Part shown: piece by piece, positions 1 through 37,550 of the stretch
How positions within the stretch are numbered: position 1 is the first letter of the stretch
How the letters are laid out: every line of letters starts with the position of its first letter
From: an uncultured Verrucomicrobiota bacterium
GTDB lineage: Bacteria > Verrucomicrobiota > Verrucomicrobiia > Chthoniobacterales > SZAS-18
DNA length: 37,550 nucleotides
Direction: 5' to 3'
NCBI GenBank assembly: GCA_937859745.1
Contig: CALMAQ010000245.1
Coordinates: forward strand, 1 to 37,550
The notes under the pieces: model-generated
What the model was told of the DNA's origin: nothing
Database searches by the model: none
Seen by the model: only the letters and a program-made list of their open reading frames with translations
Made by a program: the position numbers and the translations under genes

Positions 1-1055
1 CTGCGTTGGGTCCCGGCCTGGAGCGGCACCGCGACCACGTGGGCCACGGTGGCCGTTTCGACCTCAGCGGGCGTGCTCATGCCGGGCCGCAACTGCGCGC
101 CTTCGGTGCGGATCCGGATCCGCACCTCGAAGTTGGTGACTTCCTCCTGGGTGTTCGCGTTGGTGGTAACAGCGGTGTTGGCAATCTGGTAGACCGTACC
201 GCGGAAGTGCCGGCCAGGAAAGGCGTCGATGGAGATGTTGGCCTCGTCGTTGAGCTTGACCGAAACCACGTCGTTCTCGTTGACGTTGACCCGCGCCTCC
301 ATCGTCGCTAGGTCGGCCACGCGCATGACCTCGGTGCCGGCAAACTGACCGGTTGCCACCACTCGCTCGCCTTGCTTGACACTCAGCACGCTGATGATGC
401 CGTCGATGGGCGAGTAGATGGACGTTTTTTCGAGCAGGTCGCGGGACTGGCTCAAGAGGCTTTCCGCCTGCTCGATCTGGGCGAGGCTGGCGTTGAAGGT
501 GGCCTGGGCCACCTCGGCGTTGGTCCGATACAGCGTCATGTCGCTGTCGTTGATAACCTTGCGGTTGTAGAGGTCGGTGTAGCGCTTGAGGTCTTCCTGG
601 GCGCGAGTGAGTTGCGCGTGATTTTGCAGGCTCATCGCCTTCGCCGCGCTGATCGCGGCCGTCTGCTGGGCCACCTGCGCTTTGTAGTTGTCCGGCTTGA
701 TCCGGATGAGCAGGTCGCCCTTCTTCACGATCTGGCCGTCGATCACCGGGAGTTCGATGATCTCACCGGCAACCTCCGGCGAGATTTTGACTTCCGTCTC
801 GGGCTGGATTTTGCCCGTGGCCGAGACGAGCTGCGTGATGTTTCGCCGCGTGACCGTCTCTACCGTGACCGTGGTCGGCTGCTCACGCTTGCTGCGCGCC
901 ACCAGATAGCCGACGAGGCCGAGCAGCGCGAGCGTGCCGCCGACGAGGTACCAACGCCGCCGCGACTTGCGTTTCGGTTTACGAGCGGGCGTCGCTGCCT
1001 GCACCGTCGCAGGCGACCCGGCACTCGCATTATCAGGTCCGGTGGAAGAGAGCAT
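1..1055 (-). CDS. Efflux periplasmic adaptor (membrane fusion protein, HlyD/MacA-like), C-terminus beyond the window
   Basis: Membrane-fusion subunits bridge an inner-membrane ABC or RND pump to an outer-membrane channel. The frame opens with ATG at 1055-1053 and stays open to the left edge, giving 351 residues. Visible in order are a basic cytoplasmic stretch (about residues 26-35), one membrane anchor (about 36-54), a first barrel/lipoyl half containing GEIIELPVIDGQIVKKGD, a long helical hairpin rich in Gln and Ala (about 110-190), and the second lipoyl half with SPIDGIISVLSVKQGERV. A beta-barrel domain follows and is still running at the edge. The layout fits MacA-like adaptors better than metal-RND ones, but the pump gene lies outside the window. 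The DUF3347-type lipoprotein gene lies upstream on the same strand. No Shine-Dalgarno motif precedes the ATG. Family assignment is firm; the substrate is unknown. Confidence 0.9.
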   Translation of the reverse strand, partial: MLSSTGPDNASAGSPATVQAATPARKPKRKSRRRWYLVGGTLALLGLVGYLVARSKREQPTTVTVETVTRRNITQLVSATGKIQPETEVKISPEVAGEIIELPVIDGQIVKKGDLLIRIKPDNYKAQVAQQTAAISAAKAMSLQNHAQLTRAQEDLKRYTDLYNRKVINDSDMTLYRTNAEVAQATFNASLAQIEQAESLLSQSRDLLEKTSIYSPIDGIISVLSVKQGERVVATGQFAGTEVMRVADLATMEARVNVNENDVVSVKLNDEANISIDAFPGRHFRGTVYQIANTAVTTNANTQEEVTNFEVRIRIRTEGAQLRPGMSTPAEVETATVAHVVAVPLQAGTQR

Positions 1056-1152
1056 GGTAGGTCTTTCGGATGAGGCCGGAGCAATGTTGTCGGCTGAAGG
1101 TTTGATGCTCTGTCACCCTTAGCAGGCATGATGCCCAAAAGTAAGGGAATTT

Positions 1153-1179
1153 ATAACTTCCTATCAGAAAGGATGTTAT
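1153..1179. repeat. Imperfect inverted repeat upstream of the efflux adaptor gene
   Basis: Arms ATAACTTCCT (1153-1162) and AGGATGTTAT (1170-1179) match at 9 of 10 positions around a 7-base spacer. The repeat sits in the 264-base gap between the two leftward genes, about 100 bases upstream of the adaptor start. It has no T-run on either side, so an operator for a dimeric regulator is likelier than a terminator. This is an inference from symmetry only. Nothing else is recognised in the gap. Confidence 0.35.
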
Positions 1180-1319
1180 CGGAATTCTATCGGGCGTTGC
1201 GCGTCTTTCATTTTGTCCGCTGTCTGGGAGCGCCGGCCGAAAATTGGTGAGTTTCGCCAGTCGCGTGCAACCGGACTGGCAATGTTGACGCTGGTTGGAC
1301 AGCATTGCACCGGCAAGGT

Positions 1320-1820
1320 TCACTTCTGAACTTCTCCGCAGTTGTGCATGGCTTTTCCCATGAAGGGATTGTCCACGTTGGCGTCCTTCTGTACCCAATC
1401 GCCACAATTCGGGAGCGGACAGTGAATCACGTAGAAGCCTTGGACGCCGTTGGTGCGCTCCACGGCCAGTTTGCTCCAGCCCCGGAAGGCTTCGCGCTGC
1501 GCGTCGATCCCTGCCGCGCTGGCGATGCTCGCCACGTAGTTCAGGCTCGCCGGCTTTGACTCTGGGGCCGCCGATCCGAGTTCCTTTTCGAACTCGGCGG
1601 CCTGCCGTTTGGCGGTCCGGAAATCATCCTGCGCCAAGGCACCCCGGATCGTTTCGTACCGTTGGAGCATCGTCCGGTCCTGTTCCGAGAGCGATCCTTC
1701 CGACACGTTGCGGACGGTGTGCCTGCCGCAACCGCAGAGCGTCAAACAGAGTGTGACCGTCAACGTCGTCGGCAGGGTCGCCGAGAGCGTTTTCCACGGA
1801 AGAAGAGGGGGAAACTTCAT
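1320..1820 (-). CDS. Small exported lipoprotein with DUF3347-like C-terminus
   Basis: The ATG at 1820-1818 gives 166 residues. It is preferred over an upstream GTG because it starts directly with a signal peptide. The N-terminus is hydrophobic (about residues 11-30) and ends in Leu-Cys-Gly-Cys, a plausible lipobox with Cys31 as the lipidated residue. The central part is charged and helical. The last 38 residues carry spaced HCP, DWVQ, NPF and CG elements, the pattern I know from DUF3347, a domain found with or fused to heavy-metal efflux adaptors. The gene is followed on the same strand by the efflux adaptor, which supports a role as a periplasmic accessory to that exporter. The DUF3347 match is from memory of the motif pattern and is moderately sure. 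Lipidation is a prediction. Function is unknown. Confidence 0.7.
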   Translation of the reverse strand: MKFPPLLPWKTLSATLPTTLTVTLCLTLCGCGRHTVRNVSEGSLSEQDRTMLQRYETIRGALAQDDFRTAKRQAAEFEKELGSAAPESKPASLNYVASIASAAGIDAQREAFRGWSKLAVERTNGVQGFYVIHCPLPNCGDWVQKDANVDNPFMGKAMHNCGEVQK

Positions 1821-1945
1821 AGGTGCCGCCGAAACTAACACACTGCACCCACCGGTGCGGAGGCGAAATTACCCTGTCGGCCGGTGGACGCGCCGATGCT
1901 CCCATGCTTGCGAAAAGCCAGCGCTTCGTGTATTTTCACGTTCGA

Positions 1946-2569
1946 ATGGCAAAGGTCGACATCCCCCGTAAGACGGTCTACCGCCTTTCTCTCTATCAGC
2001 GCGGCCTTCAGCGGCTCGAGTTGAACCAGATTGCCACAGTGTCATCTGCTGCTCTGGCCAAGGCGGCAGGGGTCAAGCCGACGCAACTTCGCAAGGACCT
2101 GACTTATTTCGGCCAGTTCGGCACCCGGGGTCTGGGCTATGACGTGGCCGCTCTCAACAAAAAGCTCGACGAGGTGCTCGGCACCACCCGACTGCAGCCG
2201 GTGGTGCTGGCCGGGGCGGGCAACCTGGGCATGGCCCTGCTGGGCTACTACGAAGGCTTTGCCAAGGAGGGTTTCGAGATCGTGGCCACCTTTGATTGCG
2301 AGCCATGCGTGCGCACGGTCGGTTCGCGCAAGGTCAAGGTGCGGCCCATTGCAGAGATGCCGGAGTTTGCCCGCCAGCACCTGATCAAGATGGCGATCCT
2401 CTCCGTGCCGGGCACGGCGGCGCAGGAAGTCGTCAACACGCTGGTGAACGCGGGCATCCAGGCGATCCTGAACTTCGCTCCGATCATCCTGCAAGTGCCC
2501 GAGAACGTTGTGGTCAACAACGTCGATCTGGCCATCGAACTGGAAAACCTCAGTTATTTCATCCGCTAG
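1946..2569 (+). CDS. rex: Redox-sensing transcriptional repressor Rex
   Basis: Rex dimers bind operators while the NADH/NAD+ ratio is low and leave DNA when NADH accumulates, derepressing fermentation and respiration genes. The product is 207 residues, the family's usual size. Residues 1-75 form the winged-helix domain, with recognition-helix segment TQLRKDLTYFG at 46-56. The Rossmann motif GAGNLG is at 90-95. The C-terminal helix that swaps between subunits ends at the stop. ATG 1946 is chosen because the family's N-terminus begins there with the basic PRKTVYRL stretch; the open frame upstream has no homology. No Shine-Dalgarno is visible. The glycosylase gene starts 14 bases after the stop, which suggests co-transcription. 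I did not see a clear Rex operator (TTGTGA-N6-TCACAA type) in front of the gene. Confidence 0.95.
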   Translation: MAKVDIPRKTVYRLSLYQRGLQRLELNQIATVSSAALAKAAGVKPTQLRKDLTYFGQFGTRGLGYDVAALNKKLDEVLGTTRLQPVVLAGAGNLGMALLGYYEGFAKEGFEIVATFDCEPCVRTVGSRKVKVRPIAEMPEFARQHLIKMAILSVPGTAAQEVVNTLVNAGIQAILNFAPIILQVPENVVVNNVDLAIELENLSYFIR

Positions 2570-2583
2570 ACCGGGGACCAGAC

Positions 2584-3516
2584 GTGCTGAAGCTGGAGGA
2601 AATCGCGGTCGGGGAGTTCAACCTCGAACTGACGCTCCGCTGTGGGCAGGTCTTCCACTGGCAGAAGCTCGGGCCAGGCTACACGGGAGTCATCGACCGG
2701 GTGCCCGTCTACGTGGAACAGCGCGGCGACCGGTTGCTGGTGACGGCGGGCACCGCCGCCGCCGTCAGCCGGTACCTAGCGCTTGATCATCCGCTGGAAA
2801 CCATCTACGCCACTTTCCCGTCTGATCCCGTGATGCAGGCCGCTCTCCAATCCTGCCGTGGTTTGCGGATCATCCGACAGCCCTTGTGGGAATGCTTGGC
2901 GACCTTCATCACGTCCGCGCTCAAACAGGTCGCCCACATCGCGCAGATCTCGCACACTCTGCGCGCACGGTTCGGCGGACTGGTCGGCGAGATCGGGCCG
3001 CGCGCGATGTACGCCTACCCTGACATTGCGCGCGTGGCGGCTTTGCCGGAAGCAGACCTGCGGGCCTGCGGTCTCGGGTTCCGCGCCAAGAGCCTGTTGA
3101 CTACGGCCCAGCAACTCCATCAGGGCGGCGGGGATGGGGTTCTCGAGTTGTGGCGGAAGCTGAGCCGGGCTGAAACAGAGGCCGCTTTAACCGGCTTCCG
3201 GGGGGTGGGGACGAAGGTCGCCAACTGCGTGTTACTCTTCGGCTACGAGCATCTGGACGCTTTTCCCATCGACGTGTGGATCGAGCGCGTGCTCCGCGAG
3301 AAGTATTTTCCAGGCCGGCCCGAGGCGACGCTGGTGGAACTGCAACGATTTTCGGGCGGATACTTCGGGCCTTACGGGGGCTACGCGCAGCAGTACCTCT
3401 TCCACCAGGCGCGCGTGCGCGTGGGCAAAAAGCCCACCGGCGGCGGTGCCAGGGACGAGATCGAGGGACGGATGCGGCGCGTGCGGCGTGCGGCGAAACG
3501 ATCCGGGCAGAAATAG
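2584..3516 (+). CDS. ogg: OGG1-type 8-oxoguanine DNA glycosylase/AP lyase
   Basis: This enzyme excises 8-oxoguanine paired with cytosine and nicks the abasic site. The 310-residue product has the OGG N-terminal domain (about 1-100, with CGQVFHWQK at 20-28) and the HhH-GPD domain. The HhH hairpin FRGVGTKVANC carries the catalytic lysine at 211. The assisting aspartate is at 230 in PIDVW. The 19-residue spacing equals that of human OGG1 K249/D268. The GTG start at 2584 fits the first conserved strand (VLKLEEIAVGEF) and lies 14 bases after the rex stop; upstream the frame only overlaps rex out of phase. The next gene is an MTH1-type Nudix enzyme, so the two probably form an oxidised-guanine defence unit. 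Bacterial OGG1 relatives are less common than MutM. Confidence 0.92.
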   Translation: MLKLEEIAVGEFNLELTLRCGQVFHWQKLGPGYTGVIDRVPVYVEQRGDRLLVTAGTAAAVSRYLALDHPLETIYATFPSDPVMQAALQSCRGLRIIRQPLWECLATFITSALKQVAHIAQISHTLRARFGGLVGEIGPRAMYAYPDIARVAALPEADLRACGLGFRAKSLLTTAQQLHQGGGDGVLELWRKLSRAETEAALTGFRGVGTKVANCVLLFGYEHLDAFPIDVWIERVLREKYFPGRPEATLVELQRFSGGYFGPYGGYAQQYLFHQARVRVGKKPTGGGARDEIEGRMRRVRRAAKRSGQK

Positions 3517-3594
3517 CGACCGGGAGAAAAAGCTCGCTCCCTGTTTCCTTGGTTGACGATCCTGCGAGCGCTGCCTAGCACTGGCAGGGTTCTC

Positions 3595-4056
3595 ATGGCC
3601 GATTCACAAGCCACGCTTTGCTACATCATCAAGGAAAACCGCGTGCTCCTGATCCATAAACTGCGTGGCGTGGGGGCGGGTAAGATCAATGGTCCGGGTG
3701 GCAAGGTCGATCCGGGCGAGACACCGCTGGCCGCCGCGATCCGCGAAACGCAGGAGGAAACCGGCGTAACGCCGCTGAACCTGCGGTTGCGAGGTGAACT
3801 GCGCTTCCATTTCGGCCTAGACGAAGTCGTGCATTGCTTGATCTACCAGGCGGACGACTATGTGGGTCAGCCACAGACGACGGCGGAAGCGGTGCCGGAA
3901 TGGTACGAACTGGACTCATTACCTTACGACGAGATGTGGGAGGATGATCGCCACTGGCTGCCCTTGTTGATCGGGGGCAGCAGGTTTGAGGGCGACGTCG
4001 TGGTTCAAGGCGGATCGGCCGGGGACCCACAGTTCAGTTCTATCTATAATGAATAA
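3595..4056 (+). CDS. MTH1-like Nudix hydrolase (probable 8-oxo-dGTP diphosphatase)
   Basis: The 153-residue protein probably removes oxidised purine nucleotides (8-oxo-dGTP, 2-hydroxy-dATP) from the pool before polymerase uses them. The Nudix box is complete at 36-58: G36, E42, then RETQEETGV at 50-58. Residues that make MTH1 specific are also present. Asn32 in INGPGGKV matches MTH1 Asn33. Trp115, Asp117 and Asp118 in EMWEDD match MTH1 Trp117, Asp119 and Asp120. This goes beyond a generic Nudix match and resembles the eukaryotic enzyme more than E. coli MutT. ATG 3595 is chosen over the in-frame GTG/TTG-type starts upstream because the first beta strand begins right after it. The glycosylase gene ends 78 bases upstream. 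Confidence 0.9.
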   Translation: MADSQATLCYIIKENRVLLIHKLRGVGAGKINGPGGKVDPGETPLAAAIRETQEETGVTPLNLRLRGELRFHFGLDEVVHCLIYQADDYVGQPQTTAEAVPEWYELDSLPYDEMWEDDRHWLPLLIGGSRFEGDVVVQGGSAGDPQFSSIYNE

Positions 4057-4060
4057 ACTA

Positions 4061-4088
4061 TATCAATTATGATATATCATAGTTGATA
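4061..4088. repeat. 28-bp AT-rich palindrome just after the Nudix gene
   Basis: Arms TATCAATTATGATA (4061-4074) and TATCATAGTTGATA (4075-4088) are inverted repeats without a spacer. The single mismatch would be a G-U pair in RNA. It begins 5 bases after the Nudix stop codon and stands out as AT-rich within GC-rich DNA. There is no T-run, so it is not a standard terminator. A dimeric regulator site or a replication/partition-type binding site is possible. The symmetry is seen directly; the role is inferred. Confidence 0.5.
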
Positions 4089-4196
4089 AATTGCTGAGTT
4101 TTGTAGGGTGGTTTGCTGCCGAAGGCGGAGCGATTCCCTTTGTTTCCCCTGTAAGATCGGCTGATTGGGCATTTTGGCGGCGGGTTGCACGGTGGT

Positions 4197-4216
4197 TGCT
4201 AAATAAAGTTTTAGCA
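4197..4216. promoter_or_regulatory. Perfect 7-bp inverted repeat upstream of the CAP-domain gene
   Basis: TGCTAAA (4197-4203) and TTTAGCA (4210-4216) are perfect inverted repeats with a 6-base loop. They lie 22 bases ahead of the CAP-domain ATG, where an operator or a 5' leader hairpin would act. No convincing -35/-10 pair could be assigned around it. Confidence 0.35.
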
Positions 4217-4238
4217 TCCTGACCAAAGCAACTCGCCC

Positions 4239-4868
4239 ATGAAAAAATCAGCCTTTTTCGCCGCTGCTGCCCTTTTCTTCTCATTGTTGACCGCTGCTTC
4301 CGCGAAGCGGCCGGTTGCAGAGAATTCTACCGACCTCACCCAGCAGGTCATCACCGAACTTAACCGGGTCCGCACCCATCCCCAAGCTTACGCCGCCTAT
4401 CTGGAACAGTTCCGCTCCTGCTACCTGGCGGACGGCACCCTGCGGATCCCTGGCCGGACCGCCTTGCGTACTCGCGAGGGCGTCCATGCGCTCGACGAAG
4501 CGATCCGCGAACTCAACCGCGCCACGCCCCAGCCGGTGCTGACGGCTTCCGACATTCTGGCTGGGTCGGCCCATGCGCTCGTCGTCGATCAATCTCAGAG
4601 CGGGCAGTTCGGCCACGGCAGCATGCCCTTCGAGCGCATGGAACGTTGCGGCGTGATGCGCGACTTCAAGGGTGAGAACGTTGCCTACGGCGCGAGCACC
4701 GCGCAGAGCATCGTCTACAATCTGGTGGTGGACGACGGCGTGCGCGACCGCAGCCACCGCCGGAACATCCTCACCACCGAGTTCCACGAGGCCGGGGTCA
4801 GCTACGGCAGCCATCCGAAGTACGGCGTGATGTGCGTGATTGACTTCGCGGGCGGCTACGGCCGCTGA
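4239..4868 (+). CDS. Secreted CAP-domain (SCP/PR-1-like) protein
   Basis: The 209-residue protein has a clear signal peptide: two lysines, a hydrophobic core, and likely cleavage after residue 22 (TAASA-K). The rest is a CAP fold: an N-terminal helix (TQQVITELNRVRTHP), then FGHGS with His126, GENVAYG with Glu146, and RSHRRNIL with His173. These residues form part of the metal-binding cavity typical of the superfamily. The end is the final beta strand, YGVMCVIDFAGGYG. Bacterial CAP proteins are extracellular or envelope proteins of mostly unknown activity, including reported roles in sporulation and adhesion. The ATG is preceded by two inverted repeats in a 182-base gap from the Nudix gene, so it probably has its own promoter. 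A 167-base gap without recognised content follows. Confidence 0.88.
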   Translation: MKKSAFFAAAALFFSLLTAASAKRPVAENSTDLTQQVITELNRVRTHPQAYAAYLEQFRSCYLADGTLRIPGRTALRTREGVHALDEAIRELNRATPQPVLTASDILAGSAHALVVDQSQSGQFGHGSMPFERMERCGVMRDFKGENVAYGASTAQSIVYNLVVDDGVRDRSHRRNILTTEFHEAGVSYGSHPKYGVMCVIDFAGGYGR

Positions 4869-5035
4869 ACGTTAAATTTCGCGGTCGACTCAAGGCGAGG
4901 ACCTTGGTTGCAGTCCGTTGTCGGTCGCAAGAGCAGGGCGCAGGCTGGTGGGCACGTTCACGTGCCGGACCGCCAGCGCCGTCTGCTTTTTACGCGGGCG
5001 GCGTTACTGCGGGGCGGGCGCCCGCAACGGCCGGC

Positions 5036-6010
5036 TCAAAGCTTCCAGCGACCGGCCTGATTGTTCTCCGTCGTTGTGGCGGGTTGCAGCGTCGCCGAAG
5101 CGACCGCCGCCTGCGCCGCCCCGGCGGGCAGCAAGTCGAAGGTCAAGATTAGGGGGCGGTGCCGCGGAACCTCGGCCGCGGCCGTTGCTCCCGAGCAATA
5201 GACGAACATCCGGCCCAGGCCTTCGATGAGCGCGGCACTCTCGGTCACGCGAACGGCCGGAGACTGCTTGTCGGCCGTGAGCGTCAGATCGCTCGCCGCG
5301 GCGCGGAAACCAGCCTCCGGGGTCGCGATACCCGCCCGGCAGCGATGCAGCGGGATCACCGTGTGACTATCTTGGTGCGGGATCACGTACAACGAACCAT
5401 CGAGCGTCCAGCGGTGCGTGATCTTCGATGAACCGGTGGCGTGGAGGTTCTTGTAGAAGGTCAGTTCTGCTTCGAGCACCTCGAACTGCGGCAGGTCTTG
5501 CAGGGGAACGAGCAACCGGATGAGTTCGTGGCGGCCTGCGGACCGGACTTGCCTGGTCTCTCGGTCCCACCAGGGCACATCAAATGTCGTGCCGACGGGC
5601 TGGGTACGGACCACGAATGGGGCCCGCGCGCTGTCGATCTGCAAGGCCACGACGTGCCGCCCCGGCGCGGTTCCCACCGCGCCCCCACCAAGCGGAAAAG
5701 CACGAACGACCGGAACGAGGCCATCGAAACACGACACCAATCCATTCAGCCACGTATCAAACCGCGCGAGGTCCGCTCCAGAGAGAGTGAGCTTGCCTGT
5801 CGCATCCATCCTGACTCCCAGCAGCCACAGGATATCCTGTCCCCGGGCCGCATTGGCGTGCGCGGCGAGCAGCCGGGCGGCACGCCGGGGTGATCCCGGC
5901 CAAGTGGCGAAGTGCGCGACGTAATTTGCCGACGCAGCGTGCGGCCGGCCATTTCTCAGCGCGTCGAGGTACTCCAAGGCGCGGTATTCCAGAAGAGGTG
6001 CAGCTTTCAT
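5036..6010 (-). CDS. Uncharacterised protein with an AlbA_2 (schlafen)-like N-terminal fold
   Basis: This 324-residue product is not firmly recognised. Residues about 35-175 follow the pattern of the AlbA_2/schlafen-type domain: a helix into LLAAHANAARGQDILWLLGV (48-66), a strand pair, then a basic-aromatic strand (VPWWDRETRQVRSAGR) leading to a helix ELIRLL. In that family the pattern carries the conserved AN..GG..L.GV core. Here the double Gly is replaced by Arg-Gly. The C-terminal half is beta-rich with no membrane segment or signal peptide. The start at 6010 is chosen because the same frame further upstream lies antisense to the dehydrogenase gene and shows no homology. The gene is divergent from that dehydrogenase across 198 bases. 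A nucleic-acid-related role is possible but unproven. Confidence 0.6.
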   Translation of the reverse strand: MKAAPLLEYRALEYLDALRNGRPHAASANYVAHFATWPGSPRRAARLLAAHANAARGQDILWLLGVRMDATGKLTLSGADLARFDTWLNGLVSCFDGLVPVVRAFPLGGGAVGTAPGRHVVALQIDSARAPFVVRTQPVGTTFDVPWWDRETRQVRSAGRHELIRLLVPLQDLPQFEVLEAELTFYKNLHATGSSKITHRWTLDGSLYVIPHQDSHTVIPLHRCRAGIATPEAGFRAAASDLTLTADKQSPAVRVTESAALIEGLGRMFVYCSGATAAAEVPRHRPLILTFDLLPAGAAQAAVASATLQPATTTENNQAGRWKL

Positions 6011-6208
6011 GAGCCTGTGGATCGCAGAAGCCGCCGAGCGTGGGCTGGTTCCGGCTCGTATCGGGATTGAGGCGAGACGCGGAGAAAAGATCGTGCTAAA
6101 GGTGTCGCCGGATCTGCCGGAACGGCGCGGCGACAGCGAACGGCGGGAAGAAGGGGGAGAGGGAAGGTCGCGGGAAGGATAACGCCTGAAAACAGCAATA
6201 ATCTCGCC

Positions 6209-7300
6209 ATGGACGTAGCCATCTTGGGTGCATCGGGGGATTGTGGCCGGGCCATCGCAGGCCAACTTGTGTCCGCACGCGTCTTGGCCACGACCGAGCG
6301 GCTGCAACTCGTCGGACGGGGCGAGGGCAAATCCGGCAGCGTCCTGCACGGGTTGATGTCCGACCTGACCGATGCGTACGCCGAACACGTCCCCTACCTC
6401 GACGTGGCGCTCTCGCCCGAGGACATCGTCGCGGATCTCTGGGTGGTCAGCGCGGGTAGCACCGTGCCGCCGAACGTGCGGCGGGGAGCGTCCCGCGCCA
6501 GCCTGGCAGCGGCGAACGCCCCGGTGTTCCGCACCTACGCCGAGGCACTGGCGCGGAACGGACAGGGCACGGAGATCGTCATCGTGGTTTCCAACCCGGT
6601 CGAACTCGGCGTCGCGTACTTTGCGGAAGCGATTGGCCGCGAGCGGGTCATCGGCATTGGGGCCTATTCGGATACCCTGCGTTTCCGGCGGGAGATCGCG
6701 GCGACCATCGGCGTGCGGCGTCAACGGGTGGGCGGGTTCATGCTCGGCGAGCACAGTGACGCCCAAGTGCCGGTATGGAGCAGCGTGCAGGTCCACGGCA
6801 TGGGCACGGAGGAACTCGAACAGACCGTGCGGAGGCTGCGGCAAGGCGCCGGGCCGGAGGAGTTTCGCGCCATCGTCGCACGCGAGCGCAACGCCATCGC
6901 GGAGTTGCTGGCCGCCGGGAAGGTCGAAGAGGCCTTCCTGCGGGTGGACACCCTCGCGCCGGACGTCCGCGTCATCGTCAAGCCCTATGTGACGCACCTC
7001 TCCGGGAGCAAGACCGTGCTCGCTACCGCCAACGTGACCGTCGATCTCGTCAGCACCCTGCTGGATGGCCGCGAGGTCCTCGTGGCGGGTCAAGCCATGC
7101 TCGAAGGCGAATTCTATGGGCTGAAGGGTCCTTTGGGGGTGCCGGTCGTTGCAGGCACGAACGGGATCTCGCGCGTCGTCGAAATCCCGCTTTCCGACCA
7201 GGAACTCGACCAACTGTCCCACATCTCCCGGAACGTCCAGCGGCAGGTGCAATCGTGGATGGCGGAGGCCGAACCGGCCACGACGGTCGCCGTGCCCTAA
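6209..7300 (+). CDS. Lactate/malate dehydrogenase-family NAD-dependent oxidoreductase
   Basis: The 363-residue product probably interconverts a 2-hydroxy acid and its 2-oxo acid with NAD(H). The NAD-binding loop GASGDCG is at 7-13. The catalytic set is present: Arg96 in GASR, Asn129 in SNPVE, Asp155 and Arg158 in SDTLRFR, and the catalytic histidine His182 in GEHSDAQVPVWS. The C-terminus follows the family (VPVVAGTNGISRVVEIPL). It is about 50 residues longer than typical LDH/MDH, mostly through an extra charged helical segment after residue 200. The substrate-specificity loop (AGSTVPPNVRRGASR) is two residues longer than usual, so lactate versus malate cannot be decided. The ACT-domain gene follows 12 bases downstream, suggesting an operon. 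Confidence 0.85.
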   Translation: MDVAILGASGDCGRAIAGQLVSARVLATTERLQLVGRGEGKSGSVLHGLMSDLTDAYAEHVPYLDVALSPEDIVADLWVVSAGSTVPPNVRRGASRASLAAANAPVFRTYAEALARNGQGTEIVIVVSNPVELGVAYFAEAIGRERVIGIGAYSDTLRFRREIAATIGVRRQRVGGFMLGEHSDAQVPVWSSVQVHGMGTEELEQTVRRLRQGAGPEEFRAIVARERNAIAELLAAGKVEEAFLRVDTLAPDVRVIVKPYVTHLSGSKTVLATANVTVDLVSTLLDGREVLVAGQAMLEGEFYGLKGPLGVPVVAGTNGISRVVEIPLSDQELDQLSHISRNVQRQVQSWMAEAEPATTVAVP

Positions 7301-7312
7301 AACCGATCCATA

Positions 7313-7810
7313 ATGAACCCGCCCGAGCCTTCCGCCCGTCCCGCCAGCTACGCCTTCGTGCTCAAGCTGTCCGATCAACCCGGGGGCATGGAGTTGATCG
7401 CGGCCACCTTCGCGCACCGCGGTGTGTCCCTGGAATCCTCGCTCGGCAACGACGGCACCCTGGATCCCGAGGGACGCGCCACAGTGATGGTCACTTTTTC
7501 GGCACCGCCCGCCAAAAAGGAGAACATCCGGCGCGCCTTGGGACGGCTCTCTCGCGTGCGGACTCTCACCGAGTACCCGCTGGATGCGCCCAACCTTCGC
7601 AAAACAGCCGTCTTCCGCGTGAAAGGCGGCCCGGAGGAGTTCGGGTTCGAATTTGGAGGATTGCACCTGGAGGAGTTGCCCGGCGGCGCTTGCGAGGGCG
7701 AGAGGACGTTCCTGCTGGTCAACACCCCGGCGGTGGTGGACGATTTTCTGGCACGCCTCGACGCGACCGGCAAGCTGCGGGACGCCGCCGCGGCGGTCAT
7801 TGGCCTGTAA
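7313..7810 (+). CDS. ACT-domain protein
   Basis: The 165-residue cytosolic protein begins with an ACT-like beta-alpha-beta unit: YAFVLKLSDQPGGMELIAATFAHRGVS (about 12-38), where the DQPG turn before the helix is the usual ligand site. A variable loop and the second half (ATVMVTFSAPPAKKENIRRAL) follow. The remaining 75 residues could be a second degenerate alpha/beta unit. ACT domains bind amino acids or nucleotides and regulate metabolic enzymes, as in the small subunit of acetolactate synthase. The gene lies 12 bases after the dehydrogenase gene and faces trpC across an 8-base gap, so it may regulate one of these. The partner is not shown by the sequence. Confidence 0.72.
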   Translation: MNPPEPSARPASYAFVLKLSDQPGGMELIAATFAHRGVSLESSLGNDGTLDPEGRATVMVTFSAPPAKKENIRRALGRLSRVRTLTEYPLDAPNLRKTAVFRVKGGPEEFGFEFGGLHLEELPGGACEGERTFLLVNTPAVVDDFLARLDATGKLRDAAAAVIGL

Positions 7811-7818
7811 GAAACGGG

Positions 7819-8637
7819 CTATTCCTCCGGCTCGGTTGCAGCCGGAGGTTCGGCGAACGATGCGAGCTTGAGTTCCCGCACTTGAGCCGCCACGTCCCGG
7901 CTCCGCATCAGGGCTTCGCCGACGAGGATCGCGTCCGCCCCGCTGGCGCGCACTCGGCGGCTGTCCTCGGCCGTCCGGATGCCGCTCTCGCTGATGAGCA
8001 CGACGCCGGCGGGCACCTGTTCGCTCAACGCTTCGGTGGTGGCGAGATCGACCCCGAACGTGGAGAGGTTGCGGTTGTTAATGCCGATGATCTGGGCGTC
8101 GATGGCCAGGGCGCGGTCCAGCTCCGCCAGCGTGTGGACCTCGACGAGCGCATCCAACTGGCAGCTCACGGCCACGTCGTGCAGGCGGGCCAACTGTTCG
8201 TCGTCCAACGCCGCGACGATCAGCAGCACGGCGTCGGCACCCGCGGCGGCAGCCTCGTAAATTTGCACGTCTTCCAGCACGAAATCCTTGCGCAGGACCG
8301 GCAGTTGCACCGCTTCGTGCACAGCGCGCAGGTGGTCCAAGTGTCCCTGGAAGAAGGGTTCGTCCGTCAGCACGGACACGGCGTCTGCCCCGGCCGCCTC
8401 GTAGCAGCGGGCGATCTCGACCGGATCAAAGTTTTCCGCGATCAGCCCGGCGGAAGGCGACGCTCGCTTCACCTCGGCGATCAGGCCAAGCGTATGACCG
8501 CCGTCTCCCTGTAAGGCGGACGCAAAGCCGCGGAAGGAGTTGCGGCGCAACGCTTCGAAGCGCAAATCGGCGCGCCGGGCGAGCAACGGCGCGACGGCCT
8601 GCCGTTTGGCCGCGAGGATTTCGGTCAGTCGGTTCAT
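7819..8637 (-). CDS. trpC: Indole-3-glycerol phosphate synthase
   Basis: TrpC closes the indole ring of 1-(2-carboxyphenylamino)-1-deoxyribulose 5-phosphate in tryptophan synthesis. The 272-residue product is a full-length TIM barrel with the family motifs in order: EVKRASPSAG (catalytic lysine strand), LRKDF (second lysine), LVEVH (glutamate strand), GINNRNL, SESGI and the phosphate-binding VGEALM. The last 15 residues are a non-conserved Ala/Pro/Glu tail. No other trp gene is near, so the pathway is scattered in this genome. The gene is divergent from tRNA-Gly across 115 bases, and its ATG has no Shine-Dalgarno. Confidence 0.97.
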   Translation of the reverse strand: MNRLTEILAAKRQAVAPLLARRADLRFEALRRNSFRGFASALQGDGGHTLGLIAEVKRASPSAGLIAENFDPVEIARCYEAAGADAVSVLTDEPFFQGHLDHLRAVHEAVQLPVLRKDFVLEDVQIYEAAAAGADAVLLIVAALDDEQLARLHDVAVSCQLDALVEVHTLAELDRALAIDAQIIGINNRNLSTFGVDLATTEALSEQVPAGVVLISESGIRTAEDSRRVRASGADAILVGEALMRSRDVAAQVRELKLASFAEPPAATEPEE

Positions 8638-8752
8638 CGCAGGACGCTAGTGATTCGGCACGCCGACGCAACCCGAGAAAACTTGCCGACGGGCCGAAGA
8701 ATCCGCTTGCGGCGCGAACTGCCTTCGGCTACGAATGTGGCTCCGTTGTCAT

Positions 8753-8824
8753 GCGGGTGTAGCTCAGTGGTAGAGCACTTCCTTGCCAAGGAAGACGTCG
8801 CGAGTTCGAGTCTCGTCACCCGCT
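8753..8824 (+). tRNA. tRNA-Gly (anticodon GCC)
   Basis: A complete cloverleaf: acceptor stem GCGGGTG pairs with CACCCGC, the D-arm is GCTC-AGTGGTA-GAGC, and the anticodon stem CTTCC/GGAAG encloses TTGCCAA with GCC at 8785-8787. The T-arm has TTCGAGT, and T8824 is the discriminator. The 3' CCA is not encoded. It sits directly beside the decayed sugar-metabolism region that starts at 8867. Confidence 0.97.
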
Positions 8825-8866
8825 TTCCCTGCTTGATCGGCAGCGTCAGCCGAACTGCTGTCTGAC

Positions 8867-9676
8867 CTATCGTATCTCCGCTCTCGCTTGCGCGGGCGTG
8901 GCATCCAGGTCGAACGCTTCGGGCGCGCAGATACCTGCGGGGACAAACTCCAGCGTCGCATCGGCCCCGGGCCCGATGACGCACAGGAACTCATTCCAGG
9001 GTGCCGTGCCTTCCGCCAGAAGGGCGAAGTCGCCGTTAGCAGCACGGTTCTGGAGGTGAAAATGCCGGATGGATGGTTGCTGGACGGCAAATTGACGACG
9101 GATTGATAAAGGTTTTGAGTCGAGTGGTTGCCAGAAGAGCCCCACGTTGTCCCGCCCGACAAATCCAGCAGGCGCAACATGTTCTGCGGGTCATCGGCAA
9201 GGGAGTTGTTGTGGGTTTCGACTAGGAAGTCCACCCCCAGGCTCCGCTCCGTAAGGCCTCGCAGCGGTCCCCCAACGCGGCGCAAGGTTTCGTCGTTCTG
9301 TTTCGGACGCGGGGCTCCGGCCGGGGAAGAGCCGCACTTTGCGGAAGGCAAAACGGTCCAACCGGGCGAGCAACGCTCCCGCCGCCGCGCAGAGCGCGTC
9401 CTCGTGGGACGGAGCCAGTTCGGGGTAGGAACCCAGGACCACCGCGGTGGGTCGATGTTGCGCGTATGCCGCGACCAATGCTCCCTCGTCCGTCGCTTGC
9501 TCCAGATGCAGTTCGTACACTTCCAACGGCCCGAATCCTGCCGCCACCGCAGGCAGCAGTTCAGCCAATGGTCGACTGACTCGCTCGGGCAGGCGGGCCA
9601 GTCGGCCATGGGCGACATTTTCAAGTGGTGGGTCGAATGCATCTGCCGGGGGAGGCAACACTCCACGCGTAACTCA
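8867..9676 (-). pseudogene. Decayed xylose-isomerase-like TIM-barrel (sugar isomerase/epimerase) gene
   Basis: Three reading frames must be joined to recover one protein. The first piece (down to about 9330) contains LEVYELHLEQATDEGAL and FRKVRLFPG. The second contains GVDFLVETHNNSLADDPQN. The third contains FVGRDNVGLFWQPLD and runs to the TAG at 8867. Together they give the VRLFPG / LVETHNN / VGLFWQP strand pattern of AP-endonuclease-2-type sugar isomerases. The second frameshift is a one-base loss at about 9163, where GGATTTGTCGGG should read with one more T. The first lies between about 9250 and 9330. The 5' end stops near 9676, where an in-frame TGA and the opposing ribulokinase remnant begin. 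Two shifts plus a missing N-terminus argue for true decay rather than a sequencing slip. Confidence 0.72.
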
Positions 9677-9679
9677 CAG

Positions 9680-10290
9680 CCGAGTCCGCGCGACAGGTGC
9701 CCGGGGAACACGGCCTGCTGGCGCTGGACTGGAACTACGGCAACCGCAACGTGCTCGTTGATTTGATGCTGAGCGGGTTGATCCCTCAGGCAGACGCTGC
9801 ACACGACGCGGGCCGACGTTTGCCACGCGCTTATTGAGGCGACCGCGTTCGGTGCCCGCGCGATCATTGAGCGGCTGCGCGAGTGCGGCGTGCCCGTCCG
9901 CAAAGTTGTCTGCGCGCGGGGTTATCGCGGAGAAAAACCCTCTGTTGATGCAGATTTACGCGGACGTGACGTGCCGCACGATGCTCCTGCCAAGCTCCAG
10001 TCAGGCATGCGCGCTGGGCGCGGCGGTTGTCGCCGGTGCGTACCCCAATTTTGCCGCCGCGACTGCGGCCATGACTTCGCTGCGCCCGATGAGCTACTTC
10101 ACCGATTCCTGGACACCAAGCAGTGTACGACCAGATTGATGCATTTAACGGCGACCTGCACGACGCTTTCGGCGGCGTCGACCATGCGGTGGATCTATCC
10201 CTGGTCATGGACCGCCTCACCCGCTTGAAGGCGGAAGCGAACCGGGGGAGAAGCGCGTTACCGTATGATGCGGTGATCGCTGTGCCCTGA
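9680..10290 (+). pseudogene. araB: Remnant of L-ribulokinase (3' third only, frameshifted)
   Basis: Joined across frames, the remnant reads as the C-terminal part of an AraB-type FGGY kinase. It contains PGEHGLLALDWNYGNRNVLVD, then QTLHTTRADVCHALIEATAF, then IAEKNPLLMQIYADVT, SSSQACALGAAVVAGAYP, and finally LHDAFGG up to the TGA at 10288-10290. Shifts occur near 9784-9790, near 9919-9924 (one extra base in GGGGTTAT) and near 10115-10128. Intact ribulokinases are about 550 residues; only about 200 remain. The remnant starts just after an in-frame TAA at about 9677, exactly where the opposing isomerase remnant ends. L-ribulokinase phosphorylates L-ribulose in L-arabinose use; no working copy is in the window. 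Confidence 0.78.
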
Positions 10291-10310
10291 TCGGAGGACG
10301 GAACGTCAAA

Positions 10311-10877
10311 TCAGCTCCGCGGATTTTGTTTGATCTGCTCGTTCAACTTGGCAAAAGAAGGCTCGTCCAGGCCAAGGCCGGTCCAGAGGATTTTGAAGTT
10401 GCTGGAGTAATAAACAGTGCGGCTGACGCCGCCTACCTTGTAGACGCCGACCCAGCCAGGGTCCACGGCGTACACGACCGGTATCGTGAGATGGTGCTTC
10501 CTGGCTTCGGCTTTGATGGCGGCAGCATCTTGCGAATCGAGCACCTGCCCGAAGCACCCGAAGTTTTTGTGGCTATCCTGCACCGCTTGGAGTTTCTCCA
10601 GGTCGCTCCAGAATTTGTCGTCGTGCAGGTTGCCGTAGACGGCCACGGTGCCCGCCCGCTCGGCGTACGCGCACATCTGGCAATATTCTTCACCGCTGGA
10701 CGTATTATGAATCTCGTAGGGCAGGACGTTCGCTCCCGCCTGGAGTTGGCCGGACGGAGCCGCCTCGTTGGCCGCCGGGGCGGCCGGAGCCTCTGCCTTG
10801 ACGCAAGACCCCCCTAGACCCACCGTTGCCAGCAGGGAGACGAAGGCGGCACAGCGCGGAAAAAGTTGCGTGATCAT
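10311..10877 (-). CDS. Exported thioredoxin-fold protein with CQMC motif
   Basis: The 188-residue product begins with a signal sequence. A possible lipobox (LGGSC, Cys25) is non-ideal, so it may be either a lipoprotein or a soluble exported protein. After an Ala/Pro linker, the motif GEEYCQMCAYAERAGTVAVY places Cys66-x-x-Cys69 at the head of a helix, as in the redoxin/thioredoxin fold. The order continues with a helix (DDKFWSDLEKLQAV), a strand with FGCFGQVLDSQ, a helix (AAAIKAEARKH) and a cis-Pro-like strand (LTIPVVYAVDPGW). Two further cysteine-free strands end the fold. It is the last gene of the permease/AttH run, 29 bases after the AttH-like gene, so it may act on the redox state of that system. 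The reaction is not known. Confidence 0.7.
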   Translation of the reverse strand: MITQLFPRCAAFVSLLATVGLGGSCVKAEAPAAPAANEAAPSGQLQAGANVLPYEIHNTSSGEEYCQMCAYAERAGTVAVYGNLHDDKFWSDLEKLQAVQDSHKNFGCFGQVLDSQDAAAIKAEARKHHLTIPVVYAVDPGWVGVYKVGGVSRTVYYSSNFKILWTGLGLDEPSFAKLNEQIKQNPRS

Positions 10878-10906
10878 AGCGTTGATTTCTCTGGAGGATA
10901 ATGTAG

Positions 10907-12121
10907 TCAGCGCGGCGACGTACGCAAACTGGACTCACCTGCCGGGTCTTTCGCCTTCAGCCCGGCGAGCGCCCCCGTGTAGCCGGTCAATTCCATGTAG
11001 CCGTGGCCAATCAACCGTCGGCCCGCGCGCGTCCCGGAGATAGCGGTTACCCCTTCCCAATAACTGATCTGCGGCAAGGCCAGTTCCTGATCGTCCAGGC
11101 GTGCGCTGACCGTCGTGTCGATGGCTTGCGACGGCACGGTGACATGCCAGGAGAGCGGGTAGGTGGCGTCGGTCTTCAGACTGTGCCACGTCCTGAGAGG
11201 TTGCAGTTGGAAATCCTCGAAACGGAGATGCGTGGTCACTCCCTGGGCATCAATGTAGGTGCCGCTGGAGACCGGATCGACAGTCCCGTCCTTCCGGCGC
11301 ATCGCGTAGAGCATCAGTTCGGTCTGGTCGTCGAGCTGGATGCAGAACCAGTTCCAACCGATCTGGTCCGTACCGAGCTGGTTGCTGGCCCATTCGTGGT
11401 CGAACCAACTCTCGCCCGTCACCAGTTGAGCTTTCATCTCCGTGCCGACAGCGAGCGTCCCGCGGGTCGCCAGGCGCGTGAACGAATAATAGTGCGAGGC
11501 GTTACCCAACCCGGTCGATTTCTGGCTGACCCCGTCCGTGCCCTCGATCACAGGAGGCTTTTGCGAGGCGACGAGCAGGTCGATCTGCATGGGGACCGGC
11601 TCGGCCGCCCTCGCTGTAACGCGCCACGATCCGTCGGGTTCCGAGGCGAGTTGCCAGTTCTCCAGCCATACGAACGGCTTGGCCGCCTGCTCCGGGCTGC
11701 CAAAGCCCGCTTCCCCAAACGCGCCTCGGCTCGACTTCTGGGTGTAGTGGAACTGGCCTCCGCCGAGATCGGTGATGGCGAAATGAGCGAACTTGAAGTC
11801 CCCCTGCACGAAGCGCGACCGCCCGCGTTCGTCCTGAACCGGCGCGCGCCGCTGCCCCGGCGGCAGCACGCCCTGGCGGAAGAAGGTCAGCTCATAGCCG
11901 TATTCCTTGCGGTCCGCCGTGACGACGTTGCCGGTGAAGTACCACCACTCGGTCTTGTAATCGGGGTGAATGGCGTGATCGGCGGGAAAACGGTACTGCC
12001 AGCCGGGGAGGGCCAGCGACCAAGCGCCGGGGGTGGGGGCTTCGGCGCTTGCTCGCCCGTCAGCGGGGCTCAACAGCAGGAAAGCCAGGCAGAATATCGT
12101 GTGGAAGGTCGTTTTCATCAT
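10907..12121 (-). CDS. AttH-like lipocalin/hydratase-fold exported protein
   Basis: The 404-residue protein has a signal peptide ([22 protein letters not shown], cleaved near residue 26). The mature part carries the AttH/CrtC signature: FPADHAIHPDYKTEWWYFTGNV, YGYELTFFRQGV, FAHFAITDL, and a second half with WFDHEWASNQL and WNWFCIQLDD. These belong to the lipocalin-like fold of carotenoid 1,2-hydratases and of Agrobacterium AttH, which accompanies an ABC permease pair. The ATG at 12121 overlaps the permease stop as ATGA, and a second ATG follows at 12118. Either way translation is coupled. Colocation with the permease supports a periplasmic partner of an exporter; a carotenoid role is unlikely here because no carotenoid genes are present. 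Confidence 0.85.
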   Translation of the reverse strand: MMKTTFHTIFCLAFLLLSPADGRASAEAPTPGAWSLALPGWQYRFPADHAIHPDYKTEWWYFTGNVVTADRKEYGYELTFFRQGVLPPGQRRAPVQDERGRSRFVQGDFKFAHFAITDLGGGQFHYTQKSSRGAFGEAGFGSPEQAAKPFVWLENWQLASEPDGSWRVTARAAEPVPMQIDLLVASQKPPVIEGTDGVSQKSTGLGNASHYYSFTRLATRGTLAVGTEMKAQLVTGESWFDHEWASNQLGTDQIGWNWFCIQLDDQTELMLYAMRRKDGTVDPVSSGTYIDAQGVTTHLRFEDFQLQPLRTWHSLKTDATYPLSWHVTVPSQAIDTTVSARLDDQELALPQISYWEGVTAISGTRAGRRLIGHGYMELTGYTGALAGLKAKDPAGESSLRTSPR

Positions 12122-14736
12122 TCGGAACGGATAGCGGCAGCAATCGGCACGCGGCCCGCGCGCAGGGCGGGCAGCCACCCGGCGGCCAGCGCGGCGAGCA
12201 GGATCCAGATGGGGGTCGCCAGCACGCTCGCCCACGGGACCGTCAACTGGATCGTCCAGCCGAAGAACGCCTTGTTGATGACAAAAGTGAGCACGAGCGA
12301 CAGACAAAGCCCCGCCAGCATCCCCAAGAAGCTGGCGAGCAGGCCGATCAAGGCGCTCTCGGTCAGCACAACGCCCTGAATCTGGCCGCGCGACGCACCG
12401 ATGGCGCGCAGTACGCCGATCTCCCGCTCGCGTTCGGTGACGAGGGTGGTCAGCGTCAGAAAGATGCCCACGACGGCAATGACGACCGCGATGGCGCGCA
12501 GTACGCCGGTGATCCGGAAGGTCTGGCCGAAGATCTCGAAGACACGCTCGCGGATCGCACGGTTCGAGAAGATGAGGAATTCGCCGTGCGGATTGTACGC
12601 CTGGCGCAGGTGATCGACCGTATCGTCGAGCGTGGCCGGATTTTTGAGGTAGATGCCCACCGACATCACGCGCTCATCGTGCCAATGCCGCACGAAGTTG
12701 TCGTGGCTGATGGCGACGATGCCCGCGTCCCGGGAGTAATCGTAGTACACACCCGCGACGGTGAAATCGCGCGGTCCCTCCGGGGTAGGAATCTGCAACC
12801 GGTCGCCCTCCCCGACGTGGTAGCGGTGCGCGAACGGTTCCGTGACCAACACGCGGTCGGGCAGGTAGAACGCGCGCTGCTTTTCCTCGCCGTGGCCGCC
12901 CACGAACGCCAGGCGGTTGCGGTTGTCGCCGGAGACGGCCACCATCGACACGCGGTCGCCGCGGATGGTCACGCCCACTTCCCGCACGGTGTCCACCGCC
13001 GCGATCCGCGGATCGTGCCGCAACCCGTCCAGGACCTCCGGCGGGAACAACGCCCCGTTGCCGAGCGTCTCGTTGGCCGAGGGCGTCATGAAGATGTCCG
13101 CGACGATGGCCCGGTCGATCCAGATTTCCACCGTGCGCCGGAAGGCATGGATCATCACCGAGATGCCCACGGTCATGGCGATGGCGGCCATCAGCGCCGC
13201 AATGATGACGGCGTTGCGGTGCAAACTGCGGTGGAGGTTCTGCGAGGCGAGACGCAGCAGGACCCCCGAACCCAGCGTTCTTCCGCCCCGCGAGGTGCCT
13301 GGACCGCGTTTCACCAGCCGCTCCAGCAATCGAGAGGCCACGCTGGTGACGGCGGGGGCGGTGAAAGCGAACCCGAGCAGCACAAAAAACGCGCTGCCGA
13401 AGCCGAGCCACGCCGGACCGGTGGTCAGCGAGAGCACCGAGGCGGCTAGAGCCACCCCGAGCGCCAGCAGGCCCCACCGCAGCCAGCGCGGCGCGTGGAG
13501 CCGGCTCTGGTCACGGGTCGCCCCGAGCCCCAGGCTCAGCGCGGTGACGGGGTCCGCATTCGCCCCCTCCCGAGCGGGCAGCCACGCGGCGGCAAGCACG
13601 GAGCCGAGACCGAAGAAGTAGGCGCTGAACACCAGGAGAGGCGTGAGGTGCAGCCGATCCACGCTGACGAGCATGTACAGGGTGCTGATGACCCGCGCGA
13701 TCTCGCGGCCGATGAGAAAACGCGCCAGCAGCACGCCCCCCACGATGCCTAGGGTGACACCAATCGCGCCGAACAGCAGGGCTTCGGTCAGGAACAGGCA
13801 TTGCACCTCGAACCGGGTGGCTCCGATGGCGCGCAGGATGCCGGTTTCGACTCGCCGCCGCACCACGCTCGCCGCGATGGTGTTGTAGATGAGGAACATC
13901 CCTACCAGTAGCGAGATCAGCGACAGCGCGCCCAGGTTCAACTCGAAGCTGGCGAGCATCCGCTCGATCTGCCCGCTGCGCTGGCCCGGGGCCGACACGG
14001 TGGCGTCGGCGGGGACCAGCGGTCGCAACCCGGCGGCGACGCCCTCCGCGTCACGCGGCTGGTCGAGGAGGATCTGCACGCTGGAGAGCTGCCCCTGCTT
14101 GCCCAGGAGTTCCTGCGCCCAGCCGATGTCCATCGCCGCCACCCGGGAGTTGCCGCGGCCCGCCGCCGTCAGGTCGAGCCGGATCAGCGAGCGGACCACG
14201 AGCGATTGCTGCCGCCCATTGACCTGGAGGCGGAGCGCGTCGCCCAGCTTCAGGGAGTGCGCGCGGGCGAACTCGTCTGTGATCGCCAGGGCCTGCGGGT
14301 CGCCCAGCCACCGGTCGATGTCCAGGTTTTCGGCGTCGGCCGGGGTCGGCCCGCCGACGCTAAAGGTGGCGAAGGGAAGGTTCGTGAAGATGTCGACGCC
14401 GAGCACCTGGAGGTATTCACCCGGGTAGTCCGGCAGCGTCGCGTAACCTTCGACGAGCGGCGTCGCCGCCTTGACCCCGGCGGCAGCCTGGATCTTGGGC
14501 AGACAGCGTTCGTCAAACCCGCCGCCGGGCGAGCGGACCTCCAGGTTGGCCTTGCCCGCCACGAGGTCGATGCTGGCGGCGAAGGATTGGTTCGCGCTGT
14601 GGTTGGCGATCTGGATCGCCAGGTACACGGACACCCCCAAGGCCACGCTGAACACGTTCAGGCCTGCCAGCAGCTTGTGCCGCCGCGCGTGCCGGGCGAC
14701 ATGCCAGAGAAAGAGGCGGGGGAATTGGCGCGTCAT
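12118..14736 (-). CDS. FtsX/MacB-type ABC transporter permease
   Basis: The 872-residue inner-membrane protein has the layout of lipoprotein-type or AttF/G permeases. A first membrane helix ([19 protein letters not shown]) follows a basic N-terminus. A large periplasmic MacB-type domain and an FtsX block of three helices (about 280-430) with an [15 protein letters not shown]-like coupling stretch come next. A second periplasmic domain and a second FtsX block ([25 protein letters not shown] to the end) complete it. Such proteins act as mechanotransmitters with a separate ATPase. No ATPase gene lies within this operon. The ATG at 14736 is chosen because the conserved helix begins soon after; the open frame continues 36 residues upstream without homology. 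It is divergent from the helicase gene across 136 bases and overlaps the AttH-like gene by ATGA. Confidence 0.9.
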
Positions 14737-14872
14737 CGTGGAGGATACCACCTGTGCCAACTTACGCGCGAAATCCGCCGGACGTTGCCACAATTGCACT
14801 TTGTGGGTGCGGGCCGTCGCTCCTGCCACCATCTCCTTTGCCACCGGCGGCTCAAACCGCTAGTCTGGAAGG

Positions 14873-17743
14873 ATGGCCGACCCCGATCCCGCTTCGCAGG
14901 AACTGCCCCCCGTGGACGATTGGCGCACGACGGACCAGGACGAGATCAACCGCCGCCGCTTGCGCGCGCTCCAGGAAGCGCCGCTGGTCAGCAACCGGGA
15001 TGAACTCCATCCGATCTTCTCGAACTTCGACGTGCATTCGCAAAGCGGCGTGACGTACTCGGTGGAAGTGCGCGACCTGGCTCGCCGCCAGTCTCACTGC
15101 GACTGCGTCGATTTCCGCGTCAACGGCCTGGGCACCTGCAAGCATGTCGAGGCGGTATTGGACCACCTGGAACGGCAGCAACCGCTCGCCTTCGCGCTGG
15201 GCCGCCAGAACGGGTCGCCGCGGATCGACCTCGTGCGCGGCAGCGAAACGCAGACGCTGCGGGTCGAGCGCGGATTGGAGCGCCTGCCGCGCTCCGTGCG
15301 GCGGTTGTTCGACGAACGGGGCGGCCTCGTGCCCGGCTACCTGCCCGAGATGGCGCTGGAAATCTGGCGCGGGGCGGCGCAGAGCGAGATGCGCATCTCC
15401 CAGGAAGTCGAGCCCTGGCTGGAATGCCGCCGCCGGATGGCGGAAGGCGTGACCCTGCGGCGCACCTACGAGCACAACGTTCAGGCGGGCGAGTGGCCCC
15501 CGCAAGAAACCCGCCTGCCGCTTTTTCCCTACCAGCGCGAGGGCATGCTGCACCTTGCCTGCGCGGAGCGCGCGCTACTGGCCGACGAGATGGGCTTGGG
15601 CAAGACGGTGCAGGCGGTGGCCGCCGCGGCGCTGCTCCGGCGGCTGGGCCGGGTGGAGCGCGTGCTGGTGGTCACACCCTCGTCGCTGCAGGGCGAATGG
15701 GAGGAGCAGATCCGCCGTTTCACGCGGCTGCCCCTGCGGGTGTTGAACGGCACGCGGCTGGAGCGGTCCGCCGCGTATGACCGCGAAAAGGCGAACTTCT
15801 TCACGGTCGCCACCTACGAGGCAATGCTCACTGACGCGCTCGAAATCAACGAGCGGCTGCGGCCAGAGGTGGTCATCCTCGACGAAGCACAGCGCATCAA
15901 GAACTGGAACACGAAGACGGCGATGGCGGTCAAACGGCTGCAAAGCCGTTACGCCTGGGTACTCACGGGCACACCCCTCGAAAACCGGATCGACGAACTG
16001 TACTCCCTGGTAAGTTTTCTGGACCCGACCGTGTTCGGGCCGTTGTTCCGCTTCAACCGCGAGTTCTACGAGTTCGACGAGCGCGGGCGTCCGCACGGCT
16101 ACCGCAACCTGGACCAGCTTCGCGTTCGCATTCGCCCGTTGCTGCTGCGCCGCCGCAAGGCGGACGTGGAGACCGAATTGCCCAACCTCGTGGAGCGGAC
16201 CTTCCTCGTGCCGATGAGCGAGAGCCAGCGCGCCGCCTACCAGACGCACGAGGCCACCGTCGCCAAGCTGCTCGCCGCCAACCGCCGCCGCCCCCTGGCG
16301 GAGCCGCAGCGCGAGCGGCTGATGCGCGAGATGAACATGCTCCGCATGATCTGCGACAGCCTCTACATCCTCCAATCCGACCAGCGCGCCTGCCCGAAGC
16401 TCGACGAGTTGGCGCGCATCCTCGCCGAGTGCATGGGCAACCCCGAGGTCAAGGTGCTCATCTTCAGCGAGTGGGAACGCATGCTCGAACTCGTTGGCGA
16501 CCTGTGCCGCCGTTTGCGGATCGAATACGCCACGCACACCGGCAGCATTTCCACCGGCCAGCGGCGGCAGGAGATCCAGCGGTTCCGCGAGGACCCCGCC
16601 TGCCGCGTGCTCCTGAGCACGGACACGGGTGGGGTGGGGCTGAACCTGCAGAACGCCAGCGTGGTCATCAACTGCGACCAACCCTGGAACCCGGCGCGGC
16701 TGGAACAGCGCGCCGCACGCGCCTGGCGCAAGGATCAGGCGCGCGCCGTCACCGTGCTGAACCTGGTCAGCGAGCGGACCATCGAGCAACGGATGCTCGG
16801 CATGCTGGCCAACAAGCAGGCGCTGAGCGGTGGCGTGCTCGACGCGGACGCCGACCTGAGCGGCGTCCGGCTGGCGGGCAACAAGGAAAACTTCCTCCAT
16901 CGGCTGGAACAACTGCTGCCCGTCCCGCCGCCAGCCCGCGACGACGGCGAGCCCAAAAGTGCGCGGGGAAGGGGGAACCCGCCGCCAGGCCCGGCCGCCA
17001 CGGGGCAGCGCCCGGCGGCAGACCGTCCCCGCGTGTTCTCCCAGCGGGCGGCGGAAGCCCTCAACGGCGCGCTGATCTCCTGTGAGGAGCGGTTCCCGTC
17101 ACGTGGCGACACGTCGGTTCTTCTCGTGGTCGTGGAAAACGAACTCGACCGTTGGAAAAAGAAGCTCGGCGAGTTGGCGGCGGAGCACCTCGAACGCGGC
17201 GCGGACAACGAACCCGCCCCGGAGGTGCGGCTGGAAATCATCGACCGGTCCGCGGCGGACACCCTCCGGCGGCTGGCTGAGGCGGGCGTCATCCACCCGT
17301 CGCTGCGGGCGAGCCGCATCCTGTTTCCCGCGCCGGAGGCCACGCCGCTGCCGCTGGGTGCACAGGAACAGAACCGTGCGCGGCAGGCACGCGAACAGCA
17401 TGCGCGCAAACTCAAGATGGCCCGCGTCCTCGCAGGCGAGGAAATGGTCGAGGAGTCCCGCGCCGCGGCCCTATCCGCCATCCACGAGCTGGGCCGCGCC
17501 CTAGCCATCGAGCACCGGCAGTCTGAACCAACGAACGCCCTGGGGGCGCTGACCCCGCCGCTGGATGCCTACTGGAGCATGGGCGAACCATCCCTGGCCA
17601 CCTTGCGGACGTTCCTGACGGATGAGCACGCCGCGGTGCAGCCCGTCTTGGCCGCCCTCGGCCAGCCGGTGGAGGCGGGCACGAAGGTCGCCAGAGATTT
17701 TTTCGCCGGGATCAAGGCGAAACTGGCGACGATCAACGGTTAA
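14873..17743 (+). CDS. SWIM zinc-finger SNF2-family helicase
   Basis: The 956-residue protein is a nucleic-acid translocase of the SNF2 superfamily. Residues 76-91 form the SWIM zinc finger (CDC...CKH; Cys76, Cys78, Cys89, His91). The ATPase core has GLGKT at 241-245, VVTPSSL (motif Ia), DEAQ at 337-340 and LTGTPLEN (motif III). The second RecA domain has VLIFSEW, STDTGGVGLNLQ and the motif VI block QRAARAWRKDQ, which keeps the arginines although the usual RIGQ ending is changed. About 270 charged residues of unknown fold follow, with a Pro-rich linker near 680-720. GGAAGG lies directly before the ATG. The gene ends convergently with glnD: one TTAA supplies both stop codons. A role in repair or transcription recycling is inferred from the family. 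Confidence 0.93.
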   Translation: MADPDPASQELPPVDDWRTTDQDEINRRRLRALQEAPLVSNRDELHPIFSNFDVHSQSGVTYSVEVRDLARRQSHCDCVDFRVNGLGTCKHVEAVLDHLERQQPLAFALGRQNGSPRIDLVRGSETQTLRVERGLERLPRSVRRLFDERGGLVPGYLPEMALEIWRGAAQSEMRISQEVEPWLECRRRMAEGVTLRRTYEHNVQAGEWPPQETRLPLFPYQREGMLHLACAERALLADEMGLGKTVQAVAAAALLRRLGRVERVLVVTPSSLQGEWEEQIRRFTRLPLRVLNGTRLERSAAYDREKANFFTVATYEAMLTDALEINERLRPEVVILDEAQRIKNWNTKTAMAVKRLQSRYAWVLTGTPLENRIDELYSLVSFLDPTVFGPLFRFNREFYEFDERGRPHGYRNLDQLRVRIRPLLLRRRKADVETELPNLVERTFLVPMSESQRAAYQTHEATVAKLLAANRRRPLAEPQRERLMREMNMLRMICDSLYILQSDQRACPKLDELARILAECMGNPEVKVLIFSEWERMLELVGDLCRRLRIEYATHTGSISTGQRRQEIQRFREDPACRVLLSTDTGGVGLNLQNASVVINCDQPWNPARLEQRAARAWRKDQARAVTVLNLVSERTIEQRMLGMLANKQALSGGVLDADADLSGVRLAGNKENFLHRLEQLLPVPPPARDDGEPKSARGRGNPPPGPAATGQRPAADRPRVFSQRAAEALNGALISCEERFPSRGDTSVLLVVVENELDRWKKKLGELAAEHLERGADNEPAPEVRLEIIDRSAADTLRRLAEAGVIHPSLRASRILFPAPEATPLPLGAQEQNRARQAREQHARKLKMARVLAGEEMVEESRAAALSAIHELGRALAIEHRQSEPTNALGALTPPLDAYWSMGEPSLATLRTFLTDEHAAVQPVLAALGQPVEAGTKVARDFFAGIKAKLATING

Positions 17744-20541
17744 GCCGGCTTGCCCGCGGCCGGGACGAGCACGGCCGCCTGCTGGACCGCCGCCTGGATT
17801 TTCCGCAAGAAGCCCCGGTCCGTGATGCGCTCGCCGTGCGCGCCGGTGAGGTAGAAACTGTCGATGGCCGCCCCCTTGTCCGTGGCGATCCGTGAGAGCA
17901 CCACGTTGACGCCGAGCTTGCCGAGGGCGCGCAGCAGGTCATAGAGCAATCCTAGTCGATCCGGCGTCTGCACCTCCAACAACGTATAAAGGTCCGTCGC
18001 CTCGTTCGTCGTGACGGTGCGCGTCGGGAAATCGAGTTCCTGGGTTCGGACGGGCACGGCGCGGCGGCGGCGGCGGGCCTTTTGCAACAGCGGGCTGAAG
18101 TCGTAGGAGCCAACGAGCAGCGCCTGTCGCAGCACGCTTTCCACCGCGGCGAGATCGCGCGCCTCGGGCACGGCACGCTGCGAGGGGTCGCACACCCGGA
18201 AGAGGTCGATTGCTAGGCTGTCGCCCCGGGTGTAGATGTCGGCGCTCAGGATGTTGAGGCTGGCCGCAGCGAAACTCCCGGCGATTTTGGCGAACAAGCC
18301 GCGGCGCTCCCAGGTACATACCCAACATTCCGTGTGTCCGCGTTCCGGCTGCGGCCTCCAGAAGATGGCGGGCGCGAGCGCCGCATCAGGCGTGTCGTGC
18401 TGCTGCCGGTACGCCAGGAACTGCCGGGCCAGCCGGAGATGGTCGGCGATGGTCGGTGCGTCGAACGTTTCCAAGTATCGTTCGGGCATCATGCGGAAGT
18501 GCGCTTCGATCTCGTCGGTGTAGCTGTCGTCCAACTCCGCCAGCACGGCCTCGCGTTTTGCCTCGTGTTCGCGGCGGTGGGCGAGGTAACCCGCCTCGCC
18601 TTCTGCCAGGTACTGCCGGGCCGAACGATAAAGCTGCCAGACGAGCGATTCCTTCCAGTCGCTCCAGGCTTCGTCACTCGTCCCTTGGCCGTCGGCAAGG
18701 GTCAGCAGCATCAGAGCATCCAGCGTCGGCCGATCCTTCACGATTCCGGCGAACTCCACGATGGTCGCCGGATTGTCCAGGTTGCGGCGTTGCGCCGTGG
18801 ACGATAGGGTCAGGTGGTTGTCCACGAGCAGGATCAATTCGCGGCGGCGTTCCGGCGCGAGCTGGAGGCGGGCCGCGACCTTCTGAGCGAAGAGCGCGCT
18901 GGCCTCCGCGTGGTGCCGCGCGCTGGTCGCCTTGCCAGTGTCGTGAAGCAGCAACGCCAAGTACAGGGTGAACGGATCCTTCAGCGTCTCGAAGAGCTTT
19001 TTGTACTCCGCGAACTTTGGGTCGCTGCTCTGCGCGAGGGCATCCAGCTTCTCGATGCACACCAGCGTATGCTCGTCGGCGGAGTAGCGGTGGAAAAACT
19101 CGTGCTGCACCAGGCAGGTCAACTCGCCAAATTCCGGCAGGTAGGCTCCCAGCACATCCACCTCGTGCATCGCGCGCAGGATGCGGCCGACCTGGCCGCG
19201 GTGCGAGAGGATGGTTGTGAAGGCTTCCCGCGCCGCCTTGGAATATTGGAATGTGCGGTTGATGAGCCGCAAACGGCGGCGGATGAGCTGTTGCAACTCG
19301 GAACTGAGCCGCAAACGGCGGCTCTGCGCGTGCGCGAACACCCGGATCAGGCGCACCGGGTCCTGGTTGAAGACGTCGCGGGTTTCCGGGTAGATCAGCT
19401 CCCCTTCGGCCAGGAAACCGTCGAAGCGTTCGGGCGAAGGGCCACTGCGGCCGAAGAGACGCATCAGGCCGGAGGTGGGCCGGGCGTCGGCGCGGTTCAG
19501 GCCGCCTTGCCCGATGCGCTCGAACAGGTTCTCGGTGATCAGCGCCAAGGCGCGCGCATGGTGGTAGTAGTCCCGCATGAACGCCTCGCTGCGGCGGAGC
19601 GTGTTCTTCTGCGGGTACATGAACCGGTCGGCAATCTGCCCTTGGAAGTTGAGGGTGAGTGCGTCCGCCGCGCGTTTGGCCAAGTAATGCAGGTCGCTGC
19701 GGACGTGCAGCAGGAAATCATACGCTTCCTCCAGCGTGCGGCGTTCCCGTTCGTTGAGGAAGTGCTTCTCGACCATCTCGGCCGTGCTGCGCGTCCGTTC
19801 CTTGAAATAGGCGCTCCAGATCAGGTTATGATAATCCCGGAGCCCGCCGGGGCTGGATTTGATGTTTGGCTCCTGCAGGAAAACCGTCGGACCGTACTTG
19901 AGGTGGCGGGTTTGCTGGTCGCTCTGCCGCCACGTGAGATACGCTTCCTCCTGCCCCAAGATGCACCCGCGCTCGAACCGGGTCTCGAACTTGGTGAACA
20001 GCGCCTGCTGACCGGCGAGATGTCTCGCCTCCAACAGCGCGGTCTTCGAGATGTTGTCCAAGTTTGCATGGGCGCAGGTATCCTTGATCGAGCGAGTGGC
20101 GTGTCCCACCTTGAAGCCAATGTCCCACAGGACATAGAGGATTTGTTTGATGAGTTCGTTGACCTCATCGGGCACCTTGTCGGTGGCAAAATCGTGCAGG
20201 AAGAGCACGTCCACGTCGCTGAAGGGGTTGAGTTCGCCGCGCCCGTACCCGCCGATGGCGATCAGGGCGGCGGGCGCATCCCCTCCGGAAGCGGCTGGCA
20301 GGCACGCCTGGCAGGCGTCGGCGTACAACTGCTTGAGGAAGACGTCAAGCAGTTCGACCCGCCGCCGACAAATTTCGAGCCCTCCGCCACCCGCGTGATG
20401 GGCCAAACGCAGCCGATGGTTCTCGATCTTGAGGAACCGCCGGTACTGCGGCAGCCTGGCTTGCAACTCGCCCGCACGCACGGTACCCGGCGGCACCAGT
20501 TCCTTTTCGGCGTGGGCGAGAATCTTTTCAAGGTGCGGCAT
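17740..20541 (-). CDS. glnD: Bifunctional [PII] uridylyltransferase / uridylyl-removing enzyme
   Basis: GlnD senses glutamine and uridylylates or deuridylylates PII proteins, setting nitrogen control. The 933-residue product is full length. The nucleotidyltransferase site is at 97-111 (GGYGRGELNP, then Asp109 and Asp111). The SSPGGLRDYHNL helix of the family follows. An HD domain (HTLVCIEKLDAL and LLLHDTGKA with later HH) should remove UMP. Two C-terminal ACT domains (WERRGLFAKIAGSFAAASLNI and TPDRLGLLYDLLRALGKLGVN) should bind glutamine. No PII or ammonium-transporter gene is in the window. It lies downstream of the sigma-54 regulator gene, with a possible -24/-12 promoter between them at 20633-20648. 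The ATG has no Shine-Dalgarno. Confidence 0.97.
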   Translation of the reverse strand: MPHLEKILAHAEKELVPPGTVRAGELQARLPQYRRFLKIENHRLRLAHHAGGGGLEICRRRVELLDVFLKQLYADACQACLPAASGGDAPAALIAIGGYGRGELNPFSDVDVLFLHDFATDKVPDEVNELIKQILYVLWDIGFKVGHATRSIKDTCAHANLDNISKTALLEARHLAGQQALFTKFETRFERGCILGQEEAYLTWRQSDQQTRHLKYGPTVFLQEPNIKSSPGGLRDYHNLIWSAYFKERTRSTAEMVEKHFLNERERRTLEEAYDFLLHVRSDLHYLAKRAADALTLNFQGQIADRFMYPQKNTLRRSEAFMRDYYHHARALALITENLFERIGQGGLNRADARPTSGLMRLFGRSGPSPERFDGFLAEGELIYPETRDVFNQDPVRLIRVFAHAQSRRLRLSSELQQLIRRRLRLINRTFQYSKAAREAFTTILSHRGQVGRILRAMHEVDVLGAYLPEFGELTCLVQHEFFHRYSADEHTLVCIEKLDALAQSSDPKFAEYKKLFETLKDPFTLYLALLLHDTGKATSARHHAEASALFAQKVAARLQLAPERRRELILLVDNHLTLSSTAQRRNLDNPATIVEFAGIVKDRPTLDALMLLTLADGQGTSDEAWSDWKESLVWQLYRSARQYLAEGEAGYLAHRREHEAKREAVLAELDDSYTDEIEAHFRMMPERYLETFDAPTIADHLRLARQFLAYRQQHDTPDAALAPAIFWRPQPERGHTECWVCTWERRGLFAKIAGSFAAASLNILSADIYTRGDSLAIDLFRVCDPSQRAVPEARDLAAVESVLRQALLVGSYDFSPLLQKARRRRRAVPVRTQELDFPTRTVTTNEATDLYTLLEVQTPDRLGLLYDLLRALGKLGVNVVLSRIATDKGAAIDSFYLTGAHGERITDRGFLRKIQAAVQQAAVLVPAAGKPA

Positions 20542-20632
20542 GATGCAAAAACAATCGATGAGCGGCTCGCAGTCGCCTCTGGGACGGCAAGCCGGCGTGG
20601 GAATGGTTTTGGCGCTGATTCTCCGGGGAGGC

Positions 20633-20648
20633 AGCGTGTTTCGTGCCG
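20633..20648 (-). promoter_or_regulatory. Possible sigma-54 (-24/-12) promoter ahead of glnD
   Basis: On the minus strand CGGCACGAAACACGCT matches TGGCACG-N4-TTGCW at 9 of 12 fixed positions, with GG and GC separated by exactly 10 bases. It starts 6 bases after the regulator stop and lies about 90 bases before the glnD ATG, where a promoter would be expected. The match is moderate, and GG-N10-GC is not rare in GC-rich DNA. Confidence 0.4.
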
Positions 20649-20653
20649 AGAAG

Positions 20654-22111
20654 TCAGACGGCGATCCCGTAACGCTTCATTTTATTATACAAAGTGGGCC
20701 GGTGGATCCCGAGGATTTTGGCCGCCTTCAGCTTGTTGCCGTGGGTTTGCGCCAGCGCCTGGAGAATCGTGCGCCGTTCGCGGTCGTCCAAGTTCAGGCT
20801 GACGCTCTCGGAATCTACCACCGACGCGGCGGCGTGCCCGCTGTCCGTGTGGTTGCCTGGGGGGACGTTGGGAGGCACAACCAATTGTTCCTGCAACTCG
20901 CGAGGCAGCAGCAGTTCCGGCGGCAGGCTTTGCTCCGTGATGACGTTGTCCTTCGAGAGGACGACGGCGTACTCAATGGCGTTTTGCAACTGGCGCACGT
21001 TGCCGGGCCAGGTAAACTCGCGCAGGCGGGTCAACGCCTCGGCGGTCAGTTGCGGTTCGGCGCGCTCCATCTGGCGCGCGTAGCGCTTGACGAACGCGGC
21101 GACGAGCGGCGGGATGTCCTCGCGCCGGTCCCGCAAAGCCGGGATCTCGATCTGGAAAGTATTGATGCGGTAGTACAAGTCGGGACGCAGCAACCCGTCT
21201 CGCAGGGCGCGTGCGATCCCTTGGTTGGTGGCTGCCACGAGCCGGAAGTCCGCCTTGAGCGTCTTCGTGCTGCCCAGTGGGCGAAACTCGCGCTCTTGGA
21301 GCACGCGCAGGAAACGGGTCTGCAAGGTGGCGGGCATCTCGGCGATCTCGTCGAGAAAGAGCGTGCCCCCGGCGGCAGCCGCGATCATGCCCGGAAAATC
21401 GTTCACCGCCCCCGTGAACGCTCCTTTGACATAGCCGAAAAGTTCGCCTTCGATGAGGTGCTGGGGCAGCGCCGCGCAATTGAGCTTGACCAGCGGACCC
21501 GCTGTCCGGCGGCTGCGCGCGTGGATCAGGTTGGCCACGACCTCCTTGCCCACCCCGCTCTCGCCTGTCACCAGCACGTTGGCGTGCGAGGGCGCGATCT
21601 GCGTGATGAACTCCTCGATTTCGACCATGCGCCGGTTCTTGAACACCGGCGAAAGCTGCGCCTCCGCCCGTTTGAGCTGCGCCTTGAGTTCCTTGGTCTC
21701 TTCCCGAAGGCTTTCCGTCTCGCGCACCAGGGCCTGCTGCTCGAAGGCGCGCAGCATCAGGCTGAGCAGCTCTTCGGGCGCGTAGGGCTTGCTGATGAAG
21801 TGGAACGCGCCCAGCTTGATGGAATCGATGGCGTTGCTCAACGAGTCCTGCGCCGTCAGCACGATGATCTGGATGCGCGGGATGGTCTGCTTGACCTTTG
21901 TCAGCACGTCCAATCCGCTGGCGTCCGGCAGGCCGATGTCCAGCAGGATTAGGTCAGGGCCGTCAGATTTGGCGGCGGCTTCGAGACCGAGCGCAGCGGT
22001 GCGGGCCGTTTCAACCCGGTAGTGGTAGCGCGTTAGCAGCGCCTCGAGCGTCATCAGGATCGGACGCTCGTCGTCGATGATCAGGACTTTCTTGGTCTCG
22101 CCGTGGCTCAT
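20654..22111 (-). CDS. NtrC-type sigma-54-dependent response regulator
   Basis: The 485-residue activator has the three standard parts. The receiver domain (1-120) has acidic DD at 13-14, phospho-acceptor Asp58 in LLDIGLP and Lys108. The AAA+ domain has Walker A GESGVGKE at 183-190, the sigma-54 contact loop GAFTGA at 230-235, LFLDEI (Walker B) and the arginine-finger region. A Fis-type helix-turn-helix forms the C-terminus (NKLKAAKILGIHRPTLYNKMKRYGI). It should oligomerise on upstream DNA sites and drive open-complex formation by RpoN, whose gene is 2.5 kb away on the same strand. The start overlaps the kinase stop as ATGA, so kinase and regulator are translated together. The regulated genes are not shown by sequence; the exported peptide genes at 26118 are candidates. 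Confidence 0.95.
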   Translation of the reverse strand: MSHGETKKVLIIDDERPILMTLEALLTRYHYRVETARTAALGLEAAAKSDGPDLILLDIGLPDASGLDVLTKVKQTIPRIQIIVLTAQDSLSNAIDSIKLGAFHFISKPYAPEELLSLMLRAFEQQALVRETESLREETKELKAQLKRAEAQLSPVFKNRRMVEIEEFITQIAPSHANVLVTGESGVGKEVVANLIHARSRRTAGPLVKLNCAALPQHLIEGELFGYVKGAFTGAVNDFPGMIAAAAGGTLFLDEIAEMPATLQTRFLRVLQEREFRPLGSTKTLKADFRLVAATNQGIARALRDGLLRPDLYYRINTFQIEIPALRDRREDIPPLVAAFVKRYARQMERAEPQLTAEALTRLREFTWPGNVRQLQNAIEYAVVLSKDNVITEQSLPPELLLPRELQEQLVVPPNVPPGNHTDSGHAAASVVDSESVSLNLDDRERRTILQALAQTHGNKLKAAKILGIHRPTLYNKMKRYGIAV

Positions 22112-22830
22112 GACGGACTAGCCGCGGGTAACGTGACAGTAGACACCAATGTTTGTGCGGGCGCGTCGTACCGCGCGGCGAAGCAGCCTCCCTGGGACTC
22201 CACGATGTGCCGGACGCGGAAGAGCCCCAGGCCATAGGCTCCCCGGCGCGTGCTCAGCAGGGGGTGGCAGCCCCAGTCCTCCATGGGAATGGCGGGAGGT
22301 TGGGGGGAATGTTCCCGCAGCGTCACGAGTGCCATTTCACCTTGCACCGCCGCTTCGATGATTGTCTTCGCGTCACCGGCGCGGAAATGCGAAGCGTTGG
22401 CGAGAAGTTCGAGCAACGCTAACATCGTCATGTCCGGGTCGATCCTGAGCAGCGCGTCGCCCACCGCGATCCGCCATTCGAAGGCATGCTTGGCCGGAGT
22501 CTGCCCACGCTCGAAACGCTCCCGGAGATCCTCGAAGAAGTCAGCGGCTGGATAGTCGAACGGGTGCAGCGAAACCGCGGAGGTCGAGACACGCACTGCC
22601 TGCAACTGTTTGGTGAGGTTGGCCAGGGTGCCGCGGATGCGCTTGATCTCGTCCACCGCCTCGGGGTCCGTGGAAATTTCGCCCAGGAACGTGAGCTGGA
22701 GTTCCAACGCGTTGAGCCCGTTGCGCACGTCGTGCGTCAACTGTCCGACGAAACTCTCGACCCGGTCCCAGGGAACCTCGGTGCTGCGGTCTGGACTGGC
22801 CTCGGGGACGGAGTGGGCGGGAGGAGTCAT
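22108..22830 (-). CDS. Soluble histidine kinase paired with the NtrC-type regulator
   Basis: The 240-residue protein has no membrane segment and no recognised sensor domain, only a short polar N-terminus (1-20). The dimerisation helix carries the phospho-accepting His33 in LTHDVRNGLNALELQ. The ATPase domain keeps the N-box (LLELLANASHF, Asn145) and a late G-box (YGLGLFRVRHIVESQGG). The DxGxG element between them is poorly conserved: only EDWG is seen, before a short lid. It therefore resembles NtrB-type kinases cut down to the catalytic core, and ATP binding may be weak. Signal input must come from a partner protein. The gene overlaps the regulator by ATGA. A possible -24/-12 element lies directly before the ATG (22841-22855). 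Confidence 0.85.
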   Translation of the reverse strand: MTPPAHSVPEASPDRSTEVPWDRVESFVGQLTHDVRNGLNALELQLTFLGEISTDPEAVDEIKRIRGTLANLTKQLQAVRVSTSAVSLHPFDYPAADFFEDLRERFERGQTPAKHAFEWRIAVGDALLRIDPDMTMLALLELLANASHFRAGDAKTIIEAAVQGEMALVTLREHSPQPPAIPMEDWGCHPLLSTRRGAYGLGLFRVRHIVESQGGCFAARYDAPAQTLVSTVTLPAASPS

Positions 22831-22840
22831 CGGACGCCGG

Positions 22841-22855
22841 GCAGCATGTTTGCCA
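22841..22855 (-). promoter_or_regulatory. Weak candidate sigma-54 promoter directly before the kinase gene
   Basis: The minus strand reads TGGCAAACATGCTGC, with TGGCA, TGC and the GG-N10-GC spacing in place. Transcription would start at or next to the kinase ATG (22830), implying a leaderless message or a later start codon. This makes it doubtful. Confidence 0.2.
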
Positions 22856-22875
22856 GACCACTACAGACAAGCCCA

Positions 22876-22931
22876 GCCCACAAACGTTCTAAGAAAAACT
22901 CCGGCGGGTGTAAAGTTTTCTTACAGTGGGC
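22876..22931. repeat. Nested inverted repeats between pgi and the kinase gene
   Basis: Outer arms GCCCAC (22876-22881) and GTGGGC (22926-22931) enclose inner arms TAAGAAAAACT (22890-22900) and AGTTTTCTTA (22914-22923), which differ by a single bulged base. Transcribed on the minus strand this could fold as a two-part hairpin just 21 bases after the pgi stop. It may act as a terminator or processing site, or overlap the promoter of the kinase operon. A weak sigma-70-like TTTACA is embedded in it. Confidence 0.4.
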
Positions 22932-22951
22932 AGTTCCGTACTTTGCGGACC

Positions 22952-24532
22952 TCAACCCATCGAAAAGGCACTTTCGCCCGGCTTTTCGCCGGTGCGCTGC
23001 ACGCCGGGATCGTTGGCCGAGAGGTGCATCAAAATGTGGTAAACATCTTCGGGAAAAGTTTTGAGTTCGCCCGCCAGAGCTTCGGCGGTGAAAACCTTAC
23101 CTTGGAAGCGCCCGAGGTGGTCCGTCACCTGCCGCTGGAGCTCCAGCAGTCGGGTGGCGGCCTTCTTGCCGGCCTCGACTCCCGGCTGATGGTAAGCGTT
23201 GATGTGGACTAGGCTGCCGTAGAAGCCGACCGCCCTTTCGTACAGAGCGATGAGCGCGCCGAGCGAGAACGGCGTGACCGATGGAATGCTGATCGTCAGC
23301 GAATCGCGGTCGTTCTCGTAGAGCGCCTTGCGCGTGCCGCGCAGAAAGCCCTGCAGGTAGTCGCCGCTGGTCACACCCGGCTCGACCTCGAACTTCTTCG
23401 CCGCCGGTCGGTCGTCGCGGACCTCAATGAACGTGGCGTAGAAGTTCGGGACGCCATCGCGCAACTGCTGCACGTAGGCGTGCTGGTCAGTCGAGCCCTT
23501 GTTGCCGTACACCGCGATGCCTTGGTGGACGACCCTGCCGTCCAGGTCGCGTTCCTTGCCCAAAGATTCCATCACCAACTGTTGCAGGTACTTGCTCATC
23601 AGAACGAGCCGGTCCTTGTACGGGAGGATCACCATGTCCTTAGCCCCCTTGCCACCGGTGGCGTAGTACCACATCAAGGCGAGCAGCATCCCCATGTTGC
23701 CGCGCACGTCCGACCGGCGCGTATGATGGTCCATGGCCTTCGCGCCTTCCAGAAAGGCGTCGATGTCGATGCCCTGCAAGGCCGCGGGCACCAGACCCAC
23801 CGCGCTCATCACGGAAGTCCGCCCGCCGACCCAGTCATACATCGGAAAGCGCCGCAGCCAGCCTTCCTTGACCGCCACCTTGTCGAGGTCGCTGTCCGGG
23901 CCCGTGACCGCGACGAACTGCTTGGCGAAGTCGATGCCGATCTGCCGACAGCGCGCCTGCGTTTCGAGCATGCCGTTGCGCGTTTCCTTGGTGCCGCCGG
24001 ATTTGGAGGTAACGACGACCAGCGTTTGCTTGAGGGAGTCACCTAACCGGGCAAATACCCGGTCAAAGCCGTCCGGGTCGGTGTTGTCCAGGAAGTACGG
24101 CGTCAACTTGTCGTTGGGTGAGTTGAGCGCGTCGGCGACCAACTGCGGCCCCAACGCTGAACCGCCGATGCCAACCACCAGCACATGGCGGAAGGACTGT
24201 CCGTCCGCCGCCCTGATCTCACCCGCGTGGACCGTCCGCGCGAACTCCTTGATGTCCGCGAGGTCCTTGGTAATCGTTTGTTTAAGTTGGCTGGTCGGTG
24301 CCAGGGAGGCGTCGCGCAGCCAGTAGTGGCCGACCTGCCGCTTTTCGTCCGGGTTGGCGATGGCACCCGCCTCCAGTTCCGCCATCGCGGCGAAGGCCGA
24401 CCCGGCCGCGCCGTCCATGCTGGCGAAGTAGTCGTCTCCGAAGCGCATCCGGCTGATGTCGAGGCTGATGCCGGTGCTCGCGTCGTCCGTCCAATACTGC
24501 TGAAAACGTGCCCAGAGTGCGTCGGGTTCCAT
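22952..24532 (-). CDS. pgi: Glucose-6-phosphate isomerase
   Basis: This enzyme interconverts glucose 6-phosphate and fructose 6-phosphate in glycolysis and gluconeogenesis. The 526-residue product is full length. Family motifs are in order: [11 protein letters not shown] (sugar-phosphate loop), [10 protein letters not shown] (SIS phosphate site), [33 protein letters not shown] with the catalytic His/Gln region, and a C-terminal lysine motif near [12 protein letters not shown]. The sequence is of the long bacterial type with an extra helix at the end ([17 protein letters not shown]). It lies 69 bases downstream of rpoN on the same strand and may be partly co-transcribed. Confidence 0.97.
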
Positions 24533-24601
24533 GCCCTAACCCAAAGGCATAAACCGCAAAATGCAACGCTCAATTCGCGTGGTGCCGGGCTGGCGACCGC
24601 G

Positions 24602-26008
24602 TCAATACTGCTTACGCATGTTGCTGGGCAAGATGTTCAACTCGTTGCGGTACTTCGCCACGGTCCGGCGGGCGATGGGGATGCCGCGTTCGCTCAGGAT
24701 CGAGACGATGTCCTTGTCGCTGAGCGGGTTGATCGCACTCTCGGACTTGATCAGGTCGAGGATCGCTTCCTTGACGCTGGTATTGCTCATTGACTCGCCC
24801 GTCGCGGTCTGGTAGCCCGGCGTGAAGAAATAGCGCATCTCAAAGACGCCCTGTGGGGTGGAGATGTACTTCCCCGAGATCGCGCGGCTGACCGTGGTTT
24901 CGTGTACGCCCACCGCCTCCGCGATCTGCACCATCGTCATGGGGCGCAGGTAGGCCGTGCCGTTCTCGAGGAACTCCTCCTGTCGGCTGACGATCTGGTT
25001 GGCGATGTTCGAGATCGTCTGCTGGCGCTGGTGGATGCTCTTGATGAGGAACTTGCCGCTGCGAATCTTGTCGCGGATGTAGTCCTTCACGTCGCCGCCG
25101 CTGTCGTTCTGCGACATGATGTCTTTGTAAGCGTTGGAGATCCGCAGGTGGGGAATCTGTTCCCCGTTGAGCATGACGGTGTAGTTGTCACCGATCTTCT
25201 CGACGCTGACGTCGGGCAGGACGTAATTGTTCGGGTCGGGCGCGAAGATCGCCCCCGGCTTCGGGTCGAGCGTGGCGATGGAATACGCCGCTTGCTGCAC
25301 CTGATCGACGGTCACGCCGAGCCGGCGCGCGATCTCCGGGAAACGCCGTTTGCCGAGTTCGTCCAGGTGCTTACTGATGATCAGGTACTCGAGCGATTTT
25401 TCCTTCTCCTGGCGGCGGAGCTGGATCAGGAGGCATTCGCGCAAGTCCAGGGCACCGACTCCGACCGGATGAAAGCTTTGGATGATCTCGATCAAACGCC
25501 GCAGGTCCGAAGCGGCGACGCCGGTGTTGGCGCTCATTTCCTCCGGGTTGGTCTGTAGGAAGCCGTTGTCGTCGATGTTGCCGATGATTAGTTCCGCCAA
25601 GCGCTGGTCACTCTTGCTCAATCCGACGCTGTTGATCTGGCCGATCAGGTGCTGCTGGAGCGTTTCCTGATTGGCGATGGAATCGAAAAAGAACTGCCGC
25701 CGTTCCTCGTCCTCGTCGCTGCGGCCGTTGTAGCTGCTGTTCTGCGACATGTACTCGCGCCATTCCTCGTCGAGCTTGGCGAGTTGGTTGAACTCCTCTT
25801 GAAAGTCGTCGGCTGGCTGGGCGGGTTCTTCGCACGACGCCTCGGGCGCTTCCTCCTCGAGCACCGGGTTGGTTTGCAGTTCCTGTTGCACGATGTTTCG
25901 CAGTTCCAGCATCGGGGCCTGGAGGATCACCAGGCTTTGCTGCAATTGCGGGGCCAGAACCTGCTGCATCGACAGGTTCTGCGTTTGCTGCATTCCGGGG
26001 CTTGCCAT
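24602..26008 (-). CDS. rpoN: RNA polymerase sigma-54 factor
   Basis: RpoN recognises -24/-12 promoters and needs an AAA+ activator. The 468-residue product shows all regions: region I, Gln/Leu-rich, at about 5-50 (LSMQQVLAPQLQQSLVILQ); an acidic region II (SCEEPAQPADDFQEEF and DEDEERR); the core-binding part; the helix-turn-helix VGVHETTVSRAISGKY; and the RpoN box ARRTVAKYRNEL near the C-terminus. ATG 26008 is chosen because region I starts immediately after; the open frame upstream is non-conserved. A 15-base imperfect palindrome lies in the leader. It is divergent from two small exported-peptide genes that have a good sigma-54 promoter, and the window also holds a sigma-54 activator and glnD. 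Confidence 0.97.
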   Translation of the reverse strand: MASPGMQQTQNLSMQQVLAPQLQQSLVILQAPMLELRNIVQQELQTNPVLEEEAPEASCEEPAQPADDFQEEFNQLAKLDEEWREYMSQNSSYNGRSDEDEERRQFFFDSIANQETLQQHLIGQINSVGLSKSDQRLAELIIGNIDDNGFLQTNPEEMSANTGVAASDLRRLIEIIQSFHPVGVGALDLRECLLIQLRRQEKEKSLEYLIISKHLDELGKRRFPEIARRLGVTVDQVQQAAYSIATLDPKPGAIFAPDPNNYVLPDVSVEKIGDNYTVMLNGEQIPHLRISNAYKDIMSQNDSGGDVKDYIRDKIRSGKFLIKSIHQRQQTISNIANQIVSRQEEFLENGTAYLRPMTMVQIAEAVGVHETTVSRAISGKYISTPQGVFEMRYFFTPGYQTATGESMSNTSVKEAILDLIKSESAINPLSDKDIVSILSERGIPIARRTVAKYRNELNILPSNMRKQY

Positions 26009-26022
26009 AACGAAAGCAAGAA

Positions 26023-26037
26023 TGGGCAATATTCCCA
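26023..26037. promoter_or_regulatory. Short palindrome in the rpoN leader
   Basis: TGGGCAATATTCCCA is a 15-base inverted repeat with one mismatched pair, 14 bases before the rpoN ATG. It may be an operator or a hairpin that controls rpoN translation. Only the symmetry supports this. Confidence 0.25.
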
Positions 26038-26073
26038 ATGTGAGCAAGCGAAAAGGTTGAGTATTTTCGATTT

Positions 26074-26089
26074 TGGAACGTTTTCTGCT
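26074..26089 (+). promoter_or_regulatory. Sigma-54 (-24/-12) promoter for the exported peptide genes
   Basis: TGGAACGTTTTCTGCT matches the consensus TGGCACG-N4-TTGCW at 10 of 12 fixed positions. GG (26075-26076) and GC (26087-26088) are exactly 10 bases apart. Transcription would begin near 26100, 18 bases ahead of the ATG at 26118. It is the best such site I found in the window, and it lies beside rpoN itself. Confidence 0.65.
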
Positions 26090-26117
26090 GCGTTTCGCGT
26101 CGTCTCTGATTCCACGC

Positions 26118-26402
26118 ATGAAAAAACCATCTGACCTCTTTCTTTTCGACCGTCACACGGCACTGACCGCCAGCTTTTTTGCGGTGATTCTCGCGGGCTG
26201 GCTCGCCACGCCGTCGCTTCGTTCCCAGGCGGCGTCCACCACGACCGCCAACGCCGCCTTGACTCCGCTGCTCGCCAAACTCAAGACTCAGCAAGACCTA
26301 ATCGCGGCCAACCAGACGAAGATCGAAGCCCAGACCGCGCAATTGAAGGAAGAAATCCGCGAAACCAAGATTTACGCCGGTCGCGCTGGCAGCCACCGCT
26401 AA
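26118..26402 (+). CDS. Small exported coiled-coil protein, first of a tandem pair
   Basis: The 94-residue product is not recognised as a known family. It has a basic start, a hydrophobic segment (LTASFFAVILAGWLATPSL, about 15-34) acting as a signal peptide or anchor, then a Thr/Ala spacer. A helical heptad-like stretch runs to the end (LLAKLKTQQDLIAANQTK and on), closing with RETKIYAGRAG. The next gene encodes a shorter protein with the same plan and a near-identical ending (REAKIFARRG), so the two are paralogues. A good sigma-54 promoter lies 29 bases upstream. The N-terminus overlaps nothing, and the frame starts right at the ATG. Function unknown; an envelope or secreted structural role is a guess. 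Confidence 0.75.
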   Translation: MKKPSDLFLFDRHTALTASFFAVILAGWLATPSLRSQAASTTTANAALTPLLAKLKTQQDLIAANQTKIEAQTAQLKEEIRETKIYAGRAGSHR

Positions 26403-26439
26403 ACCCAAGAGCACCTCAATCCACAATCCTTCCCGCCGT

Positions 26440-26673
26440 ATGAAAACCGCTTCCTATCCCATCCTCCTGGCCGCCGCGTTGCTGGTCTGCACGCTGCCTC
26501 CCCACCGCGCGCAGTCGCAAGCCCAGCCGGCACCCGTTGACCCGCTCGCCGCCCTCCAGGCGCTGCAAACCGCCAACGACGACCTGCTCAAGCGCCAGGA
26601 AGCCACGCTCAAGGATCTGACCGACATGACCGCCGAAGCGCGCGAGGCGAAAATCTTCGCCCGCCGCGGCTGA
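26440..26673 (+). CDS. Small exported coiled-coil protein, second of a tandem pair
   Basis: The 77-residue product has a clear signal peptide (ILLAAALLVCTLPPHRAQSQA, cleavage near residue 26). A proline/alanine spacer follows, then a helical region (LAALQALQTANDDLLKRQEA) with hydrophobic spacing suited to a coiled coil, ending in REAKIFARRG. The ending and the helix align with the gene 37 bases upstream (RETKIYAGRAG), so the pair arose by duplication. Both are probably transcribed from the sigma-54 promoter at 26074. The stop lies 3 bases before the convergent glmM stop. No domain recognised. Confidence 0.75.
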   Translation: MKTASYPILLAAALLVCTLPPHRAQSQAQPAPVDPLAALQALQTANDDLLKRQEATLKDLTDMTAEAREAKIFARRG

Positions 26674-26676
26674 GGC

Positions 26677-28092
26677 TCACGCGCCGATGCTCGCGACGAG
26701 GCTGGCCGCGATGCGGTCGGCCTGGGTTTCGATCATCGCTTGGTCGCGGCCTTCCACGAGCAACCGCACCTTCGGCTCCGTCCCGGAGTACCGCAGCAGG
26801 ACGCGGCCTTTTCCCGCCAAGGCTTGCTCCGTTTGCTGGACGAGCCCGGACACCTCGTGCAAGTCGTCCAATGGCGGCTTCCGCGCCACTTTGAGGCTGC
26901 GTTGCGCCTGCGGATATTTGACGAGGCAGCGTTTGAGTTCGCTGAGCGGTTTGCCCGTGTCGAGCATGATCCGCAGGATCTGCAGGGCCGTGATGATGCC
27001 GTCGCCCGTGGTCGTGTAATCGCGGAAGATCATGTGTCCGCTCTGCTCGCCACCCAGGTTGAGGCCCGCGCGGACCATCTCCTCGAGCACGTAGCGGTCT
27101 CCCACCTGCGTGCGGACCACCACGCCGCCGCAGTCTGCGAGGGATTCCTCCAGCCCGTAGTTGCTCATCACCGTGGCGGCTAGGGTGTTCTTGGACAGGC
27201 GACCCTGCCGCAGGAACTCGCGCGCGGCGATGGCCATCACCTCGTCGCCATCGACTAATTCGCCATTCTCGTCGCAGAGAAGGACCCGGTCGGCGTCGCC
27301 GTCGTGGGTGATTCCCACCTGCGCGCCTGTCTGGCGGACGAGCAACTGGATTTCCTGCGGGTAGGTGCTGCCGCAGTCGCGGTTGATGTTGGTGCCGTCC
27401 GGGTTGTTGTGAAAGGTGTAAACGTCGGCCCCGAGTTCACGCAGGATGCAGGGGGTCGATTTGTAGGCGGCCCCGTTCGCCACATCCACGGCGATGCGGA
27501 GGTTTTCCAGGGTGAGCTTGCGCGGCAGGCTGGCCTTGGCAAACTCGACGTATCGTCCCAGGGCGTCATCGATCCGCTTGGCGCGGCCGATTTTGCCCGC
27601 CGTGGGCCGGATGTTCTCGATCTGGCCGCTGAAGACCAGGTCTTCGATCTGCCGCTCGACCTCGTCCTCGAGCTTGTAGCCGTCGTGGCGGAAGAACTTG
27701 ATGCCGTTGTCCTCATAGGAATTATGCGACGCCGTGAGCACGATCCCCGCATCGCAGCGTAGCGAACGCGTGATGTAAGCCACCCCGGGCGTGGGCAGCG
27801 GCCCCAGTTGGAGCACATCCACCCCCAGCGACATGAGCCCCGCCGCCAGCGCGTCCTCCAACATGTAGCCGCTCTGGCGGGTGTCCTTGCCCAGCGCGAT
27901 GGTTGGCCGCCCGCTGGCGCGACCTTGTCCCCGTCCCAGTTGAGTGATGACGTGGGCGGCGGCGCGCCCCAGCTTGAGCGCGGTTTCGGCCGTCACGGGC
28001 TCGACATTCGCCATGCCGCGCACTCCGTCCGTGCCGAAAATACGCCGCGGCTTGTTGCTGGTCTTGGGGAAAGGGGCGTCGGAACCGTTCAT
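26677..28092 (-). CDS. glmM: Phosphoglucosamine mutase
   Basis: GlmM converts glucosamine 6-phosphate to glucosamine 1-phosphate, the precursor of UDP-GlcNAc for peptidoglycan and lipopolysaccharide. The 471-residue product begins with a short non-conserved tail and then IFGTDGVRG. The phospho-serine loop is VLTASHNSYEDNG, with Ser122. The metal loop is HDGDADRVLL, the sugar-binding loop is GGEQSGH, and the phosphate-binding end is RYSGTEPKVR. It is the last gene of a run folP-cdaA-small protein-glmM. In Firmicutes GlmM binds and inhibits CdaA, so the linkage is probably functional. The N-terminal extension of about 17 residues could instead be untranslated if a later start is used. Confidence 0.97.
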   Translation of the reverse strand: MNGSDAPFPKTSNKPRRIFGTDGVRGMANVEPVTAETALKLGRAAAHVITQLGRGQGRASGRPTIALGKDTRQSGYMLEDALAAGLMSLGVDVLQLGPLPTPGVAYITRSLRCDAGIVLTASHNSYEDNGIKFFRHDGYKLEDEVERQIEDLVFSGQIENIRPTAGKIGRAKRIDDALGRYVEFAKASLPRKLTLENLRIAVDVANGAAYKSTPCILRELGADVYTFHNNPDGTNINRDCGSTYPQEIQLLVRQTGAQVGITHDGDADRVLLCDENGELVDGDEVMAIAAREFLRQGRLSKNTLAATVMSNYGLEESLADCGGVVVRTQVGDRYVLEEMVRAGLNLGGEQSGHMIFRDYTTTGDGIITALQILRIMLDTGKPLSELKRCLVKYPQAQRSLKVARKPPLDDLHEVSGLVQQTEQALAGKGRVLLRYSGTEPKVRLLVEGRDQAMIETQADRIAASLVASIGA

Positions 28093-28175
28093 GGACTTTC
28101 TTTGGTAAGGAGAGAGATGGCTAATTCACCCGGGGTTCGAAAAATGCAAGGGCCGCCGTCCTGCCGTGCGGCGGG

Positions 28176-28337
28176 TCATTCCCGCGGGACGGTTTCCGTG
28201 GCCGCGGGCGGCGCAGGGGAAACGGGACCAGCAGCGTTTTTGACGCTCTGGCGGATCACGAGCCACAAAATGGTGGCCAAGACGAGTGAGCCCAGCTTGG
28301 CTTTCCAGTTGTGGAGGAGGGAGGGCCGTGAAGACAT
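28176..28337 (-). CDS. 53-residue single-helix membrane protein, CdaR/YbbR N-terminus-like
   Basis: This short frame lies between cdaA (stop 24 bases upstream) and glmM (start 83 bases downstream). It encodes 53 residues: a basic start, then NWKAKLGSLVLATILWLVIR (residues 10-29), one transmembrane helix, then a Pro/Ala tail. The NWK-K-SL-A-LW pattern is that of the N-terminal membrane segment of CdaR (YbbR). In Firmicutes CdaR is encoded between cdaA and glmM and regulates CdaA. All YbbR domains are missing here. Position plus motif make a minimal CdaR-like partner of CdaA the best reading. It has no Shine-Dalgarno. Coding status rests on the motif and context, not on codon statistics. Confidence 0.65.
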   Translation of the reverse strand: MSSRPSLLHNWKAKLGSLVLATILWLVIRQSVKNAAGPVSPAPPAATETVPRE

Positions 28338-28361
28338 GCGGTCGCTGGGAAGCGCGGCGGG

Positions 28362-29195
28362 CTACGCCGCGTCGCGTTCGTTCGTGCGCGCCGGAGAGTG
28401 ATCATCCAAGAGAGAAGCGCCGGGACGGGCAACCTGCTCGAAAAGGACGATCCGGCCAAGCTGGCGGCGCAATTCCGGCATGGACAGTCCGCGCTGGATC
28501 TTCTGGCCGAAGCACAACGACACGCTGCCGGTCTCCTCGCTAACGACCACCGCGACGGCATCGGTTTCCTCGGTCAGGCCCAAGCCCGCGCGATGCCGCA
28601 GGCCGTAGGACCGATCCAGGCTTTCCCGCTGGCTGACCGGGAAGATGCAAGCCGCCGCGACGAGCTGGTTGTCGCGCAGGATCACGCCGCCGTCGTGCAA
28701 GGCGGTTTTGGGATGGAAGATCGTTTGCAGCAGTTCACTGGAAAACAATCCGTTCACTTCCACCCCGGTCTCCGCGTACGACCTTAATCCGATGTCGCGC
28801 TCGATGGCGATCAACGCGCCAAAACGTTTTCCCGCGAGTTCGAACACGCATTCACACAACAAGTCGAGCGTCTGGTTATCCTGCTTGCCGGTGGAGAAGA
28901 ACGACCGGCTACCCAATTCCGCGAAGGCGCGGCGCAGTTCCGGCTGGAAGATGACGACCAGCGCCACCACCAGGAACACCGAATAGCGGCTGAGCAGGTA
29001 ACGGATGACGACCAGGTTGAGGATCACGCTCAGGGTCATGAGCGTGACCAGGAACAGCGCCAGCCCCAGGAGCACCCGGGCCCCACGGGTGCCTCTGAAA
29101 TACAGGTAGCTATAGTACAAGCCCGTCGCCATCAGCAGGATCTCAAGAATCGAGTTCCATTGCTGTTCCAGGAAGCGGAGGACGACGGGGAGCAT
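28362..29195 (-). CDS. cdaA: Membrane diadenylate cyclase (c-di-AMP synthase) CdaA
   Basis: CdaA makes c-di-AMP from two ATP. The 277-residue product has three N-terminal membrane helices (about 12-30, 38-60 and 64-84), then the DAC domain. The adenylation motifs are HPKTALHDGGVIL (Asp168, at 161-173) and GLRHRAGLG (Arg200-His201-Arg202), with the metal-linked GLTEETDAVAVVVSEETG. The family's DGA triplet is DGG here, a conservative change. ATG 29195 is chosen at the start of the first helix; longer in-frame starts lie inside folP. The order folP-cdaA-(CdaR-like)-glmM links c-di-AMP, folate and cell-wall precursor genes. Osmotic and cell-wall control is the known role in other phyla. Confidence 0.95.
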   Translation of the reverse strand: MLPVVLRFLEQQWNSILEILLMATGLYYSYLYFRGTRGARVLLGLALFLVTLMTLSVILNLVVIRYLLSRYSVFLVVALVVIFQPELRRAFAELGSRSFFSTGKQDNQTLDLLCECVFELAGKRFGALIAIERDIGLRSYAETGVEVNGLFSSELLQTIFHPKTALHDGGVILRDNQLVAAACIFPVSQRESLDRSYGLRHRAGLGLTEETDAVAVVVSEETGSVSLCFGQKIQRGLSMPELRRQLGRIVLFEQVARPGASLLDDHSPARTNERDAA

Positions 29196-29241
29196 CTTGA
29201 AGGGAGGCGGAGAACAACGTGACGGTCGGAATCTGCCAGAA

Positions 29242-30087
29242 TCACCCGGTGGTGCCAAGCACCGCTTCGGCGGCTTTCAGGGCGGCGACGTTCTCACGGA
29301 CATCGTGCACCCGGAAGAGCCGTGCGCCGCGCTGGCGCAGCAGCGCGGTCAGTGCCACCGTGGGCCAAAGCCGCTCGGACAAGACGGCGCTATCCGCGAT
29401 CTTTCCGAGAAACGCCTTGCGCGACACGCCGATCACCACGGGCCGCGTGCTGTCCGTCAGTGCGGGCATTTGCCGGAGCAGGGCGAGGTTGTGCTCGGAG
29501 GTCTTGCCGAAGCCGATGCCGGGATCATAGGCGATGCGTCCGGGTTCTATCTCTGCTGCCTGGGCAGCCGCCGCTCGTTCCCGCAGGAAGTCGCGCACCT
29601 CGGCGACGACATCGCCGTAACGGGGTTCAAGCTGCATCGTCGCGGGCGTGCCTTGCATGTGCATGAGCACCAGCCCGGCCCCGGTGCGCGCGACCAGCCG
29701 CGCCATGTCGGCGTCCCCGCGCAGGGCCGTCACGTCGTTGATGATTGCCGCCCCGGCTTCCAAAGCGGCGCGGGCGACTTCCGCCTTCGAGGTGTCCACC
29801 GAAACCAGTGCGTCCGGGATGCGTGCCAGCAAGCCTACCACCACGGGCACCACCCGCCTGCGTTCCTCGGCGGCTTGAACGGGCGCGGCCCCGGGGCGGG
29901 TAGATTCTCCGCCGATGTCGATGATCCCGGCACCCTGCTCGCACATTTCCACGGCGTGCGCGACCGCCCGCCCGGCGTCCGAAAAACGGCCGCCGTCGGA
30001 AAACGAGTCCGGCGTGACGTTCAGGATGCCCATGACCATCCCTCGGGAGGTCAGGTCGAGCGGGCCGCGTGCCGTTTGCCAGATCAT
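29242..30087 (-). CDS. folP: Dihydropteroate synthase
   Basis: FolP joins p-aminobenzoate to dihydropterin pyrophosphate in folate synthesis and is the sulfonamide target. The 281-residue TIM barrel has GILNVTPDSFSDGG near the start, DIGGESTRPGA (pterin-site loop), SVDTSKAEVA, INDVTAL, LMHMQGTP, DPGIGFGKT and VGVSRKAFLG-type phosphate contacts (VIGVSRKAFLG). ATG 30087 matches the family N-terminus; an upstream in-frame start at 30165 would add 26 unrelated residues. It heads the leftward run into cdaA, 46 bases away, and is divergent from a metallopeptidase gene across 98 bases. Confidence 0.96.
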   Translation of the reverse strand: MIWQTARGPLDLTSRGMVMGILNVTPDSFSDGGRFSDAGRAVAHAVEMCEQGAGIIDIGGESTRPGAAPVQAAEERRRVVPVVVGLLARIPDALVSVDTSKAEVARAALEAGAAIINDVTALRGDADMARLVARTGAGLVLMHMQGTPATMQLEPRYGDVVAEVRDFLRERAAAAQAAEIEPGRIAYDPGIGFGKTSEHNLALLRQMPALTDSTRPVVIGVSRKAFLGKIADSAVLSERLWPTVALTALLRQRGARLFRVHDVRENVAALKAAEAVLGTTG

Positions 30088-30185
30088 CCGGCCACCATTT
30101 GCCGGACCGGATCGCAAAGCAACGCGCGGATCGTCGGCGGCGAGACGCTTTTGGTGCCGCCGCATCCGTGCTAGCGTGGGAAACG

Positions 30186-31511
30186 ATGCGCCGACGGGGG
30201 GTCCTCACAGCTTTGCTGATCGCGGCGCTCATCGTGGCGGGACTCGGTTGGGGGAGCTGGTGGCGCGACCGGGAGCCCCTGAAAACGCTCCCTTTCCTCC
30301 GCCAGCGGCTCACCTTCCTCGAAGCGGAAAAAACCCGCCTTCAGGACCTGCTCGCCCGCCAGCACCGCGAAGCCGAGGAAACCGCCGCGCGCCAGAGTCG
30401 GGCGGACATCGAGAACGTCGTGAGCGGTCTGCGTGGCCTGAAGTTCCTCCGCCCAGTGGTGTACCGAGAGATTCCCCGCTCGAAATTGCCCGCGATTCTC
30501 CGGCAGAGACTCAGCCAGCAGGTGCCCGACCAGGAGTTCGCCCGCACCTCCGTTGCCTTTGCGGCGCTCGGGCTGGTCCCTGCCGGGCTCGATCTGAAGA
30601 AGACCTATCTGGCGCTCCTCGGCGAACAGGTGGGTGCCTTTTACGATCAGCACAACCGCGAGCTTTTCACTTTCAGCGGCCAGTCGCTGGCCAGTTCGCA
30701 AAACCGCATCATCCTGGCCCACGAACTGACGCACGCGATGGAAGACCAGCACTTTAACCTCGAACGTCTGCCCCTGGAGGCAAAGGGCAACGACGACCGC
30801 GCGTTGGCGGCCAGCGCCCTGGTCGAAGGCGACGCCACGTTGGTGATGAATCGCTACCTGCTCGGCAACCTGAGCGCCGACGTTTTGCGCGAAAATCTTG
30901 CTGCGACCATGACCACGGACGTACGGCAACTGGCGGTGGCCCCGCGTTTCCTGCGGGAAACTCTGCTGTTTCCGTACCTGAAGGGGCAGGAATTTTGCCA
31001 GGCGCTATTTGACCGGGGCGGCTGGGACGAATTGGGGCGAGCTTTCGTCCAACCGCCTGCCTCCACGTCACAGATTCTACACCCGGAACACTTTTTGTCG
31101 GCTCTGCGCGAGGAACCCGCCAGCGTCGAATGGGAAGGAGTGACCGTCCGGGGCAGCGCGCCAGGCACCGACAACGTGCTAGGTGAGTTTGGTTTGCGCC
31201 AGTTGCTCATCGCCTGGTTGCGGGACGAGAGGCGCGCCGCCGCGCTCGCTGGTGGTTGGCGCGGAGATAGATATCTGGTCTACGGCGACACCACAGCTTC
31301 CAGTTATGTGTGGGAAACGCTGTGGCGGCTGCCTGGCCAAGCCGAGGAATTCGCCCGCACGGTTTCCGCGTCACACCCGGTACGCAGTGGTCGGTTTACG
31401 GCGATGGTGGACGCCACCCATCGGCGGGTACTGCTCATCGATGCGCAAGATGCTTCCTGGGAGGAATCGTTGAAGGCAAATTTTAGCCAGGGGTTCACAC
31501 CGGTTCCCTGA
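30186..31511 (+). CDS. Membrane-anchored HExxH zinc metallopeptidase-like protein
   Basis: The 441-residue protein starts with one membrane helix (LTALLIAALIVAGLGWG, about 7-23). A charged coiled-coil stretch follows (about 38-75, LRQRLTFLEAEKTRLQDLLARQ). The catalytic region has the zinc motif HELTH (His179, Glu180, His183) inside LAHELTHAMEDQHF and a likely third ligand Glu214 in VEGDATLVM. This is the gluzincin arrangement (HExxH...E). The remaining 220 residues are unassigned. The domain would face the periplasm. It starts a rightward series with acylphosphatase 14 bases later. No known substrate; homologues are annotated only as uncharacterised peptidases as far as I recall. Confidence 0.75.
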   Translation: MRRRGVLTALLIAALIVAGLGWGSWWRDREPLKTLPFLRQRLTFLEAEKTRLQDLLARQHREAEETAARQSRADIENVVSGLRGLKFLRPVVYREIPRSKLPAILRQRLSQQVPDQEFARTSVAFAALGLVPAGLDLKKTYLALLGEQVGAFYDQHNRELFTFSGQSLASSQNRIILAHELTHAMEDQHFNLERLPLEAKGNDDRALAASALVEGDATLVMNRYLLGNLSADVLRENLAATMTTDVRQLAVAPRFLRETLLFPYLKGQEFCQALFDRGGWDELGRAFVQPPASTSQILHPEHFLSALREEPASVEWEGVTVRGSAPGTDNVLGEFGLRQLLIAWLRDERRAAALAGGWRGDRYLVYGDTTASSYVWETLWRLPGQAEEFARTVSASHPVRSGRFTAMVDATHRRVLLIDAQDASWEESLKANFSQGFTPVP

Positions 31512-31525
31512 ATCCACCTGTTCCC

Positions 31526-31804
31526 ATGATCGTCGCGCGCCAGATCTTTTACCAGGGACATGTCCAAGGCGTTGGCTTCCGCTACACCGTCAAACGACTT
31601 GCCACCGGCTACGAAGTGACCGGCTGGGTGCGAAACCTCCCGGATGGCCGCGTGGAACTGCAGGTCCGGGGTGCTGAGAAGGAAGTGAACGAGTTCTTGG
31701 ATGCCATTGCGGGCGGCCAGCTCCGACCGCACATCCAGCAACAACTGGCGGGCGACGCGGTCGCGCTTGAGGAGAACACGATGGGCTTTGAGATTCGCCA
31801 TTGA
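31526..31804 (+). CDS. acyP: Acylphosphatase
   Basis: The 92-residue protein hydrolyses acyl phosphates such as 1,3-bisphosphoglycerate or carbamoyl phosphate. The active-site loop VQGVGFRYTVKR has the phosphate-binding Arg19. The catalytic Asn37 is in GWVRNLPDGRVELQVRG. Length and order fit the family exactly. It lies 14 bases after the metallopeptidase gene and 79 bases before the ABC ATPase gene, so it is probably part of that transcription unit. No Shine-Dalgarno. Confidence 0.95.
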   Translation: MIVARQIFYQGHVQGVGFRYTVKRLATGYEVTGWVRNLPDGRVELQVRGAEKEVNEFLDAIAGGQLRPHIQQQLAGDAVALEENTMGFEIRH

Positions 31805-31883
31805 CCGCAGACCGCACGATTCGCAGATGCACTCCGGCCAACCTTGGTGCATGCTGGGAACCGCGTTTCCATCCCGCACCGCA

Positions 31884-32765
31884 ATGACCACCCCCGCCAT
31901 TGCCATCCGCAATCTGTCCAAAGTTTTCCCGATTCCCTTCAAGCGGGAGCGGGTGGTGGCCGTGCATGATCTCTCGTTGGAAGTCGCTCCCGGGCAAGTC
32001 TACGGCCTGCTTGGCCCCAACGGTTCGGGCAAGAGCACCACGATGAAGATCGTATTGGGGCTGATCTCGCCGAGCGCGGGACGGACGGAGATTTTTGGTC
32101 GCAACAGCCAGTTGGTGGACAGTCATGAGGAGGTCGGCTTTCTCCCGGAAAACCCGTATTTTTATAAATATCTCACCGGTTTTGAGACACTTAAATTCTA
32201 CGCCAGACTGTGCGGATTATCCGGCCAAGCTTTGCGCGACAAGGTCGGGGAACTGCTGAAACTCGTGCGCCTGGAGGATGCCCGTGACCGGCGTTTGGGC
32301 GGTTACTCGAAAGGAATGTTGCAGCGCATCGGACTAGCTCAGGCCCTCATCCAGAATCCGCGCCTGCTCGTGCTCGACGAACCGACGGCGGGCGTGGACC
32401 CCCGCGGTTCGGCGGAGATTCGAGACCTGATCGTTGCCTGCAAGGAGCGAGGGATCACGGTGCTGCTCTGCTCGCATTTGCTCGGTCAGGTGCAGGAGAT
32501 CTGCGACCGGATCGGCATCCTCGACCGGGGCGTCCTAGTCCGGGAAGGCAAGCTGGAGGACCTGATTTCCATCGAAGATCAGACCGAAATGATCTTTGAG
32601 AACGCCCCGCCTGCCCTCCTGGCCGAGATCGGGAAACTGATGGCGGCTTCCTACCCGGAAGCGCGCCTGTTGGAACAGAAAAAGCCCCGCACGACGCTCG
32701 AACGCTATTTTTTGGAAGTGACCTACGCGCGACCCATACCCGATGGTGGGAGTGAGTCTACCTGA
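31884..32765 (+). CDS. ABC transporter ATP-binding protein
   Basis: The 293-residue ATPase powers the adjacent permease. Walker A is GPNGSGKST at 44-52. The Q-loop region is EVGFLPENPYF (Gln replaced by Pro-Glu, as in many ABC-2 type exporters). The signature is YSKGMLQR at 141-148, Walker B with catalytic Glu is LLVLDEP at 161-167, and the switch His is in LLCSHLL. The C-terminal 90 residues are of the accessory type seen in ABC-2 exporters. ATG 31884 is chosen at the family's first strand; other in-frame starts upstream overlap acyP. The permease follows after 6 bases. Substrate unknown. Confidence 0.93.
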   Translation: MTTPAIAIRNLSKVFPIPFKRERVVAVHDLSLEVAPGQVYGLLGPNGSGKSTTMKIVLGLISPSAGRTEIFGRNSQLVDSHEEVGFLPENPYFYKYLTGFETLKFYARLCGLSGQALRDKVGELLKLVRLEDARDRRLGGYSKGMLQRIGLAQALIQNPRLLVLDEPTAGVDPRGSAEIRDLIVACKERGITVLLCSHLLGQVQEICDRIGILDRGVLVREGKLEDLISIEDQTEMIFENAPPALLAEIGKLMAASYPEARLLEQKKPRTTLERYFLEVTYARPIPDGGSEST

Positions 32766-32771
32766 GTCCGT

Positions 32772-33701
32772 ATGATACCCGCTATCAGCGAAGACGCCCC
32801 CGCGTTCCCAACCGCCTACCCGCGGCACCGTTTCTTTTCGCCCGCGCGCGTCCGGGCGCTGGCGGCGAACACGTTCACCGAGCTGGTACGACTGAAAATC
32901 TTCTACTTCCTGTTGATCTTCGCGCTGCTGCTGATCACTTCTTCCGCGATCCTGATCCAGCTTTCGTTCCAGGATCAATTCCAGATGCTCAAAGACGTGT
33001 CTCTCGGGGCGATGTCGATCTTCACGAGTTTGCTGGCAATCCTGGCAACGGCAGGGTTGCTACCCAAGGACATTGAGGACCGCACCCTTTATACGGTGCT
33101 CGCCAAACCGGTCTCGCGGCTGGAGTACCTCGTCGGCAAGCTTCTCGGTGTTTACCTTCTGCTGCTGGTATCCGTCGTTTTGATGGGCATCCTTTTCTTC
33201 GTCATGCTTTCGTGGCGTGTCCATTATGTGACCAGCGAGATCAGGGCGGCAGGGGGCAGCGCCGAAGCCACGCAACAACAGATCGACCTCTTGCGCGCAA
33301 CCGCCTATAACCCGAATCTGTGGTCCGGTGGCATCCTGATCTACGTCAAAGCTTGCCTGCTGGCCTCTGCCACGCTGTTCGTCTCGACGTTCGCCTCCTC
33401 GACGATCTTCACGATTATCATCATGGTAGCCGTGTACTTCATCGGGAACATGCAGGCGACCGCCCGCGATTACTGGCAGGTGCCCTCCATCGCCGGGCAA
33501 GCTGGTTGGTTAATCAAGGCATTCCTAGCGTTCGTCTCGCTCGTCTTTCCCGACCTGCAAGCGTTTAATTTGCTGGATGAAATCGTCGTGGGTACTTCGG
33601 TCGGGTTCTGGCTGCTGTGGAAAACCGTTGGTCTGGGCGTGCTCTACAGTCTGATCTACCTGTCGGCCGCGTTCTTCGTTTTTTCCGACAAAGAGCTTTG
33701 A
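32772..33701 (+). CDS. ABC-2 type exporter permease
   Basis: The 309-residue inner-membrane protein has about six membrane helices: FYFLLIFALLLITSSAIL, a second around MSIFTSLLAILATAGLL, VYLLLLVSVVLMGILFFVM, LLASATLFVSTFASSTIF to YFIG, and two at the C-terminus ending with FFVFSDKEL. The segment DIEDRTLYTVLAKPVSRLEYLVGK is the coupling stretch typical of ABC-2 permeases. The ATPase gene ends 6 bases upstream and the next gene begins 18 bases downstream (or overlaps it if the TTG at 33698 is used), so the three form one unit. The exported substrate is not evident. Confidence 0.9.
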   Translation: MIPAISEDAPAFPTAYPRHRFFSPARVRALAANTFTELVRLKIFYFLLIFALLLITSSAILIQLSFQDQFQMLKDVSLGAMSIFTSLLAILATAGLLPKDIEDRTLYTVLAKPVSRLEYLVGKLLGVYLLLLVSVVLMGILFFVMLSWRVHYVTSEIRAAGGSAEATQQQIDLLRATAYNPNLWSGGILIYVKACLLASATLFVSTFASSTIFTIIIMVAVYFIGNMQATARDYWQVPSIAGQAGWLIKAFLAFVSLVFPDLQAFNLLDEIVVGTSVGFWLLWKTVGLGVLYSLIYLSAAFFVFSDKEL

Positions 33702-33718
33702 AAACCACCGTCGAGCGC

Positions 33719-34516
33719 ATGGAGACGACCCTCTCGCTGCCCAATCCCAAGCCGCGCGGGCGGATCCAGGTGGCTCTTGCGACGGTGGTCATCCTGATTT
33801 TTGGGCTGGTCCGCTTGCCCTTGGAAATTCGCCTGAGCCGCGAACGCCAAGCGTCGAGTTTCGGGACCGTCAAGTTGGACCTCGGACTGCGGGAGCGGCT
33901 CTCCCAACTGGGTTTTCTCGCCGCGTTGAGCGGGTTCCGCACGCCGGTGGCCGATGTACTCTGGATCGAGGCCCAAACGGCGTGGCAAAGGGTGGAATAC
34001 GGCCGGATGAACTTCCTGATGAGCACGGTGACGACGCTGACGCCGAAAAACGTGAATTTTTGGGACATGGCTGCCTGGCACATGTCGTACAACGCCAGCG
34101 TGGCCGCCATCAACAACACCAAGCAGCCTAAAATCGCGCTGCGCTCCAAGGCGCAACGCGAATACTTCGTGCTCGGGAAAGACTACGCTGAGCATGGCAT
34201 CGCCAACAACCCAGACTCCTACCTGCTCCACTAGACGTTGGGCAACATCTACAAAGACAAGTTCCAGGATCACTGGAACGCTTCCCTAGCGTACGCGGTC
34301 GCCGCGAAGTGTCCCGGGGCCCTTACCTATCTCAAACGGTTCTCCGCCTACCAGTTGAGCGAGGCACCCGGGCACGAGCGGGAAGCCTGGCAGCGGCTGC
34401 GCACTCTGTACGACGAGGGACCGCAGGAACGGCTGCCCACGCTCGAAACCGACCTCCGGCGCATGGAGGAGAAACTTGGGTTGCCTCCCGAACAAAGAGT
34501 TTACAAAACACCCTAG
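33719..34516 (+). pseudogene. Membrane-anchored helical (TPR-like) protein interrupted by an in-frame amber codon
   Basis: One frame runs from ATG 33719 to the stop at 34514-34516, but TAG at 34232-34234 splits it into 171 and 93 residues. The first part has one membrane helix (VALATVVILIFGLVRLPL, about 18-35) and a helical soluble region ending in NPDSYLLH. The second continues the same helical-repeat style (TLGNIYKDKFQDHWNASLAYA), as in tetratricopeptide repeats. A single TGG to TAG change would explain the stop (LLH-W-TLGNIY). The gene directly follows the ABC permease; a TTG at 33698 could also start it. It is probably an accessory protein of the exporter. Either a recent nonsense mutation, a sequence error or readthrough. 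The family is not recognised. Confidence 0.7.
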
Positions 34517-34536
34517 GCGGTTTTGTATAAACGCAC

Positions 34537-35259
34537 ATGCGCTTTGCGATTTTCGGCGACATCCATGCGAATCTTGAGGCCTTGGAGGCCATGTTGGCCG
34601 ACGCGCGCGCAAACGGCTGCAGCCACTTCGTCTGCCTCGGCGACATCGTCGGCTACAATGCCAACCCGCACGAATGCCTGGAAATCGTCCGCAGTTTGGA
34701 GTGCCCGGTCGTCAAGGGCAACCACGATGAACAAGCCGCCATCGCCGATTCGCTCGATGGGTTCAATCCGCTGGCCGAAGAGGCGTTGAACTGGACGCGC
34801 GAACACCTGACCAGGGACGACAAGAAGTATCTCAACGAACTGCGCCTGACCCGCCAGGTCCGCGATTTTACCGTCGTCCACGCCACGCTGGATACCCCGC
34901 ACAAATGGGGCTACGTCTTCAACCAAATCGACGCGAATGCCAGCTTCAGTTACCAGCACACGAGCATCTGTTTTTTCGGCCATACCCATGCCCCCAAGGC
35001 CTACATCCGCGACGGCCCGGTGATGAGCATCCCCCTCGACAAGATCCGGTTCGAGATGGGCAAGAAGTATTTCATCAACATTGGCAGCGTCGGGCAGCCC
35101 CGCGACGGAGACTGGCGGGCCGCCTATGTCATCTACCACATCGACAAGAACTTCATTGAACTGCGCCGCCTGGAATACGATATCCATACGGCACAGAAGA
35201 AGATCATCGCCGCAGGCTTGCCCAAGAAGCTCGCGGACCGGTTGGCCATCGGCAAATAA
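34537..35259 (+). CDS. Calcineurin-like metallophosphoesterase
   Basis: The 240-residue cytosolic phosphoesterase has the full dimetal motif set: GDIHAN at 7-12, GDIVGYN near 35, KGNHDE, a His in VVHATLDTP, and GHTHAP. It is of the YfcE/Serine-threonine-phosphatase-like single-domain group, with an extra C-terminal helix (LEYDIHTAQKKIIAAG). Substrate may be a phosphodiester or cyclic nucleotide; it cannot be read from the sequence. It starts 20 bases after the interrupted gene and ends 16 bases before the GT9 gene, in the same direction. Confidence 0.92.
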   Translation: MRFAIFGDIHANLEALEAMLADARANGCSHFVCLGDIVGYNANPHECLEIVRSLECPVVKGNHDEQAAIADSLDGFNPLAEEALNWTREHLTRDDKKYLNELRLTRQVRDFTVVHATLDTPHKWGYVFNQIDANASFSYQHTSICFFGHTHAPKAYIRDGPVMSIPLDKIRFEMGKKYFINIGSVGQPRDGDWRAAYVIYHIDKNFIELRRLEYDIHTAQKKIIAAGLPKKLADRLAIGK

Positions 35260-35275
35260 GTTCGCGGCAGCCTGT

Positions 35276-36322
35276 ATGAAGGCCCGCCATCCGCGTTTGG
35301 CCGCGCCCAGGTCGATCTTCGTCCTCAAGCCCAGTTCGTTTGGGGACATCATCCACGCGCTGCCGGCGGTCGCCCGTCTGAGGCAGCACTGGCCGGAGAC
35401 GCGGGTGTCTTGGCTGGTCAACCCGGAGTGGTCGCCGTTGCTGGAGGGCAACCCGCTGGTTGACGAGGCGGTGATCTTTCCGCGCCAACGCCTGCGCGGC
35501 CTGCGCGGCGCGTTCCGCCTGCCCGCTTGGCTGCGGGAACACATCGCCGGACGCAAACCCGGCTTGACGCTGGACTACCAGGGATTGTTGCGGACGGCGC
35601 TGATCGGCCGTTGCGCGGGCGGGTGCCACTTCGCCGGTTTGTCGGACGCCCGGGAGGGAGCAGGCTGGTTTTATGACGAAGTGGTGGCGGTCCCGCCGTC
35701 GCAGGCGACCCACGCGGTGGAGCGATACCTTGCACTGACCGATGCCGTCACTGGCGCGACCCGGGCGGACCAGAGCGGGGAGAAACTTTGTTTTCCACTG
35801 CCCGCCGGGGAACCGCTTCCGGCAACGGTGGTTCCCGACCAGCCGTTCGTGCTCCTGCACCCGTTTTCCCGCGGTGAGGCGAAATCGCTGACCATTCCCC
35901 AGGTCCGGCTGCTCTGCGAGGGGCTGGTTCCCGTTCCCGTGGTGATAGTCGGTCAATGGCCTGGCCCGGCCCTGGATCTTCCCGCGAACTCCCTGAACCT
36001 GCTCAACCAGACGACTTTGTCGCAACTGCTCACGCTCACGCGGGCGGCCGGGTTCGTGGTGAGTGTGGACAGTGGCCCGGCGCATCTGGCCGCCGCGTTG
36101 AACAAACCGCTCGTGGCGATCCATACCTGGAGCGACCCCCGGCGCGTGGGGCCATACCGACCGGCAGCCTGGGTGTTGAAGAATGGAAGGTTGTTGCGCG
36201 TTGCTGAACTCGCCGCCTGCGAGGAATCATTCTTCGAGCAACCTCCGGGTGAGATCCTTTCTGCTACGCAAGCGCGAGCCATATGCCGTTTGGCTACTTC
36301 ATCTTCAGATTTCTACGCATGA
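35276..36322 (+). CDS. Glycosyltransferase family 9 (heptosyltransferase-like)
   Basis: GT9 enzymes add heptose or related sugars to lipopolysaccharide core at the inner membrane. The 348-residue product has the family's N-terminal KPSSFGDIIHALPAVARLRQ, where the Gly-Asp pair and the helix after it bind the acceptor. The C-terminal donor site is VVSVDSGPAHLAAALNKPLVAI. The C-terminal part is shorter than in WaaC/WaaF. ATG 35276 is chosen at the first conserved strand. The metallophosphoesterase stop is 16 bases upstream. The 3' end overlaps the convergent ftsZ gene by 29 bases. An LPS-type role fits a Gram-negative envelope; the exact sugar is unknown. Confidence 0.92.
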   Translation: MKARHPRLAAPRSIFVLKPSSFGDIIHALPAVARLRQHWPETRVSWLVNPEWSPLLEGNPLVDEAVIFPRQRLRGLRGAFRLPAWLREHIAGRKPGLTLDYQGLLRTALIGRCAGGCHFAGLSDAREGAGWFYDEVVAVPPSQATHAVERYLALTDAVTGATRADQSGEKLCFPLPAGEPLPATVVPDQPFVLLHPFSRGEAKSLTIPQVRLLCEGLVPVPVVIVGQWPGPALDLPANSLNLLNQTTLSQLLTLTRAAGFVVSVDSGPAHLAAALNKPLVAIHTWSDPRRVGPYRPAAWVLKNGRLLRVAELAACEESFFEQPPGEILSATQARAICRLATSSSDFYA

Positions 36323-37544
36323 AGGTGGGAACGTCTAGGTCCTCGCCGTCGATGATCGTCGGTTCGCTCTTGTCGAAACGGCCCCGGACCGTGGCGTCCG
36401 ATCCCGACATGTCGGCACCCGCCTTGGCGGCGGGAACTGCTGCCGCCGTCGCAGGGGTGGTGGGGCTCATATTTGTCGTCGCGGTCGCCGGTAGCGCCGG
36501 GGGCGTCGCCACGCGCGAGAGCGCGTAAGCCACGTTTTCCGGGGGCAGAGTTGGCCCTGCCTGACCGGTTGCACGTGCCCCCATGGAACTGATCAGCGTG
36601 ACGCCGAGCCTGCCCTCCAACTTCGAGTCCACCGCCGCGCCGAAAAGGAGCTGGGTGTTGTTGCCGATGTGCTGGGCCAGCTCTTCCATGACGTGCTGCA
36701 CCTCAGAAAGCGTCATGTCATGGCCGCCGACGATGTTGACGAGCACGTTGGCGGCGTGACTTAGGAGCGAGCCCCGGTCCATGAGCGGATTCTTGAGCGC
36801 ATTGTTGAGCGCGTCCCGGCCGCGCTGCTTCCCGCCCGCCTCGCCGTACCCGAACAGGCAGCGGGAATCGTGGCTGCGCAACGCGCTGAGCAGGTCGTCG
36901 AAGCCGAGGTGGATCAACCCCCGGCGGTTGATCAGATCAATGATGGCTCGCACGCTCTGGCTGATGATCTGGTCCGCGCCGGCAAATGCCTCGTGGATGC
37001 CCGCTTCCGGCAGGATCAGTTCGCCCATGCGGTCGTTCTCGAAGCACATGACAGCGTCGGCGTACTGCTGGATGGCCTTCAGGGCTTCCTGCGCCTGTTG
37101 GGAACGTCGGCGGCCCTCGAAAGAGAAGGGGAGGGTCGCGCAAACGAGCACCAGCGAATTCTGCTCCCGGGCCGTCTTGACGATGAGCGGCGCAGCCCCG
37201 GAACCTGTGCCGCCGCCCAGTCCGGCGCAGACGATGACTAGGGGCACGTCGGCCAGCACCGCGCGGAGGTCGTCCGCGGCCTCCTCGGCCGCCGAATAGC
37301 CTAGTTCCGGGTCGCCACCCGCGCCGAGGCCGCGCGTGATGTGGCGGCCGAGTTGAATCTTGTGCGTGGCCACCGAACCGGCCAGCGCCTGAACATCCGT
37401 GTTGCACGCCACGAGGTCCACGTTGATCGAACCTTCCAGCACGAGGCGGTCGAGCGCGTTGGAACCGGCTCCGCCTACGCCGATCACCTTGATGCGAAAC
37501 TCCGCTTCGATGGCCTGAGACACATGGCCTTTGTGGCTGGTCAT
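36294..37544 (-). CDS. ftsZ: Cell division protein FtsZ with a modified T7 loop
   Basis: FtsZ polymerises with GTP at mid-cell and recruits the division machinery. The 416-residue product has the N-terminal VIGVGGAGSNA, tubulin signature GGGTGSGAAP at 110-119 and PFSFEGRRR. An Ala/Thr/Pro linker (about 350-390) leads to the C-terminal peptide DLDVPTFMRR, which binds FtsA or ZipA-like partners. The T7 synergy loop, GLxNxDFADV in most FtsZ, reads GLIHLGFDDL here. The Asn and first Asp are replaced by His212 and Gly214; the second Asp (Asp217) remains. It may hydrolyse GTP differently. The ATG at 37544 lies 6 bases from the window edge, so a longer N-terminus cannot be excluded. It is convergent with the GT9 gene. 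Confidence 0.96.
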   Translation of the reverse strand: MTSHKGHVSQAIEAEFRIKVIGVGGAGSNALDRLVLEGSINVDLVACNTDVQALAGSVATHKIQLGRHITRGLGAGGDPELGYSAAEEAADDLRAVLADVPLVIVCAGLGGGTGSGAAPLIVKTAREQNSLVLVCATLPFSFEGRRRSQQAQEALKAIQQYADAVMCFENDRMGELILPEAGIHEAFAGADQIISQSVRAIIDLINRRGLIHLGFDDLLSALRSHDSRCLFGYGEAGGKQRGRDALNNALKNPLMDRGSLLSHAANVLVNIVGGHDMTLSEVQHVMEELAQHIGNNTQLLFGAAVDSKLEGRLGVTLISSMGARATGQAGPTLPPENVAYALSRVATPPALPATATTNMSPTTPATAAAVPAAKAGADMSGSDATVRGRFDKSEPTIIDGEDLDVPTFMRRNLKMK

Positions 37545-37550
37545 TTCGTT

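Follow-up and report, generated by a model that had tools for sequence, protein, structure and literature searches.

A conserved pair of small, predicted exported helical proteins beside rpoN in Chthoniobacterales, with a putative sigma-54 promoter and a co-occurring NtrC-type activator

We identified a pair of small genes, here named pepA and pepB, that lies divergent from rpoN (sigma-54), is conserved within the order Chthoniobacterales, is preceded by sigma-54-type promoter sites and co-occurs with one particular NtrC-type activator (EBP). Regulation of pepAB by sigma-54, with this EBP as the likely activator, is well supported by the genome comparisons presented below. With middling confidence, we favour a broader reading in which the EBP switches on transcription by sigma-54 at pepAB and, as a rule, at rpoN too, and the exported helices serve as a coiled-coil accessory of the envelope, similar to ZraP though not homologous to it. 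The main features of the window (the whole stretch of DNA analysed, 37.5 kb) are the following.

20654 to 22111, reverse strand: NtrC-type response regulator of the window (Pfam), a paralog of the EBP that co-occurs with pepAB
24602 to 26008, reverse strand: rpoN (sigma-54), divergent neighbour of pepA; TIGR02395 at 430.7 bits against a cut-off of 277.35
26009 to 26117, no strand: rpoN-pepA intergenic region, 109 bp; in relatives, a predicted bidirectional sigma-54 promoter region
26074 to 26089, forward strand: sigma-54-type -24/-12 promoter TGGAACGTTTTCTGCT, facing pepA; predicted transcription start at about 26100
26118 to 26402, forward strand: pepA, an ORF of 94 amino acids with a hydrophobic N-terminal predicted export signal, one long helix and the basic end KIYAGRAGSHR
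26440 to 26673, forward strand: pepB, an ORF of 77 amino acids with a predicted export signal, one long helix and the end REAKIFARRG; duplicate of pepA
26677 to 28092, reverse strand: glmM (phosphoglucosamine mutase by sequence), convergent with pepB, its boundary 3 bp after pepB

The preliminary description of this DNA had placed two adjacent genes divergent from rpoN, and the open reading frames agree, with pepA and pepB on the strand opposite to rpoN. The start of rpoN was fixed at 26008 by an N-terminus (MASPGMQQTQ) that is conserved in relatives; the ORF running to the outermost ATG, up to 26119, was rejected as an annotation artefact. The C-terminal end of pepA reads RETKIYAGRAGSHR, compared with REAKIFARRG in pepB.

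A first search among 57 relatives detected pepB in 17 genomes, and the loci around these matches contain a pepA-pepB tandem that adjoins rpoN wherever the rpoN locus is in view. Across Chthoniobacterales, whose records include Chthoniobacter flavus Ellin428, strong matches to pepA occur in 44 of 147 genomes and rpoN is present in 142. C. flavus itself carries the locus (L189, G374) and belongs to the family in which the pepA-facing site is weaker. Homologues of both peptides, which the preliminary description had proposed to seek in related genomes, thus exist, and the pair, the RxxKI-x-R-G ending and the -24/-12 site occur together beside rpoN. Our locus set comprises 144 loci with the 5' end of rpoN (some genomes are counted twice). 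In 92 of these pepA adjoins rpoN (62 distinct intergenic regions), and pepB is present in every one of the 92; neither gene is found in 48 rpoN loci with enough upstream sequence. Deeper profiles and reading of divergent ORFs revealed no diverged, hidden pairs in the pair-less genomes. On the RpoN tree, the presence of the pair requires approximately 5-6 changes, which are clustered; among them, the loss in the clade of Candidatus Udaeobacter is clear.

In three genomes (G006, G015 and G016) the pair is located away from rpoN, with pepA and pepB still together. Genome G006 has two rpoN genes (L111, L112) and the pair is beside neither. Two tandem pepA-type genes precede pepB in G350 (L104), and a second pepA-like gene is found on another contig in G046 (L116, C66). 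Both genes are under purifying selection (dN/dS 0.07-0.33 over 22 comparisons, with changes mostly at third positions; approximately 0.2 for pepA within the genus).

Outside the order, a class-wide search of 286 genomes returned weak matches in family f18 only, the best at 6e-7. This family, from another order, encodes a similar small, predicted-exported helical protein (L238:8687-8926, L142-L145) with the pattern MNxKYAAVFALA...LRRRSS. It is at most a possible homologue of the pair; in the one case with a larger region it lies 3' of a glutaredoxin-like gene and not beside rpoN, and the sigma-54-like site there runs into the 3' end of the preceding coding frame. Three other weak hits, in G336, G376 and G382, proved to be longer proteins of no relation. 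By these searches, the pepAB pair is restricted to one order, Chthoniobacterales.

The promoter predicted upstream of pepA consists of TGGAACG (26074-26080), TTTT and CTGCT (26085-26089), with GG at 26075-26076 and GC at 26087-26088 giving an exact GG-N10-GC spacing, as had been claimed. Its last T sits 28 nt ahead of the pepA ATG (26118). Scored with a hand-set consensus matrix (TGGCAC-N5-TTGC type), it is the top sigma-54 match in the window, at 15.0 bits compared with 12.5 for the next best. Among 61 distinct rpoN-pepA intergenic regions, sites of at least 10 bits face pepA in 37 and rpoN in 48, versus 1.1 and 1.05, respectively, expected from dinucleotide shuffles. In family f8 the site facing pepA is mostly 29-31 nt before the ATG and that facing rpoN mostly 35-41 nt before rpoN. 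In Chthoniobacteraceae the GG-N10-GC site on the pepA side is weaker and frequently lies 13 nt from the ATG, and it is mainly in this group that a good pepA-facing site is missing by the matrix (approximately 40% of pair loci overall). Between the -24 elements of back-to-back sites, the distance is commonly 20-45 bp. The window's genus has the pepA-facing site only, the rpoN-facing side scoring -5.0 bits in the window. Judged from its sequence, the intergenic region is thus usually a bidirectional sigma-54 promoter, and a promoter of the pepA side only in the window's genus.

Sites facing rpoN also occur in approximately 26 of 41 loci without pepAB; control of rpoN by sigma-54 is thus probably older than the pair or persists after its loss. 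A -24/-12 site approximately 30-40 nt before the rpoN start is found across much of Chthoniobacterales (L069-L228), including genomes without pepAB, and in a large part of the order sigma-54 therefore appears to control its own gene. The window's genus, like part of the Udaeobacter clade, has lost this site. Several pair-less families (L132-L141, L206) have a sigma-54-like site that points in the direction opposite to rpoN, where no small exported ORF is present. A genome-wide scan of 13 genomes for TGGCNYGN4YTGCT showed no enrichment, the motif being mostly rarer than its reversed control, and we therefore claim no sigma-54 regulon.

The rpoN-facing sites of pair-less genomes and the weak pepA-facing sites of Chthoniobacteraceae could also be explained by proximity only, whereby the sigma-54 site is the autoregulatory promoter of rpoN and pepAB are hitch-hikers on a housekeeping promoter. 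We consider this very unlikely, given that the sites on the pepA strand keep a near-constant distance in most of family f8, that the window's genus retains the pepA-facing site alone, and that two of the three displaced pairs keep a sigma-54-like site (11.0 and 9.1 bits).

In families f8 and f3 and in parts of f5, an NtrC-type EBP takes the place of glmM as the convergent neighbour of pepB. It has the domain composition of the NtrC family, with a REC domain, an AAA+ domain with GAFTGA and a Fis-type HTH, and E-values divide its orthologs clearly from paralogs. An ortholog is present in 44 of 44 genomes with the pair (in G004 just an edge fragment of 122 residues with 75% identity). The pair is found in none of the 84 genomes that lack the EBP, and 19 genomes have the EBP alone, so the EBP must have another role too. 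Fisher's test on this association gives 9e-23, a value that ignores kinship, and the co-occurrence has few independent losses behind it. The EBP adjoins the pair in 20 genomes and is located elsewhere in 24, including that of the window, where the ortholog is on another contig (G000:C217:8959-10323, 72% identity).

The preliminary description had pointed to a sigma-54 activator carried in the window. Such a regulator exists at 20654-22111, but we rejected it as the partner of pepAB, because it is a 39% paralog of the conserved activator, whose 72% ortholog in this genome is the one on contig C217. It is paired with a kinase-like gene (22108-22830; weak HisKA and HATPase_c matches) that has no obvious sensor domain, and the two (20654-22830) sit downstream of pgi. 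Among previously described classes, this regulator resembles the PEP-CTERM response regulators and sigma-54 exopolysaccharide regulons, as it does many NtrC-type models. However, it falls below the equivalog cut-off and is not the co-occurring EBP, and pepA and pepB lack a PEP-CTERM anchor.

In Candidatus Udaeobacter (L314), the amidohydrolase gene normally found ahead of the EBP lies directly against rpoN, and both the EBP and pepAB are gone; this joint loss may represent one deletion. The EBP of family f4 is located immediately ahead of rpoN, and pepAB is absent there. Upstream of the EBP gene we detected no sigma-54 site, nor did we identify an enhancer site for the EBP; we count both results against the favoured reading.

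PepA and PepB were proposed to be products of duplication, and profile-profile comparison of their alignments bears this out: the probability is 97.6 (E 3.4e-12, 51 columns), and we thus regard the two genes as duplicates. AlphaFold2 predicts one long helix in each protein (residues 43-93 in PepA and 35-76 in PepB), with a core pLDDT of 96-98. Each also has a predicted Sec export signal, read by eye as a hydrophobic N-terminus followed by S/A-Q (approximately residues 1-36 in PepA and 1-27 in PepB). The residues Q58, N65 and R81 in PepA and N46, Q53 and R76 in PepB are invariant, and the spacing within Q58/N65 and within N46/Q53 is exactly seven residues. Conservation shows lag-7 autocorrelation (p 0.0001 for pepB, 0.011 for pepA) and, for pepB only, significant power at 3.5 residues (p 0.001, against 0.11 for pepA). 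Because conservation is heptad-spaced, a coiled coil is likely for both proteins, more clearly for PepB and more weakly for PepA. Of the coiled-coil helix described earlier, the helix is predicted and the heptad spacing of conservation is clear in pepB; the case for pepA is weaker, and hydrophobicity alone gave no significant periodicity in either protein. Constancy is highest in the polar layers and in an R-x-x-[KR]-I-x-x-R-G tail, and the C-termini are net-positive.

Searches of Pfam, NCBIfam and PDB with pepA and pepB found no family, only scattered coiled-coil matches below cut-off. A match to HrpA pilin (E 0.12) was rejected as a family identity, and no sequence or profile match to a ZraP/CpxP-type family was obtained in these databases. 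We found nothing on the rpoN loci of Chthoniobacterales in the open-access literature, and PMC3162934 makes no mention of Verrucomicrobia. The suggestion that the exported pair was undescribed is consistent with these searches. We conclude that the protein family, the obligate pairing of its two members and the promoter shared with rpoN appear undescribed, and that an EBP-controlled sigma-54 target encoding small exported helical proteins is of an already known kind.

Small Sec-type proteins that are almost entirely one predicted helix might be building blocks of the envelope or of a surface layer, such as a tether, matrix or fibre, for which sigma-54 just sets the level. The link between sigma-54 and the bacterial exterior drawn in the title of PMC3162934 would fit such a role, as would the stray weak Pfam matches, the LPP zipper among others, although these fall below cut-off. 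Like Lpp and similar small coiled coils of the envelope, PepA and PepB combine an export signal, here predicted, with one helix of approximately 45-55 residues bearing heptads. Unlike Lpp, they have no lipobox (window sequences), no Cys beyond residue 32 (77 aligned members) and no conserved C-terminal Lys (absent from most members) for an Lpp-type crosslink; the LPP Pfam model reached E 0.03, below cut-off, in 1 of 41 members. Moreover, over half of the genomes in the order lack the pair, while rpoN is nearly universal among them, and the need for an inducible EBP would be unusual for bulk structural proteins. We therefore regard a structural role as rather improbable.

Alternatively, PepA and PepB, or their conserved C-terminal tails, could be exported regulatory peptides that an envelope kinase senses and that feed back on the EBP and rpoN. 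The bidirectional promoter with rpoN and the tie to the EBP would make a feedback loop natural, and the constancy of the polar layers and tail would fit such a role. Yet we recognized no kinase gene beside the EBP in the relatives examined, the tail is near-constant across genera, unlike that of typical signalling peptides, and, for a signal, a 40-50-residue helix is long. Such a function seems to us quite unlikely. We also think it very improbable that the shared bidirectional promoter under one EBP lets the state of the envelope, sensed via PepA and PepB, set the sigma-54 level of the cell.

The accessory role that we favour would proceed as follows. Following an old duplication, pepAB would form a two-gene operon, transcribed by sigma-54 RNA polymerase from the promoter back-to-back with that of rpoN. 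The conserved orphan NtrC-type EBP would activate this promoter, and also that of rpoN where the rpoN-facing site persists. PepA and PepB would leave by the Sec route, with the signal removed at the S/A-Q site, and their single long helices would pair, most likely PepA with PepB, to give a small coiled coil in which the buried polar layers are invariant and the C-terminal tail is basic. In the envelope the two proteins may act as a stress or maintenance accessory, as ZraP does in the sigma-54 ZraSR system.

In the Psp operon, controlled by PspF and sigma-54, an EBP likewise governs small envelope-associated helical proteins, as we propose for pepAB. However, Psp proteins are cytoplasmic-facing or integral, whereas the PepA/PepB helix is predicted to be exported, and no family match above cut-off links the two. 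Another parallel is ZraP/ZraSR of E. coli and Salmonella, where ZraR, a sigma-54-dependent regulator, activates the chaperone ZraP (PMC7657598). With pepAB this system would have in common a small helical protein, whose export we predict from sequence, under sigma-54 and an NtrC-type response regulator. They differ in that pepAB encodes two smaller, paralogous proteins with no sequence match to ZraP, has a promoter in common with rpoN itself and has no recognized adjacent kinase.

Chthoniobacterales are abundant soil bacteria that nearly all encode sigma-54, and its targets there are apparently unstudied in the searchable literature. The pepAB locus provides a first conserved and easily scored sigma-54 target, with an undescribed protein family, a predicted promoter and activator, and a clear loss in Candidatus Udaeobacter. 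The arrangement of the predicted sites further suggests that rpoN in Chthoniobacterales is under its own control. Work on this one small operon in Chthoniobacter flavus could open up the sigma-54 system of these bacteria.
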